Shown here: in pieces, positions 1-60,764 of the stretch
Layout: each line of letters opens with the position of its first letter
Numbering within the stretch: the stretch's first letter is position 1
Source: Candidatus Methylomirabilota bacterium
GTDB taxonomy: Bacteria; Methylomirabilota; Methylomirabilia; Rokubacteriales; CSP1-6
Direction: 5' to 3'
Length of the DNA stretch: 60,764 bases
Assembly: GCA_035936835.1 (NCBI GenBank)
Contig: DASYVT010000008.1
Location: 1 to 60,764 of the forward strand
The notes under the pieces: model-generated
Database searches by the model: none
Told to the model about the DNA's origin: nothing
The model's input: the letters and a program-made list of their open reading frames with translations, nothing else
Translations under genes and position numbers: made by a program

Positions 1-810
1 GATGAGCCGGCCGAAGCCCGGCACCACGAAGATCTGCTCGGTCACGACGGCCCCGCCCATGAGCGCGCCCATCTGCAGTCCCAGGATCGTGACGACTGGA
101 ATGAGGCCGTTCCGGATCGCGTGGCGGAAGACGACCGCGCGTCCCGTCAGCCCCTTGCTGTACGCGGTCCGGATGTAATCCGCGCTCAGCACCTCGATCA
201 TGCTGTTGCGGGTCTGGCGCATGAGCACCGCCGCCAGCGCGGTCCCCAGGACGAAGGCCGGCATCATCATGCGCGTGAGGTTCGCGACGGGGTCCTGGAA
301 GAAAGAGACGAAGCCGGAGGCCGGAAGCCAGCCGAGCCGCACCGAGAAGAACAGGATCAGCATGATCCCGAGCCAGAAGCTCGGCACCGAGAGGCCGCAG
401 AGCGAGAGCCCGTTGGCCACGTAGTCCCAGAGCGTGTTGCGGCGGACGGCGGAGAGGACGCCGACCGGGATGGCGATCGTGAGGGCGACCAGGATGGAGA
501 GGCAGGCCAGCTCGAGGGTGATCGGCAGCTTCTTCGCCACCGTCTGTGTCACGGTCTCGCGGGTGCGGATGGACTCGCCGAGGTCGCCGCGGATCGCCAG
601 GCCGACCCACCGGAAGTACTGGACCGGGATCGGGTCGTTGAGGCCGTACTTCTCGCGGATCTCCGCCAGGCCCGCCTCGTCGGCTTCGGTGCCGGCCATC
701 ACGCGCGCGGGGTCGCCCGGGATCATGCGCACGCCCGTGAAGACGATGAGGCTGATCACGGCGAGCGTGACCGCCGAGATGGCGAGGCGCTGGATCAGGT
801 ACTCGAGCAC
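1..810 (-). CDS. Oligopeptide/dipeptide ABC transporter permease (DppB/OppB-like), partial
   Basis: Inner-membrane channel subunit of a peptide-type ABC importer. The 270 codons present are open to the left edge, so the C-terminus is outside the window. The GTG start at 808-810 is chosen because an in-frame stop lies only two codons further upstream. The protein begins with a cytoplasmic/TM1 segment (residues 1-30), has the RMIPGDP motif typical of DppB N-termini, several hydrophobic segments (about 100-123, 135-160, 183-198, 238-262), and a permease EAA-like loop (DYIRTAYSKG, residues 211-220) that contacts the ATPase. It lies 61 nt downstream of a periplasmic binding protein gene on the same strand, which supports the assignment. 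The specific substrate cannot be told. Confidence 0.9.
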   Translation of the reverse strand, partial: MLEYLIQRLAISAVTLAVISLIVFTGVRMIPGDPARVMAGTEADEAGLAEIREKYGLNDPIPVQYFRWVGLAIRGDLGESIRTRETVTQTVAKKLPITLELACLSILVALTIAIPVGVLSAVRRNTLWDYVANGLSLCGLSVPSFWLGIMLILFFSVRLGWLPASGFVSFFQDPVANLTRMMMPAFVLGTALAAVLMRQTRNSMIEVLSADYIRTAYSKGLTGRAVVFRHAIRNGLIPVVTILGLQMGALMGGAVVTEQIFVVPGFGRLI

Positions 811-871
811 GGCGTGTCAGGCGGCCGGCGCCGCCACCCTCTGATGAGCGCGGCCGGCCGCCTCATTCCGG

Positions 872-2428
872 CTACTGCCAGGTCGCGCCCTTGATGCGGA
901 TGAGGCCGTCCGGCACAGCCTTGTATCCCTTGAGGCTCTTCGGGTACGCGACGATGTAGTTGAGGTGGTAAAGGTAGAGGATGTTGCGCCGGCCGAAGGC
1001 GAACTTGTCCACGGCCTGGCGGTACAGGGACGCGCGCTGGGTCAGGTCGCTGACCTCGCGCGCCCGGTTCAGGATCGCGTCCACGCCCTCGTCGCATGAT
1101 TGCGTGGTGTTGAGGGTGGCGCCGCAGGTATGGAACTGGAAGATGTTCGCGTCCGGGTCCACCCGGCCGCTCCAGCCGATGAGGAAGGCCTGGTCCTTGC
1201 CCGCGTCATTCTCGTTGAGCGCCGAGGCGAACTCGGAGGGCTTGAGTCTGATGTTGAAGCCCGCGTCTTTCGCCATCCCCTGGATGACCTCACCGGCCCG
1301 CCGCTGCTGGGGCTCGTTGACGATCATCATCTCGAAGCTGTAGCCGCCGGCCAGGCCGGCGTCGGCCAGGAGCTTCTTGGCCTTGGCGACGTCACGCGCG
1401 GGGCAATTGCGGCTCTTGTCGGCGAAGGGGCTCACGGGCGAGATGGGCGTGCAGCCCGGCGTGTACTGGCCGTCCCAGGCGACCTGGTTGAGCGCCACGC
1501 GGTCGATGGAGAGGTCCAGCGCCTCGCGCACGCGTGGGTCGTTGGCCAGCGGAGTGCCCAGATCGCCGGGCGGCTGGGGCGGCTTGCCATTCTTATTGCG
1601 AAGGTTGATCGTCAGCCCCGAGTAGCCGATGCCCGTCACGCTCGAGACGTCGAACTTCCCCTCCTTACGGAGGTTGGCGGCATCCGTCGGTCCGACGAGA
1701 TGCATCATGTCGATGTCACCCGAGCGCAAATTCGCCAGGCGCACGTTGTCGTCGGGGATGATGCGGAAGACCAGGCGGTCGAATTTCGCGGCGCCCTTGT
1801 CGAAGTAGTGCGGCGATTTCTCGAGCACGATCCGGTCCTGGGAGATGCGCTCCACGAACTGCCACGGCCCCACGCAGACCGGCGCGGTGCCGAACTTGTC
1901 GCCAAGCTTGTTCGCCGCAGCCGGCGAGACGGGCATCCCGGAGCGGTCGGCCAAGATCGCCACGAGCGGGGAGAAGGGCGTCTTGAGCCTGAGCCGCACG
2001 GTCAGCGGATCCACGACCTCGATGCTGTTGACCGACTCGAGCTCGCTGCGCCGGTTGGAGCCCTTCATGTTGAGGTGGCGGTCCAGCGAGTAGCGGACGG
2101 ACTCCGCGTTCATGGGCGTGCCGTCGTTGAACTTGACGCCCGGACGCAGCTTGATCGTGACGGTCTTCCCGCCGTCAATGAAGGCGGGCATGTCGGCGGC
2201 GAGCTGGGGGAAGATCTTCAGGTTCTCGTCGATCTCGTACAGCTTTTCGCACATCTGGGCAAAGATGATGCGCCCGACATAGGTGCGGGATAGGGTGGGA
2301 TCGAGGATGTCGGGGTCCTGGCTGAGCGCTACCACCAGGGTCTTCTTCTGGGCCAGGGCCGGCTCCGCCGCCAGCGTGAGGGCGATCAGGAGGGCCGTGA
2401 GCGTCGTCAGCGCGCGCCGCATGAGCAT
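872..2428 (-). CDS. ABC transporter substrate-binding protein, peptide family 5 (DppA/OppA-like)
   Basis: Extracytoplasmic solute-binding protein that delivers peptides or similar solutes to the DppB-like permease downstream. The start is placed at the ATG at 2426-2428 because GGAGG sits 8 nt upstream and the protein then opens with a classical signal peptide (MLMRRALTTL, hydrophobic core, ALA-Q cleavage site near residue 26). The frame stays open further upstream to 2515, but that extension has no leader character. The mature 490-residue body shows SBP_bac_5 hallmarks: DPDILDPTLSRT near the N-terminus, LRPGVKFNDGTPMNAE, and a C-terminal dimer-like region with FQFHTCGA. The 518 aa length is normal for the family. 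Ligand specificity is not predictable. Confidence 0.92.
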   Translation of the reverse strand: MLMRRALTTLTALLIALTLAAEPALAQKKTLVVALSQDPDILDPTLSRTYVGRIIFAQMCEKLYEIDENLKIFPQLAADMPAFIDGGKTVTIKLRPGVKFNDGTPMNAESVRYSLDRHLNMKGSNRRSELESVNSIEVVDPLTVRLRLKTPFSPLVAILADRSGMPVSPAAANKLGDKFGTAPVCVGPWQFVERISQDRIVLEKSPHYFDKGAAKFDRLVFRIIPDDNVRLANLRSGDIDMMHLVGPTDAANLRKEGKFDVSSVTGIGYSGLTINLRNKNGKPPQPPGDLGTPLANDPRVREALDLSIDRVALNQVAWDGQYTPGCTPISPVSPFADKSRNCPARDVAKAKKLLADAGLAGGYSFEMMIVNEPQQRRAGEVIQGMAKDAGFNIRLKPSEFASALNENDAGKDQAFLIGWSGRVDPDANIFQFHTCGATLNTTQSCDEGVDAILNRAREVSDLTQRASLYRQAVDKFAFGRRNILYLYHLNYIVAYPKSLKGYKAVPDGLIRIKGATWQ

Positions 2429-2546
2429 GGGCACTGCCTCCATCTTTTGATGGTTGACCGCCGGGGGTGGTTGACCGCCAGGTGACCTGGCCGCGAAACC
2501 GCGCCCATCATACATCTGCTACGGTAGGCGCGAAAAGGAGGGAATC

Positions 2547-2717
2547 ATGACGGAGTCACGGCAGCACCAGGTGGAGCTGGCGAACATGGCGGGCATCATC
2601 GAGCGCCTGGCGGGTGAGCTCGCGCTGGGCGAGGAGCCCGCGCGATTCATCGCCGCCCTCGAGGGCCTGCCCGAGGACGAGGTCGAAGACGAGGACGAGG
2701 CGCCGCGGGATGAATGA
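2547..2717 (+). CDS. Small acidic protein translationally coupled to an amidase
   Basis: A 56-residue ORF preceded by a strong Shine-Dalgarno sequence (AAGGAGGG, 6 nt before the ATG). Its last 8 nt overlap the start of the amidase gene (GATGAATGA), so the two are probably translationally coupled. The N-terminal 40 residues look like two short amphipathic helices (ELANMAGIIERLAGEL, then ARFIAALEGL), followed by a strongly acidic tail (PEDEVEDEDEAPRDE). Position and size recall the small partners of amidase-signature enzymes (GatC with GatA, AtzG with AtzE), but there is no clear sequence match to either, so the partner role is inference. Confidence 0.6.
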   Translation: MTESRQHQVELANMAGIIERLAGELALGEEPARFIAALEGLPEDEVEDEDEAPRDE

Positions 2718-4113
2718 GGAGAGCCTGGCGGGCCTTGCTGCGGGCATCAGGGCGCGGCGGATCTCCCCGGTCGAGGCTGTCGAGCGCTGCCTGGCCAGGA
2801 TCCGGAAGTGGGACAGTCGCCTCCACGCCTTCATCCGCCTCGACGAGGAGGGCGCGCTCGAGGCGGCGCGCTCTCTCGAGGCCGACGCCGCGGCCGGGCG
2901 CTGGCGCGGGCCGCTCCACGGCGTGCCGCTGGGCTTCAAGGACCTCTGCCACCTCCACGGCCTGCCGACCTCCTGCGGCACGCGCATGCCCGAGTACTTC
3001 GTCGGCGCGGGCGAGTGCTCCGCGGCGCGGCGGCTCCTCGACGCCGGCGCCATCAGCCTGGGCAAGCTCAACATGACGGAGCTCGCGATGGGCGCCTACG
3101 GTGACAACGCCCACCACGGTGATGTCGACAATCCGTGGCTCGCGGGGCATGCGGCCGGCGGCTCATCGAGCGGCTCGGCCGCGGGAGTCGCGGCGGGGTT
3201 CTTCGCGGGCGCCGTCGGATCGGACACGGGCGGCTCCATCCGGCTCCCCGCCGGCTGCTGCGGTGTCGTCGGCATCAAGCCGACGTACGGCCGCGTCAGT
3301 CGCGCGGGCGCCATGGTGCTGTCATGGTCCATGGACCACCTGGGCCCGCTCGCCTGGACCGCGCGGGATGCCGCGCTGATGTTGAAGGTGATGGCCGGGC
3401 GCGATCCGGCCGACGCGACCGCGAGCCGCCGCGCGGTGCCCGATTACGCGGGCGGGCTCGAGGGCGGCATCAGCGGGGTGCGGATCGGCCTGCCGGAGAA
3501 CTACTTCTTCGAGGGCGTGGACGAGGAGATCGCCGTCGGTGTCCGGCAAGCCGCGCGGCAGCTCGAGGGGCTGGGCGCGCGGGTCAGCGAGATCCGCCTC
3601 CCCGATCCCAGGGACATGACGGACGTGGCCATGCTGATCACGCGCGCGGAGGCCTCGACGATCCACGCCCGGGTGTTCCGGGAGCGGCCGCAGGATCTCC
3701 AGCCCGTGGCGCGAGCGCGCCTCCAGGTGGGCTTCGGCATCTCCGCGTACGATTATCTCCAGGCGCTTCGCTTGCGCGCGAAGCTGACGCGGGCCTTCGT
3801 GCGCGAGGTCTTCGCGGAGGTGGACGTGCTGCTCACGCCCGTGATCCCCGAGTCGCCGCCCGCGCTGGCCGCGCTCAAGACCGCCACGGTGGACGAGTTC
3901 AACGCGCGGGCGGGGCGCTTCTCACGCTTGACGCGGCCGTTCAACGGCTCGGGGCTGCCCGCGATCTCCGTGCCCTGCGGCTTCACGGCCGCGGGGCTGC
4001 CGCTCGGCTTCCAGGCGGTGGGGCGACCTTTCGACGAGGCGCTCTTGCTGAGGCTGGGGCACACGTACCAGGAAGCCGCCGGCTGGCATCGCCGCCGGCC
4101 GTCGTTGGATTGA
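2710..4113 (+). CDS. Amidase-signature family amidase
   Basis: Hydrolase of the amidase-signature (GatA-like) superfamily, 467 aa. It carries the Ser-cisSer-Lys triad: Lys77 in GVPLGFKD, cis-Ser around 152 in GGSSSGSAAG, and nucleophile Ser176 in GSDTGGSIRLP. The ATG at 2710 is chosen because it overlaps the small upstream ORF and starts the conserved family N-terminus (SLAGLAAGIRARRISPVE). A longer in-frame ATG at 2614 would run through the small ORF in another frame and is rejected. The substrate is unknown. The neighbouring peptide transporter on the other strand suggests, without proof, use of amides or peptide-derived compounds. Confidence 0.93.
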   Translation: MNEESLAGLAAGIRARRISPVEAVERCLARIRKWDSRLHAFIRLDEEGALEAARSLEADAAAGRWRGPLHGVPLGFKDLCHLHGLPTSCGTRMPEYFVGAGECSAARRLLDAGAISLGKLNMTELAMGAYGDNAHHGDVDNPWLAGHAAGGSSSGSAAGVAAGFFAGAVGSDTGGSIRLPAGCCGVVGIKPTYGRVSRAGAMVLSWSMDHLGPLAWTARDAALMLKVMAGRDPADATASRRAVPDYAGGLEGGISGVRIGLPENYFFEGVDEEIAVGVRQAARQLEGLGARVSEIRLPDPRDMTDVAMLITRAEASTIHARVFRERPQDLQPVARARLQVGFGISAYDYLQALRLRAKLTRAFVREVFAEVDVLLTPVIPESPPALAALKTATVDEFNARAGRFSRLTRPFNGSGLPAISVPCGFTAAGLPLGFQAVGRPFDEALLLRLGHTYQEAAGWHRRRPSLD

Positions 4114-4117
4114 ATCA

Positions 4118-4159
4118 CCCCCTCACCCTCCCCTCAGGGGAGAGGGGAGGGTGAGGGGG
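4118..4159. terminator. Perfect 18-bp inverted repeat between convergent genes
   Basis: CCCCCTCACCCTCCCCTC at 4118-4135 and its exact complement at 4142-4159 leave a 6-nt loop. It fills the 47-nt gap between the amidase and the convergent gene ending at 4161, so it can act as a terminator for both strands. There is no U-tract. The CCCTCACCCT/AGGGTGAGGG composition is that of dispersed intergenic palindromes common in GC-rich genomes, so it may also be one copy of a repeat family. Confidence 0.7.
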
Positions 4160-4160
4160 C

Positions 4161-4832
4161 CTACAGTACGTAGTGCAGTAGGTAGACGCCGGTGATGGCG
4201 CCCGGCTCGGCTCCCCGTCGCTCGAGCGCGGCCGCGCCGAGAGCGTCCGCGCACGCGTGATGGACGATGTCGGCGTCGATGCCCTCCACGAGCAGCACCC
4301 AGCGCGCCACCTCGTCGGGCTTGTCGCGGATCGACTTCTCCGCCGTCTTGACGGTGGTCGTCTCGACGTCAGCCTCGCAGAGATGCGCCGCCGAGATGCC
4401 GGGCCGCTCGAGGAGCTTGGGCAGGGCCTCGCCCGTCAGCCACCGGCGCAGCGACTGCTCGCGCCCCGCCGACGGGCCCAGGCGGATGGTCGCCATCGCG
4501 CCGCCGATGCCGCGCCCGATCGACAGCGTGTTGCGGCAGGCAGTGCGGTTCGAGTTCCTGAAGAGCGCGAGGCATTTCCGGGTCCACGGCGTCGGGTTGT
4601 TGAGGCGCTCGACGTAGGCGGGGCTCGCCAGCGTCTCGAGCGTCTCGGTCTCGTACATCATGAAGTACTTGGGCGCCGCCGCGACTGCGACGTAGCGCCG
4701 GCCCCGCAGGAACCCGGGCACGCCGCACCGCTCCGGCATGTGCTCGCGGGTGTGCCAGTCGTTGTAGTCGGCCTCTCCGGAGGCCTCCACGTCGGCCCAG
4801 AACGCAAGAATAGCTTTGCCAAGGAAGCTCAT
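4161..4832 (-). CDS. Hypothetical protein with two dimeric alpha/beta-barrel (ferredoxin-like) repeats
   Basis: A 223-residue cytoplasmic protein of unknown function. The first half (KAILAFWADVEASGEADYNDWHTREHMPERCGVPGF) looks like the EthD/DUF4286-type ferredoxin-like fold, with the usual W-H-T-x-E-H-M-P-E-R segment. The second half repeats the beta-alpha-beta pattern (AMATIRLG...ALPKLLERPGI...VLLVEGID). The start MSFLGKAILAF at 4832 is preferred over the upstream ATG at 4868, whose extension (MTHGRRAGRVGR) is low complexity. Such folds serve as oxygenases, isomerases or ligand-binding proteins. No catalytic residue can be assigned, and the gene stands alone and convergent to the amidase. 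Confidence 0.75.
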   Translation of the reverse strand: MSFLGKAILAFWADVEASGEADYNDWHTREHMPERCGVPGFLRGRRYVAVAAAPKYFMMYETETLETLASPAYVERLNNPTPWTRKCLALFRNSNRTACRNTLSIGRGIGGAMATIRLGPSAGREQSLRRWLTGEALPKLLERPGISAAHLCEADVETTTVKTAEKSIRDKPDEVARWVLLVEGIDADIVHHACADALGAAALERRGAEPGAITGVYLLHYVL

Positions 4833-4900
4833 GCGGCCGACCCTACCCGCGCGGCGGCCGTGCGTCAAGAGGGCGGCGGCCGGCGGCGGCTGTTGTGGGA

Positions 4901-4906
4901 TACACT
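4901..4906 (+). promoter_or_regulatory. -10 box TACACT, leaderless-type promoter of the histidine kinase
   Basis: TACACT ends 7 nt before the ATG at 4914, so the transcript would start at or next to the start codon. There is no Shine-Dalgarno sequence and no convincing -35 element in the GC-rich upstream stretch. Confidence 0.45.
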
Positions 4907-4913
4907 ACCGGCC

Positions 4914-6201
4914 ATGGCCACCCCGGCGCGCAGGACCTGGACCGCGATCGTCCGCCTCCTCGAGCGGGACGAGCGCGTCTTCGCGTTCCTCCTGGCCGTG
5001 GTCATGGTCGGGGGCCTCGCGAGCCTCGGCCTCGCCCTCCGTCCCCGGCACCGTATCGACCTGCCCCCCCTCGTGTTCTGGTTCGCCATGTACAAGGTGG
5101 GCATCCTCGCCCTCGTTAGCGTCAACCCGCGCTCGACGCGCGTGGTCTTCAGCGGCGCGCTGGCGGTGGACCTCCTGCTCATCTTCGCGCTCCTCTACCT
5201 CACGGGTGGCGGCGAGAGCCTCTTCTACCTGCTCTTCTTCCCGCTGGTCGCGGTCAACGCCTACTACTTCGGCCCGACGGTGGGTTTCGCCGGTGCGGTG
5301 GTGGCGGGCCTGCTCTTCGCCGCGGCGGCCGCCCTGGCGACGCCCTGGGTCGGCTGGTACCCCGTCTTCATGCTGATCGGGCTGGTCGGCCTGCCCGCGC
5401 TCGCCGTGGGCGTCGTGGCCAACCGCGAGCGGCGCGCGCGCGCGGAGGTGGAGCGCCTGAACGCCGAGCTGACGGGCACGCTGACGCGGCTCCAAGGGGC
5501 GCAGGCCGAGCTGCTCGTCGCGGAGCGGATGGCGACGGTCGGCAAGCTGTCGCTCAAGGTCGCTCACGAGGTGCGCAACCCCATCGCGGCCATCGAGCTC
5601 AACGCCGAGCTGGTCGGCGACCTCGTCAAGGAGCGCGGCGGCGCGGACATGGAGGAGGCGGCCACGCTCGTGACCGCCATCCGCGAGCAGGTCAACGCGC
5701 TCGACGCCATAACCGAGGAGTACCTGGCCTTCGCCCGCTTTCCGCGGCCGCAGTACGACGAGGACTCGGTCAACGAGATGGTGGCGGCGCTCGTCGAGTT
5801 CGTGCGGCCGGTGGCCGCGCGGCAGGGCAGCGCGGTCGAGGCGACGACCGATCAGGCCGTGCCGCCCATGGCCATCGACCGGACGCTCCTGCGTCAGGCC
5901 ATTCTGAACCTCGTCAAGAACGGGCTCGAGGCGCTGGGCCGCGGCGGCAAGCTCACCGTCGCCACCCACCGTGTGGACGATCAGGTGGAGATCGCCATCC
6001 GCGACACCGGCCCCGGCATCACGCCCGACGTCGGCACGCGCCTCTTCGAGCAGTTCTTCACCACGAAGCCGCAGGGCACGGGGCTGGGGCTCTACATCTC
6101 GCGGCAGATCATCGAGGAGCACGGGGGCACGCTCCGCTGGGAGAGCGCCCCGGGCCGGGGCACGACGTTCACCGCGTCGCTGCCCATCAAGAGGACCGAA
6201 G

Positions 6202-6209
<8 letters not shown>
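4914..6209 (+). CDS. Membrane sensor histidine kinase (NtrB-type)
   Basis: A 431-residue sensor kinase paired with the sigma-54 activator that follows. About six transmembrane helices occupy residues 23-42, 51-70, 79-97, 101-119, 121-143 and 148-169, without a sizeable periplasmic domain, followed by a short coiled coil (170-205). HisKA: phospho-acceptor His218 in KVAHEVRNP. HATPase_c: N-box Asn336 (NLVKN), DTGPGI at 364-369, FEQFFTTKPQGTGLGL. The ATG at 4914 is chosen because it starts the membrane domain and has a -10 box 7 nt upstream. The stop overlaps the regulator's start by 8 nt. The signal is unknown; the all-membrane input domain suggests a membrane or small hydrophobic cue. Confidence 0.92.
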
Positions 6210-7644
<1,435 letters not shown>

Positions 7645-7647
7645 CCC

Positions 7648-8508
7648 GTGGCCTTCGAGCAGATCCGCTACGACGCCGTTGACGGCGTCGCCACCGTCAC
7701 GCTCAACCGGCCCGAGAAGCTCAATGCCGTTACGAGCGTGCTGCTGCGCGAGCTCATCGCGGCCTTCGATGACGCCGACGCGGACGACACCGTCCGCGCG
7801 GTGATCGTGACGGGCGCCGGGCGGGCCTTCTGTGCCGGTGCGGACCTGTCCGCCGGTACACAGACTTTTGACCGCTCCAAGCGGCAGCGCCCGGAGGGCG
7901 ACGGCGAGCACCGTGACGGCGGCGGGCTCGTAGCGCTCCGGATCTACGACATGAAGAAGCCGGTGATCGCAGCCATCAACGGCCCGGCCGTAGGCTTCGG
8001 CGTCACGATGACGCTTCCCATGGATATCCGCATCGCCTCGTCGGCGGCGCGCTTGGGCTTCGTCTTCGCGCGGCGCGGCGTCGTGCCGGAAGCCTGCAGC
8101 ACGTGGTTCCTGCCTCGGCTCGTCGGCATGCAGCGCGCCGCCGAGTGGGTCTACACGGGGCGGGTCTTCGGGGCGGAGGAGGCGCTCGCCGGCGGGCTCG
8201 TGAGCCGCGTCGTGCCGCCCGACGCGCTGTTGCCGACGGCGCTCGCCCTGGCGCGAGAGATCGCGGACAACACGTCCGCCGTCTCAGTAGCGCTGGCCAG
8301 GCAGATGATGTGGAAGCTCCTGGGCACGGATCACCCGATGGATGGGCACCGCCTCGACTCGCGCGGCATGGCCTGGACCGGACGCTCCGCGGACGCCCGT
8401 GAAGGCATCGCCTCCTTTCTCGAGAAGCGCCCGCCTCGCTTCACTCTCAAGCCCAGCCGGGACATGCCGCCCTTCTACCCGTGGTGGAGCGAGCGCTCCT
8501 TTAAGTGA
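7648..8508 (+). CDS. Enoyl-CoA hydratase/isomerase (crotonase) family protein
   Basis: 286-residue crotonase-fold enzyme acting on acyl-CoA thioesters. It shows the N-terminal DGVATVTLNRPEKLNAV, the first oxyanion-hole segment GAGRAFCAGADLS, the second in NGPAVGFGVTMTLPMDIRIAS, and a catalytic-type Glu in ARRGVVPEACSTWFLPRLVG, a pattern common in hydratases. The GTG start at 7648 lies 3 nt after the response regulator stop, so it may be cotranscribed with the two-component genes. The C-terminal PPFYPWWSERSF is typical of a subgroup of soil-bacterial crotonases. The physiological substrate is unknown. Confidence 0.9.
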   Translation: MAFEQIRYDAVDGVATVTLNRPEKLNAVTSVLLRELIAAFDDADADDTVRAVIVTGAGRAFCAGADLSAGTQTFDRSKRQRPEGDGEHRDGGGLVALRIYDMKKPVIAAINGPAVGFGVTMTLPMDIRIASSAARLGFVFARRGVVPEACSTWFLPRLVGMQRAAEWVYTGRVFGAEEALAGGLVSRVVPPDALLPTALALAREIADNTSAVSVALARQMMWKLLGTDHPMDGHRLDSRGMAWTGRSADAREGIASFLEKRPPRFTLKPSRDMPPFYPWWSERSFK

Positions 8509-8553
8509 GGGGCCCAGGTAAGTGAGGGGCCCGGGTACGTGATGGGCCCGGGG
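8503..8553 (+). repeat. Three tandem 17-bp units spanning a stop and a start codon
   Basis: AAGTGAGGGGCCCAGGT, AAGTGAGGGGCCCGGGT and ACGTGATGGGCCCGGGG follow each other without a gap. The TGA in the first unit ends the crotonase gene. The GTGATG in the third supplies the start of the MFS gene. Confidence 0.85.
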
Positions 8554-9708
8554 CGCCTCTTCCGGCTCGACCGGACGCGCCTCCTCTGCGTCCTCCTCTT
8601 CTGCAACACCTTCGGCGTGGGCGCCTTCGGCCCCCTCCTGCCGGAAATCGGCCGCACTCAGTCGCTGGCCGACTGGCAGCTGGGGATGGCGGCCGCCGCC
8701 TTCGGCTTTGCGCGCATGGCCGCGGCCATGCCCACAGGGCTGCTGGTCGCCCGGCGCCTTGCAGCGACGCTCATGGCCGCGCCCGCGGTCCTCATTGCGG
8801 GGCTCCTGCTCCTCGTGAGCTCCGGGCCGTTTCCCATATTGCTGGCGGGGCGCTTCCTGCTCGGCGTCGCGCACACGCTGACCATGGTGGGCGGGCTCAC
8901 GGCGATTCTCCTCGAAGACCAGGGTCCGGGCGCCTCGCTCAGGCTCAACAAATTCGAGTTCTCGGGCATGCTGGGCCTCCTGGGCGGCTTATGCGTGGTC
9001 GGCATCATGCCGGCGGCCTGGGGATGGAAGGTCTCGCTCGTCCTTGCCTCGATGCCGGCGCTCATCCCGCTCTTCCTGATTCCCGCCATGGGGCGCGCGT
9101 TTCCCAAGGCGCCCCGCGCCGAGCGCGACGTCGCGCCGGCGGAGGAGCGCCTGACCGAGCGGCGGGGGGACACGGGCGTCGTCGCCCTCATGTTCAGCGC
9201 CGGCATCGTCTTCGCGCTCTCCTGGTCGGCGGTGAGCGCGTTCGTGATTCCGATCCGCGGCACGCGCGAGTTCGGGCTGTCGCGCACCGGCATCTCCTGG
9301 CTCCTCGCGATGACGCAGGTCATCGACCTCGCGGTCCTGATCCCGGTGGGGCGGCTCGCCGACCGCGTGGGGCGCGGCCTCGTCTTGGGCGCCGTCTGCG
9401 TCGCCCTCGGTCTCGGCACCCTCGGCGTGGGGCTCGGCTCCTTCCCGTGGTTTGCGCTCGGCTGCGCCTGCTTCGGCCTGGGGCTCGGCGGATGGATGCT
9501 GCCGCTCGGCGTGATCCGGGAGCACACCCCGGTCTCGCGGCTCGCATGGCAGACCGGGCTCTATCGCGTCGGCGTGGACTCGGCCATCTTCCTGGGACCG
9601 CTCGTGGCCGGTGTCCTCGAGGGCGGCGGGCAGCGGGTCTTCCTCGCGGTCATCGGCGGCGGGGCCTTGCTGCTCGGCGCGCGATTCATCTGGCGCCCAA
9701 GCCCTTGA
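8542..9708 (+). CDS. Major facilitator superfamily transporter
   Basis: 388-residue integral membrane protein with about 12 hydrophobic helices. It contains the MFS loop motif in the second half (IPVGRLADRVGRG) and long hydrophobic spans such as LLCVLLFCNTFGVGAFG and GLVLGAVCVALGLGTLG. The adjacent GTG (8539) and ATG (8542) are equivalent candidate starts, both inside a 17-bp tandem repeat and lacking a clear Shine-Dalgarno sequence. It lies 33 nt after the crotonase gene on the same strand. Substrate unknown; an organic acid or xenobiotic is as much as context allows. Confidence 0.87.
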   Translation: MGPGRLFRLDRTRLLCVLLFCNTFGVGAFGPLLPEIGRTQSLADWQLGMAAAAFGFARMAAAMPTGLLVARRLAATLMAAPAVLIAGLLLLVSSGPFPILLAGRFLLGVAHTLTMVGGLTAILLEDQGPGASLRLNKFEFSGMLGLLGGLCVVGIMPAAWGWKVSLVLASMPALIPLFLIPAMGRAFPKAPRAERDVAPAEERLTERRGDTGVVALMFSAGIVFALSWSAVSAFVIPIRGTREFGLSRTGISWLLAMTQVIDLAVLIPVGRLADRVGRGLVLGAVCVALGLGTLGVGLGSFPWFALGCACFGLGLGGWMLPLGVIREHTPVSRLAWQTGLYRVGVDSAIFLGPLVAGVLEGGGQRVFLAVIGGGALLLGARFIWRPSP

Positions 9709-9754
9709 TCTGCAGGACCGATGTTATGCTACCGCCCACCTGAGAGGAGGGTTC

Positions 9755-10594
9755 ATGGTCATCACGGATTCGCAGGTCCACATCTGGGGCGCCGACACAC
9801 CCGATCGACCGTGGCCGCCGGGCCGAGCGCACCAGGCGCAGAAGCCGTACCCCGTCACCAAGGACATGCTGCGGAACGCCATGGACGAGGCGGGAGTCGC
9901 GCGCGTCGTCATCGTACCGCCCTCGTGGGAAGGGGATAGGAACGACCTTGCCCTCGAGGCCGCGCGCCTGCACCCCGACCGCTTCGCCGTGATGGGGCGG
10001 CTCGCCGTCGAGAAGCCCGAGAGCCGGGCGCTCGTCGCGGGATGGAGGAAGCAGCCGGGCATGCTCGGCTTGCGCTTCACCTTCCACACCGATCTCCAGA
10101 AGCCGTGGCTCACCGACGGTACGGCGGACTGGCTCTGGCCCGCCGCCGAGAATGCGGGCGTCCCGGTGATGGTCTTCGTGCCGGGCTCGCTGCCCGTCGT
10201 GGACGGCATCGCCGCCAAGTATCCCGGGCTCAAGCTCGTCATCGACCATCTCGCGATCTGGGGCGATCGGCGGGACGGGGCAGCCTTCGAGCACCTGCCC
10301 GATCTCCTCAAGCTCGCCAAGCGGCCGAACGTGGCGGTCAAGTCGTCCGCGCTGCCGTGTTATTCGACGGAGCCGTATCCGTTCCGCGCGCTCCACGAGC
10401 CTCTCCACCGGATCTTCGATGGCTTCGGGCCCGAGCGCATGTTCTGGGGCACCGACTGGACACGACTGACGTGCTCCTATCGCCAGGCCGTGACCATGTT
10501 CACCGAGGAGCTGGCGTGGCTCAAGGGCGCCGACCTCGAGGGAGTCATGGGGCGCGGCCTGTCGGCGTGGCTCGGCTGGCCGCAGGGCACGTAA
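9755..10594 (+). CDS. Amidohydrolase family 2 (TIM-barrel) protein
   Basis: 279-residue metal-dependent hydrolase or decarboxylase-like protein of the amidohydrolase_2 group (4-sulfomuconolactone/2-pyrone-4,6-dicarboxylate hydrolase-like). It begins [12 protein letters not shown], with the N-terminal HxW form used by lactonase-type members, and carries [10 protein letters not shown], a mid-protein [10 protein letters not shown] segment and a C-terminal FWGTDWTR active-site Asp motif. The ATG at 9755 has a strong Shine-Dalgarno sequence (GAGAGGAGGG) just upstream. The next gene (fumarase) starts 1 nt after its stop. The actual substrate is unknown. Confidence 0.85.
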
Positions 10595-10595
10595 C

Positions 10596-11995
<1,400 letters not shown>

Positions 11996-11999
<4 letters not shown>

Positions 12000-12865
12000 C
12001 CCCGCTCAAGTTCGGCGACGTCACGGTCAGCAAGGTGGTCGAGCTCGACCGCTCCGCCACTCCCGTCGGCTTCATGCTCCCGGACGCGACGCCCGAGCGG
12101 ATCGCCGCGCAGCGCGAGTGGCTGGGGCCCGAGCTGCTCGACCCCGTCACGGGGAATCACAGGGCGACCATCCACTCCTACATCGTCCGCACGCCCTGGC
12201 ACACCATCGTCATCGACACCTGCGTCGGCAACGACAAGCCGCGCAACGGCGTTCAGCCCTGGCACATGCGCAGCGGCTCGTATCTGGCGGACCTGTCGGC
12301 GGCCGGCCTCAAGCCCGAGGACGTGGACCTCGTCGTCTGCACGCACCTGCACGTGGACCACGTCGGGTGGAACACGCGGCTCGTGGGAGCCCGCTGGGTG
12401 CCGACCTTCCCCAAGGCGAAGTACATCTTCGCGCGCGACGAGTTCGAGTTCTGGAAGAAGGAGAGCGAGACGGGCAAGGAAGAGTTCGGGCTGATCGACG
12501 ACAGCGTCATGCCCATCGTCAAGGCCGGTCTCGCCGAGCTGGTGCCGAGCGACTACGTCATCGACGACAGGCTCCAGCTCGAGCCCTCGCCGGGACATAC
12601 ACCGGGGCACGTCAACGTGCGCCTCCGGACCAAGGCGGGCGAGGCCGTGTTCACGGGCGACATGATGCACCGGCCCATCCAGGTCGCCGAGACCGACTGG
12701 AACAGCCGCTTCTGCAGCGACGGGCCGCTGGCGCGAAAGACGCGGCGCGCCTTTGTCGAGAAGCACGCCGGTGCCGACGTCACGATCCTGGCCGCCCACT
12801 TCCCCGTGCCCGGGCGCATCGTCGCCCCCGGCGGCACGGCGCGCTTCCAGCCTCTCGCCTCTTAG
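11996..12865 (+). CDS. MBL-fold metallo-hydrolase
   Basis: 289-residue metallo-beta-lactamase-fold hydrolase. Metal ligands: H117, H119, D121, H122 in [12 protein letters not shown], then PSPGHTPGH and TGDMMHRP (Asp bridging ligand), and a late AAHFP histidine. The ATG overlaps the fumarase stop (ATGA), so it is cotranscribed and translationally coupled. The N-terminal [15 protein letters not shown] and the overall layout match the large AHL-lactonase/methyl parathion hydrolase-like subgroup. Actual ester or lactone substrate unknown. Confidence 0.9.
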
Positions 12866-12976
12866 CCAGTAAGTCCGTTCTGCGCTGGACAGCGAGCGGT
12901 TTCCTGCGCTGCGAAGGTGACGACTATTGGGCGCATCGCTACTACGCCGTCGATGAATTGATCCGCCCGGTCCCGG

Positions 12977-13021
12977 TAGATCGCCTTGGCTCTAGAAGTA
13001 CGTTTCTAGGATCTACTTTTT
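12977..13021 (+). terminator. Hairpin with T-tract downstream of the MBL gene
   Basis: GTAGATC (12977-12983) pairs with GATCTAC (13010-13016), and inside it CTAGAA (12992-12997) pairs with TTCTAG (13004-13009). TTTTT follows at 13017-13021. It lies between the MBL gene and the convergent CDGSH gene, whose stop codon it includes, so it can serve both strands. Confidence 0.6.
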
Positions 13022-13234
13022 CTCTTGGGCGACGGCCGCTTCAGCGGCCTGGAAGCCGATCTTGCTGTGGGTGCCGTCACAGAACGGCTTGGTGACCGAC
13101 GCACCGCAGCGGCACAGCGCGAACCGCGGCCCTCGCCCGCTCGTGTCGATCTTGTTGCCGTTAACATCTACTAACTCGACCTCGCCTTCCACCAGATACG
13201 GCCCGTTGGGCCTGATGCTGATCTTGACGGCCAA
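13013..13234 (-). CDS. CDGSH-type iron-sulfur protein (copy 1)
   Basis: 73-residue mitoNEET-like protein that binds a 2Fe-2S cluster through three Cys and one His: C41 and C43 (CRCG), C52 and H56 in KPFCDGTH. Bacterial members take part in electron transfer or cluster delivery. It starts MAVKISIRPNGPYLVEG with a GGAGG-type site upstream (GTGAGGAGGTGCGTC before the ATG). A second, similar CDGSH gene lies 338 nt upstream on the same strand, and a broken transposase sits between them. The C-terminal AAEAAVAQEKK tail is extra. Confidence 0.9.
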   Translation of the reverse strand: MAVKISIRPNGPYLVEGEVELVDVNGNKIDTSGRGPRFALCRCGASVTKPFCDGTHSKIGFQAAEAAVAQEKK

Positions 13235-13285
13235 CGACGCACCTCCTCACAAGGTTTTGAAGTTCGCCATACCATAGCACAGCGG

Positions 13286-13507
13286 TCACGGCCCGGCGCG
13301 GACGAGATCCTGCAGGGGGAACTGGGAGTTGCGGCCGGTGCGGGGATCGCTGAGGTGTCGGTCGATCAGGGCACTCAGGCCGAGGTGCTCGTCCAACTCG
13401 CGGGGCAACAGCAGCCCGGCGTCAGAGGTCACCGTCGAGCCGCGGAATTCGAAGCGAAGTTGGGGATTGAACGAGAGGCGAACCGGGTCCGATTTCGCGT
13501 CACCCAT
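13286..13507 (-). pseudogene. IS1380-family transposase, N-terminal fragment
   Basis: About 70 residues match the start of IS1380-type (DDE group 1) transposases: a beta-strand LRFEFRG, then TVTSDAGLLLPRELDEHLGL, HLSDPRTGRN and the beginning of the LEDLLRQ-like helix (FPLQDLVR). The reading frame stops 4 codons later (TGA at 13286-13288), where a full protein would continue for over 350 residues with the DDE catalytic domain. It therefore cannot be active. It lies between two CDGSH genes and is the only mobile-element trace I recognise in the window. No terminal inverted repeats were identified. Confidence 0.75.
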
Positions 13508-13572
13508 TGGGTGGTGCCCTCCATACCAGCGAGGAGCCCCCGAGAGCCGCATTTCATGCAGGCGTTGAGCGA

Positions 13573-13803
13573 TTATCGCCCGGTCCGTTCGCCTTTCAAA
13601 TCGAAAATGCGGGCGTAGCCCTTGAAGCCGATCTTCTCGTGCCCGCCGTCGCAGAGGGGCTTGTTGGCCGAGGCGCCGCACCGGCAGAGATAGGCCGCGT
13701 CGCCCTTGACGGCGAACGGGTTGCCCTGGGCGTCCTGCACCTCGATACCGTCGCCCTTGACCATGAGGGGGCCATCTGGAATCGGCTTGACCGTGACTGA
13801 CAT
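13573..13803 (-). CDS. CDGSH-type iron-sulfur protein (copy 2)
   Basis: 76-residue paralogue of the gene at 13013-13234. Cluster ligands are C40 and C42 (CRCG), C51 and H55 in KPLCDGGH. N-terminus MSVTVKPIPDGPLMVKGD aligns with copy 1 (shared GP-x-V-G and VxxxxGN blocks), but overall identity is moderate, so the duplication is old. The C-terminal KGYARIFDLKGERTGR differs. It reads towards the transposase fragment and copy 1. Role inferred from the family: small redox or iron-sulfur carrier. Confidence 0.9.
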   Translation of the reverse strand: MSVTVKPIPDGPLMVKGDGIEVQDAQGNPFAVKGDAAYLCRCGASANKPLCDGGHEKIGFKGYARIFDLKGERTGR

Positions 13804-13851
13804 GCGTGTCTGCTTTGCCTAGCAGGGGATGATGAATCGCTGAGGCCTGAG

Positions 13852-13857
13852 TATACT
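13852..13857 (+). promoter_or_regulatory. -10 box TATACT of the HD-oxygenase gene
   Basis: TATACT ends 7 nt before the ATG at 13865, which predicts a leaderless or nearly leaderless transcript. No -35 box stands out. Confidence 0.45.
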
Positions 13858-13864
13858 CCATGCC

Positions 13865-14449
13865 ATGAGCACGATGGCCGACCGGCTGATCGAGGCGATG
13901 ACGAAGTCCGCCGCGCGGCAGTACGGGACGGAGCGGGTGACGGAGCTCGCCCACGCGCTCCAGTGCGCCGAGCTGGCCGCCGCCGCCGGCGCCGACGAGG
14001 AGCTGGTCCTCGCCTGCCTGCTGCACGATGTGGGCCGGTATGCCGTCGCCCAGGAGGAGATCGGCGACACGCTCGAGCAGGTCGCGCCGCGCGGGGGGAA
14101 GGTGCCTGGCCACCACGAGGCCGGCGCCGATCTGATCCAGCCGTACGTGCCCGAGCGTGTGGCTGTCCTCGTGCGCGCGCATGCCGACGCCAAGCGCTAC
14201 CTCTGCGCCGCCGAGCCCGGCTACTACGACACGCTCTCCAAGGGCTCGAAGCACACGCTGACGCTCCAGGGCGGGGTGATGACTGCCGATGAGGCCGTGA
14301 GCGCGGCGACGCAACCGTGGTGGCCGGACGCGCTGCGCCTCCGACGCTGGGACGACCAGGCCAAGGTGGTGGGCCAGCCCACGCGGGAGCTTGCCTCGTG
14401 GGAGCCGCTGCTGCGGAAGTACTTCGGCGCGCCGCGCGCAGGGCGCTAG
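13865..14449 (+). CDS. HD-domain oxygenase, PhnZ/TmpB-like (phosphonate catabolism type)
   Basis: 194-residue HD-fold protein resembling mixed-valent di-iron oxygenases that cleave (1-hydroxy-2-aminoethyl)phosphonate (PhnZ). The expected iron ligands are present: H30 in ELAHALQCA, H54-D55 in LLHDVG, H83 or H84 in GHHEAGAD, H106 in RAHADAKRYL and D163 in RLRRWDD. The family block LSKGSKHTLTLQGGVM and the Tyr20/Glu23 pair ahead of the first His also agree with PhnZ. What is missing is context: no PhnY-type dioxygenase or phosphonate transporter lies nearby, so phosphonate use is inferred from family resemblance. It is followed closely by a thioesterase gene. Confidence 0.8.
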   Translation: MSTMADRLIEAMTKSAARQYGTERVTELAHALQCAELAAAAGADEELVLACLLHDVGRYAVAQEEIGDTLEQVAPRGGKVPGHHEAGADLIQPYVPERVAVLVRAHADAKRYLCAAEPGYYDTLSKGSKHTLTLQGGVMTADEAVSAATQPWWPDALRLRRWDDQAKVVGQPTRELASWEPLLRKYFGAPRAGR

Positions 14450-14458
14450 GCCGTCGCC

Positions 14459-14983
14459 GTGCGCCACGAGCCTCCGCTGCCCGCGCCATTCGAGACCCTC
14501 TTCGCAGAACTCGAGGAGATCAAGTCCTCGGGCTCCGGCAGCAGCTTTCACGAGTGCTTCGGGTGCGGTCCCCACCACGACATCGGACTCCGCGTCCGGA
14601 ACTTCAGGACGGAGGTGGGTGTCCTCTCGCCCATCGTGATCCCCAAGCGCTTCGAGGGACCGCCCAGGGGCGCTCATGGCGGCATCGTCGCGGCGTATCT
14701 GGATGAAGTGCTGGCGGCCGCGGCCGTCGGCCACACGGGCCGCATCCACGTGACGGGAGAGCTCTCCGTGCGCTACCTCAAGCTTACGCCCATCGAGCGT
14801 CCGCTCCTGGGCCGCGGTCGCGCCGTCAAGGACGCCTCCAAGTACCTCGACCTCGAGGGGACTCTCGAAGTTCTTGAGACGGGCGAAGTCGTCGCGAAGG
14901 CGACCGGCCGCTTCTTTCCGATGCCCGGCGGGCCGATGCCCGGCGGGCCGATGCCCGGCGGGCCGATGCCCCAGACGCGCTAG
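14459..14983 (+). CDS. PaaI-like hotdog-fold thioesterase
   Basis: 174-residue thioesterase-superfamily protein likely to hydrolyse acyl-CoA thioesters. FHECFGCGPHHDIGLRVRNF near residues 31-50 and GPPRGAHGGIVAAYLDEVLA near 65-85 are the hallmark hotdog segments; the HGG with a following Asp/Glu is the usual active-site region. The GTG start at 14459 follows the HD gene by 9 nt. The C-terminal tail is unusual: PMPGG repeats encoded by a perfect 15-bp tandem repeat. The stop codon shares the CTAG palindrome with the stop of the convergent NHL gene. Confidence 0.85.
   Translation: MRHEPPLPAPFETLFAELEEIKSSGSGSSFHECFGCGPHHDIGLRVRNFRTEVGVLSPIVIPKRFEGPPRGAHGGIVAAYLDEVLAAAAVGHTGRIHVTGELSVRYLKLTPIERPLLGRGRAVKDASKYLDLEGTLEVLETGEVVAKATGRFFPMPGGPMPGGPMPGGPMPQTR
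14921..14965 (+). repeat. Three perfect 15-bp tandem repeats in the thioesterase tail
   Basis: ATGCCCGGCGGGCCG occurs three times in a row, followed by a partial copy (ATGCCC), and encodes MPGGP units. The unit length keeps the frame, so copy number could vary by slippage without breaking the gene. Confidence 0.9.
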
Positions 14984-15909
14984 GCGACGCGCGCGAACTT
15001 CTGGAGGCTGCGGATCTCGCGCGGCGGCTTCTCGTGCTGTCCCGTGTTGGTCCAGGAGACCTCCGAGACGTAGACGTCGCCGCGCGAGTCCGTGACGACG
15101 CCGTGCGGGGCGATGAACTCGCCCGGCTTTTCGCCGGCGAACTGCCCGCCGAAGCGCGCGATCTTCTGCCCCTTGGCGTCCAGCACGGTCACGCGGGGCC
15201 CGAGATTCGCCACCGATTGGTTGACCGGCAGGGCGTGCCCCAGCTCGCCAACGTAGAAGGTCCCGCCGTTCTGGGTGCGGTCCACGAAGAGCCCGGAAGG
15301 GCGGTGGAGGTTGTTCCACTGGCCCTGGTACGTGCCCTTGCCGTCGAAGATCTGGACGCGGTGGTTCTCGCGGTCGGCGACGTAGACGAGGCCGTCGCGG
15401 TCCGTGACGAGGTTGTGCGGCAGGTTGAAGTGGCCCGGGTCGGTGCCCGGCTCGCCCCAGGACATGACGTGCTTGCCGTCGGGCGAGTACTTGTGCACGC
15501 GCGAGTTGCCGTAGCCGTCGGAGATGAAGAGGTAGCCGCTCTTCGGGCAGATAGCGACGTGCGTCGGGCGGTTGAAGGGCTTGCCGCCCTGGAGCGTCGC
15601 CGGCGTGTCGGGGTTGCCGATGACGAGCAGGCACTTGCCGTCGGGCGTGAACTTCCGGACCGTGTGGTGGAGATCGTCGGTCAGCCACACCATGCCGTCG
15701 GCGTCGATCGTGATGCCGTGCGCCCGGCGCACCAGGCCCTCGCCCCACGAGCGGAGGAACTTGCCGCCACGGTCGAAGACGATAACCGGGTGCTCGCCCC
15801 GCGTGAAGCAGAAGACGTTGTCCTTGGCGTCCACGGCGACACCCGCCACCTCGACGTAGCGCCAGCCGTCAGGCAGCGTGCCCCAGCCCTCGATGACCTT
15901 GAAGTTCAT
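14980..15909 (-). CDS. NHL-repeat six-bladed beta-propeller protein
   Basis: 309-residue protein built from repeated NHL blades (VAVDAKDNVFCFTRGEHPVIVFD, GITIDADGMVWLTDDLHHTVRKF, LVTDRDGLVYVADRENHRVQIFD, and others), like the catalytic-type propeller of peptidyl-alpha-hydroxyglycine lyase-related bacterial proteins. No signal peptide is seen, so it is probably cytoplasmic. Its start (ATG at 15907-15909) overlaps the stop of the upstream SDR gene (ATGA). Function unknown: such propellers act as lyases, lactonases or binding scaffolds. Confidence 0.87.
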   Translation of the reverse strand: MNFKVIEGWGTLPDGWRYVEVAGVAVDAKDNVFCFTRGEHPVIVFDRGGKFLRSWGEGLVRRAHGITIDADGMVWLTDDLHHTVRKFTPDGKCLLVIGNPDTPATLQGGKPFNRPTHVAICPKSGYLFISDGYGNSRVHKYSPDGKHVMSWGEPGTDPGHFNLPHNLVTDRDGLVYVADRENHRVQIFDGKGTYQGQWNNLHRPSGLFVDRTQNGGTFYVGELGHALPVNQSVANLGPRVTVLDAKGQKIARFGGQFAGEKPGEFIAPHGVVTDSRGDVYVSEVSWTNTGQHEKPPREIRSLQKFARVA

Positions 15910-16712
15910 GCGGACTCCTCGATGGCCCTGTCCATGCGGTCGAAGCGTCGGCGCAGGGGCTCGCGGGCCTCTTCGTGGGTGATGACGTAGAGCCGGTTGG
16001 CCTTGACGGCGCGGAGCACGCGCCCCGCGACATGCTCCGGCGTGAGATAGCGGCCGATCAGCTCGATCCCGTCGCTCGCAGGCGGGCCGCCAGGATTCTT
16101 GAGATCGGCCGGCTGGCTGCGCTCGCTGGTCCGGATGTTGGTGGCCACGCCCATCGGGCAGAGCACCGAGACGCCGATGTTGTACTGGCGCAGGTCCTTC
16201 TGGAGCGTCTCGCTGAGACCGACGACGGCGTACTTGCTCGTGTTGTAGACGCCGAGGCCCTGCGAGGCGATCAGCCCCGCCATGGAGGCCGTGTTGACGA
16301 TGTGGCAGGGTTGCTTCTGGGCGATCATGCGCGGCACGAAGGCTTCGACGCCGTGGACGACGCCCCAGAGGTTGACGCCCAGCACCCACTCCCAGTCGCC
16401 GTGGGTGGCGGATTCGAGGCCGCCGTGGACCGCGACGCCCGCGTTGTTGCAGAGGACGTGGGTCCCGCCGAGCTCCTTCCAGGCCCGCTCGGCGAGCGCC
16501 TGGACGGAGGCGAGCTTGGTCACGTCCGTCTTGACGGTGACCGCCTTGGCGCCCGCCTTCAGGACACCCGCGGCGGTCTCGGCCATGCCGGTCTCGTCCA
16601 GATCCGCCACGACGACGCTGGCGCCCTCGCCCGCGAATGCGAGACAGAGCGCGCGGCCGATGCCGCTGGCTCCGCCGGTGACGACGGCGACCTTGCCCTT
16701 GAGATTCTCCAT
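15906..16712 (-). CDS. Short-chain dehydrogenase/reductase (SDR family)
   Basis: 268-residue NAD(P)-dependent oxidoreductase. Rossmann motif TGGASGIGRA at 12-21, acidic D37 after the second strand (VADLDE), NNAG at 89-92, and catalytic S143, Y156, K160 (YNTSK). The start MENLKGKVAVV at 16712 is chosen for its GGGAG Shine-Dalgarno sequence and family-typical N-terminus; the ORF is open to 16769 but that part has no homology. D37 suggests NAD preference. The gene is coupled to the NHL propeller and divergent from the aminopeptidase. Substrate unknown. Confidence 0.93.
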   Translation of the reverse strand: MENLKGKVAVVTGGASGIGRALCLAFAGEGASVVVADLDETGMAETAAGVLKAGAKAVTVKTDVTKLASVQALAERAWKELGGTHVLCNNAGVAVHGGLESATHGDWEWVLGVNLWGVVHGVEAFVPRMIAQKQPCHIVNTASMAGLIASQGLGVYNTSKYAVVGLSETLQKDLRQYNIGVSVLCPMGVATNIRTSERSQPADLKNPGGPPASDGIELIGRYLTPEHVAGRVLRAVKANRLYVITHEEAREPLRRRFDRMDRAIEESA

Positions 16713-16769
16713 GTGGTCTCCCAGTGATTGGACCCGGTGAGTGTCGCGCCGGGGGCGAAGGGATGTCAA

Positions 16770-16798
16770 GTGTCACCGCGCCGCGACGGTGGTAATAT
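16770..16798 (+). promoter_or_regulatory. Sigma-70-type promoter of the aminopeptidase gene
   Basis: GTGTCA (16770-16775), a 17-bp spacer and TAATAT (16793-16798). The -10 box ends 8 nt before the ATG at 16807, giving little or no leader. Confidence 0.55.
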
Positions 16799-16806
16799 CT
16801 GCCGCC

Positions 16807-19359
16807 ATGGACTACCGTCTGCCCACGACCGTGGTGCCCAAGCGCTACGATCTCAGGCTCGAGCCCGACCTGGCGGCCGCCACCTTCTCGGGCGAGGCCG
16901 TCATCACGGTAGAGGTCGAGACGACGCTCACCGAGATCGTGCTCAACGCGGCCGAGCTCCTGATCCAGAGCGCGTCGGTCGTCCGGGGGGGCGGCGTCCC
17001 CATCCACGGCTCCATCACTCTGGACGAGGCGGCCGAGCGCGCCCGGCTCGTCTTCCCCGCGGCGATCGCGCCGGGGGAGTGGCGGCTGACCCTCCGGTTC
17101 ACTGGAACGTTGAACGATCGGCTCCACGGGTTCTACCGCAGCACGTATAAGGACGCCGCGGGCCAGCCGCACACCCTCGCCGCCACGCAGTTCGAATCCA
17201 CCGACGCGAGACGGGGCTTCCCGTGCTGGGACGAGCCCGCGTTCAAGGCGGTCTTCGGCGTCACGCTGGTGGTGGCCGGGAACCTGGCCGCGGTCTCGAA
17301 CACCGCGGTGGTCAGGGAAGAGCCGCTCGGCGACGGGCGCAAGCGTGTCGCGTTCGCCGACAGCATCAGGATGTCCACCTATCTCGTGGCTTTCGTGGTC
17401 GGCGAGCTGGAGGCGACGGAGACGGTCATGGTCGGGCAGACGCCGCTCCGGGTCTGGTGCGTGCCGGGCAAGAAGCACCTCGCGCGCTTCGCGCTCGAGA
17501 TCGGCGCCTTCTCGCTCGACTTCTTCGAGCGCTACTACGGGCTGCCGTATCCGGGCGACAAGGTCGATCTCCTCGCCATCCCGGACTTCGCCGCCGGCGC
17601 CATGGAGAACCTGGGCGCCATCACCTTCCGCGAGAACGCGCTGCTCGTGGACGAGGCGGCGGCCTCGCACTCCGAGCTCGAGCGCATCGCGGACGTGGTC
17701 GCGCACGAGGTCGCCCACATGTGGTTCGGCGACCTGGTGACCATGACGTGGTGGAACGGCATCTGGCTCAACGAGGCCTTCGCCACCTTCATGGAACTGG
17801 TGGCGGTGGACGCCTGGAAGCCCGAGTGGAAGCGCTGGGTCACCTTCGGCGTCTCGCGCGCCGCGGCCATGGGCGTGGACGGTCTCGAGGCGACGCGGCC
17901 CATCGAGGTCGAGGTGCGCAACCCGCACGACTGCGTCGCCATGTTCGACCTCCTCACGTACGAGAAGGGCGCGTCCGTGCTGCGGATGCTCGAGCAGCAC
18001 CTGGGCGCCGACGTCTTCCGCGATGGTGTCCGCCTCTACCTCGAGCGGCACCGGTACGCGAACGCCGAGACCACCGATCTCTGGAAGGCGCTCGGGGACG
18101 CGGCGCGCCAGCCCATCCCCGCGGTCATGGACGGCTGGATCTTCAAGCCGGGCTATCCGCTCATCACCGTCGAGCCCGACGGCACGGGGCTCAAGGTCTC
18201 GCAGCGCCGCTTCAGCTACCTGGGCGGTGAGGCCGACGGCGGGCAGCGCTGGCGCATCCCGGTCGTGCTGCGCGCCTCCGTCAAGCACGGCTACATCGAG
18301 CGGCGGCTGCTGCTCGACGGCGACGCGGTGGCCGTCGCGCTGCCGGCCAAGGCGGACTGGGTCGTGGGCAACTCCGGCGGCACCGGTTTCTACCGCGTGC
18401 GGTACGCGCCCGCGCTCCTCAAGAAGCTCGCCGGCGCCGTCGCCAAGATCGCGCCGATCGAGCGCTTCAACCTTCTGAGCGACAGCTTCGCGCTGGTCCA
18501 GGCCGGGCTCATGCCCGCCGCGGACTTCCTCGACCTGACGGCTCGCTTCACCGCCGAAACCGACCGCAACGTCTGGACCGCGCTGACCTCCTCGCTCGCC
18601 TACGTCAACCGCGTGATCGCTGACGACCTCCGGCCCGCGCTCGAGTCGCTCGCGCGCCATCGACTGGCGGCGGCCGCCGCGCTCATCGGCTGGGAGCCGC
18701 AGGAGGAGGAGACCGAGCTGGACAGGCAGCTGCGCGGGGATCTCCTGCGCGCGCTCGGCACGCTCGGGAACGACCCGGCGGTGCAAGCGCGCGCCCGCGT
18801 CGCCTACGCCCGCTACCGCGAGGACGAGGGATCCGTGGACGCCAACGTGCTGCCTGCCGTCATCGCCATCCTGGCCGGATCGGGCGCGGAGGCCGAGTAT
18901 GCGGAGTTCCGCGACCGCTTCAAGCGCGCCCGCACGCCGCAGGAAGAGCAGCGCTACCTCTACGCGCTGGCCGGCTTCCGCCAGCCGGATCTCTTGCGGC
19001 AGACGCTCGAGATGACCGTGAACGGCGAGGTGCGGAGCCAGGACGCGCCCTTCGTGATCCGGACCCTGCTGACGAGCGTGTACGCGCGCGGACAGGCGTG
19101 GGACTTCGTCAAGGGACACTGGGATGTCATGGCGCGGCAGTATCCGGAGAGCGCGTACCGCCGCATGTACGAGGGTGTGCCCGCGCTAGTGAGTCCCGCG
19201 TGGGAGCAGGACGTGCGCGCGTTCTTCGCCGACAACAAGATCGATCTCGGCGGCAGGACGCTCCAGCAGTATCTCGAGCAGCTCCGCGTGGCGGTGGCCT
19301 TTCAGCAGCGCGAGGCCGAGGCGCTCGCGGCGTACCTCTCCCGGCAGAAGCCGCGCTAG
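16807..19359 (+). CDS. M1 family zinc aminopeptidase (PepN/ERAP-like)
   Basis: 850-residue metallopeptidase removing N-terminal residues from peptides. The substrate-recognition motif GAMEN lies at 264-268. Zinc site: HEVAH at 300-304 and E323 in WLNEAFATF, with 18 residues between, as in gluzincins. The N-terminal beta-saddle (residues 1-200), the thermolysin-like domain (about 200-440) and the helical ERAP1-like C-domain (about 500-830) are all present, so the protein is full-length. The ATG at 16807 is preferred over an upstream GTG because it has a -10 box 8 nt upstream and begins the family N-terminus (LPTTVVPKRYDLRLEPDL). No signal peptide; cytoplasmic peptide recycling is likely. Confidence 0.96.
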   Translation: MDYRLPTTVVPKRYDLRLEPDLAAATFSGEAVITVEVETTLTEIVLNAAELLIQSASVVRGGGVPIHGSITLDEAAERARLVFPAAIAPGEWRLTLRFTGTLNDRLHGFYRSTYKDAAGQPHTLAATQFESTDARRGFPCWDEPAFKAVFGVTLVVAGNLAAVSNTAVVREEPLGDGRKRVAFADSIRMSTYLVAFVVGELEATETVMVGQTPLRVWCVPGKKHLARFALEIGAFSLDFFERYYGLPYPGDKVDLLAIPDFAAGAMENLGAITFRENALLVDEAAASHSELERIADVVAHEVAHMWFGDLVTMTWWNGIWLNEAFATFMELVAVDAWKPEWKRWVTFGVSRAAAMGVDGLEATRPIEVEVRNPHDCVAMFDLLTYEKGASVLRMLEQHLGADVFRDGVRLYLERHRYANAETTDLWKALGDAARQPIPAVMDGWIFKPGYPLITVEPDGTGLKVSQRRFSYLGGEADGGQRWRIPVVLRASVKHGYIERRLLLDGDAVAVALPAKADWVVGNSGGTGFYRVRYAPALLKKLAGAVAKIAPIERFNLLSDSFALVQAGLMPAADFLDLTARFTAETDRNVWTALTSSLAYVNRVIADDLRPALESLARHRLAAAAALIGWEPQEEETELDRQLRGDLLRALGTLGNDPAVQARARVAYARYREDEGSVDANVLPAVIAILAGSGAEAEYAEFRDRFKRARTPQEEQRYLYALAGFRQPDLLRQTLEMTVNGEVRSQDAPFVIRTLLTSVYARGQAWDFVKGHWDVMARQYPESAYRRMYEGVPALVSPAWEQDVRAFFADNKIDLGGRTLQQYLEQLRVAVAFQQREAEALAAYLSRQKPR

Positions 19360-19364
19360 CGTCC

Positions 19365-20435
19365 ATGGCCGCGGCGACCGCCACGATCCTCTTCCCCTCA
19401 GGCAACGTCACCGTCACGGGCGAGGCCGACGCGGAAGCGCTGTGGCTGGCGCCCGCCGAGCTCGCCAAGGCTGGGGGCTGGGAATTGAAGCCGGAAGGGC
19501 TCTGCCGCGGTTCGCTCTGCGTCCCGGTGCTGCCGGGAGCGTCGTGGGTGCGCGGCCGGGGCGCGGATGTACGCGTGGACGTCAGTGGGCTCTCGCGCCA
19601 CATGGGCCAGCCCGTGGCCGCGAGCCCCGAGTATTCCGCATGGTCCATCGGCGTAGCGGCCGAGGACGTGGCGGACCGGCTGCTGGCTCTCGACGCGCCC
19701 GACTTCACGCTTCCGGACCTCGACGGGCGGATGCACACGCTCTCGTCCTTCCGGGGCCGCAAGGTCTTCCTGCTCGCCTGGGCATCGTGGTGAGGGTGCC
19801 GCTTCGACCTGCCCGGGTGGCAGGCGCTGCACGCCCTACTCGAGCCCAAGGGCTTGACCGTCATCACGGTGGCGCTGGACAGCGCGGGCGCCGCCGCGGC
19901 CGGGGAGTTCATCCGCGCGGCCACGCCAACTCACCCGTCGCTGATCGACGCCCACTATGAGGTCGCCCGGGCCTACAACATGGTCAACGTGCCGACGGCC
20001 GTCTGGATCGATGAAGAGGGGCGCATCGTCCGCCCCAACGAAATGGCCTTCGCCGACAATCGCTGGATCGAGTACACGAAGTTCGACATGACGCGGTACC
20101 TGGACGCCGTGCGCGACTGGGCGGAGCGCGGCGCGCAGAGCCCGTACGCGCTCGCGGCGAAGGAGCGGCGCCGGCGCCTGCCGCTGCCGACCGCCGAGCA
20201 CGCGCTGGCGGCCGCCACCTTCCGCCTCGCCGAGCACCTCCACGAGACCGGTCACCCCGAGGCGGCCGTGCCTCTGTTCAAGCGCGCGCAGGCGCTGCAG
20301 CCGGAGTCGTGGTGCTTCAAGCGCCAGGCCTGGGCGCTGACCGACGCCGAGAAATTCTACGGCACGAATTTCCAGAAAGAGGTCGCAGCCCTCGCCGGCC
20401 GCCCGTACTACACCCCGCTCGATCTCGGAGGATAA
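19365..20435 (+). CDS. Redoxin/thioredoxin-like protein with in-frame UGA (putative selenoprotein)
   Basis: Read through one in-frame TGA (19791-19793), this is a 356-residue protein with predicted selenocysteine at residue 143. Residues 110-142 are a typical redoxin beginning (APDFTLPDLDG, LSSFRGRKVFLLAWASW). The codons after the TGA continue the same fold: GCRFDLPGWQALHALLEPKG, then LTVITVALDSAG and the cis-Pro-type segment MVNVPTAVWIDEEG. The UGA sits where the active-site Cys belongs (WASW-U-G-C). Residues 1-100 are an extra N-terminal domain with two Cys (about 47 and 52), and residues 265-310 look TPR-like. Codon use and frame are continuous on both sides, and no start codon with a Shine-Dalgarno sequence follows the TGA. 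It lies 6 nt after the aminopeptidase gene. Alternatives: nonsense mutation or base-call error. Confidence 0.78.
19791..19832 (+). promoter_or_regulatory. Putative bacterial SECIS element
   Basis: Directly after the TGA, CCTGCC (19808-19813) pairs with GGCAGG (19819-19824) around a five-base loop CGGGT. Below it, GTGC (19796-19799) can pair with GCAC (19829-19832). The apical loop lies 20 nt after the TGA and contains G residues, as in bacterial SECIS hairpins that bind SelB. Confidence 0.6.
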
Positions 20436-20439
20436 GCCG

Positions 20440-21291
20440 ATGAAGTACGGCATCGCGATGTTCCCGACGGACTATGCGATCCAGGCCGATGCGCTCGCGC
20501 GCGAGCTCGAGGCGCGCGGCTTCGAGTCGCTGTGGCTGCCCGAGCACACCCACATCCCGGTGAGCCGCAAGAGCCCGTGGCCCGGCGGCGCCGACCTGCC
20601 GCGCGAGTACTGGCACACCCTCGATCCATTCGTGGCCCTCGGCGCCGCCGCCGCGGTGACCAAGACCCTCATGCTCGGCACAGGCATCTGCCTCGTCATC
20701 GAGCGCGATCCCATCATGCTGGCCAAGGAAGTGGCGAGCCTCGACCACATCTCGCGCGGCCGCGTGCTCTTCGGGATCGGCGGAGGCTGGAACGCGGAGG
20801 AGATGGAGCACCACGGCACCCCGTTCGCCGAGCGCTGGAAGATCCTGCGCGAGCGGATCGCGGCCATGAAGGCGATCTGGACCCAGGATGAAGCCGAGTT
20901 CCACGGCAAGTACGTCAACTTCGACAAGCTGTGGTCCTACCCCAAGCCCGTCCAGAAGCCGTACCCGCCCATCCTCATGGGCGGCGCCGGCCCGCACGCG
21001 CGACAGCGCGCCGCGGACTTCGACGGCCACTGGATGCCCATCGGCGGCCGGACTTACAGCGAGCCGATCGCCGAGTCCATGGCGGACTTCCGCGCCCGGG
21101 CCCAGAAGGCCGGGCGCGACCCGTCGGCCGTAACCGTGTCGATCTTCGGCGTCCCGCCTGACGCGGACAAGCTGGGCGGGCTGCGCGACGCGGGCGTGGC
21201 GCGCGTGGTCTTCTTCGTCCCATCGGCCAGTGCGGACACGGTGCTGCCGCTCCTGGACGGGTACGCCGCCGTCGCGAAGAAGGTCGGCTGA
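20440..21291 (+). CDS. LLM-class F420/flavin-dependent oxidoreductase
   Basis: 283-residue luciferase-like TIM-barrel oxidoreductase, likely using F420 or FMN. Features: MKYGIAMFPTDYAI start, LARELEARGFESLWLPEHTHIP, the HTLDPFVALGAAAAVTKTLMLGTGI block, and GRVLFGIGGGWNAEEMEHHG, which is typical of the TIGR03619 group. The start has a GGAGG Shine-Dalgarno sequence and lies 4 nt after the stop of the putative selenoprotein gene, so the two are probably cotranscribed. Substrate unknown. Confidence 0.92.
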   Translation: MKYGIAMFPTDYAIQADALARELEARGFESLWLPEHTHIPVSRKSPWPGGADLPREYWHTLDPFVALGAAAAVTKTLMLGTGICLVIERDPIMLAKEVASLDHISRGRVLFGIGGGWNAEEMEHHGTPFAERWKILRERIAAMKAIWTQDEAEFHGKYVNFDKLWSYPKPVQKPYPPILMGGAGPHARQRAADFDGHWMPIGGRTYSEPIAESMADFRARAQKAGRDPSAVTVSIFGVPPDADKLGGLRDAGVARVVFFVPSASADTVLPLLDGYAAVAKKVG

Positions 21292-21304
21292 GCGTTACCG
21301 CGCT

Positions 21305-22513
21305 TCAGCCGCGCTGGCGCGACGTGAGCAGGAAGACCGCGAGCGCGCAGAGCCCCGCCGCGGCGAAGCCGAGCGTGGTGAGGTAGAGCGTCAGGTACGA
21401 ATGGGTGTGGTCGAAGATCGCGCCCGAGAGCCACGGTCCTGCCGCCCCTCCCAGACTGTTGCCGATGCCGATCAGGCCGAAGACCGGCCCGTAGTTCCGC
21501 GGCCCCGCGATGCGGCTCAGGAGGACTGAGACGATGGTCGCCCGGGAGCCGAGCGGCATGAAGAGGAACAGCACGTAGCCGTAGGCCAGGAGCCGCGCCG
21601 GCCAGGCTTCCATCGCGAGCAGGCAGAGCACGCCCAGCACCGACGAGCTGAACGAGACGAAGCCCGCGATCGGGGCGCCGAAGCGGTCCGCCGCCATGCC
21701 CGCCAGGATGCGGCCAAACGCGGCCAGCACGCCGCCGACCGCCAGCATCATGGATGTCTCCGCGACCGACATCCCGCGCGCGGGAAAGTACAGAGCGTGC
21801 TGTGTGATGGCGAGAAAGCCGAAGAGCGGCGGGACGCTGAAGAGCACCATGAGGCTCCAGAAGGGCGCGGACAGCACGATGGCGGCGACCGGCCGCTCCG
21901 CGGGGGTGACGCGGGCCGGGTCCACCGTGACGCTGCGCTCGCCGAGCCGCGAGGGGAGCACGCGCCAGGCCACGGGCACGAGCGCCACGAGCGCGGCGGC
22001 GTAGCAGCCGAAGGCCGTGCGCCAGCCGAAGCCGTCGATGATCCGCTGGGTCACGGGCCCCAGCACGAATGCCGCCATCGAGCCCGAGAAGGCGATGCCC
22101 ATGGCCACGCCGCGGCGCCGGCTGTACGTGTCCGCGAGCAGCGCGGCCTGGGTCGAGAGGCTCGTGAGCCCGAGGCCGATCCCGACCGCGATGCCCACCG
22201 AGGCGACGAAGACCGGCAGGGTAGGGGCGGCCGCGCCCAGCGCGAGACCGCAGGCGGCCGCCCCGAGCCCCGCCATGACGACGAGGCGAGGGTTGTGCCG
22301 CGCCACGAGCCAGCCGGCCAGCGGCCCCAGCACGGCTCCCCCCATCCAGACGAAGGACATGGGCGAGGCGGTCGCCGCGCGCGAGGCGTGGAATTCGGCG
22401 AGGAGCGAAGGGAGGAAGAGGACGTAGGTGTTTGGGAAGCCGGAGATCAGGAGCATGGTCATGAAAGCGAGCCACAGACGGGGGTTCGCCAGGCTCTCCG
22501 GCGGGCGGGTCAC
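21305..22513 (-). CDS. MFS transporter, OxlT/monocarboxylate-like
   Basis: 402-residue transporter with about 12 membrane helices. The first half contains the YVLFLPSLLAEFHASRAATASPMSF region and SLSTQAALLADTYSRRRGVAMGIAFSGS, both typical of the oxalate/formate and monocarboxylate-like group. The second half has FGRILAGMAADRFG. It starts at a GTG (22511-22513), with a perfect TATAAT on the same strand 6 nt upstream, so translation is probably leaderless. It converges on the LLM gene with a 13-nt gap. The substrate is likely a small organic acid, by family only. Confidence 0.88.
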   Translation of the reverse strand: MTRPPESLANPRLWLAFMTMLLISGFPNTYVLFLPSLLAEFHASRAATASPMSFVWMGGAVLGPLAGWLVARHNPRLVVMAGLGAAACGLALGAAAPTLPVFVASVGIAVGIGLGLTSLSTQAALLADTYSRRRGVAMGIAFSGSMAAFVLGPVTQRIIDGFGWRTAFGCYAAALVALVPVAWRVLPSRLGERSVTVDPARVTPAERPVAAIVLSAPFWSLMVLFSVPPLFGFLAITQHALYFPARGMSVAETSMMLAVGGVLAAFGRILAGMAADRFGAPIAGFVSFSSSVLGVLCLLAMEAWPARLLAYGYVLFLFMPLGSRATIVSVLLSRIAGPRNYGPVFGLIGIGNSLGGAAGPWLSGAIFDHTHSYLTLYLTTLGFAAAGLCALAVFLLTSRQRG

Positions 22514-22519
22514 CGGCGC

Positions 22520-22525
22520 ATTATA
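22520..22525 (-). promoter_or_regulatory. -10 box TATAAT of the MFS gene (leaderless)
   Basis: On the minus strand a consensus TATAAT ends 6 nt before the GTG start at 22513. No Shine-Dalgarno sequence fits in that space. Confidence 0.55.
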
Positions 22526-22581
22526 TGTTACGTTGCGGACGCGCTCCCTCTCTCCCCCTAACGTCGCTCCAGGAGGACGGC

Positions 22582-22893
22582 ATGGCAGATTCCGGCCACG
22601 TGATGCTGACGGTGCTGCTCCACCACGACCAGTCCAAGACCCTCGACGAGATCATGGCGCACCTGAAGAAGACGGGCTTCTACCGCGACTTCCCTCCGGA
22701 GGGCTCGGAGCTCGTGTCCTGGGTCGTGGCGATGTCGTTCGGCTTCGTCATCAACCTCAAGGTCGAGGCCGACAAGGTCCGAAGCGTCAACCGGTACATG
22801 GAGCAGAAGGCCTGGGGCGCCTTCCGCTACCAGGTCTTTCCGTCTTACGACTTCGCCCCCATCGCCGCTGATTTGAAGAAGCAGCATGGGTGA
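22582..22893 (+). CDS. Conserved-looking hypothetical protein (103 aa)
   Basis: Small soluble protein without a recognised domain. The pattern VMLTVLLHHDQ, a helix (TLDEIMAHLKKTGFYRDF), WVVAMSFGFVINLKVEADKVRSVNRYMEQKAWGAF and FRYQVFPSYDF suggests a ferredoxin-like alpha-beta fold of the YCII/ABM type. The ATG at 22582 has a clear AGGAGG 6 nt upstream. It sits 16 nt before the D-cysteine desulfhydrase-like gene. Function unknown. Confidence 0.75.
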   Translation: MADSGHVMLTVLLHHDQSKTLDEIMAHLKKTGFYRDFPPEGSELVSWVVAMSFGFVINLKVEADKVRSVNRYMEQKAWGAFRYQVFPSYDFAPIAADLKKQHG

Positions 22894-22909
22894 GTGATAG
22901 GATGAGCGT

Positions 22910-23899
22910 ATGAACGCCCCGGCGCGCATCGAGCTTGCCCTGGCGCCCACGCCCATCATGAAGCTCGAGCGCCTGTCGCGCCGTCTGGGCGTCGAGCTGT
23001 ACATGAAGCGCGACGACCTGACGGGCCTGCTGGAGTCCGGCAACAAGATCCGCAAGCTCGAGTTCCTGGTGGGCGACGCCCTGGCGCAGGGCGCCGACAC
23101 CCTTATCACCGTCGGCACGCTCCAGTCCAACTGCTGCCGCGCGGTCTCGGCCGTGGCCGCGCGGCTCGGGCTGCGGGCCGTCGTCGCGGTGAAGGGGGAG
23201 CGTCCCGCCGCCTACGACGGCAACCTCCTCCTGAACAGGATGCTTGGCGCCGAGGTCCGCTATCTCACCGACGAGGAGTTCAAGAGCTATCCCGTCGCCC
23301 TCGAGGCTATGGCCGAGGACGTCCGTCGCCGCGGCGGCAAGCCGTACATCATCCCCGAGAGCGGTTCCAACGAGATCGGCGCGTTGGGCTATCTCGAGTG
23401 CGCCGTCGAGCTGGCCGAGCAGATCAGCCACGGGGCCCCGCGATTCGACACGATCGCGGTCACGGCGTTCAGCGGCGGCAGCCAGGCGGGGCTCCTCATG
23501 GGCAAGCAGCTGGCGGGGCTGCCCTCCGAGATCGTCGGCGTGCCGATCGCGTTCTCGGCGGACCACGTTCGCAGCTACGTCGCCGAAACCATCAGCAAGG
23601 CCGTGGGCCGCTTCGGCTTCGCCATCGACGTGCCCAAGACTATCCACCTCCTCGACGGCTACCAGGGCGCGGGACGGACGGGGGTCGACGACGCCGAGCT
23701 CTCACTTCTGATCAGCCTGGCGCGCGAGGAGGGGGTCATGCTCGATCCCGTCTACACCGCCAAGGCCTTCGGCGGCCTCCTCGACACGCTCCAGCGCGAC
23801 CCCAAGGCGCTCGGCCAGCGTGTCTGCTTCATCCACACCGGCGGCATCTTCAGCCTCTTCCCGTTCCGAGAGTCGCTGACGCGCCTGCTCGATTCCTGA
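22910..23899 (+). CDS. D-cysteine desulfhydrase / ACC deaminase family PLP enzyme
   Basis: 329-residue fold-type II PLP enzyme. PLP-binding Lys46 lies in SGNKIRKLEF, followed by TLQSNCCRAVSAVAARLGL (substrate and phosphate contacts) and GSNEIGALGYLECAVEL. Family members deaminate D-cysteine or 1-aminocyclopropane-1-carboxylate. The ACC deaminase-specific residues cannot be confirmed by eye, so D-cysteine desulfhydrase is the safer label. The start lies 16 nt after the hypothetical gene, and an alpha/beta hydrolase gene begins 1 nt after its stop. Confidence 0.9.
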   Translation: MNAPARIELALAPTPIMKLERLSRRLGVELYMKRDDLTGLLESGNKIRKLEFLVGDALAQGADTLITVGTLQSNCCRAVSAVAARLGLRAVVAVKGERPAAYDGNLLLNRMLGAEVRYLTDEEFKSYPVALEAMAEDVRRRGGKPYIIPESGSNEIGALGYLECAVELAEQISHGAPRFDTIAVTAFSGGSQAGLLMGKQLAGLPSEIVGVPIAFSADHVRSYVAETISKAVGRFGFAIDVPKTIHLLDGYQGAGRTGVDDAELSLLISLAREEGVMLDPVYTAKAFGGLLDTLQRDPKALGQRVCFIHTGGIFSLFPFRESLTRLLDS

Positions 23900-23900
23900 C

Positions 23901-24749
23901 GTGTCCGAGATCCGGCTCAGAGGCGGCGACCTCGACGGGCTCCTGCTCCACTACCTCGAAGAGGGGCGGGGGCCGGCCACCGTGCTCGTCCATGGGCTCG
24001 GCGGGTTCGCCGAGTCGTGGCGCCACAACATCCCAGAGCTGGCGCGCCACGGACGGGTGATCGCGCTCGACCTGCCGGGCTTCGGCCGCTCGAGCAAGCC
24101 GCGGCGCGCGTACACCCTGGACTTCCTGGCCCAGGCGCTCGACGGGCTCCTCCGCGCGCTCGGCGTCGACACGGTGAGACTGGTCGGCCATTCGCTCGGA
24201 GGCGCCGTCGCCGCCCGCTTCGCCCTCGAGCACCCTGGGCGCGTGGAGCGGCTCGCCTTCCTGGGGGCGGCCGTGCCGGGCTTCCACCTGCGCCCGTCGT
24301 GGATCTACCGGACGCTGTCGCTGCCGGGACTGGGCGAGATGCTCTCGAGCCTGATCACTCCCGGCATCTGCGCGACGGCGCTCGAGCGCTGCTTCGCCCA
24401 CCCCGACGCCCAGGAGATCCGCTTCTTCGTCGAGCACGAATACGCGGCGCGCGCGTCCCGCCCCGGCCGCGCGGCCTATCTCTCGCTCCTGCGCTCGGCA
24501 AAGGGCGACTTCACGGTGGACGCGGACGCGTACCGCGCCGCTCTCTCGCGCCTGGGCCGGGGCGTGCTCGTGGTCCACGGGCGGGAGGACCGGGTCGTCC
24601 CGCTGGCTCACGCCCGGGAGGTCGCGGAGGGTCTCGGGGCCGCCCAGGCCAAGTGGCTCGACAGCTGCGGCCACTTTCCCCAGATCGAGCACCCAGCAGT
24701 CGTCAACGCCTACCTCCGCGACTTCCTCTTCGCCCCTGCCTCCCGCTAA
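23901..24749 (+). CDS. Alpha/beta-fold hydrolase
   Basis: 282-residue serine hydrolase. Nucleophile elbow GHSLGGA with S98, acid D230 (HGREDRVVP) and H258 (CGHFPQIEHP) make a complete triad. HGLGGFAESW supplies the oxyanion hole and LDLPGFGRSSKP follows strand 4. The GTG start at 23901 sits 1 nt after the preceding stop, so the gene is in one operon with the PLP enzyme. Esterase, C-C hydrolase or haloperoxidase-type activity cannot be told apart. Confidence 0.92.
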   Translation: MSEIRLRGGDLDGLLLHYLEEGRGPATVLVHGLGGFAESWRHNIPELARHGRVIALDLPGFGRSSKPRRAYTLDFLAQALDGLLRALGVDTVRLVGHSLGGAVAARFALEHPGRVERLAFLGAAVPGFHLRPSWIYRTLSLPGLGEMLSSLITPGICATALERCFAHPDAQEIRFFVEHEYAARASRPGRAAYLSLLRSAKGDFTVDADAYRAALSRLGRGVLVVHGREDRVVPLAHAREVAEGLGAAQAKWLDSCGHFPQIEHPAVVNAYLRDFLFAPASR

Positions 24750-24803
24750 CGTCACTACCGTCTGACTGGAGCGATTCACCTCGACGAGCGTGTCCGCACG
24801 TCA

Positions 24804-25017
24804 GGGGCCGGGACCGGGGGTGCCATCGGGAGCGAATCCGACGAGCCGTAGCGCGCCCCGAAGCGCAGGGCGACTCCGCCGCGCGAGCCGTCCCCGCGCA
24901 GCGGGGCGGCGAGCGCACCCCCGTCTCGGGGGATGGGGGGCAGGCGGAGGTGCCCGAGCGAGGTGGCGCGCGAGGCGAGGAGGTTGAGCGGACGAGGGCA
25001 CCCCCGGTCCCGGCCCC
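24804..25017. repeat. Gene-free element bounded by perfect 21-bp inverted repeats
   Basis: The 314-base gap between the hydrolase and the MBL gene (24750-25063) holds no credible ORF. Positions 24804-24824 and 24997-25017 are exact inverted copies of each other (left copy starts GGGGCCGGGACC). They enclose 172 nt rich in small palindromes, such as GGGCGACTCC-rich and CCCCGCGCAGCGGGG stretches. It could be a MITE-like element or a long structured terminator for the two convergent genes. Confidence 0.7.
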
Positions 25018-25063
25018 GGCCCAGCGCTGCAAGAATGACAACGGGACTACGGAACAGTAAGGA

Positions 25064-25828
25064 CTACAGCGTGTAGGTCTTGCCCTGCTCGAGGATGTGG
25101 ATGCGGGTGGAGTCGATCTTGGCGAGCTCTTCAGCGGTCTCCTGGTACAGCTGCGGCTTGACGTGGTAGACCCACACCGGCACGTCGGGCGGCGCCTTGT
25201 CGAGCTCGCGCTTCAGCATCTCCGGCGTCAGGTGCCCCGAGGCCTTCGCCAGGGCGTCCATGCGGCTCGGAAATGACGTTTCGACGATGACCGCCTTGAG
25301 CCCGCGCATCTCGCGCGCCGCCTGCCAGATCTTCCGCGTCGGCCCCGTGTCACCGCTGAAGACGAAGCCCGTCTCGCCGTCGTGGACGATGAAGCCCGAG
25401 GTCGGGACGGTGTGCTCCACCTCGATCGGCGTCACCCACAGCTCACCCACTCGCGCTTCGCCCTCTTCGGCCAAAGAGCGGAAGGCCAGCACCGGGTCCT
25501 TCGGGTTCGGTATGTTCGCAAAGTCGGGCCAGACGATGTCGTTGAAGACGTGGGTGCGGAGGCTGTCGAGCACCGGCCCGAGGCCGCAGGCCGTCACCCG
25601 TCGCTCCGGGGCGAGCATGGCCAGCGTGTCGGTGAGGTAGCACAGGCCGGCAATGTGGTCGAGATGGGCGTGGCTGATCAAGGCGTACTCGACCTCGACC
25701 TGCTCGGCGGCGGAGAGGGCTCCGCCGACCGTGCCTGCGTCCACCAGGACCCGATCGTCCACGAGGAGAGCCGACGGCCGCTGTCCCTGCCCCTCACTCC
25801 CGTACGAGCCGAGGACCTTGATCTTCAT
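25064..25828 (-). CDS. MBL-fold protein, class II cyclic nucleotide phosphodiesterase-like
   Basis: 254-residue metallo-beta-lactamase-fold protein. Metal ligands H53, H55, D57, H58 (SHAHLDHIAG), then EHTVPTSGF, SGDTGPT and VIVETSFP. The short strand order, the N-terminal GSYGSEGQGQRPSALLVDD (nearly identical in type to PDEase_II proteins such as CpdP/PDE1) and the late KPQ motif support a cyclic-nucleotide phosphodiesterase assignment. No cyclase lies nearby, so the cAMP role is inferred. It is divergent from the persulfide dioxygenase gene, with an AT-rich tandem repeat in between. Confidence 0.8.
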   Translation of the reverse strand: MKIKVLGSYGSEGQGQRPSALLVDDRVLVDAGTVGGALSAAEQVEVEYALISHAHLDHIAGLCYLTDTLAMLAPERRVTACGLGPVLDSLRTHVFNDIVWPDFANIPNPKDPVLAFRSLAEEGEARVGELWVTPIEVEHTVPTSGFIVHDGETGFVFSGDTGPTRKIWQAAREMRGLKAVIVETSFPSRMDALAKASGHLTPEMLKRELDKAPPDVPVWVYHVKPQLYQETAEELAKIDSTRIHILEQGKTYTL

Positions 25829-25880
25829 GCGACCGTCTTCATCCGACCCCTTGGGGGCCTCCGATCGGGTCGAGTTTAAA

Positions 25881-25908
25881 TCCGAGATTTTAGCTCCGCG
25901 ATTTTAGT
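25881..25908. repeat. Tandem 14-bp direct repeat in a divergent promoter region
   Basis: TCCGAGATTTTAGC and TCCGCGATTTTAGT are adjacent and share 12 of 14 bases. They form an AT-rich island between the PDE-II-like gene (minus) and the persulfide dioxygenase gene (plus). On the minus strand each unit contains TAAAAT, so they may be alternative -10 boxes or operator half-sites. Confidence 0.6.
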
Positions 25909-26002
25909 CTACCAGCGAACGGGCGGTCAAGCAGCGTGAGATCGGCGGGCCTCGAGCCCTTATCTTGGGCGGCCTTGCGAAACACGGAGCCCGTGTGGGA
26001 AG

Positions 26003-27424
26003 ATGCGAGCGATGATCTTCCAGCAGATCGTCAACGAGGACGCCGGCTGCATCGCCTACCTGATCGGGTGCGGCCAGGCGGGGGAGGCCCTCGTTGTGGA
26101 CCCCGGGCGGGACCGCGTGGACGACTACCTTGCTTGGGCGCGACGCAAGGACCTCAGCCTCACCCGCATCGTCGACACCCACATCCACGCCGACCACCTT
26201 TCGGGCAACCAGGCCCTGGCGGCGAAGACGGGCGCGCGCATCCACATCCATCCAGCAGCAGAGGCGGCTTTTCCTCATGCGCCGATCGTCCACGGGGACG
26301 AGATCAGGATCGGCACGGTGCGCGTCCAGGTTATCCACACGCCGGGACACACGCCTGACAGCGTCTGCCTCCTCGTGACCGACCTCTCGCGCGGCGAGGA
26401 TCCGTGGTTCGTCTTGACGGGCGACACGCTCTTCGTGGGCGACGTGGGACGGCCCGACTTCGGGGGCGAGCGCGCGGCCGCCAACCTCTACGAGAGCCTC
26501 ACGACCCGCGTGCTGACGCTGCCCGACAGCGTCGAGGTCTACCCGGCGCACGGCGCCGGATCTTCATGTGGCCGCGCCATGTCCTCCAAGCCCGGCTCCA
26601 CCATCGGCTTCGAGCGGCGGTTCAACCCGGCGCTCCAGGCCCGGACGGCCGACGCCTTCGTGAGCGCGCTCATGACCGGGCTGCCGCCCAAGCCGCCCGG
26701 CTTCGACCGCATCATCGCCAAGAACCGCTCGCAGGCGCTGCCATCGTCGGGTGATCCCGAGCCGCTGTCTGTCACTCAGGCGCGCGAGGCCATGGCCAAG
26801 GGCGCGGTCGTCCTCGACGTGCGCAGCCCCGCGGAATATGGAGAGGGGCACATTCCCGGCGCCATCAACGTGTGGATCGAGAGCAACCCCTTCGCGGCCC
26901 GCGTGGCGATGATGACGCCGCCCGATAGCCGCTTCGTGCTCCTGGCGACGGGGCCCTCGGACCTCACCCGCGCGGTGCAGGGGCTGGGGCGCGCCGGCAT
27001 GGACGACATCGCCGGGTATCTCCAGCGCGGGATGACGGACTGGAAGAGCGAGGGGTTGTCGGAGGAGCGGGTGCCGCAGATCACGGTGCACGATCTGGCG
27101 ACCATGCGCGAAGAGCGGCCCGAGCTCGTCGTGGTGGACGTGCGTGAGCCCTTCGAGTGGGATGAAGGCCACATCGCAGGCGCGGTTAACGTGCCCATGG
27201 GCCAGGCCGTCGAGCGCATGGGCGAGCTTCCCGCCGACCGCCCTAAGGCGGTGCTCTGCGCGGGCGGCCTCCGCTCGAGCTCGGTGATCAGCGCGTTCCT
27301 GCGGGCCGGCATGACCGACTGGTACAATGTAGCCGGCGGCATGCGCGAGTGGGTCAAGGCGGGGTATCCCGCGGTCACGTCCGCCCGCGGTCACGACCGA
27401 GAAGGAAGCCAGAACGAGGCATGA
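26003..27424 (+). CDS. Persulfide dioxygenase-rhodanese fusion (CstB-like)
   Basis: 473-residue sulfide-oxidation enzyme. Residues 1-240 form an ETHE1-type MBL domain with H60, H62, D64, H65 (THIHADHLSGN), TPGHTPDS and TGDTLFVGDVGRPDF; Cys189 lies in GAGSSCGRAMSS. A first rhodanese-like domain (about 255-345) has lost its active Cys (LLATGPSD where a CxxGxRS loop is expected). The second (about 360-455) keeps Cys419 (VLCAGGLRSS). This three-part plan matches CstB-like enzymes that oxidise persulfides and transfer sulfane sulfur to give thiosulfate. Start at 26003; the ATG at 26012 is an alternative. The stop overlaps the corrinoid protein start (ATGA). Confidence 0.9.
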   Translation: MRAMIFQQIVNEDAGCIAYLIGCGQAGEALVVDPGRDRVDDYLAWARRKDLSLTRIVDTHIHADHLSGNQALAAKTGARIHIHPAAEAAFPHAPIVHGDEIRIGTVRVQVIHTPGHTPDSVCLLVTDLSRGEDPWFVLTGDTLFVGDVGRPDFGGERAAANLYESLTTRVLTLPDSVEVYPAHGAGSSCGRAMSSKPGSTIGFERRFNPALQARTADAFVSALMTGLPPKPPGFDRIIAKNRSQALPSSGDPEPLSVTQAREAMAKGAVVLDVRSPAEYGEGHIPGAINVWIESNPFAARVAMMTPPDSRFVLLATGPSDLTRAVQGLGRAGMDDIAGYLQRGMTDWKSEGLSEERVPQITVHDLATMREERPELVVVDVREPFEWDEGHIAGAVNVPMGQAVERMGELPADRPKAVLCAGGLRSSSVISAFLRAGMTDWYNVAGGMREWVKAGYPAVTSARGHDREGSQNEA

Positions 27425-28083
27425 ACGACGACTTCGACTACCCCATCATGTCGAGGGCTGTGATCCTGGGCGACAAGGACACCGTCGCCCGGAAGACCCA
27501 CGAAGGCCTCGCCCTCGAGATGGATCCCAAGGAGCTGATCTTTCGCGGCCTGATCCCCGGCATGGACGTCGTGGGAGAGAAGTTCAGGCGCAACGAGTAC
27601 TACGTGCCCCAGGTGCTGCTCTCCGCGCGCGCCATGTACGCCGGGCTGGACCTCCTCAAGCCCCTCATCACCAAGGCGGGCGGCGACGGGCAGTCGCTCG
27701 GCGTGGTCGTCATCGGCACGGCGCAGGGCGACCTCCACGACATCGGCAAGAACCTCGTCGCCATGATGCTCGAGGGCGCGGGCTTCAAGGTGCACAACCT
27801 CGGACGTGACGTCTCGCCTGAGAAGTTTGTCGCGGCGGTCGAGGAGCACGGCGCGCAGATCGTGGGCATCTCGGCGCTCATGACCACGACCATGCCCGCC
27901 ATGAAGCGCACCATCGACGCGCTGGAGAAGGCGGGCGTCCGCGCCCGCGTCAAGGTGATGATCGGCGGCGCCCCGGTGAGCCAGGCCTATGCCGACGAGA
28001 TCGGCGCCGACGGCTACGCGCGGGACTCGACCATCGCGGTGGTGCGCGCCAAGGAGCTCCTCGGCGTGGCGGCGGCGACCTGA
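27421..28083 (+). CDS. Corrinoid (cobalamin-binding) protein, MtbC/MetH-type
   Basis: 220-residue methyl carrier. Residues 1-85 are the helical cap (B12-binding_2) and 90-215 the Rossmann-like B12-binding domain with the base-off ligand His106 in GDLHDIGKN; GISALMTTTMPAM and VMIGGAPVSQAYADEIGADGYARD complete the signature. It is methylated by one methyltransferase and demethylated by another. The ATG overlaps the preceding stop, and the homocysteine methyltransferase gene overlaps its own stop by 1 nt. These neighbours point to a methionine-forming system. Confidence 0.95.
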   Translation: MNDDFDYPIMSRAVILGDKDTVARKTHEGLALEMDPKELIFRGLIPGMDVVGEKFRRNEYYVPQVLLSARAMYAGLDLLKPLITKAGGDGQSLGVVVIGTAQGDLHDIGKNLVAMMLEGAGFKVHNLGRDVSPEKFVAAVEEHGAQIVGISALMTTTMPAMKRTIDALEKAGVRARVKVMIGGAPVSQAYADEIGADGYARDSTIAVVRAKELLGVAAAT

Positions 28084-29003
28084 TGGCGCGCCCGCGCGGC
28101 TGGGAGATCGTCGAGCGTGCGAAGGCGGGGGAGCGCCTGGTCTTCGACGGCGGCTACGGCACGGCGCTCTTCGCGGCGGGGCTCCTCAACGGCGCCTGCC
28201 CCGAGCTCTGGAACGACACCCACCCGGAGGTCGTCCGCGGCATCCACAAGGGTTACTTCGACGCGGGCTCGGACTTCGTCGAGACCAACACCTTCGGCGG
28301 CACCCGGCTCAAGCTCAACGAATACCAGATCGGTGACCGGACCCGCGAACTGAACGATAAGGGCGCGCGGCTGGCGCGCTCGGTCTGCCCGCCCGGCGGC
28401 TACGTGGCGGGCTCGATCGGCCCGACGAGCCGCCTGCCGGTCGAGTACGAGCCCCTCGGTGACACCAGCGACGAGGAGTACGTCGCTACCTTTAAAGAGC
28501 AGGCCCTGGCGCTGGCCGAAGGCGGGGTGGACATCTTCGCCGTCGAGACCATGATGTTTCCCCAGGAGGCCACCGCCGCGATCAAGGCGTGCAAGGCGGT
28601 CACCGACCTGCCGGTCATGGCGACCATGTTCTTCCAATACGAGGAAATGCACGACCGGGATCGGACCATGTGGGGCGAGAGCCCGGCCGACGTGGCGAAG
28701 GGCCTGCTCGGCGCGGGCGCCGACATCGTCGGCATGAACTGCGGCCGCGGCCCCGACCGCGCGATCGTGATCATCCGCGAGATGCGGGCGGTGACCGACG
28801 CGCCGCTCATCGCGTACCCCAACGCCGGGCTGCCCATCACCAAGGGCGACACCACGACCTACGAGCTTGGGCCCGAGGCCATGGCCAAGGACTACCCGGC
28901 GCTGCTGGACGCCGGCTGCAACATCGTCGGCGCGTGCTGCGGTTCGGATCCGGGCCACATCCGCCTCATCGCCGAGGTCGCGCGCTCCCGCCGCAGCACG
29001 TGA
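28083..29003 (+). CDS. Homocysteine S-methyltransferase family protein
   Basis: 306-residue TIM-barrel zinc enzyme that transfers a methyl group to homocysteine. The three zinc Cys are C220 (MNCGRGPD) and C285-C286 (GACCGSDPGHI). Other family segments: LVFDGGYGTALFAAG, FVETNTFGGTRLKLNEY, GSIGPTSRLP. Because it sits directly between a corrinoid protein and a MetH-type activation protein, methylcobamide is the likely methyl source. The ATG overlaps the corrinoid gene's stop by one base and its own stop overlaps the next GTG (GTGA). Confidence 0.94.
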   Translation: MARPRGWEIVERAKAGERLVFDGGYGTALFAAGLLNGACPELWNDTHPEVVRGIHKGYFDAGSDFVETNTFGGTRLKLNEYQIGDRTRELNDKGARLARSVCPPGGYVAGSIGPTSRLPVEYEPLGDTSDEEYVATFKEQALALAEGGVDIFAVETMMFPQEATAAIKACKAVTDLPVMATMFFQYEEMHDRDRTMWGESPADVAKGLLGAGADIVGMNCGRGPDRAIVIIREMRAVTDAPLIAYPNAGLPITKGDTTTYELGPEAMAKDYPALLDAGCNIVGACCGSDPGHIRLIAEVARSRRST

Positions 29004-29734
29004 GCGCGGCGCTCGACGTCCGCTCGCCGCTCCCCGCCGTCTTCCAGGATGTCCCGCTGCGCGTGGACCGCGACGAGGTCTTGCGCTTCCAGGGCTACAA
29101 GAAGGGCATCGATATCCCGGATGCCGCCGTGCTCTTGCTCTTCGACGAGGCGTTGGCGCTCGGCGAGTCGCTGATCGAGCCTCGCGTCGTCTACCGCGGC
29201 AGCCGCGTGACGGGGCAGGGGCCCGACCTGATCGAAGCCGGCGGCGAGCGGCTCAAGATCCCCGAGATCGGCAGGCTCTGGGGCTCGCTCGAGGCGATCG
29301 GGGCGGGCATCTGCACCGTGGGGTCTGCCATCGAGGAGCGAGTGCGCGAGCTGTGGGATAGGCGAGAGCTGCCGCTGGCGGTCATGCTCGACAGCGTCGG
29401 CTCGGCGGCGGTCGAGAGCCTTGCGGAGTACGCCAACGACCTCCTGTGCCAGGCGGCCATTCCCGCAGGGCTCAAGGTGACCAACCGGGTCAGCCCCGGC
29501 TATGCCGGGTGGGATACCGCCGAACAGGCGACCCTCTTCCGCATCTGCCACGGCGGGCCCATCGGCGTGACGCTCAATGACTCCTGCGTGATGAGCCCTG
29601 GCAAGAGCATCTCCTTCCTGGTCGGCGTCGGGCCCGAGGCGCGGGTGGACCACTACTTCACCCAGTGCCGCCGCTGCTGGATGCCCGACTGCGCCTATCG
29701 CCGCGCCCCCGCCGCCACCACGGTGCGCCGGTAG
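29000..29734 (+). CDS. Stand-alone methionine-synthase activation-domain protein
   Basis: 244-residue protein resembling the C-terminal reactivation (AdoMet-binding) domain of MetH, which reductively methylates cob(II)alamin. RVSPGYAGWDTAEQ corresponds to the MetH RxxPGY AdoMet loop, and LNDSCVMSPGKSISFLVGVG follows as in stand-alone versions. The C-terminus adds QCRRCWMPDCAYRRA, a Cys-x2-Cys-x4-Cys cluster not found in MetH, possibly a metal or Fe-S site. The GTG at 29000 overlaps the upstream stop by 4 nt. Partner: the corrinoid protein two genes upstream. Confidence 0.88.
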   Translation: MSAALDVRSPLPAVFQDVPLRVDRDEVLRFQGYKKGIDIPDAAVLLLFDEALALGESLIEPRVVYRGSRVTGQGPDLIEAGGERLKIPEIGRLWGSLEAIGAGICTVGSAIEERVRELWDRRELPLAVMLDSVGSAAVESLAEYANDLLCQAAIPAGLKVTNRVSPGYAGWDTAEQATLFRICHGGPIGVTLNDSCVMSPGKSISFLVGVGPEARVDHYFTQCRRCWMPDCAYRRAPAATTVRR

Positions 29735-29771
29735 GGTTCCGCCGTGTCCTGGTGATACGATGGCCGGTGAG

Positions 29772-30293
29772 ATGGCGGACAACGTGATCCTCGTGGGCTT
29801 CATGGGGGCGGGCAAGTCTTCGGTCGGGCGCATCCTGGCCACGCGGCTCGGGCGCTGCTTCGTCGAGACGGACGAGATGATCACCGCCACAGAGGGCCGG
29901 CCCATCCCGGAGATCTTCGCCGAGAAGGGAGAGGTGCACTTCCGCGCGCTCGAGGACGAGGCGGTGCGACTCCTCGCCCTCAAGCGGGGCGACGTGATCG
30001 CCACGGGTGGCGGGCTGCCCTGCGGCCAGGGTCGCGCCGAAGCGCTTCGCGCCATCGGCACCGTGGTGTGGCTCTCGGGTGACTTCGAATCGCTCTACGA
30101 GCGCGCCCTCCGGGGCGGCGACCGCCCGATGCTCAGTGACAAGACGCGCGAGCAGGCCGAGGCGCTCTACGCGGCGCGCATTCCCTTCTACGCCAAGGCA
30201 GACCTCACGATGGACACGACGGGGCTCACCCCCGACCAGGTCGCGGCGCGAGTGGCCGCGGCGCTGGCAGAGCGTGAGAGGCAGGCCGTCTGA
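29772..30293 (+). CDS. aroK: Shikimate kinase
   Basis: 173-residue kinase phosphorylating shikimate in aromatic amino acid synthesis. Walker A GFMGAGKSS near residues 9-17, ETDEMI (Asp for Mg/shikimate), FR shikimate-binding in GEVHFRALEDEAV, GGGLPC, and lid region RGGDRPML. The ATG at 29772 begins the family N-terminus (MADNVILVGFMG) and has a possible -10 box (TACGAT) 10 nt upstream; an ATG at 29760 is the alternative. It sits inside the methyl-transfer cluster, and its stop overlaps the next start by 1 nt. A functional tie to methionine synthesis is not obvious. Confidence 0.94.
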   Translation: MADNVILVGFMGAGKSSVGRILATRLGRCFVETDEMITATEGRPIPEIFAEKGEVHFRALEDEAVRLLALKRGDVIATGGGLPCGQGRAEALRAIGTVVWLSGDFESLYERALRGGDRPMLSDKTREQAEALYAARIPFYAKADLTMDTTGLTPDQVAARVAAALAERERQAV

Positions 30294-32140
30294 TGCCCGC
30301 GCCCTTCCTCGAGCGACTTCGCGAGCGGCCCCTCCTTGGCGACGGCGCCATGGGCACCATGCTCTACGCCCGCGGCGTGCCGCTCGACGCCTGCTTCGAC
30401 GTGCTCAACGTCAACGAGCCCAAGATCGTCCAGGGCATCCACGCCGAGTACATCCAGGCCGGCTCCGACTGGATCGAGACGAACACGTTCGGCGCCAACC
30501 GCTTCAAGCTGAGTATCCATGGTCTCGCCGCGCGCGTGCGGGACATCAACCTCAGCGGCGCCAAGCTGGCGCGCGACGTGCGCGAGACGATGGGGCGAGA
30601 CGTCTTCGTGCTGGGTTCGATCGGCCCGCTCGGCAAGTACCTGGCCCCGCTCGGGTCGGTCACGCAAGAGGAGGCGCGCGCGACATTCCTCGAACAGGCC
30701 GAGGGGCTGCTCGAGGGCGGGGTGGACGCCTTCGTCGCCGAGACCTTCTCGGATCTCGTCGAGCTGCGGCTGGCCGTCGAGGCGATCCGCACCATCACCG
30801 ATCTGCCGGTCATCGCCTCGGTCGCCTTCACCCAGGACCACGTCACCTTCCTCGGCCACACGCCGGTCGAGGTCGCGAGGACGCTCCGCGCGCTGCCCAT
30901 CCAGGGGCTCGGCGCCAACTGCTCCGTCGGCTCGAGCACGCTCTACGAAGTGCTGGAGCAGATGCTGCCCGAGGCCGCAGGTCTGCCGGTGATCATCCAG
31001 CCGAACGCCGGGCTGCCGAGCCGCGTGGGCGAGCGCCTGATTTACATCTCGTCGCCCGCATACATGGCCGAATACGCGGCGCGGATGATCGGGGCGGGCG
31101 CCCGCCTCGTGGGCGGCTGCTGCGGCACGACGGCCGACCACATCCGCGCCATGCGCGAGGTGGTGGACCGTCACGTGCCGCGCTCCGGCGCCGGGAAGGC
31201 GGCCGAGCCGCGGCGCGCGCGCGTCGAGGCGAGCCCGGCGCCGACACTGCCGACGACCGCCGCTCCGACGCTGCTTCAACGCAAAGTCGACGCGGGGGCG
31301 TTTCTCGTGACGGTCGAGCTGGACCCGCCGCGCGGACACAACATCGAGAAGCTCGTCCAGGGCGCCAAGCTCCTCAAGGAGCGGGGCGTCGAGATCGTGG
31401 ACATCAACGACGGCTCGCTCGGGCGGGTGCGCATGTCGGTGCTGCCCACGGCCATCCTGGTCCGCGAGGCGACGGGGCTCGACGTCAACATGCACTTCAC
31501 CTGCCGCGACCGGAACCTGATGGGCATCCAGGCCGACGTGCTCGGAGCCCACGCGCTGGATATCCGGAACATCCTCGCGATGACGGGCGACCCGCCCCGC
31601 ACGGGCGACTACGTCGATGCCACCGCCGTGTTCGACGTGGACGCCATCGGGCTCATCCGCATTTTGCAGGGTATGAACGAAGGGCGCGACGCCACGGGCA
31701 ACTCCGTCGGCGAGCCCACGGCCTTCTGCGTGGGCGCGGCGCTCGACCCCGCGGCGGCCGATCCCGGGCGCGAGATGGAGCGGCTCCTCGCCAAGGCGGA
31801 GGCGGGCGCGCGCTGGTGCCAGACCCAGCCGGTCTACGACCTCGAGGTGCTGGAGCGCTTCTTCGCGCGCACCCGCTCACCGATCCCGGTTGTGGTCGGC
31901 GTGCTGCCGCTGCACTCGTCCCGCCATGCCGAGTTCCTCCACAACGAGGTGCCCGGCATCACCGTCCCCGACGCCGTGCGCGCGCGCATGAAGGACGCGG
32001 GCGACCGCGGTCTGCGCGCGGGGATCGAGACGGCCCAGGCGCTGGTCCGACAGATCCGCGGCCACTATGCCGGCGTGTACCTCATGCCCTCGTTCGGCCG
32101 CTTCGAGGTTGTCGCGGAAGTGCTCGACGCGCTCCAGTAG
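30293..32140 (+). CDS. Bifunctional homocysteine S-methyltransferase / methylenetetrahydrofolate reductase
   Basis: 615-residue fusion. Residues 1-290 are a homocysteine methyltransferase TIM barrel with zinc ligands C210 (GANCSVGS) and C276-C277 (GGCCGTTADHI). A 30-residue Pro/Ala linker follows. Residues 325-610 are a MetF-like FAD barrel (LVTVELDPPRGHNIEKL, DINDGSLGRVRMS, HFTCRDRNL, MTGDPPRTGDY, WCQTQPVYDLEVLERF). The layout matches YitJ-type proteins. MetF makes methyl-THF from methylene-THF and could feed the corrinoid cassette upstream. The ATG overlaps the aroK stop by one base. Confidence 0.95.
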   Translation: MPAPFLERLRERPLLGDGAMGTMLYARGVPLDACFDVLNVNEPKIVQGIHAEYIQAGSDWIETNTFGANRFKLSIHGLAARVRDINLSGAKLARDVRETMGRDVFVLGSIGPLGKYLAPLGSVTQEEARATFLEQAEGLLEGGVDAFVAETFSDLVELRLAVEAIRTITDLPVIASVAFTQDHVTFLGHTPVEVARTLRALPIQGLGANCSVGSSTLYEVLEQMLPEAAGLPVIIQPNAGLPSRVGERLIYISSPAYMAEYAARMIGAGARLVGGCCGTTADHIRAMREVVDRHVPRSGAGKAAEPRRARVEASPAPTLPTTAAPTLLQRKVDAGAFLVTVELDPPRGHNIEKLVQGAKLLKERGVEIVDINDGSLGRVRMSVLPTAILVREATGLDVNMHFTCRDRNLMGIQADVLGAHALDIRNILAMTGDPPRTGDYVDATAVFDVDAIGLIRILQGMNEGRDATGNSVGEPTAFCVGAALDPAAADPGREMERLLAKAEAGARWCQTQPVYDLEVLERFFARTRSPIPVVVGVLPLHSSRHAEFLHNEVPGITVPDAVRARMKDAGDRGLRAGIETAQALVRQIRGHYAGVYLMPSFGRFEVVAEVLDALQ

Positions 32141-32158
32141 TCTTCCCGGGGGACTCCG

Positions 32159-33505
32159 ATGGCCGATCTCCACGACGTCACCGCAGCCGAGGCCGCGCGC
32201 CGCATCCGTGCCGGCGCGCTGTCGCCCTCCAACCTGCTCGCGTCCTGCCTCAAGCGCATCGACGCGGTCGAGCCCGTCCTCAAGGCCTGGGTGCACCTCG
32301 ACCGCGATGCCGCCTCCCGCGTCGCGGTCCAGCGGGACATCGAGGCGCGCGAGGGACGCTTCATGGGGCCGCTCCACGGCGTGCCCGTCGCGCTCAAGGA
32401 CATCTACGACGCCGCCGGGCTCGTGACGACGTCAGGAGTAGGCGTCTGGGGGCACCGCCGTCCGACCGTGGACGCGGTGTCCGTCGCGCGACTGCGGGCC
32501 GCGGGAGCCGTCATCCTGGGCAAGGTCACGACGACGCCGTTCGCGCTCCGCGACCCGACGGCGACATGCAACCCGTGGAATCCCGACCATACGCCGGGCG
32601 GATCGTCGAGCGGCTCGGGCGCGGCGGTCGGCTCGCGCATGGTGCCGCTGGCGCTCGGCACGCAGACCGTCGGCTCAGTGCTGCGCCCGGCCGCCTACTG
32701 CGGCGCGGTCGGCTTCAAGCCGACTCACGGGCGCATCAGCGCGGTCGGCGTGACGCCGCTGGCGTGGAGCCTGGACCACGTGGGCGTGCTCTGCCGCTCC
32801 GTCGAGGACGCGGCGCTGGCGCTCACGGTCATGGCCGGTCACGATCCAGCGGACCCTCTCTCGGCGGCGATGCCCGTGGAGGATTACCTCGCCGCGCTGG
32901 CGGTACCGGCGGCCCCACGGATTGGGGTGCTGCGGCCGCTGATCGGGCGCGCCGAGCCCGCCAACGCGGCGCACATCGACGCGATTCTCGAGACGCTTCG
33001 CGCGGCAGGCGCGCAGGTCGAGGAGGCCCCGCTCGCGGCTTCGTTCGAGGGTCTTCATGCGGCGGGAGACACCGTTTCGCGCGCCGAGGCGGCCGCCTTC
33101 CACCGCGACCTCTACGCGCGGCATTCGGCCGAGTACCCGAAGCACATCGGCGAGGCCGTCAAGGCCGGCCACGGCATCGCCGCCGTGGACTACATCGCCG
33201 CCCAGGCCCACCGGCGTGCGTTCACCAAAGACATGGGCGCGGTCGCGGCGCGCTACGACGCGCTCGTCTCGCCGACGGCGGCCGGCCCCGCGCCGAAGGG
33301 GCTCGAGTCCACTGGCGATCCGTACTACTGCGCGCCTTGGAGCTTCGCCGGCATGCCGTCGATCTCGCTGCCCACCGGGCTCGCGCTCGACGGGCTGCCG
33401 TTCGCCGTCCAGCTGAGCGGCGCGCCGTGGTGCGAGGCGCGGCTGCTGGCCGCGGCGACTTGGTGCGAGCGGGTCATCGGCTTCAAAGAGACGCCGCGTG
33501 CTTGA
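32159..33505 (+). CDS. Amidase-signature family amidase
   Basis: 448-residue amidase, a second member of the family in this window. Triad: Lys80 in GVPVALKD, cis-Ser149 in GGSSSGSG, nucleophile Ser173 in GTQTVGSVLRP. The nucleophile loop has V171 where most amidases have Gly. The ATG follows a G-rich Shine-Dalgarno sequence (GGGGGAC). The last 8 nt overlap the start of the D-aminoacylase gene, so the two hydrolases are made together, perhaps for amide or N-acyl amino acid breakdown. Substrate unknown. Confidence 0.92.
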   Translation: MADLHDVTAAEAARRIRAGALSPSNLLASCLKRIDAVEPVLKAWVHLDRDAASRVAVQRDIEAREGRFMGPLHGVPVALKDIYDAAGLVTTSGVGVWGHRRPTVDAVSVARLRAAGAVILGKVTTTPFALRDPTATCNPWNPDHTPGGSSSGSGAAVGSRMVPLALGTQTVGSVLRPAAYCGAVGFKPTHGRISAVGVTPLAWSLDHVGVLCRSVEDAALALTVMAGHDPADPLSAAMPVEDYLAALAVPAAPRIGVLRPLIGRAEPANAAHIDAILETLRAAGAQVEEAPLAASFEGLHAAGDTVSRAEAAAFHRDLYARHSAEYPKHIGEAVKAGHGIAAVDYIAAQAHRRAFTKDMGAVAARYDALVSPTAAGPAPKGLESTGDPYYCAPWSFAGMPSISLPTGLALDGLPFAVQLSGAPWCEARLLAAATWCERVIGFKETPRA

Positions 33506-35087
33506 CCTCAAGATCGTGGGCGGGCAGGTGCTGGACGGCACGGGCGCGCCCGCAGTGCGGGCCGATGTCGGTGTCACGGGAGACAGCATCACGGCGGTCG
33601 GCGATCTCTCGCGCGAGCCCGCGGGAGAGACCGTCGAGGCAGCGGGGCTGACAGTCGCGCCGGGCTTCATCGACATGCACTCGCACTCGGACTGGCGCCT
33701 CTTCGAGAACCGCCGCGCCGAGTCCAAGATCCGCCAGGGCGTCACGACGGAGGTCGTCGGCAACTGCGGCTTCTCTCCCGCGCCGGTCAGCGACGAGTTT
33801 CGAGAGGACATGAAGGGCTTCGCCCCCTACCTCGGCCACGGCATGGACTTCTCATGGCGCTCGGTCAAGGACTTCCTCCGCCGCTACGAGGACGACGGGC
33901 TCGCCCTCAACGTGGCGCAGCTCATCGGGCATGGCACGCTGAGGCTCGCGGTGATGGGCTTCGCCCGGCGGCCGCCGTCGGCGAAAGAGCTCGCCCGGAT
34001 GCGGAGCCTCATGGAGTCGGCCATGGCCGACGGCGCCTGCGGCCTGTCGACGGGGCTGATCTACGCCCCCGGCTCCTATTCGGAGACGCGGGAGATCGTC
34101 GAGATCGCGCGCGCCGCCGCGCGCGGGGGCTTCTACGCGAGCCACATCCGCGACGAAGGGGCGAAGCTCCTCGACTCGGTCGCCGAGGCCATCCGCGTCG
34201 GTGAAGAGGGCGGTCTGCCGGTCCAGGTGAGCCACATCAAGGCGGCGGGCCGGCCCCACTGGGGCAGGGTGAAGGACGCCCTCAGCCTGATCGACGCCGC
34301 GCGCGCGAGAGGGCTCGACATCATGGCCGATGTCTACCCGTACACGGCTTCGAGCACGACGATCCGGACTCTCCTGCCGGACTCTGCCCTCGAGGGTGGC
34401 ATCGAGGCGATGCTGGGCCGTCTCCGCGACCCGGCGGCGCGCGCGCGGATCCGCGACGAGATGGCGCACGGGGCCGTCCTGGCGCGCGGCGTCGGCTGGG
34501 GCGACATCATGATCGCGTATGCGCCCTCGCGCCCCGAGGCGCAGGGGCTGAGGCTCGACGAGATCGGCAGGCGCTGGGGCAGGGACCCGGTCGATTGCGC
34601 CTTCGAGGTCATCGAGGCCGAGAAGGGGAAGGGCTTCGTCATCCTCTTCCAGCTCGACGAGGCGGACCTCCGGAAGGCGCTCGTCCACCCCCACGTGATG
34701 ATCGGCTCCGACGGCTCGTCCCTCGTGGCGACGGGGCAGCTCTCCGTGGGCAAGCCTCATCCGCGCAGCTATGGGACGTTTCCGCGCGTGCTCGGCCGCT
34801 ACGTCCGCGACGAGGGCGTCCTGACCCTGCCCGCCGCCATCCACAAGATGACAGGGATGCCCGCGGCGCGGCTCGGTTTGAAGGATCGCGGCGCCATCCG
34901 CGCCGGCGCCAAGGCCGACGTCGTCGCCTTCTCGCCAGGGCGCGTCGCCGATCTCGCGACGTATGAGGACCCGCACCGCTACGCCGCCGGGATCGAGCAC
35001 GTGATCGTCAACGGCCGCGCCGTCGTGCGAGGCGGCGAGCATACCGGGAATCTTCCCGGGCGCGTGCTCAGGCCCGCGGCGGCGTAG
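33498..35087 (+). CDS. N-acyl-D-amino-acid deacylase (D-aminoacylase) family amidohydrolase
   Basis: 529-residue zinc amidohydrolase. Metal-site motif FIDMHSHSDW with H61 and H63; EVVGNCGFSPAPV supplies the bridging Cys seen in D-aminoacylases; ASHIRDEG and QVSHIKAAG carry further His ligands; IGSDGSSL has the catalytic Asp; HPRSYGTFPRVLGRYVR is a family hallmark. The GTG start overlaps the amidase gene by 8 nt. It likely cleaves N-acyl-D-amino acids or related cyclic amides. Confidence 0.93.
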   Translation: MLDLKIVGGQVLDGTGAPAVRADVGVTGDSITAVGDLSREPAGETVEAAGLTVAPGFIDMHSHSDWRLFENRRAESKIRQGVTTEVVGNCGFSPAPVSDEFREDMKGFAPYLGHGMDFSWRSVKDFLRRYEDDGLALNVAQLIGHGTLRLAVMGFARRPPSAKELARMRSLMESAMADGACGLSTGLIYAPGSYSETREIVEIARAAARGGFYASHIRDEGAKLLDSVAEAIRVGEEGGLPVQVSHIKAAGRPHWGRVKDALSLIDAARARGLDIMADVYPYTASSTTIRTLLPDSALEGGIEAMLGRLRDPAARARIRDEMAHGAVLARGVGWGDIMIAYAPSRPEAQGLRLDEIGRRWGRDPVDCAFEVIEAEKGKGFVILFQLDEADLRKALVHPHVMIGSDGSSLVATGQLSVGKPHPRSYGTFPRVLGRYVRDEGVLTLPAAIHKMTGMPAARLGLKDRGAIRAGAKADVVAFSPGRVADLATYEDPHRYAAGIEHVIVNGRAVVRGGEHTGNLPGRVLRPAAA

Positions 35088-35099
35088 GGTCGGGTCGCG

Positions 35100-38000
35100 A
35101 TGAAAATTGGCCGCCTCTTCCCCGATCTCCTGGCTACCCTCGGCCGCGCCTCCTCGCCGGAGATCGGCGTCGCCCGCGGGATCAAGCGCCTCGTCAGGCT
35201 GACCGGCGCCTCCGCCGGCCGCCTGACCTTCTCCAGCGGCCCGGGCCCATCGTTAGACCTCCTCGCCGGCGCGCGTCCGGACTCGGCGCTGGCGACGTGG
35301 CTCGGCGGGCAGGACGCCACGCCGCCCCGGAGGATGCGGGTCGAGACGTTGCGCGAGCCGCCGCCGGGGTGGAAGGGGCCGGGCCGGCCGCTCCTGCTGC
35401 GGGCGCCGCTCGGCCCGCCGGCGCATCCTCTGGGCACGCTCCTGCTCCTGGGGCGCCGGTTTCGCGGCGGCGCGCTGCCGTCCTCTTTTCCGCTCGAGTT
35501 CGGGCTGGCGCTCGAGCAAGTCTGGCGGCTGCACTGGCGCACACTCAGACTGACCGTGATCAACGAGGTGACCCAGCTGACCGCCGGCGCGCACGCGCTC
35601 GAGCAGGTCTACGAAGCCGTGGCGCGGGCGCTCGGCCGGCTGGTCCGCTTCGACCTGCTCTCGGTCACATTGCTCGACACCGAGCGCGAAGAGTTCCAGC
35701 TGGTGACCGTGTCCCCCCGGGCCGGGGTTCCGGAGACCAGGACAGAGCGGATCCCGCTCGAGGGCACGCTCGCCCAGTGGGTCCTCGAGCAGCGGGCGCC
35801 GCGCCGCGTGGACGACCTCGACGATCCTGCCGTTCCCCCGGCCAGCCGCGAGCTGTTGTCGCGCCGCGGGCTCCGCTCGGCCATGCTGGCGCCGCTCGTC
35901 TCCCAGGGCGTGGTCATCGGCACGCTCAACGTCGCCCACCGCGCGGCCCGCGCGTTCACGGACGCCGACCTCGAGGCGCTGGGCGAGGTGGCGCGGCCGC
36001 TCGCCTCCGCCATCGAGCACGCGCGTCTGCACGCGGAGACCGCGGAGCGCGCCGAGGCGCTGGCCGCGCTCAACCGGACCAGCCAGCTCATCACCTCGCG
36101 GCTCGACTTGAGCGCGCTCCTCGAGACCGTCAGCCGCTCCGTGGCGGACCTCATCGGCAGCACCGGCTGCGGCATCGGCCTCCTCAATGCGGAGCGCACC
36201 GCCGTGGTGCACGTGGCCGCCCACGGCTTCAGGACGCCCGAGTGGAGCCGGCTCTCCATGCCCCTGGGCGAGGGGATCATCGGGCGCGCCGCGATGTCGG
36301 GAGCGGCACTGCGCGTGGACGACGTCCGCACCGACCCGCGCTCGGCGCAGCGCGATGTCGACGAGAAGGAAGGCATCCGCTCCATGCTCTCCGTGCCAAT
36401 GCGGGTGGGCGGCGAGCTGATCGGCGTCATCTCGGCCTTCTCGACGGGGATCGGCTTCTTCCGCCGGAGGCACCAGGCGCTCCTGGAGGGCTTCGCCGAC
36501 CAGGCGGGCATCGCCATCCAGAACGCGCGCCTCTTCGAGGAAAGCCAGCGCCGCGGCCGCGAGCGCCAGGCGCTCCTCGAAGCGGGGCACGCCGTCAACC
36601 AGAGCCTGGACGTCGGCGAGACCATCCGCCTCATCCTCCAGCAGGCGCGCGAGGTGCTCGGCGTCCAGTCCTGCGGCCTCTTCACGCTCGACCCGGCCAC
36701 GGGCGAGCTCGCATCGGCGGCGAGCCTCGATCTCGACCCTGAGATCGTGGGCCGGATCCGGCTCCGAGTGGGCGAGGGCATCACGGGCATGGCCGTGAAG
36801 GAGCGCCGGCCGCAGCAGAGCGCCGATCTGCAGCACGATCCGCGCGTCCGCTACCCGCAGGTGGCGGAGGCAAGCCCGCTGCGCTCCATGCTGGCCGCTC
36901 CGCTCGTGGTAGGCAACGAGGCGATCGGCGCGCTGACCGTGCTCCGCACCGACGTGCACCATTTCACGCCGGAGGAGGAGTCGCTCGTGGCTGCCTTCGC
37001 GGACCAGGCGGCCATGGCGCTCGAGCATGCGCGGCTCTTCAGCTCGGTCCGCACGTATTCCGAGCAGCTCGAGGAGATGGTCGCGAACCGCACCCGGGAG
37101 CTGGACGAGCAGAAGCGCTTCGTCGAAGTGGTGCTGGAGACGCTTCCGCTCGGCCTCTACGTGCTCGATGCGGAGCTCAGGATCGTGCGCGCCAACCCGG
37201 AGGGCGCCGCCGCATTCGCCGGTCCCTCGGGCGTGGGCTCCTCGTTCGTGGACCTCCTGCCGGCCGCTCAGGCCTCGACCGTCGGCGACTTTCTCGGCGC
37301 CGCCCTGGCGGCCCGGGAGGTCAGGCATCTCGAGGGGGAGGTGCCGGGCGGGGCGCAGCCGCGGACGCTCAGGCTGACGGCGGCGCCGCTGCCCGCGGCG
37401 GCCGGAGGCGCCGGGCGCCTGATCGTGCTCGTCGAGGACCTCACGCTCCAGAAGCGCCTCGAGCAGCAGATGCTGCTGACCGAGCGCCTGACGACCGCCG
37501 GGCGGCTCGCGGCCGGCGTGGCTCACGAGCTCAACAATCCGCTGGCGACCATCGCGGGCTGCGCCGAGGCCCTGAAGGAGCGCGCACGGGATCCGCGGCT
37601 CGCCGAGCAGGATTGCTTCAAGGACTTCCCATCCTATCTCTCGCTCATCGAGGAGGAGGCCTTCCGCTGCAAGGAGATCACGGGCAGCCTGCTCCAGTTC
37701 GTGCGCGAGCCGGGCGGGCGGCGCGAGGCGGTCGACCTCAACACCCTCGTGGACAAGGTCCTCGAGCTCCTCGGCCACCAGTCGCGCTTCGTTGGAGCGG
37801 AGGTCAGGCGAGACTTCGACCCGGCGCTGCCGGCGGTGGTCGTCAACGAGGGGCAGCTCCGTCAGGTCTTCCTCGGGCTCGCCGGCAATGCTCTCGAGGC
37901 CATGGAGGGGCGCGGCGTGCTGACGGTGACGACGGGCCGGCGCGGCACCGGCGAGGTCGAGATCGTGTTCGCCGACCAGGGACCGGGTATATCCGCCGAC

Positions 38001-38185
38001 GCGCTGCCGCGCGTGTTCGACCCCTTCTTCACCACGAAGCCGCCCGGGCAGGGGACCGGGCTCGGGCTCGCGATTGCCCAGGGCATCGTCGCCGACCACG
38101 GCGGGCGCATCGAGGCGGAGTCTCGCGTCGGCCGGGGCACGACCTTTCGGGTGATCTTGCCCACGGGCGCCTCAGAGACCGCGTC

Positions 38186-38189
<4 letters not shown>
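35100..38189 (+). CDS. Multi-GAF/PAS hybrid sensor histidine kinase
   Basis: 1029-residue soluble-looking sensor kinase. Residues 1-145 are an incomplete N-terminal module; three GAF domains follow at about 150-310, 330-480 and 495-650; a coiled coil (650-680) leads to a PAS domain (about 682-790); HisKA has His809 in GVAHELNNP; HATPase_c has LAGNALEAM, DQGPGISADALPRVFDPFFTTKP and GTGLGLAI. No transmembrane helix is evident, so it senses cytoplasmic ligands. Its stop overlaps the GTG start of an NtrC-type regulator, the expected partner. Confidence 0.94.
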
Positions 38190-39559
<1,370 letters not shown>

Positions 39560-39688
39560 AGCCGTTCGGGCAGGGGACGATTCTCGTCGGGCACCGCGCC
39601 CGATCCCGTCACGCGTCTCGTCACGTCCGTGAGGGCCGGCACACGCTAAGGTCCTGCGCTCACACGCATTTGTGCGCCTTCCCCCACG

Positions 39689-39703
39689 TGGCATCGGCTT
39701 TGC
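39689..39703 (+). promoter_or_regulatory. Sigma-54 promoter (-24/-12)
   Basis: TGGCAT-CGGCT-TTGC, with GG and GC separated by exactly 10 nt. It lies 41 nt before the ATG of the degenerate receiver gene, leaving room for a Shine-Dalgarno sequence (AAAGGAA). It is nearly identical to the pilin-operon promoter at 58571-58585. Confidence 0.8.
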
Positions 39704-39744
39704 CTTCATTCCAGTGGTCTTAACATTAACGGGAAAGGAATGCC

Positions 39745-40155
39745 ATGACACGTGTGCTGATGATCGATGAGAACCGGACGCTGACCGAATGGGTCGGCAT
39801 GCGATGCTTCGAGCAAGGCATCGCGGTCCGGATGGCCGATACCTTCTGCGAGGGAGTGCGTCACCTGCTCGAGACTCCCGTGTCGCTGATCATCCTGTCC
39901 TCTGCCCTGGTGCATCTGCCGGGGGCGGAGCTCGCGCGGCTCTTCGACACCGTAGCTCCCAGCGTGCCGGTGGTAGTGCGGGTCGAGGCCGGCCAGGGGA
40001 TAGACGAGCAGGTCCGCTTCGAGCTTCACGGCTTTCGCGCGGTGCGCGAGCCCTTCGATGTGCTCGACCTCGTCGCGAAGGCCGAGCGGCCCGCCCGTGT
40101 GGTGGCGCCGCGCCCCGCGGCGGCGGCCGCCGCCGTCGAGGCCGTGTGCGGGTAG
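39745..40155 (+). CDS. Degenerate receiver-domain protein (pseudo-receiver)
   Basis: 136-residue protein with a CheY-like layout. The start MTRVLMIDEN keeps the acidic pair (D8, E9), but the strand-3 phospho-Asp is replaced by Ser (LIILSSALVHLPG, S52) and the C-terminal Lys of the KP motif by Glu (VREPFD). It should therefore not be phosphorylated normally and may act as a constitutive or competing interaction module. The C-terminus is Pro/Ala-rich (about 115-131). Preceded by a good Shine-Dalgarno sequence and a sigma-54 promoter, and followed 5 nt later by a small membrane protein gene. Confidence 0.8.
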   Translation: MTRVLMIDENRTLTEWVGMRCFEQGIAVRMADTFCEGVRHLLETPVSLIILSSALVHLPGAELARLFDTVAPSVPVVVRVEAGQGIDEQVRFELHGFRAVREPFDVLDLVAKAERPARVVAPRPAAAAAAVEAVCG

Positions 40156-40160
40156 ACGCG

Positions 40161-40376
40161 ATGGAATCCTTCGGCAGGAAGTTCCTCGCCTGGGTCCTCG
40201 GGTTGGGCGTGGCCCTCTGTCTGCTCGGCCTCCTGGTCGCGACGGGGGAGTCCATCCGCCACGCGGAGATCGCGTCCCCGCCTCCGGAAGCTGCGGAGCC
40301 GGAGCCGCCGATCACGCCCGCGCCTGCCGACAACACCTACCGTGATCCGGCCCTCGCGGCCTGGATGACGCCGTAA
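40161..40376 (+). CDS. Small single-pass membrane protein
   Basis: 71-residue protein of unknown function. One transmembrane helix (WVLGLGVALCLLGLLVAT, about residues 11-28) is followed by a Pro/Glu-rich tail (PPPEAAEPEPPITPAPADN). It begins 5 nt after the degenerate receiver gene and probably shares its sigma-54 promoter. The topology suggests a short cytoplasmic N-terminus and an extracytoplasmic tail. Confidence 0.65.
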   Translation: MESFGRKFLAWVLGLGVALCLLGLLVATGESIRHAEIASPPPEAAEPEPPITPAPADNTYRDPALAAWMTP

Positions 40377-40461
40377 ACGGGCGGCTGTAGCGGCGGGGCG
40401 GCCCCGTATGGTGTAAACTCCGTGTATAGCGCCGCGGCCGGCGCCCTCGCCTCCGATATTG

Positions 40462-40501
40462 GCTCTTCCGAGTATTGGGGCGTGCATCAAGGCGGAAGAG
40501 C
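40462..40501 (+). promoter_or_regulatory. Inverted repeat in the RRM-gene leader
   Basis: GCTCTTCC (40462-40469) and GGAAGAGC (40494-40501) can pair around a 24-nt loop just upstream of the Shine-Dalgarno sequence (GAAGGAGAT) of the RRM gene. It could hold a leader RNA structure that affects translation, but no tested motif is recognised. Confidence 0.4.
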
Positions 40502-40518
40502 GACTGAAGGAGATCCAG

Positions 40519-40908
40519 ATGGCTTCGAAACTGTACGTAGGGGGGCTCTCGTATTCCACGACGAGCGAGACGCTGCGTGAGTACTTCGCCCAGTGCGGCA
40601 CCGTGGAATCCGCCGCGGTCATCACCGACAAGTTCTCCGGCCAGTCGCGCGGTTTCGGCTTCGTCGAGATGACCACGGCTGAGGAGGCCCAGCGCGCCAT
40701 CTCGGAGCTCAACGGCAAGGACCTCGACGGCCGCAAGCTGACCGTCAATCTCTCGACCCCGAAGGCGCCCGGCTCCGGCGGCGGCGGCCCGCGGGGCGGC
40801 GGCCGGCCGGGTGGACGCCCGGGCGGCGGCGGTCGTGGCGGTGGGTTCGGGGGCGGCGATCGGGGCGCGTACGGCGTCCCGCCCTCCAAGAAGCCCTTCA
40901 AGTGGTAG
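40519..40908 (+). CDS. Glycine-rich RRM RNA-binding protein
   Basis: 129-residue RNA-binding protein. One RRM domain at residues 3-82 with RNP2 (LYVGGL) and RNP1 (RGFGFVEM), followed by a Gly/Arg-rich tail (RGGG and PGGR repeats, about 88-115). Bacterial RRM proteins of this type bind single-stranded RNA and are often cold-induced; regulation here is inferred. The start has a strong GAAGGAGAT Shine-Dalgarno sequence. A clear hairpin terminator follows. Confidence 0.95.
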   Translation: MASKLYVGGLSYSTTSETLREYFAQCGTVESAAVITDKFSGQSRGFGFVEMTTAEEAQRAISELNGKDLDGRKLTVNLSTPKAPGSGGGGPRGGGRPGGRPGGGGRGGGFGGGDRGAYGVPPSKKPFKW

Positions 40909-40930
40909 CTGGATCTCGAGCTTAAGCGCC

Positions 40931-40962
40931 AAGGGCGCGAGGGCTGTTGCCCCCGCGCCCTT
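40931..40962 (+). terminator. Hairpin terminator after the RRM gene
   Basis: AAGGGCGCG (40931-40939) pairs with CGCGCCCTT (40954-40962), with GGG/CCC continuing inside. No long T-tract. It sits between the RRM gene and the convergent UroD gene. Confidence 0.7.
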
Positions 40963-40980
40963 CGTGTGTCTGGCGCCTGG

Positions 40981-42825
40981 CTACCCCAGGACCCGCTCGT
41001 AGCGGCCGTAGTCGTGCGCCGCGTCCATGAACCACTTCACGATCTCCGGGTTCGAGCGCGGCGGGATCTCGCACGAGGTCGACAGGATGAACGCAGAGTG
41101 CTTGGCCGCCGTGTCGATGCAGCGGCGCACGTCCGCTTCCATCTCAGCCTTCGTCGTCTTCTCGAACTTGGTCGCGTCCACGTTGCCGATGGCGACGGCG
41201 CGGCCCTTGGCGACCTCCATAAAGCGCTGCAGCTGGTCCACGTACAGCTTCGGGTCGCCCTGCTGGTCGAGGTCGAACGAGACCGTGGTGAAGCCGCAGC
41301 CGATGATGTCTTCGTAGATCGGGTAGGTCGTCCCGCAGATGTGCGTCGTGAGCCCGACCTTCTTGGCCTTGAAGTGGTCCACGAGGTCCTTGTGGTACGG
41401 GGCGATGAACTCGCGATAGTTGTCGGGGGAGACCAGGCTGATGGACGCTGTGGGCTCCGAGAAGCTGAGTCCGATCTTGGTCTTGACGATGGCGTCGCCC
41501 CAGGTCTTGCAGAAATCGGTCGTGACGCGCATCAGGTCGTGGATGAATTGCGGGTCCTCGAAGGTGTCGAGCAGCATCATCTCCGGGTTGCGCAGCAGCA
41601 TGGCAACGGTCCACGGGCCGACCGCGACGGCGCCCATGGCGGCGGGGGGCGCGGCCTTGACGAGCGCCTCGCACTGCTCGAGGAAGCCAGGCAGTCTCGC
41701 CGCGCTGTACGGGTCCGGCATTTTCAGCTTCGCCAAGTTGGCCTTGTCCTCGAGCACGTGCCCTTCGATCGACGGCACGACGTAGTCGGAGTACTTGACC
41801 TTGCAGCCGAAGGCCTCGGCTTCCTTGGCGAGGTCGTTGTACGCCAGCACCACGTCCGGCTCGTAGCGCTCGAAGTAGTTCATCATGGCCGTGATGGCCT
41901 TGGTCGGGTTCGTGCAGTACTCCTCGATGGACTGCCCGTCGAGGGTGCCGGCGAACGAGGCGACGATCGGGTAGACCGGGACGCGGTCGGCGAAGGAGCG
42001 CTTGTAGGCGGCCACGACGCGGTCGCGCGGGGTCAGCGCCACCTTGCCCTTCTCGGCGTCCCACAACCGGTTGACCTCCATGTAGCGCGGCGGCAGCTTG
42101 GCCTCGTACTCCATGAACTGCGTAATCGGGTAGCGGATGCCGCCGTTGTGCGTGCCGCGCAGGCCCTCCACGATCTCTTCCATCTTCGCCCACGGGATGG
42201 TGAACGCCATCTCGTGGTCCTGGGTCTGGCCGAAAATCCGGTCGCCCGAGCAGGGCAGGATGACCTGGGCCTCGCCCGTCTGCATCGTCGTCACGATGAT
42301 GTCGGCGCACACCGCGCGCCCCTCGAACGAGGAGTGCAGGCGCCCGCCGCGCTTCCACAACGCCGCCTGGGTCAACCGCATCACCTGAGCGGGGGTTGCG
42401 TAAATACACACCAGATGCGGCTCGAACGTCGCGCGGTCGAGCGGCGCGACGAGCAGCGTCTCGTACTCTCCCGGGGCGAACTTGTCGATGGCGGCCTCCG
42501 AGCGCTGGCCGGCCTCCTTGGTCTCGGTGTACATGCCTTCGCAGAGCGTGCCGACGTTGTAGATGGGCAGGGGCTTGTCGAAGCCGATGGCGGTGATGCC
42601 GAGCGAGCAGATGTGGTCCTCGCGGGTGAGCGCGATCATCCAGCCGTAGCGCCGCGACATATCGATGACCTGACAGGACATGCTGAGCTTCTTGAAGTCG
42701 CGTGCGGGGCGCTTCGCCCGCTCGGGGATGGGCTCGCCGGGCTTGAGCATCCGGATCGCCACGGGGAAGGTCTGCGGGCGGATATAGGTCTGCAGCTCCT
42801 TGTCCGCCGTCTTCGTATCGATCAT
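40981..42825 (-). CDS. DUF169-UroD fusion, corrinoid methyltransferase-like
   Basis: 614-residue fusion. Residues about 10-255 resemble DUF169: DFKKLSMSCQVIDMSRRYGW, EDHICSLGITAIGF, LLVAPLDRATFEPHLVCIYATPAQVMRLTQAAL. Residues about 275-610 are a uroporphyrinogen decarboxylase-fold domain with a putative zinc site (His and Cys in THICGTTYP, then STSCEIPPRSNPE), as in MtaA/MtbA-type methylcobamide methyltransferases rather than haem-pathway HemE. Likely role: methyl transfer or demethylation involving a corrinoid. It stands alone, divergent from the PF13769-like gene. Confidence 0.88.
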   Translation of the reverse strand: MIDTKTADKELQTYIRPQTFPVAIRMLKPGEPIPERAKRPARDFKKLSMSCQVIDMSRRYGWMIALTREDHICSLGITAIGFDKPLPIYNVGTLCEGMYTETKEAGQRSEAAIDKFAPGEYETLLVAPLDRATFEPHLVCIYATPAQVMRLTQAALWKRGGRLHSSFEGRAVCADIIVTTMQTGEAQVILPCSGDRIFGQTQDHEMAFTIPWAKMEEIVEGLRGTHNGGIRYPITQFMEYEAKLPPRYMEVNRLWDAEKGKVALTPRDRVVAAYKRSFADRVPVYPIVASFAGTLDGQSIEEYCTNPTKAITAMMNYFERYEPDVVLAYNDLAKEAEAFGCKVKYSDYVVPSIEGHVLEDKANLAKLKMPDPYSAARLPGFLEQCEALVKAAPPAAMGAVAVGPWTVAMLLRNPEMMLLDTFEDPQFIHDLMRVTTDFCKTWGDAIVKTKIGLSFSEPTASISLVSPDNYREFIAPYHKDLVDHFKAKKVGLTTHICGTTYPIYEDIIGCGFTTVSFDLDQQGDPKLYVDQLQRFMEVAKGRAVAIGNVDATKFEKTTKAEMEADVRRCIDTAAKHSAFILSTSCEIPPRSNPEIVKWFMDAAHDYGRYERVLG

Positions 42826-42913
42826 GTGTGGGCCTCCCGCTCAGAGGGTAGGGTTGGGGTCTACCTTTGTCAAGCAATCGCGCGTCTTTTCGATAGAATG
42901 TGCCGCACCAACC

Positions 42914-43204
42914 ATGGCCCGCTACCGCATCGTCCGCTGGAAGGAGATCCCGTCGCTGGTCGAAGCCGCCGACGCCGACCGGACGGCTCGTCACCAGCTC
43001 TCGCAGAAGTTCCAGGACCTGATCGACGCTCTCGCCATGCGGGAAAACGCGACGGAGGGCGACGCCTACCTCGAGGGCTGGGGCCAGGGCGACTGGGTCG
43101 AACGGCAGGGCTCGCCCGACGAAGTCGCGCAGGCCGTCGCCGCGGAGCTCGAGGACGGCTTCCAGGCCCTCCTCATGAAGCGCTTCCTCCCCAGCCCCGG
43201 CTGA
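42914..43204 (+). CDS. PF13769-type ('virulence factor') small protein
   Basis: 96-residue protein of unknown function. RIVRWKEIPSLVEA, SQKFQDLIDALAMRENATEGDAYLEGW and the C-terminal EVAQAVAAELEDGF match the small family labelled virulence factor. The label is historical, and these genes often lie near corrinoid or folate methyltransferase genes. Here it is divergent from the DUF169-UroD gene. The ATG at 42914 begins the conserved part; a TAGAAT 14 nt upstream could be its -10 box. Confidence 0.8.
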   Translation: MARYRIVRWKEIPSLVEAADADRTARHQLSQKFQDLIDALAMRENATEGDAYLEGWGQGDWVERQGSPDEVAQAVAAELEDGFQALLMKRFLPSPG

Positions 43205-43227
43205 CAGGCGGCGGCCCGGGAGACTCA

Positions 43228-43256
43228 TTGCGTCCCCCTCGGGCGCCGCCTATAAT
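43228..43256 (+). promoter_or_regulatory. Sigma-70 promoter of the SSS-kinase operon
   Basis: TTGCGT (43228-43233), a 17-bp spacer and a perfect TATAAT (43251-43256). The box ends 11 nt before the ATG at 43268, which leaves a leader of only about 5 nt. Confidence 0.65.
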
Positions 43257-43267
43257 CCCGCCAGCCA

Positions 43268-43471
43268 ATGAAGGCCAGGGAACTCCTCGCCGCCTGCTTC
43301 CTCCTCTTCGGGGCCCTGCTCGTCTGGCCCCTCCTCACCATCGCCAACCGCCCGGTGCTCATCTGGGGCGTGCCGGCCCTCGTCCTCTACCTCTTCGCCG
43401 TTTGGGCCGCCATCGTGGCCGTGCTGATCGCGGCCGCCGTGCGCCGGCGGGCGCTGGAGGATAACGAGTGA
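43268..43471 (+). CDS. Small two-helix membrane protein (DUF3311-like)
   Basis: 67-residue membrane protein with two hydrophobic helices (about 5-24 and 30-58) and a basic-acidic C-terminus (RRRALEDNE). Such proteins often precede sodium:solute symporter genes. Here its stop overlaps the GTG start of an SSS-domain histidine kinase, so it may be a small subunit of that sensor. Function not established. Confidence 0.75.
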   Translation: MKARELLAACFLLFGALLVWPLLTIANRPVLIWGVPALVLYLFAVWAAIVAVLIAAAVRRRALEDNE

Positions 43472-46400
43472 GCTGGCTGAGCCAGCCGACCCTGCTGGCC
43501 ATCGTGCTGGGCTACCTCATCTTCCTCTTCCTCGTCGCCTCAGCCGGCGAGACCTTCGCGCACCGCCTGGCGGGGGCGCGGATCCGCACCATCACCTACG
43601 TCCTCGCGGCCTCGGTGTACTGCACGGCGTGGACCTTCTACGGCAGTGTCGGCCTCGCGGCCAACCGCGGCCTCGAATTCCTCACGATCTACCTCGGGCC
43701 TGCCTGCGTCGCGCTGCTCTGGCCGGTCCTGCTGCGCAAGCTGGTCCGGGTCTCCAAGGAGCAGCGCATCACGTCGATCTCAGACTTCATCTCCAGCCGC
43801 TACGGCAAGTCGGCGAACCTCGGCACGCTCGTCGCCGTGCTCGTGGTGGCCGGGATGATCCCCTACATCGCGCTCCAGCTGCGCGCCGTGTCCGCGTCCT
43901 TCACCATGATCCTGCACGAAGGATCGGTCCTCAACGTGTTCGACCCGACCCTGCTCGTAGCCGTGACGCTGGCGCTCTTCGGTATTCTCTTCGGCGCGCG
44001 CAATCTCGACTTCACCAAGCAGCAGACCGGTTTGATGACGGCGGTGGCGGTCGAGTCGGTCGTCAAGCTGGTGGCCTTTCTCGCTGTCGGCGTCTACGTC
44101 ACCTGGGGGCTTTTCGACGGGCCCGCCGAGATCTTCGGTCGCATCGCCGCCCACCCGGACTGGTCGCGCCTCCTGACGCTCGACCAGCCGCCGACGGCCT
44201 CGTTCGCGCGGTGGGCGGCGATGCTGCTGATCTCCATGATGGCCGTCATGTTCCTGCCGCGGCAGTTCCACGTCCTCGTCGTCCAGAACCCGCGCGAGCG
44301 GGACGTCAACGCGGTCGCGTGGTCCTTCCCGCTCTACCTGCTGCTCATCAACCTGTTCGTGCTGCCCATCGCCTTCGCGGGGCTCCTGGTCTTCCCGGAG
44401 TCGGGCGCCCAGGCGGACGGCTTCATCCTGCGCCTGCCGCTTCACTTCGAGAGCCACCTGATCTCGGTCGTGGTCTTCCTCGGCGGCTTTTCGGCCGCGA
44501 CGGCCATGATCGTCGTGGAGTCGCTCGCGCTGTCCAAGATGGTCACCAACGACATCATCCTGCCCATGCTGCTTCGCAGGCGGAAGTTGGAGGATATCTA
44601 CTGGGTGACGCTCTTCTACACTCGCGTGGCCATGCTCGTGATCGTCGGGTTCGGCTTCGCCTGGGCCCGGATCGAGCGCGGTCAGCTCCTGCTCGTCGAG
44701 ATGGGCCTCCTATCCTTCATCGCGGTCAGCCAGTGCGCGCCGGCCATCCTGCTGGGGCTCTACTGGCGGCGCGGCAACCGGCGGGGCGCCGCGGCGGGCA
44801 TTTCGGCAGGGTTCGCGCTGTGGTGCTACACGCTGATCATTCCGGCCCTGGTCAAGGAGGGGTTGGTCTCGGCGTCGGTGCTCGCCGATGGGCTGTGGGG
44901 GATCGCGTGGCTGAGGCCGACGGCGCTCCTGGGTTTGACGGGCCTGGATCCGACGACGCACGGGATATTCTGGTCGCTGTTCGTCAACCTGGTGCTCTTC
45001 GTGCTGGTCTCCCTCTTCACCGAGCAGGACGCCGACGATCGCGCCCAGGCAGCCGCCTTCGTTGGCGCGGCGGGAGAAGACAGGCAGCTGGCGGGCGCGC
45101 CGGCCATCCTGTCGGCGACCGAGATCGAGCGCCTCGTGCACCACTACGTGGGCGACGCGGAGGCCGAGGGCATCGTACGCGAGCTCTTCCGCGGCAAGGC
45201 GCCCGCGGATCTCTCCGTTCCCGAGCTGCTCGAGCTGCGGATCAGGTTCGAGCGGCTGCTGGCGGCCTCCCTCGGCGCCGCCGCGGCGCGCATGATCGTG
45301 GAGGACCACTTCACCATCTCGAAGGATGAGGCCCAGGAGCTCGTCACCTCCTTCCAGCAGATGCAGCAGTCGCTGCGCCTGACGGAGGAGGAGGTGCGGC
45401 GGGGCGAGCGATTGCTCGCCTCCGTGGTCCAGAGCGTGGACGACTGCATCTTCACCACGGGCGTGGACGGCCGCCTCGTCACGATGAACCTGGCCGGCCA
45501 ACGTCTTCTCGGCCACCGGGAGCGGCGGATCGGCCGCATCGGCGTCCAGGACCTGCTGGGCCTGGAGGAGCGCGGCCGGACCGGCAAGGCCATCGCGCGA
45601 GCGGTCGAGGCGGGGCAGGGGTGGAGCGGCCAGGTGACCGCGCGTACGGCGAAGGGCCAGGCGTTCCCCGCCTACCTGTCGGTGCGCTGCATCTTCGACG
45701 CGGACGGGCAGATCATCGGCACGGTCGGCGTGCTGCGCGACTTGACCGAACAGGTCGAGACCCAGCGGCGGCTCATCCAGCGCGAGAAGCTGGCGTCGCT
45801 CGGGGAGATGGCGGCGGGCGTGGCCCACGAGATCAGGAACCCCCTGGGCGGCATCAAGATGGCGACCAACCTTCTCTCGTCGGGAGACCTGGGTGATGGC
45901 GCGCTATCGAAGGAGATGGCGCGCTCGATCCTGTCCGGCATCGTCGAGATCGAGCGCATCATCAACAGCCTGCTGGACTTCACCCGGGACACCAAGCTCG
46001 AGCGCGGCGAGTACGAGGTTCTCCGTATCCTCGACCCCGTCGTCGAGGCCGTGGGGGCCGAGGGGCGCGCGCGCGGCGTCGAGCTCAGCTACGGCCGGGT
46101 GGATCGGGACGTGGCGGCCTCGGCCGACGGCCAACGGCTGCGCCAGGTCTTCGCCAACGTCATGAAGAACGCCCTGGAGGCGATCGATCCCCGGCGGGTC
46201 GACGGCCGCGTAGTCGTCAACCTTCTCGCGGAGGAAGACCGGGCCGTGGTCGAGGTCATCGACAACGGCGCCGGCATCGCCCCTGAGGACCGAGAGAAGA
46301 TCTTTTTGCCGTTCTTCACCACGAAACCCTCGGGCACGGGCCTCGGGATGGCCATCGTCAAGAAGATCGTGGATCTCCACGGCGGCGAGGTCGGCGTCGA

Positions 46401-46485
46401 GAGCGAGCCCGGGCGCGGCACGCGCGTGCGCATCTCGCTGCCCGCCGTGGGGCTCGCGCAACCCGTAGCGGGAGGCACGTCATGA
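43468..46485 (+). CDS. Sodium:solute symporter-fused sensor histidine kinase (CbrA/CrbS-like)
   Basis: 1005-residue kinase. Residues 1-520 form an SSS (PutP-like) transporter domain with about 13 helices (YCTAWTFYGSVGLAANRG, RITSISDFISSRYGKS). A linker with coiled coil (about 560-650) and a PAS domain (about 650-770) follow. HisKA has His787 in GVAHEIRNP and HATPase_c has NALEAI, DNGAGIAPEDREKIFLPFFTTKP and GTGLGMAI. It may sense transported substrate. GTG start at 43468 overlaps the small upstream gene; its stop overlaps the regulator gene (ATGA). Confidence 0.95.
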   Translation: MSWLSQPTLLAIVLGYLIFLFLVASAGETFAHRLAGARIRTITYVLAASVYCTAWTFYGSVGLAANRGLEFLTIYLGPACVALLWPVLLRKLVRVSKEQRITSISDFISSRYGKSANLGTLVAVLVVAGMIPYIALQLRAVSASFTMILHEGSVLNVFDPTLLVAVTLALFGILFGARNLDFTKQQTGLMTAVAVESVVKLVAFLAVGVYVTWGLFDGPAEIFGRIAAHPDWSRLLTLDQPPTASFARWAAMLLISMMAVMFLPRQFHVLVVQNPRERDVNAVAWSFPLYLLLINLFVLPIAFAGLLVFPESGAQADGFILRLPLHFESHLISVVVFLGGFSAATAMIVVESLALSKMVTNDIILPMLLRRRKLEDIYWVTLFYTRVAMLVIVGFGFAWARIERGQLLLVEMGLLSFIAVSQCAPAILLGLYWRRGNRRGAAAGISAGFALWCYTLIIPALVKEGLVSASVLADGLWGIAWLRPTALLGLTGLDPTTHGIFWSLFVNLVLFVLVSLFTEQDADDRAQAAAFVGAAGEDRQLAGAPAILSATEIERLVHHYVGDAEAEGIVRELFRGKAPADLSVPELLELRIRFERLLAASLGAAAARMIVEDHFTISKDEAQELVTSFQQMQQSLRLTEEEVRRGERLLASVVQSVDDCIFTTGVDGRLVTMNLAGQRLLGHRERRIGRIGVQDLLGLEERGRTGKAIARAVEAGQGWSGQVTARTAKGQAFPAYLSVRCIFDADGQIIGTVGVLRDLTEQVETQRRLIQREKLASLGEMAAGVAHEIRNPLGGIKMATNLLSSGDLGDGALSKEMARSILSGIVEIERIINSLLDFTRDTKLERGEYEVLRILDPVVEAVGAEGRARGVELSYGRVDRDVAASADGQRLRQVFANVMKNALEAIDPRRVDGRVVVNLLAEEDRAVVEVIDNGAGIAPEDREKIFLPFFTTKPSGTGLGMAIVKKIVDLHGGEVGVESEPGRGTRVRISLPAVGLAQPVAGGTS

Positions 46486-47885
46486 AGCAGCGGCTGCTCC
46501 TGGTCGACGACGACGAGGTGTTCCTCCGCCCGCTGCACCGCACGCTCGAGCTGGCGGGTTACGAGGTGCTGCCGGTCCAAAGCGGCGAGGAGGCGCTCGA
46601 CACCCTCAAGACGGAGGACGTGGACCTGGTCCTGACCGACAAGCGCCTGCCGGGTATGGACGGCGTGGCGCTTGTGCGCCAGATTAAGGCCGACCACGCC
46701 GACCTGGCCGTGGTCGTGATGACGGCCTACGGGACCATCGAGTCGGCGGTCGAGGCCATGCGGCTCGGCGCCGAGGACTACCTGGTCAAGCCCTTCGACG
46801 CGGCGGAGATGCTCCTCGTGATCCGCAGGGCCATCGAGTTCCAGGCGTTGAAGTCGGCCAACCGGCGTTCCATCCGGCGCAACCAGGAGCGTTTCACCTT
46901 CAGGAACGTGGTGGCGAAGAGCGCCGTCATGCAGTCGGTCTTCGAGACGCTCCGCTCCGTCGCCGACCTCGACACGACCGTGCTGATCCACGGCGAGACG
47001 GGGGTGGGCAAGGAGCTGCTGGCGCGGTCCGTGCACTTCTCCGGCGCGCGCCGCGACCGCCCGTTCGTGGCGGTCAACTGCGCGGCGATCCCGGCGGAGC
47101 TGTTCGAGTCCGAGCTCTTCGGCTCGCGCAAGGGCGCGTTCACCGGCGCCAGCGAGCACCGCCGCGGGCATTTCCAGATGGCCCACGGCGGCACGCTTCT
47201 GCTGGACGAGATCGGCGAGATGCCACTGCATCTCCAGAGCAAGCTGCTGCGCGCCATCGAGGAGAAGAAAGTCACCTCGGTGGGCGCGGACCGGCCGGTG
47301 GACATCGACGTCCGGTTCATCGTGACCACCAACAAGGATCTCCAGGCCGAGGTCGAGCACGGCGCCTTTCGGCGCGACCTCTTCTACCGTCTCTCCGTCA
47401 TGCCCGTCCGCGTGCCCGCTCTCCGGGAGCGCCCGGAGGATATTGCGTTGTTGGCCCAGCACTTTCTCGAGGAGGCCGGCCGACGGCTCAAGCGCGCGGT
47501 CAAGGCCATCGCGCCGGAGAGCGTTCAGGCCCTGGTCCGCTACCCGTGGCCGGGCAATGTCCGAGAGCTCGAGAACGTTATCGAGCGGGCCGTCATCGTT
47601 TCCAAGGAGGACGTGCTGACCGCGCTCGAGCGCTTCCTCGGCGGGCCGGCCGGCGCGCAGGCGCCGGTGGACCTGTCCCTGCCGTTCCGCGACGCCAAGG
47701 CTCGGATCGTGGAGGAATTTGAGCGCGCCTATGTCGCCGGGCTGCTGGATGCCCACGGCGGCAAGCTGACCGCGGCGGCCAAGCACGCCGACATGGACCC
47801 CAAGAACTTCTCCGACAAGATGGCGCGCTACGGGCTCCGTCGCCAGGCCGCGGAGCCCGGCGACGGCGGGACGCGCGCCACTTGA
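46482..47885 (+). CDS. Sigma-54-dependent response regulator (NtrC family, CbrB-like)
   Basis: 467-residue activator paired with the SSS kinase. Receiver: D9-D11 pocket, phospho-Asp53 (LVLTDKRLPG), Lys in YLVKPFD. AAA+ domain: GETGVGKELLARSVH, KGAFTGASEH and GGTLLLDEIGEM. C-terminal Fis-type HTH (GGKLTAAAKHADMDPKNFSDKM). The ATG overlaps the kinase stop by 4 nt. acs starts under 100 nt downstream, so control of acetate use is likely, as with the analogous CrbS/R and CbrA/B systems. Confidence 0.95.
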   Translation: MKQRLLLVDDDEVFLRPLHRTLELAGYEVLPVQSGEEALDTLKTEDVDLVLTDKRLPGMDGVALVRQIKADHADLAVVVMTAYGTIESAVEAMRLGAEDYLVKPFDAAEMLLVIRRAIEFQALKSANRRSIRRNQERFTFRNVVAKSAVMQSVFETLRSVADLDTTVLIHGETGVGKELLARSVHFSGARRDRPFVAVNCAAIPAELFESELFGSRKGAFTGASEHRRGHFQMAHGGTLLLDEIGEMPLHLQSKLLRAIEEKKVTSVGADRPVDIDVRFIVTTNKDLQAEVEHGAFRRDLFYRLSVMPVRVPALRERPEDIALLAQHFLEEAGRRLKRAVKAIAPESVQALVRYPWPGNVRELENVIERAVIVSKEDVLTALERFLGGPAGAQAPVDLSLPFRDAKARIVEEFERAYVAGLLDAHGGKLTAAAKHADMDPKNFSDKMARYGLRRQAAEPGDGGTRAT

Positions 47886-47970
47886 AGTCGGCGGGGACTT
47901 GGTTTAGAAGATAGCGGGCGCGATGCCGCGCCGATCATCGACTCCACCCATCACGCGAGGCACGTCCAAT

Positions 47971-49923
47971 ATGGCGACCAAGGCAGCGGGCGGCGGCACC
48001 CCCATCGAGGCCCTCCTGAAGGAGAAGCGGAAGTTCGCGCCGCCGAAGGAGTTCGCCAAGCGGGCCAACGCCAGGAGCGCCTCGATCTACGCCCAGGCCG
48101 CGAAGAATCCGGTCAAGTTCTGGGAGGGGTTCGCCCGGGAGCTCGATTGGTTCAAGCCGTGGAAGAAGGGGCTCGAGTGGAAGGCGCCCTACGCCAAGTG
48201 GTTCGTCGGCGGCAAGCTCAACGTCTCCTACAACTGCCTCGACCGCCACATTAATACTGCCCGGCGCACCAAGGCCGCCCTTATCTGGGAAGGCGAGCCG
48301 GGCGACACCCGGACGCTGACCTACTGGGATCTCTACCGCGAGGTCAATCGCTTCGCCAGCGCCCTCAAGCGCTCGGGGGTCAAGCGGGGCGATCGCGTCA
48401 CCATCTACATGCCCATGGTGCCCGAGACCGCGATCGCCATGCTGGCGTGCACGCGCATCGGCGCTCCCCACAGCGTCATCTTCGGGGGCTTCGCGCCGGA
48501 CGCCATCCGCGAGCGGATCCACGACGCCCAGTCGACGGTGCTGCTCACGGCGGACGGCGGCTGGCGGCGCGGCGGCATCGTGCCTCTCAAGAAGAACGTC
48601 GACGAGGCACTCACGGAGTGCCCCGACGTCGGGATCGTGGTCGTGCTCAAGCGCACCGGCCAGCCGGTCAACATGCAGACCGGCCGCGACGTCTGGTGGG
48701 AGGACTTCGTCAAGGGGGCGGACGCCTACTGCGCGCCCGAGAAGATGGATGCCGAGGACATGCTCTACCTGCTCTACACCTCGGGCTCGACGGGCAAGCC
48801 CAAGGGTATCCAGCACACCACGGGCGGCTACCTCACCGGCGTCTACGCCACGACCAAGTGGGTCTTCGACCTGCACGACACCGACGTTTTCTGGTGTACC
48901 GCCGACATCGGCTGGGTCACGGGCCACTCCTACGTCGTCTACGGCCCGCTCGCCAACGGCACGACCACGGTCATGTACGAGGGGACACCGGACACGCCAG
49001 ACAAGGACCGCTTCTGGCGCATCATCGAGAAGCACGGCATCACCATCTGCTACACGGCGCCGACGGCCATCCGCACCTTCATGCGCTGGGGCGACCAGTA
49101 TCCGGGTCGCTGCGACCTCTCGAGCCTGCGGCTGCTCGGCTCGGTCGGCGAGCCCATCAACCCCGAGGCATGGGTCTGGTACTGGAAGGTGATCGGCGGC
49201 GGCCGCTGCCCCGTGGTGGACACCTGGTGGCAGACGGAGACCGGGCAGATCCTCATCACTCCGCTGCCGGGCCTGACCACGCTCAAGCCAGGCTCGGCGA
49301 CCAGGCCCTTCCCGGGCATCGTGGCGGAGGTGGTCGACGACAAGGGCCTACCCGCCAAGACCGGCTACCTCGTGCTCAAGAAGCCATGGCCCGGCATGCT
49401 CCGCGGCATCTACCGTGACCCGCAGCGCTACCAGGCACAGTACTGGAGCCGCTACCCCGGCATCTATTTCACGGGTGATGGCGCCAAGGTCGACGAGGAG
49501 GGGTACTTCTGGCTCTTGGGCCGCGTGGACGACGTCATGAACGTCTCAGGCCACCGCATCTCGACCATGGAGGTCGAGTCGGCGCTGGTGGACCACCCGC
49601 TCGTGGCCGAGGCCGCCGTCATCGGCCGCCCACACGAGATCAAGGGGCAGGCCATCGCCGCCTTCGTCACCATCAAGGACGGGACGACGGGCACGAAGGA
49701 GCTGATGGAGGAGCTCAAGGGGCACGTGACCAAGAAGATCGGCGCGCTAGCGCGCCCCGACGACCTCTTCTTCGCCTCCGATCTGCCGAAGACCCGCAGT
49801 GGGAAGATCATGCGGCGGCTCCTGCGTGACATCGCCGAGGGCAAGGCGCTCGGCGACACGACCACGCTGGCCGATCCGGCGGTCGTGGCCCGGCTGAAGG
49901 ACCAGTACGGGGAGGAGGAATAG
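47971..49923 (+). CDS. acs: Acetyl-CoA synthetase (AMP-forming)
   Basis: Activates acetate to acetyl-CoA via acetyl-AMP. About 650 residues. Motifs: phosphate-binding loop [22 protein letters not shown] (the Trp narrows the acyl pocket to acetate), [23 protein letters not shown], and the C-terminal [13 protein letters not shown], whose Lys is the usual acetylation-controlled catalytic residue. The ATG at 47971 (MATKAAGGG) is preferred; an in-frame ATG at 47923 gives 666 residues. No strong Shine-Dalgarno sequence is seen for either. Located directly after the SSS-kinase/NtrC pair. Confidence 0.96.
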
Positions 49924-50022
49924 GGCTCTGATACCAAGACGGCACGGCAAATTCACCAAGCTCGACGGCCGTTCTCGCGGCCCTGAGCCTCTGATTCTGG
50001 GTAGTTAGCCTGCACCCCCGGC

Positions 50023-50038
50023 TGGCACTGGCCGTGCT
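50023..50038 (+). promoter_or_regulatory. Candidate sigma-54 promoter before the MHS gene
   Basis: TGGCAC-TGGCC-GTGC(T): the -24 box is perfect, GG-N10-GC spacing is right, and the -12 box has one mismatch (GTGC for TTGC). It lies about 90 nt before the permease ATG. Confidence 0.5.
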
Positions 50039-50126
50039 AGGGGATGAGGCACCTCCTGGGCGTCCATGCGGACGCAGGGGAGGGGGTTGAAACCGACTCC
50101 AGAGCACCTGACAACAGGGGAGGCCA

Positions 50127-51497
50127 ATGGCGGCTCTTAACGTTACGGGCAAAGAGCTCCGTCGTGTCGTAATCGCCGCATCGGTGGGGAACATCATCGA
50201 GTGGTACGACTTCTACATCTTCGGCAGCCTGGCCTCGATCCTCGCGGTCAAGTTCTTCGACAAGACCAACCCGGTGGCGGCCTTCCTCAGCACGGTGGCC
50301 ATCTTCTCGGTCGGCTTCCTGATCCGGCCGCTGGGGGCCTTCGTGTTCGGCTGGCTCGGCGACAAGGTGGGCCGGAAATACACCTTCATCGTCACGCTGA
50401 CCGGCATGGGAGTGTCGACCGCGGTCATCGGCATGGTCCCCACCTATGCCCAGATCGGTCTCTCGGCGGCCTTCATCCTCTTCGGCCTCCGGCTGATCCA
50501 GGGCCTCTGCCTCGGCGGCGAGTACGGCGGCGCCATCACGTACGTGGCGGAGCACATCGAGGACAAAAGGCGCGGGTACTATACGGGCTGGCTCCAGACC
50601 TCACCCACGCTCGGCATCGTCCTATCGCTGGCTGTGATCATCGGCACGCGGGGCTACATGGGCGAGGCTGCCTTCGCCGAGTGGGGGTGGCGGGTGCCGT
50701 TCATCATCTCCCTCCTCCTCGTCGCGATCGCGATCTATATCCGCCTCACGCTCGCGGAGACTCCGGTCTTCCAGGACATCAAGGCGAAGGGGCAGACCAC
50801 GACGAATCCCTGGCGCGAGGCCTTCCTCAGCAAGAACTTCAAGTACATCGTGGTCGCCAGCATCGTCGTGCTGGGGCAGGGATGCGTCTGGTACAGCGGC
50901 CAGTTCTGGGCGCTCTTCTTCCTCCAGAAGGTCAAGAACGTCGACGTGCTGTCTTCGAGCTACATCATCGGCATCGCGCTGCTGATCGCCACCCCGACCC
51001 TTATCTTCTGGGGCTGGCTCTCTGACAAGGTCGGGCGCAAGCCGATCATCCTGGGTGGCATGGCCCTGGCGTCCATCACGTACTACCCGCTCTACACCGC
51101 CCTCGGCAACTACGCCGATCCCAAGGTGGGCATCAACTACCCGATGTCGATCCTGATCGTCGTGATCCTGGTCAACTACGTCGGCATGACCTACGGCCCG
51201 ATCGGGGCGTTCCTGGCCGAGTTCTTCCCGGGTCGCATCCGCTACACCTCGGTGTCGGTGCCCTATCACATCGGCAACGGCTGGGGCGGGGGTCTCGTCC
51301 CGATCATCACGACCGCGTCGTACGCGTCCGCGGTGCAAGCGGGTTCCAGCAATCCCCTGCTTTACGCGCTGATCTATCCCATCGCGCTTCCCGCGGTCAT
51401 GTTCCTGCTCGCCCTGTTCCTGATGCCCGAGACACGGAAGAACAGCATCTGGGCGGAGGGGTCCGCGACCCTGCACCAGTCATCGCATAGGGCATAG
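50127..51497 (+). CDS. MHS-family MFS permease (metabolite:H+ symporter)
   Basis: 456-residue 12-helix symporter of the ShiA/ProP/KgtP type. Hallmarks: VGNIIEWYDFYIFGSLASI, GWLGDKVGRKYTF loop, RLIQGLCLGGEYGGAITYVAEH, and a second-half GWLSDKVGRKPII. These permeases import organic acids or osmolytes with protons. The Shine-Dalgarno sequence GGGGAGG is 6 nt upstream. Placed 203 nt after acs and behind a possible sigma-54 promoter, so acetate or another carboxylate is the likely substrate. Confidence 0.93.
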   Translation: MAALNVTGKELRRVVIAASVGNIIEWYDFYIFGSLASILAVKFFDKTNPVAAFLSTVAIFSVGFLIRPLGAFVFGWLGDKVGRKYTFIVTLTGMGVSTAVIGMVPTYAQIGLSAAFILFGLRLIQGLCLGGEYGGAITYVAEHIEDKRRGYYTGWLQTSPTLGIVLSLAVIIGTRGYMGEAAFAEWGWRVPFIISLLLVAIAIYIRLTLAETPVFQDIKAKGQTTTNPWREAFLSKNFKYIVVASIVVLGQGCVWYSGQFWALFFLQKVKNVDVLSSSYIIGIALLIATPTLIFWGWLSDKVGRKPIILGGMALASITYYPLYTALGNYADPKVGINYPMSILIVVILVNYVGMTYGPIGAFLAEFFPGRIRYTSVSVPYHIGNGWGGGLVPIITTASYASAVQAGSSNPLLYALIYPIALPAVMFLLALFLMPETRKNSIWAEGSATLHQSSHRA

Positions 51498-51527
51498 GGC
51501 GGCTGGCTCCGCCGGCATCAAGCAGAC

Positions 51528-51574
51528 GGCCCCGGGGGACCCTCCTATAGGGATCCCCGGGGCCCAGTCGTTTT
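51528..51574 (+). terminator. Strong hairpin terminator after the MHS gene
   Basis: GGCCCCGGGG (51528-51537) pairs with CCCCGGGGCC (51555-51564), with CCC/GGG extending inside, and GTTTTAG follows. This opens the 337-base gene-free gap 51498-51834. The rest of that gap holds no credible ORF, only a possible promoter for the DksA/TraR gene. Confidence 0.8.
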
Positions 51575-51756
51575 AGCGTCCCGGCGTGTCCGTTCCCTCC
51601 TCAAGTCCTGCCGATCCTGGGTACTGTCTTCACTATTTGGCGGTCCGGGTGACCTTTTTTCCCACCCAATAGGGGCACTTTGCCCGGCTGGACCGGATCA
51701 ATTCGCTTTCTGGCCAGAATATTCCCCATTTTTGGCCGTCTCTCTCCACGAAGGCT

Positions 51757-51773
51757 GCGGCATGGGGCTTGCA
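51757..51773 (+). promoter_or_regulatory. Possible sigma-54 promoter of the DksA/TraR gene
   Basis: GCGGCATGGGGCTTGCA has GG (51759-51760), N10 and GC (51771-51772). The -12 box (TTGCA) is good; the -24 box is CGGCAT, with two mismatches to TGGCAC. It lies 62 nt before the GTG start. Confidence 0.4.
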
Positions 51774-51834
51774 CTCATCCAAGCCAGCCGGGCGGGGGCA
51801 GCCAGAGGGCGAACCGCCCAGGGGGGAGACCAAC

Positions 51835-52245
51835 GTGGAAGACATCAAGAAGAAGCTGGAAGCGGAACTGAACCGGACGGTCGAGCGCATCCGCCACATG
51901 GGCGGGACGGCCACGTCCGTGCAGACCATGAACGCGCTGGGCGACACGAGCCAGCTGGCCGACGAGGTCGACGTGATCCAGATCAACGAGGATCGCGAAA
52001 TGAGCTTCGCCACGCGGAGCCTGCTCGTGGAGCGCGCCAACCGGCTGGCCGAGGCGCTCGAGCGGCTGCGGGACGGCGAGTACGGCGTCTGCCAGGAGTG
52101 CCGCGAGGCCATCGCGCCCGCCCGCCTCAAGGCCATGCCCGAGGTGATGACCTGCGTGCGCTGCCAGGACCGCCTCGAGCGGATGACGCGTCACATGGCG
52201 CTCGTCGGCGCGGGTGTTGACGAGGACGAGCCGGAGGACGACTAA
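51835..52245 (+). CDS. DksA/TraR-family C4 zinc-finger protein
   Basis: 136-residue RNA polymerase-associated type regulator. N-terminal coiled-coil helices (residues 1-80) and a zinc finger with C86, C89, C107, C110 (CQEC...CVRC). It is short like the YocK/DksA-like group, lacks the clear coiled-coil-tip DxxDxA motif of E. coli DksA, and has an acidic C-terminus (DEDEPEDD). The GTG start at 51835 is supported by a GGGGGGAGA Shine-Dalgarno sequence. It ends 8 nt before the convergent GDPD-like gene. Confidence 0.9.
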   Translation: MEDIKKKLEAELNRTVERIRHMGGTATSVQTMNALGDTSQLADEVDVIQINEDREMSFATRSLLVERANRLAEALERLRDGEYGVCQECREAIAPARLKAMPEVMTCVRCQDRLERMTRHMALVGAGVDEDEPEDD

Positions 52246-52252
52246 GCGACGA

Positions 52253-52999
52253 CTACAGCCGGTCGACCCGAGCACGCACGAGCCCGGGCCGGTCGGTGAG
52301 GATACCGTCAACGCACCAGCCGATGAGCCGGTCCGCGAGGGCCGGCTCGTTGACTGTCCAGACATAGCAGCTGAGCCCCGCCGCCCGGATTGTCTCAACG
52401 TCCGCCGCTCGGAGCACCTCCACCGACGGGCATAGCGCATCAACCGTTCCGGTTGCCGGCAGCGCCGCGTCGAGCGGGCCCGCGCTCCAGAGCGCGCCGA
52501 GCGGGACGGCGGGGCTGAGCGTCCGTACGCGGCCGAGGGCCTCCCGGTCGGCCGACTGCACGAGCGAGCGCTCCACGGCCTCGTAGATCTCCAGCGTCGA
52601 GACGATGCGCTCCTCGATAGCGCTCCCCGCGGCGGCGCCGTCGGGCAGTTCGATCCAGAAGCGCGTGCGGTCGCGAAACCGCTCGAGCACCTCCTGAAGC
52701 GTCTGGATGCGCTGGCCGCCGAAGCGCGGCCCCTTCCACCTGCCGACGTCGAGCCGCTTGAGCTCGCGGACGGTCAGCGAAGCCACGGGGCCCCAGCCGT
52801 CGGTGGTCCGCTCGAGCGTGGCGTGGCCGAAGACCACGGGATGGCCGTCCTTCGACACTCGCACCCGCAGCGCGAGCGCGTCGGCGCCTTCGGTCAGCGC
52901 CGCCTCAAAGGCTGCGATGGTGTGCTCGGGCGTTTCGGCCGACGCGCCGCCGCGCGCGATCACGATCGGCTTTCCGGCTGAGCGCTCCATTGTCTCCAT
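52253..52999 (-). CDS. Glycerophosphodiester phosphodiesterase-fold protein lacking catalytic residues
   Basis: 248-residue GDPD-family TIM barrel. The fold markers are intact (GGASAETPEHTIAAFEAAL, VSKDGHPVVFGHATLERTTDG, C-terminal VWTVNEPALADRLIGWCVDGILTDRPG). Aligned with active enzymes, the catalytic His of HRG is Arg16, the metal-binding E-x-D is A43-x-R45, and the second His (FHD) is Gly58. Glu25 of PEN remains (PEH). It should not hydrolyse glycerophosphodiesters by the usual mechanism. The ATG at 52999 is close to the divergent plsC start. No signal peptide. Confidence 0.85.
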   Translation of the reverse strand: METMERSAGKPIVIARGGASAETPEHTIAAFEAALTEGADALALRVRVSKDGHPVVFGHATLERTTDGWGPVASLTVRELKRLDVGRWKGPRFGGQRIQTLQEVLERFRDRTRFWIELPDGAAAGSAIEERIVSTLEIYEAVERSLVQSADREALGRVRTLSPAVPLGALWSAGPLDAALPATGTVDALCPSVEVLRAADVETIRAAGLSCYVWTVNEPALADRLIGWCVDGILTDRPGLVRARVDRL

Positions 53000-53025
53000 C
53001 GCGATCTCCGTGGCACACTCTGGCC

Positions 53026-53658
53026 GTGCGCACTCCCGTCCTGGACACCCTCCGTCCCTTCATCCGGTTCGGGGCCCGGATCTACTGGCGGATCCAGCTC
53101 GAGGGCATCCAACACATCCCGACGGACGGGCCGCTCATTATCGCGCCCAACCACGTCACGTACGCCGACCCCGTCCTGGTGTCGCTGCCCATCCATCTCC
53201 GCGTGCACTTCATGGCGTGGGATGCGCTGTTCGAGGTCCCGGGCCTCTCCTGGCTGATCCGCCGGCTTCGCGCCTTCCCGGTGCAGCTGAAATCGGCCGA
53301 TCCCCGCTCCACGCGGGAAGCCGTCCGCCTGCTCCAGACGGGGCAATGCGTGATGATCTTTCCCGAGGCCGCGCGCAGCCCAGACGGCCGGCTCCAGCGC
53401 TTCCGCCCCGGCGCCTTTCGCCTCGCTTCGTCGCTCCAGGTGCCGGTGCTGCCGGTGACTATCCTGGGTGGTCACGACTCGTGGCCCCCAGGACGCGTCC
53501 TGCCCCGACCCGGAAGGCTCACCATCGTCTACCACCCGGTCATTTTGCCGCCCAAGGAGCCCGACGCGCGTGTGGCGGCCCGGGTGCTGGGGCGTCAAGT
53601 GCGCGACGCCATCGCCTCGCGTCTGCCGGCCGCGCACCAGCCCGAGGCCGATGCGTAG
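53026..53658 (+). CDS. plsC: Lysophospholipid acyltransferase family protein (PlsC-like)
   Basis: 210-residue membrane-associated acyltransferase, probably making phosphatidic acid from lysophosphatidate. NHxxxxD motif N42-H43...D48 (APNHVTYADP), and FPEAARSPDG, a variant of the FPEGTRS block with Ala for Gly. One hydrophobic N-terminal stretch. The GTG at 53026 is preferred because the longer start at 52990 would overlap the divergent GDPD-like gene. It precedes the aroQ gene by 24 nt. Confidence 0.88.
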   Translation: MRTPVLDTLRPFIRFGARIYWRIQLEGIQHIPTDGPLIIAPNHVTYADPVLVSLPIHLRVHFMAWDALFEVPGLSWLIRRLRAFPVQLKSADPRSTREAVRLLQTGQCVMIFPEAARSPDGRLQRFRPGAFRLASSLQVPVLPVTILGGHDSWPPGRVLPRPGRLTIVYHPVILPPKEPDARVAARVLGRQVRDAIASRLPAAHQPEADA

Positions 53659-53667
53659 GGGCCAGTG

Positions 53668-53673
53668 TATACT
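53668..53673 (+). promoter_or_regulatory. -10 box TATACT of aroQ
   Basis: TATACT ends 9 nt before the ATG at 53683, inside the 24-nt gap after plsC. It predicts a leaderless or very short-leader transcript for aroQ. Confidence 0.5.
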
Positions 53674-53682
53674 TTCCCCGCC

Positions 53683-54162
53683 ATGGCACGTTCATCGGCT
53701 GCCCTTGTCCTCGTACTCCACGGGCCCAACCTCAATCTCTTGGGGACGCGGGAGCCTGCCGTCTACGGCCGCACGACCCTCGCACAGCTCGACGGCAAGA
53801 TCCGGCGCCACGCAGTGCGCCGAGGCGCCAAGGCGGTCTGCCGCCAGTCGAACCACGAGGGCCAGCTCATCGACTGGATACAGGGCGCCGCAGGCGAGGG
53901 CTTCCGGGCCATCGTCATCAATCCCGGCGCGCTGACCCACTACTCCCTCGCGCTGCGCGACGCGGTCTCCGCCGTTTCCGTGCCCGTCGTCGAGGTCCAC
54001 CTCTCGAACCTCCACGGGCGGGAGGATTTCCGTCGCCATTCGGTGATCGCAGCCGTGGCGCGGGGACAGATCGCGGGCTTCGGCCCCGCCAGCTACCTCC
54101 TGGGCGTGGACGCGGCGCTCCAGTCGGCCGCCGCGGGCCGGCCGAGCCGGCGCCCGCGGTGA
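53683..54162 (+). CDS. aroQ: Type II 3-dehydroquinate dehydratase
   Basis: 159-residue enzyme of the shikimate pathway; dodecameric family. GPNLNLLGTREPAVYG carries catalytic Tyr28, QSNHEGQLIDWI follows, NPGALTHYSLALRDA is the phosphate-site region, and VEVHLSNLHGREDFRRHSV contains the catalytic His. GREDFRR differs slightly from the usual RE(P/E)FRRHS form. The C-terminus is Arg-rich (RPSRRPR). With aroK at 29.8 kb, this is the second shikimate gene in the window. Confidence 0.93.
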   Translation: MARSSAALVLVLHGPNLNLLGTREPAVYGRTTLAQLDGKIRRHAVRRGAKAVCRQSNHEGQLIDWIQGAAGEGFRAIVINPGALTHYSLALRDAVSAVSVPVVEVHLSNLHGREDFRRHSVIAAVARGQIAGFGPASYLLGVDAALQSAAAGRPSRRPR

Positions 54163-54230
54163 ATGTCGGTCCCCCTTCCGGCGTCTAATCCGCGTCGTGG
54201 CGGGAGGCGTGGGGGCCGCCAGGGGCGCCT

Positions 54231-55418
54231 GTGACGCCGCCCGCGGATCCGCCGATGCCACCCGACGGCGCAGGCTCTCCGGGCTCCGCGGACCTGGACG
54301 AGCGCCTCCTCATCGAGCGGTGTCGCGCGGGTGACATCGCGGCGTTCGAGCCCCTGGTGGAGAAGTACCGGCAGCGCGTGTGGCGCCTGGCCTTCCAGGT
54401 GCTGCGCGATCGCGAGGAGGCATGGGATTGCGCTCAGGACGCCTTCGTGCGGGCATTCCAGTCGCTGGCATCGTTCCGGGGCCACGCGGCTTTCTACACC
54501 TGGCTCTTCCGCATCGCCATGAACGTGGCGACCGACCGGCTGCGCGCCCGGAGCGCCCAGGCACGCGCGTTCGGCAGCCAGCCAGTGCCCGCGGAGGAGT
54601 GGGAGCGCACGGCGCTGGATCACGGGGAGCGGCCCGACCAGGCCGCGCTGGGCGCCGAGCGGCGCCTGCGCATCCGCCAGGCGCTCGATACCTTGCCGCC
54701 CAACGCGCGAACCATTATCATGCTCAGTGACGTCGAGGGACTCTCGTACCGCGAGATCGCATCCGTGCTCAACTGCCCAATCGGAACGGTGATGTCGAGG
54801 CTTCACAACGCGCGCAAGCGGCTGCGGAGCGCGCTCGGGCCCATGCTGCTCGTGCTCGTGTGTCTCGCGGCCGCGCTCGCGGGCGTCGCCGCATGGTCGC
54901 CGGCCTCGGGTCAAACGCCTCCGCCGGCCCCGGTCGCGGCGCCTCCGCCCGTCACGGCGCCTCCGAAAGGCACGGTCCACTTCGAGGTCAGGGTCCTGCA
55001 GGCCTCGAACCCTCCCGCTCCTCAGCCCGCGGCGGCCGGCAAGCAGGCGCCGGCTCCCGCCGGCCCCGCCGTCGGCAAGATGGACGAGCGCCTCAAGCAG
55101 ATCGTGCCGCGGCTGAGCAAGCTCTTCCGCTACAGTGACTACACGCCGCTCGAACATCACAATGTGGACGTCGAGTTCGGCGCCTCCAGGCGCCTGCCTG
55201 CCCCGGGCGACCGCTCGCTCGAAGTCACGCCGATGGACCTCCAGGGCAAGTCGGTCCGCATGCAGGTGCGGCTGCTCAAGGGCGAGAAGTCGGTCATGAC
55301 CTCGAACATCGTCGCCGCCCCGGGCGCGCCTGCCATCGTCGGCGGCCCGCGCCACGGCAACGGTGTGCTCATCATCATCATCTGGGCGGATCCGATCACC
55401 GCGCCCCCGGCGAAGTGA
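54231..55418 (+). CDS. ECF-type sigma factor with C-terminal membrane/extracytoplasmic extension
   Basis: 395-residue protein. Residues 25-100 are sigma region 2 (LVEKYRQRVWRLAFQVL, AWDCAQDAFVRAFQSL, FYTWLFRIAMNVATDRLR); residues 145-200 are region 4 with its HTH (LSYREIASVLNCPIGTVMSRLHNARKRLR). The same frame continues into a hydrophobic stretch (MLLVLVCLAAALAGVAAW, 205-222), a Pro-rich linker and a beta-rich domain (about 242-390) rich in basic residues. Either the sigma factor is membrane-tethered, or an internal ATG (54843) begins a separate secreted protein. No separate anti-sigma gene is next to it. Confidence 0.85.
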   Translation: MTPPADPPMPPDGAGSPGSADLDERLLIERCRAGDIAAFEPLVEKYRQRVWRLAFQVLRDREEAWDCAQDAFVRAFQSLASFRGHAAFYTWLFRIAMNVATDRLRARSAQARAFGSQPVPAEEWERTALDHGERPDQAALGAERRLRIRQALDTLPPNARTIIMLSDVEGLSYREIASVLNCPIGTVMSRLHNARKRLRSALGPMLLVLVCLAAALAGVAAWSPASGQTPPPAPVAAPPPVTAPPKGTVHFEVRVLQASNPPAPQPAAAGKQAPAPAGPAVGKMDERLKQIVPRLSKLFRYSDYTPLEHHNVDVEFGASRRLPAPGDRSLEVTPMDLQGKSVRMQVRLLKGEKSVMTSNIVAAPGAPAIVGGPRHGNGVLIIIIWADPITAPPAK

Positions 55419-55436
55419 GCGGGACGGGGGCCGGCC

Positions 55437-56960
55437 GTGAGTGAGGAGCGCTACTTCCGGGAGCGCGCCCGCATCGAGCAGGGCCACGTCAAGTACCGCG
55501 ACAAGCTGAAGGACGAGGGCAAGCTCTTCGTCCGCGACCGTCTGAAGCTCCTCCTCGACCCGGGCTCTCCGTTCCAGGAGGACTTCCTCTTCGCCCGCAA
55601 CCTGGAGGCGGATACGCCCGCCGACGGCGTGGTCACCGGTGTCGGCACCGTGGGCGGGCGCACAGTCTGCATCATGGCCAACGACTACACGGTCAAGGCC
55701 GGCTCCTGGGGTGAGAAGACGGTGGCGAAGATCGTGCGCATCCAGGAGCGGGCCCAGCGGCTGCAGGTGCCGCTGCTCTATCTCGTGGACGCGGCGGGCG
55801 GGCGCATCTCGGAGCAGATCAAGATCTTCCCCGGCCGCTTCCATGCCGGGCGCATCTTCTACAATGAAGTCCAGCTCTCCGGCGTCGTCCCCCAGGTGTG
55901 CATTCTCTTCGGCCCGTCGCCGGCCGGCTCTGCCTACCTGCCGGCTCTGACCGACTGCGTGATCATGGTGGACGGTAAGGCGAGCCTGTACGTCGGCTCT
56001 CCCCGCATGGTCGAGATGGCCATCGGCGAGAAGGTCTCGCTCGAGGACCTCGGTGGCGCACGCATGCACTGCTCGGTGTCGGGCTGCGGCGACATCCTGG
56101 CGGGCTCCGACGAGGACGCGATCGAACTCTGCAAGCGATACCTGGCCTTCATGCCCCAGTCGTATCGCGAGCGGCCGGCGAGCACCGAAGCCCGCGAGGC
56201 CGTGCCGGGCAGGCCGATCGAACAGATCGTCCCGTACGACCAGCGCAAGTGGTTCGACATGTACGAGGTCATCGATCGGGTCGTGGACGCAGGCTCCTTC
56301 TTCGAGATCAAGCGGCTCTTTGCCCAGGAGATCATTACCGGATTCGCCCGCATCGGCGGCCGCGCAGCCGGCATCGTCGCCAACCAGCCCAAGGTCAAGG
56401 GCGGCGTGCTGATGGTGGACTCCTCCGACAAGGGCGCGCGCTTCATCTGGCTCTGCAACGCGTTCAACATCCCGCTCGTCTACCTGGCCGACGTCCCGGG
56501 CTTCATGGTCGGGGCCAAGGTGGAGCGCGCGGGCATCATCCGCCACGGCGCCAAGATGGTCTTCGCCACCTCGCAGGCGACGGTGCCGAAGATCTCCGTG
56601 GTCGTGCGCAAGTGCTACGGCGCGGGGCTCTACGCGATGTGCGGCCCGGCCTTCGAGCCCGACGCGGCGCTATCCCTGCCGCAGGGGCAGGTGGCCATCA
56701 TGGGGCCCGAGCCGGCGGTCAACGCCGTCTACTACAACAAGATCATGGAGCTGCCGGAAAGCGAGCGCGCGGCTTACGTCCGGGAGAAGCGCGCGGAGTA
56801 CGTCCAGGACGTGGACATCTACAAGCTCGCCTCGGAGATGCTGGTGGACGGCATCATCGCGGGGTCGGAGCTGCGCGGCGAGCTCATTAAGCGGCTCGAG
56901 TACGCCCAGGGCAAGCAGCTCGAGTTCCCACCGCGCAGGAATCCCGTTCTCCCCGTCTGA
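55437..56960 (+). CDS. Acyl-CoA carboxylase carboxyltransferase (beta) subunit
   Basis: 507-residue carboxyltransferase of the biotin-dependent propionyl-/methylcrotonyl-CoA carboxylase type. N-terminal RARIEQGHVKYRDKLKDEGKLFVRDR, oxyanion segment YLVDAAGGRISEQ, FGPSPAGSAYLPAL, GSPRMVE, and C-terminal domain with RIGGRAAGIVANQPKVKGG and LADVPGFMVGAKVERAGIIRHGAKM. The GTG start at 55437 is preceded by G-rich sequence. No biotin carboxylase subunit lies nearby, so the acyl-CoA preference is open. Confidence 0.92.
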   Translation: MSEERYFRERARIEQGHVKYRDKLKDEGKLFVRDRLKLLLDPGSPFQEDFLFARNLEADTPADGVVTGVGTVGGRTVCIMANDYTVKAGSWGEKTVAKIVRIQERAQRLQVPLLYLVDAAGGRISEQIKIFPGRFHAGRIFYNEVQLSGVVPQVCILFGPSPAGSAYLPALTDCVIMVDGKASLYVGSPRMVEMAIGEKVSLEDLGGARMHCSVSGCGDILAGSDEDAIELCKRYLAFMPQSYRERPASTEAREAVPGRPIEQIVPYDQRKWFDMYEVIDRVVDAGSFFEIKRLFAQEIITGFARIGGRAAGIVANQPKVKGGVLMVDSSDKGARFIWLCNAFNIPLVYLADVPGFMVGAKVERAGIIRHGAKMVFATSQATVPKISVVVRKCYGAGLYAMCGPAFEPDAALSLPQGQVAIMGPEPAVNAVYYNKIMELPESERAAYVREKRAEYVQDVDIYKLASEMLVDGIIAGSELRGELIKRLEYAQGKQLEFPPRRNPVLPV

Positions 56961-56982
56961 GTCCCTTCGCCTACGGCACGCG

Positions 56983-57732
56983 GTGGGCTACCTGATTCTT
57001 GCGGTCCGGTTTCTGACCATCGTGCCCGTGCCGGGGCGCGAGGCGACGGGCGCGGGGGCGCTGGGGCGTGCCGCGTGGTGGTTTCCCGCCGTGGGCGTGG
57101 CGCTCGGCGCCTGCCTCGCCGCGGCCGACCAGCTCCTCGCGTTCCTGTTCCCGCCGCTGCTGGGAAGCATACTGGTCATTGGGCTGTGGAAGGTTCTTAC
57201 CGGCGGCATCCACCTCGACGGTCTCGCCGACGTCCTCGACGGCCTCGCGGGCCGCGACGCCGAGCGACGGCTCGCCATCATGCGGGACAGCCGTATCGGT
57301 GTCTTCGGCGCCGCCGGCATCGTCCTCTGCTTCCTGATCTCGGCAGGCGCGCTCGACGCGCTGCCCACGGGCCGCCATCCGGCCGTGCTGTTGCTGGCGC
57401 CGGCGGCAGGCCGCCTCGCGCCGCTTCTGATCGGCCCGTTGTTCCCGGCGGCGAGCCCTGGTCAGGGGGTCGGCGCGGCCTTCCTCGAGGGTCTGTCGCC
57501 GTGGGTGGCGCCCGTGTCCATCTCGGGCCTCTGGATCCTGGCAGCCGCGCTCCTCGGGCCGTGGGGCGGGCTCCTCTTGAGCCTCGCCCTTGCGAGCATG
57601 CTTCTCTGGGCGGTGTTTGTGGCCTCCCGCCTCGGTGGCCTCACGGGCGATGCGCTCGGCTCGTCCGTCGAGGTGGGCGAGCTCGCGACGTTGGTCGCCG
57701 CCGCGGCCCTGATTCACCTGCGCGTCATCTAA
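56983..57732 (+). CDS. cobS: Adenosylcobinamide-GDP ribazoletransferase
   Basis: 249-residue membrane enzyme that joins adenosylcobinamide-GDP and alpha-ribazole to complete cobalamin. VRFLTIVPVPGR at the start and the hallmark LTGGIHLDGLADVLDGLAG (about residues 68-87), followed by MRDSRIGVFGAAG. Several membrane helices. The GTG start at 56983 is 22 nt after the carboxyltransferase gene. Followed 4 nt later by cobC. Confidence 0.95.
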   Translation: MGYLILAVRFLTIVPVPGREATGAGALGRAAWWFPAVGVALGACLAAADQLLAFLFPPLLGSILVIGLWKVLTGGIHLDGLADVLDGLAGRDAERRLAIMRDSRIGVFGAAGIVLCFLISAGALDALPTGRHPAVLLLAPAAGRLAPLLIGPLFPAASPGQGVGAAFLEGLSPWVAPVSISGLWILAAALLGPWGGLLLSLALASMLLWAVFVASRLGGLTGDALGSSVEVGELATLVAAAALIHLRVI

Positions 57733-57736
57733 GACC

Positions 57737-58345
57737 GTGCGGACGACCATCTACCTTGTCCGGCACGGCAGCGTGGTGGGCGCCGAAACTCGGCGGTTCA
57801 TCGGCCATCTCGACGTGCCGCTTTCGCCGATGGGCGAAGCCGAAGCGGCGGCGCTGGGACGGCGGCTCGCGGGCGCCAAGCTCGCCGCGGCGTATTCCAG
57901 CGACCTCGCGCGCACGCGACGGACCGCCGAGATCCTGACGGCGCCGCACGGGCTCGAGGCCGTCCCGCTGCCGGAGCTCCGGGAGTTCTCCATGGGGCGC
58001 TGGGAGGGCCTGACAGCGGCCGAGATCCGGGCGCTCGACCCCGCGGCCTTCGAGGCGTGGATGGCCGACGTCGGCCGATTCCAGTTTCCCGGGGGAGAGA
58101 GTCTGACGGACGTCTCGGCGAGGGCTTGGCCCGCGTTCGAGGGCATCGCTGCCCGCCACCCGGGCTCTCGCGTCCTAGTCGTCGCACACGGCGGCCCGAA
58201 CCGCATCGTCATGTGCCGGGCGCTGGGCATTCGTCCCGAGCGTATCCTGGCGCTGGGTCAGGACTACGCGGCGCTGTCCGTGCTCGAGCGGGGCCCGTCG
58301 GGCTGGGCCCTCCGGCTGCTGAACCACCGCGAGCCGCTGCCATAG
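57737..58345 (+). CDS. cobC: Histidine phosphatase, alpha-ribazole phosphatase-like
   Basis: 202-residue histidine phosphatase. RHG with phospho-His10 (YLVRHGSVVG), Arg in SDLARTRRTAEI, EFSMGRWEGLTAAEI, and a C-terminal VAHGGPNRIV His. Its position directly after cobS (4-nt gap) supports alpha-ribazole-5'-phosphate phosphatase activity in lower-ligand assembly; by sequence alone it could be a phosphoglycerate mutase-like phosphatase. Confidence 0.88.
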   Translation: MRTTIYLVRHGSVVGAETRRFIGHLDVPLSPMGEAEAAALGRRLAGAKLAAAYSSDLARTRRTAEILTAPHGLEAVPLPELREFSMGRWEGLTAAEIRALDPAAFEAWMADVGRFQFPGGESLTDVSARAWPAFEGIAARHPGSRVLVVAHGGPNRIVMCRALGIRPERILALGQDYAALSVLERGPSGWALRLLNHREPLP

Positions 58346-58570
58346 CGCCACCGGCCCGCAGTCTGCCGCGCTCCGTCCCTGAGGGCAGCAAGCGCGCTCC
58401 ATCCAGGGGCATCCGCCGAGCCCCTCTCGGGTGACACTCTCCGTCGCCCGGGTGTCGCGGTGGGTCCACCCCCCCACTGATGGCGAGCCCCGAGCCACGC
58501 CACCGTTTTAGGAAGCTTTTTCGAACAGTCACTTACAGGGCGTTTGCGGTGGCGGCTCGCCGGTCCCGAG

Positions 58571-58585
58571 TGGCATCGGCCTTGC
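58571..58585 (+). promoter_or_regulatory. Sigma-54 promoter of the minor pilin operon
   Basis: TGGCAT-CGGCC-TTGC with GG and GC 10 nt apart, 32 nt before the first pilin ATG, with AGGAGA in between. It shares 14 of 15 bases with the promoter at 39689-39703. The rest of the 271-base gap (58346-58616) holds no ORF that I credit. Confidence 0.85.
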
Positions 58586-58616
58586 TATGTCTCTAGCAGG
58601 AGACATATAGTCACCC

Positions 58617-59087
58617 ATGAACAGACTCGTGCGAGGCATCAGGATCTCCCCAAGCCAGGCCGGTTTCAGCCTGGTCGAGCTCCTTGCCGCCGTTTTCGTC
58701 ATCTCTCTCGGTCTGGTGGCGGTCGGGGCGGGCTTCGCCACGGCCATCCAGGGCGTCGAGACGAGCCGCCAGCAGCCGACGGCGACCTTCCTGGCCGAGC
58801 AGCGCCTCGAACAGATCCGCGCGACGGCCCTCGGCAACTCGCTGGCCGCGTGCATGGGCTTCGCCAATATCACACCTGGCTGCTTTCCCGACCAGGCCTA
58901 CGGTGCGATCCCGAACGCTCCAGGGTACCGCACGCACGTCATGATCACCGATTCCCCCCCCGTCAACGGCAACATCGCCCGCAAGCGGGTGGACGTCGAG
59001 GTCTTCTACCGGCCGATCGTGGCCTGGGGAGCGCTCACTACCGAGCGCAGCGTGCGGCTGTCCACCCTCATCGCGAACCACACATGA
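58617..59087 (+). CDS. Type IV pilus minor pilin / PilV-like pseudopilin
   Basis: 156-residue prepilin-like protein. The prepilin peptidase site and N-helix read AGFSLVELLAAVFVISLGLVAVGAG (cleavage after Gly16, then F-S-L-V-E with the E5 residue), followed by a short globular domain with two Cys (CMGF, GCFP) and RLEQIRATALG typical of PilV. It begins the operon behind a sigma-54 promoter. Likely role: minor pilin priming pilus assembly. Its stop overlaps the next small gene (ATGA). Confidence 0.88.
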   Translation: MNRLVRGIRISPSQAGFSLVELLAAVFVISLGLVAVGAGFATAIQGVETSRQQPTATFLAEQRLEQIRATALGNSLAACMGFANITPGCFPDQAYGAIPNAPGYRTHVMITDSPPVNGNIARKRVDVEVFYRPIVAWGALTTERSVRLSTLIANHT

Positions 59088-59239
59088 GTCCCCGTGTCGC
59101 GGCCTTGAAGGTGGTCGGCCTGAAGAGCGCCACCGCCACCGCGAACAAGGTCGACGCCCAGGCGAACGCGCGCATGGGCATCGACCGTGTCATCGAAGAG
59201 ATTCGCGAGCCGGGGTACTTGCCGGAGGCAGGGGCATGA
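59084..59239 (+). CDS. 51-aa miniature protein resembling the helix of PilW-type minor pilins
   Basis: Short ORF fitted exactly between two ATGA overlaps, so it is probably translated. KVDAQANARMGIDRVIEEIREPGYLP resembles the post-membrane helix of PilW-like pilins and lines up with RVEAQQNGRIALELMVRELRSA in the gene at 60243. It has no prepilin signal and no C-terminal beta domain. It may be the remnant of a larger minor pilin, or a small cytoplasmic helper. Confidence 0.55.
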   Translation: MSPRVAALKVVGLKSATATANKVDAQANARMGIDRVIEEIREPGYLPEAGA

Positions 59240-59730
59240 TTCGGGCGGCTCATGGCGTGGCGAGGAAGGCGGGCGGGCGCCCCTTCCGAGAGGCCGGCTT
59301 CAGCCTCACCGAGCTGGTCGTAGTCATCGCCGTCGTCGGCGTGCTCTCCGTCATGACCGTCCCATTCTTCGTTCGCTACTATCAGGCGGCCGCGGCGCGC
59401 GCGGATGTCCAGCAGGTCATCACGCTCTTCAGCCAGGCCCGCGCGCTCGCGGTCAAACAGAACGATAGGGTCTGCGTCACCATGCCGACCAACACGCAGA
59501 TGGTCTTGCGCCTGAGCACCTGCGCCGGCACTGTCTGGACCGGCCCGGGCACGGACGGCGCCGGCAACATCAAGCTGCCGCAGGGATTCACCATCGGGCC
59601 GCTCAACAACGTGACCTTCGACTACCTGGGCACGGCGGTGGCGGCGACAACCTACACCATGACCAACTCGACCACCTATGAGACAAACACGATTTCCATC
59701 GCGCTCAGTGGCCGGGTGACGAGTCCGTAA
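59236..59730 (+). CDS. GspH/FimT-family pseudopilin
   Basis: 164-residue pseudopilin. Class III signal site EAGFSLTELVVVIAVVGVLSVMTVPFF (cleavage after Gly21, E5 present), helix ADVQQVITLFSQARALAVKQND, and a beta domain with two Cys in CVTM and STCAG. FimT/GspH proteins are minor (pseudo)pilins of type IV pilus or type II secretion machines. The start overlaps the mini-gene stop; the next gene follows directly after its TAA. Confidence 0.88.
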   Translation: MIRAAHGVARKAGGRPFREAGFSLTELVVVIAVVGVLSVMTVPFFVRYYQAAAARADVQQVITLFSQARALAVKQNDRVCVTMPTNTQMVLRLSTCAGTVWTGPGTDGAGNIKLPQGFTIGPLNNVTFDYLGTAVAATTYTMTNSTTYETNTISIALSGRVTSP

Positions 59731-60246
59731 ATGCGTCGCGCGCTCCGATTCGTCGCTGCGGACCAGGCCGGGATGTCGTTGGCGGAGATTCTAATCGCCT
59801 GCGTCATCATCGCCGTCGGCCTGGTCGGCCTGCTCTCGGCCGTACCGTCCGCCAGCTACGGGATCCAGGAAGGCCGGCAACTGTCGACGGCAACCTTCCT
59901 TGCCAATCAGCGGCTCGAACAAGTAAGCAACGCGCGGTGGACGCAGTGTCCGGTGGCCGATACCCTAGGCGTCTCGGCGTCGGCATCCGTCGCTCCGACC
60001 TCCGGAGCCCTCACCACCTTCCCGGACGAGAGCCCGATGGCTGCGCCCTACGGCGACTACACACGGACCGTTCGCATCACCGCCGCCCAGCCTGCGGATC
60101 CCTGTCCCGGCGGCGTCGGCGGCCCGAACGTCGGGCTCCGGCAGGTCGTCGTGACCGTGAGCTACAGGCCATCGACCGCCACCGGGGTCGCGGCCGCCGG
60201 CACCACGAAGAGCGCCATCGTCACCATGCTGATCGCCCAGCGGTGA
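59731..60246 (+). CDS. PilV-like minor pilin
   Basis: 171-residue protein. Prepilin motif AGMSLAEILIACVIIAVGLVGLLSAV (cleavage after Gly14; Met at position 1 and E5 present), then RQLSTATFLANQRLEQVSNARW, the same block as in the gene at 58617, so the two are paralogues. Beta domain with CPVAD and DPCPGG. The start adjoins the preceding stop. The stop overlaps the next GTG. Confidence 0.86.
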   Translation: MRRALRFVAADQAGMSLAEILIACVIIAVGLVGLLSAVPSASYGIQEGRQLSTATFLANQRLEQVSNARWTQCPVADTLGVSASASVAPTSGALTTFPDESPMAAPYGDYTRTVRITAAQPADPCPGGVGGPNVGLRQVVVTVSYRPSTATGVAAAGTTKSAIVTMLIAQR

Positions 60247-60764
60247 AGGCCATGTTCCTACTCGTACGTGATCAGCGCGGTTTCACGTTGGGGGAGCTGC
60301 TCGTCGTCATCGCCATTCTGGGTCTCATGCTGGCCGGGCTCTTGACTGTGCAGATGGCGGGCCAGCAGTCCTACCTCATCGGCTCCCACCGTGTCGAGGC
60401 CCAGCAGAACGGGCGCATCGCGCTCGAGCTGATGGTCCGCGAGCTCCGCTCAGCCACGGTCGTGACCGCGATCCCGAGCGCCACGGACATAAGTTTCCAG
60501 TATAAAGACGTGCAAGGCGGGGTTGAAATCCTCCACACGGTTCGGTACCAGCTCGCCGGCGCCGTGCTCAACCGAACCTTTGACGGTGTGACGACGCCGC
60601 TCATCGGCGGCGTCGTGACCTTCAACCTGACATACTTCTCGGCCTATGTCGGCTCCACCAACACCGGGACTCCGGCCGCGGATAACACACAGGTCAGGCT
60701 GGTCCGGGTGCAGCTCGTGACCGGCACCGAGGAATCCGTTGCCAGCTATTCGGACTCGAACCAG
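60243..60764 (+). CDS. PilW/GspJ-like minor pilin, partial
   Basis: 174 codons, open at the right edge. GTG at 60243 overlaps the previous stop (GTGA); an ATG three codons in (60252) is the alternative start. Prepilin site QRGFTLGELLVVIAILGLMLAGLL (E5 present), helix RVEAQQNGRIALELMVRELRSA, then beta strands (DISFQYKD, VTFNLTYFSAY). PilW-type minor pilins cooperate with FimT and PilV proteins like those upstream in pilus initiation. Confidence 0.87.
   Translation, partial: MKAMFLLVRDQRGFTLGELLVVIAILGLMLAGLLTVQMAGQQSYLIGSHRVEAQQNGRIALELMVRELRSATVVTAIPSATDISFQYKDVQGGVEILHTVRYQLAGAVLNRTFDGVTTPLIGGVVTFNLTYFSAYVGSTNTGTPAADNTQVRLVRVQLVTGTEESVASYSDSNQ

Follow-up and report, generated by a model that had tools for sequence, protein, structure and literature searches.

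Organization of the locus

In the stretch of DNA analysed here (60,764 nucleotides, hereafter the window), a frame on the forward strand (54231-55418) is open for 395 codons between aroQ and an acyl-CoA carboxylase carboxyltransferase gene (Table 1). When the chain was tested against the ECF (group 4) type, sigma regions 2 and 4 were its sole sigma domains, and both scored above the Pfam cut-off. The chain also matched the NCBIfam superfamily TIGR02937 (118.6 bits; cut-off, 42.9), and its score against the RpoE equivalog TIGR02939 (162.5 bits) was below the 236-bit cut-off. Beyond the sigma part there was no Pfam or NCBIfam match and no anti-sigma domain, and the tail (54843-55418) searched separately matched neither database. 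A zf-HC2 domain was likewise not detected by Pfam; about six residues separate the end of region 4 (residue 198) from the start of the hydrophobic stretch (residue 205).

In the AlphaFold2 (AF2) model of the chain (mean pLDDT 82.9), helix 166-203 (numbered as in the model, which starts at ORF residue 19) carries region 4 on into the hydrophobic segment, and the tail is modelled as a helix and about eight strands. A preliminary description of this DNA had reported sigma regions 2 and 4 running in frame into a membrane helix followed by a Pro-rich and beta-rich tail. The Pfam matches and the 395-codon ORF bear out the in-frame arrangement, and the hydrophobic stretch and the tail are as described. 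The "membrane helix" needs amendment: the hydrophobic stretch is real, and it has the full features of a signal peptide.

Near the end of the window, a run of pseudopilin-like genes at 58617-60246 encodes the N-terminal motifs GFSLVEL, GFSLTEL, and GMSLAEI and is, judged by these motifs, a minor-pilin cluster of a type IV pilus or type II secretion system.

Table 1 Features of the fused sigma factor locus (positions in the window) and of the orphan anti-sigma gene (position in its contig).
Feature	Position	Strand	Basis
aroQ, type II 3-dehydroquinate dehydratase; conserved upstream neighbour	53665..54162	+	in 42/45 related loci
-35 element TGAAT of ECF-type promoter; overlaps aroQ stop codon	54160..54164	+	
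-10 element CGTCTAA, 17 bases past the -35 element	54182..54188	+	
Fused gene, 395 aa: ECF sigma factor, signal-peptide-like helix, linker, and exported beta domain	54231..55418	+	
Sigma70 region 2 (residues 42-108)	54354..54554	+	PF04542, E 1.7e-16 (Pfam)
Sigma70 region 4 (residues 146-198)	54666..54824	+	PF08281 Sigma70_r4_2, E 1.7e-19 (Pfam)
Segment resembling a signal peptide: residues 205-222 form the hydrophobic core, and the c-region ends in A-S-G↓Q	54843..54911	+	-3/-1 rule
Internal ATG, once proposed as second start; not conserved	54843..54845	+	ATG in 11/47 homologues
Pro/Ala-rich periplasmic linker, with first strand (VHFEVRVLQAS)	54912..55073	+	
Periplasmic helix and beta domain, weakly secretin-like (GGP motif)	55074..55415	+	AF2, Foldseek, Pfam, hhalign
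Acyl-CoA carboxylase carboxyltransferase; conserved downstream neighbour	55437..56960	+	in 40/45 related loci
Orphan zf-HC2 membrane anti-sigma	G000:C81:8745-9305 (L169, L170)		PF13490, 31.1 bits vs cut-off 22.2

The joint between the sigma factor and the tail

The preliminary description had offered two readings of the hydrophobic stretch, a tether within one chain or the signal peptide of a second protein started at the internal ATG at 54843. Among the 47 fused genes, the codon at the joint is ATG in 11, CTG in 25, and CTC in six, and no Shine-Dalgarno sequence is evident there in the 47 homologues. Four-fold sites vary as much near the joint (1.19 bits) as in the rest of the sigma part (1.26 bits); a hidden overlapping element at the joint was rejected for this lack of extra synonymous constraint. 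Since the ATG is poorly kept, a Shine-Dalgarno sequence is not evident, and synonymous sites show no added constraint, a separately started second protein is unlikely, and the internal start was rejected as the main reading.

The signal-peptide build of the segment is kept among the homologues, with a hydrophobic core, a Pro/Ala-rich c-region, and a small residue at -1 (Ala in 42 and Gly in five). A signal-peptidase-I-type site, defined by the -3/-1 rule with Q or E at +1, was found in all 47, whereas the shuffle control gave a mean of 17.8 and a maximum of 29. In the window, the predicted cleavage separates residue 227 from residue 228. A site conserved in this way would be superfluous in a bare membrane anchor, although it could be a relic constraint from the need to export the tail. 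Genes for signal peptidase I and for M50 proteins are present in this genome.

Distribution and origin of the fusion

A search for the tail among 80 relatives matched 56, and a tail profile search over 95 genomes of the phylum matched 66. Within the order to which the window belongs (Ca. Rokubacteria, uncultured bacteria of soil and groundwater), the tail is present in 55 of 60 genomes, and the five genomes lacking it are 64-87% complete. Sigma factor and tail share one open frame at 47 loci, all within this order, where the fusion is near-universal and single-copy; the named records that carry it come from several projects and are MAGs of Candidatus Rokubacteria. In a tree of the 46 fused sigma domains of sufficient length, these domains form one clade with a support of 100/100. 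Within-genus dN/dS is below 1 in the sigma, joint, linker, and tail regions alike. The in-frame conservation of the fusion is far beyond chance, and the fusion evidently has a single origin, in the ancestor of the order. Given this conservation and spread, it is neither a sequencing error nor a recent accident.

These results support the tether within one chain, with an in-frame fusion across the order and a single origin. Two separate genes in close relatives, an objection raised in the preliminary description, were not found, the close relatives being fused. A sequencing error hiding a stop near 54830, the other objection, is excluded by the many independent assemblies that carry the fusion. 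The source assembly of the window is a draft genome of 236 contigs. One locus (L049; G032:C120:74491-74945) has a frameshift within the tail domain of the fused gene, after which the tail resumes in another frame; either an assembly error or a true truncation could account for this.

Split relatives and the ancestral operon

In two families of the same class (f8 and f9), the genes are separate and stand in the order sigma factor, zf-HC2-like membrane anti-sigma factor, and tail protein. Their sigma factors are 40-46% identical to the fused sigma factor, and their tail proteins have a signal peptide of their own ending in A-Y-A↓Q or A-A↓Q. Close relatives are all fused; the split state is confined to other lineages of the class and to paralogues in two Rokubacterial genomes (G018 and G036). 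The nearest sigma relatives checked from other phyla are unfused, and most have an anti-sigma-like ORF directly downstream. The f9/f8-type operon of sigma factor, zf-HC2 anti-sigma factor, and secreted tail is evidently the ancestral state of the fusion.

An anti-sigma-tail fusion was first suspected in f9; its 336-aa frame proved to be a GC-rich frame shadow, the true anti-sigma gene lying in another frame and the tail having its own signal peptide. At three f9 loci (L050, L051, and L053), a Pro/Tyr/Trp-rich secreted protein (VPATERQRVWVEGHHENGWWVP) is encoded directly downstream of the sigma operon. The genomes G018 (L062) and G036 (L064) contain, besides the fusion, a divergent unfused set of sigma factor, anti-sigma factor, and secreted tail, which is followed in both loci by a thioredoxin-fold-like lipoprotein.

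An orphan anti-sigma gene elsewhere in the genome

The preliminary description found no anti-sigma gene adjacent to the fused gene. This holds for 45 fused loci, in whose flanks (up to 3 kb) none was found, and it is amended by an anti-sigma gene of the cognate type elsewhere in the genome. Total loss of the anti-sigma factor, which we had first assumed, was overturned by a zf-HC2 search of the genome. This search returned four proteins; two adjoin other ECF genes, and an orphan on contig C81 (G000:C81:8784-9302; Table 1) ends in VIWVF, the C-terminal motif of the f8/f9 operon anti-sigma factors. The orphan is classed from its sequence as a zf-HC2 (ZAS) membrane anti-sigma factor with one predicted transmembrane (TM) helix.

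Relatives of the orphan occur in 55 of 59 genomes of the order; no anti-sigma factor of this type was detectable in G004, G019, and G024. The H-x3-C-x2-C motif and the hydrophobic segment are present in all 30 orphans compared, and no sigma gene lies within about 1.5 kb of the anti-sigma gene in the 30 loci. A profile built from these 30 scored 76-96 bits against the f8/f9 operon anti-sigma factors and at most 45 bits against all other anti-sigma factors tested. In Rokubacteria, the anti-sigma gene left the operon rather than vanishing. Named by eye from sequence, its neighbours are DUF502-like, dienelactone-hydrolase-like, YbgF/CpoB-like coiled-coil, and OmpA/Pal-like lipoprotein genes, and this adjacency to Tol-Pal-type genes is conserved across the order.

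A promoter shared by the unlinked genes

Hexamer enrichment found GTCTAA upstream of 38 of the 45 fused genes, where 0.3 would be expected; for the 30 orphan anti-sigma genes the enriched hexamer was GTCCAA, present upstream of 23 (0.6 expected). The extended form AAT-N16..18-CGTC[TC]AA precedes 40 of 45 fused genes and 23 of 30 orphan anti-sigma genes, compared with means of 0 and 0.01, respectively, in 300 shuffles; this exact form is missing from five and seven of these upstream regions, respectively. The -35 element of ECF promoters is more usually of the AAC type; here it is GAAT, and a search for standard GAAC-type ECF motifs was negative.

Across the 4.1-Mb genome, RAAT-N17-CGTCYAA has exactly two matches, which precede the fused sigma gene and the orphan anti-sigma gene, respectively. 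Two congeners (G001 and G003) likewise have two matches each, before the same two genes, and across 14 genomes of the order 15 of the 31 exact matches precede one or the other. A similar sequence lies near the sigma start in the f9 operons and in L060 (f8), which suggests that the promoter common to the now unlinked pair is probably older than their split. The position of the promoter before both genes strongly indicates that the fused sigma factor is autoregulated through it. Common promoter and orthology together strongly indicate that the orphan anti-sigma factor is the partner of the fused sigma factor.

Proposed mechanism and alternatives

The explanation that we consider probable overall is an autoregulated, membrane-anchored pro-sigma factor, released by signal peptidase and a site-2 protease and restrained by an anti-sigma factor in trans. 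A three-gene operon lost its anti-sigma gene to another site, and the sigma gene fused to the signal peptide of the tail, giving one polypeptide in which a periplasmic protein's signal peptide directly prolongs the last helix of the sigma factor. Insertion would leave the sigma part on the cytoplasmic side and place the beta domain in the periplasm, and the sigma factor would then begin its existence at the membrane. While tethered, the sigma factor should have difficulty in working at promoters, since in the model the region 4 helix meets the membrane within a few residues. Cleavage by signal peptidase I at the conserved A-x-A↓Q site would free the tail, and a site-2 protease of the RseP type may, by analogy, clear the membrane stub and release the sigma factor. 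Signal peptidase acts as the site-1 protease on RsiP (PMC8844934), RseP removes signal peptides (PMC8144685), and Prc together with RseP releases IutY (PMC5411451). The positions of the RAAT-N17-CGTCYAA promoters strongly indicate that the free sigma factor transcribes from them both the fused gene and the unlinked anti-sigma gene, and restraint in trans by the orphan would then close a negative feedback loop. The relatives that lack the exact promoter or a detectable anti-sigma gene speak against this scheme. A stricter form, which we put forward with some doubt, has a signal peptide carrying the sigma factor as its cytoplasmic cargo. The sigma factor would become active only after Sec export of the tail, signal peptidase cleavage, and stub clearance by a site-2 protease, with feedback from the unlinked but co-regulated anti-sigma factor beside Tol-Pal-type genes.

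It is distinctly unlikely that the locus still makes two proteins, the sigma factor and a tail started near the joint, either at the ATG at 54843 or at the ATG of the invariant GTVMSRL motif 18 codons upstream, which would leave the fusion with little functional meaning. The tail does have a complete signal peptide, the GTVMSRL Met is invariant, and the genus of the window, like a few others, has an ATG at the joint. However, this Met belongs to a sigma region 4 motif common to many unfused ECF sigma factors, the start-site and synonymous-site analyses of the joint speak against initiation there, and two independent genes would not require the absence of a stop at 47 loci. An assembly or sequencing error near 54830, which a draft genome might invite, has a negligible probability, as the same fusion recurs in dozens of independently assembled MAGs and the error has already been refuted on that ground.

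Constitutive processing of a polyprotein, in which signal peptidase cuts at export, the sigma factor is released at once, and only the trans anti-sigma factor exerts control, is a possible variant that we hold tentatively; being a sub-case of the probable explanation given above, it overlaps with it in probability. The near-perfect site in all 47 homologues and a cognate-type trans anti-sigma factor with a common promoter agree with it, but the sigma factor would keep a hydrophobic stub, and the fusion has never re-split across the order, suggesting a benefit of coupling. Fused ECF sigma factors released by proteolysis have precedent (PMC8999054, PMC5411451), and the fusion could be a plain membrane anchor and sensor of the IutY or ECF52/53 style, whose periplasmic domain would respond to a signal by setting off regulated proteolysis, with the orphan belonging to another sigma factor. 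This is unlikely: the sole two promoter matches in three congeneric genomes precede the fused sigma gene and the orphan, the closest relatives of the orphan are the operon anti-sigma factors, and the fused chain has no anti-sigma domain. The anchored, autoregulated pro-sigma factor is our preferred reading.

Comparison with known systems

ECF sigma factors normally reach the membrane through a separate membrane anti-sigma factor. In E. coli, the genes of the RpoE envelope-stress system stand in the operon order rpoE, rseA, and rseB. The ancestral order of sigma factor, membrane anti-sigma factor, and periplasmic protein resembles this system, as does an ECF sigma factor with its own promoter. 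In contrast to that system, no similarity to RseB was found for the Rokubacterial tail, the anti-sigma factor is of the zf-HC2 type and unlinked, and the sigma factor is fused to the third protein. The roles of RseA and RseB have been summarised (PMC8103513).

The nearest known case, IutY of Pseudomonas putida (ECF243; PMC5411451), also combines an ECF sigma factor, a single TM segment, and a periplasmic domain in one chain (the topology of the Rokubacterial chain is predicted), with release by a site-1 protease and RseP plausible for the fusion too. Its fused part, however, is a FecR-kind anti-sigma domain of cell-surface signalling, whereas that of the fusion is a former secreted protein with a signal peptidase site, and the Rokubacterial anti-sigma factor is a separate, unlinked zf-HC2 gene. 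Actinobacterial ECF48, ECF52, and ECF53 (e.g., SCO4117; PMC8999054, PMC5826349) share the C-terminal TM extension and the Pro-rich periplasmic region; they carry a zinc-finger anti-sigma-like part, whereas the fusion has no zinc finger and its region 4 meets the helix within a few residues. In RsiV and RsiP (PMC4183432, PMC8844934), a signal peptidase site likewise serves as site 1 for freeing an ECF sigma factor, but there the anti-sigma factor is cut, while in the fusion the site lies within the sigma protein. Membrane extensions fused to ECF sigma factors have been described before (IutY, ECF48/52/53), but these are or contain an anti-sigma domain (PMC8999054). In the Rokubacterial fusion, the extension is the third, secreted protein of the operon, and the anti-sigma gene is unlinked. 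No description of such a fusion was found in the literature searched, which did not include the 2021 ECF classification (Casas-Pastor 2021).

Comparative genomics displays the whole rearrangement, from the operon through the departure of the inhibitor gene and the fusion of the sigma factor to a signal peptide to the one promoter kept at both genes. The fusion may make gene activation depend on cutting the sigma factor off its exported tail, and it provides a clean natural setting in which to ask if export and cleavage of a sigma factor can serve to control it. If the sigma factor is indeed signal-peptide cargo, transcription would be wired directly to protein-export or processing capacity. 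The common promoter also offers a means of matching orphan anti-sigma factors to sigma factors encoded far away.

Secretin-like features of the tail

In a Foldseek search of the tail against the PDB, secretins ranked top, with E-values between 2e-3 and 9e-3, probabilities reaching 0.97, and low TM-scores. The Pfam Secretin family (PF00263) matched six of 39 tails weakly (best E, 0.02), below its gathering cut-off, so the tail is not assigned to the family. When compared by hhalign with 30 Rokubacterial secretin domains, the tail aligned along 50 columns with a probability of 75% (P 2.5e-5), and the G..(I/V)GG motif coincided in the two. The core of the tail is likely a beta domain distantly like that of secretins, with which it shares a weak core resemblance and a similar motif; unlike them, it has about 110 residues and no secretin pore architecture. 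PDZ-type hits in a PDB sequence search with the tail profile were weak and probably spurious. Apart from the tail, small proteins that match only secretin positions 17-130 (L159 at G000:C209:72612-72935, L222, L223, and L226) are conserved in the genus and beyond, and they are possibly lone secretin-like proteins.
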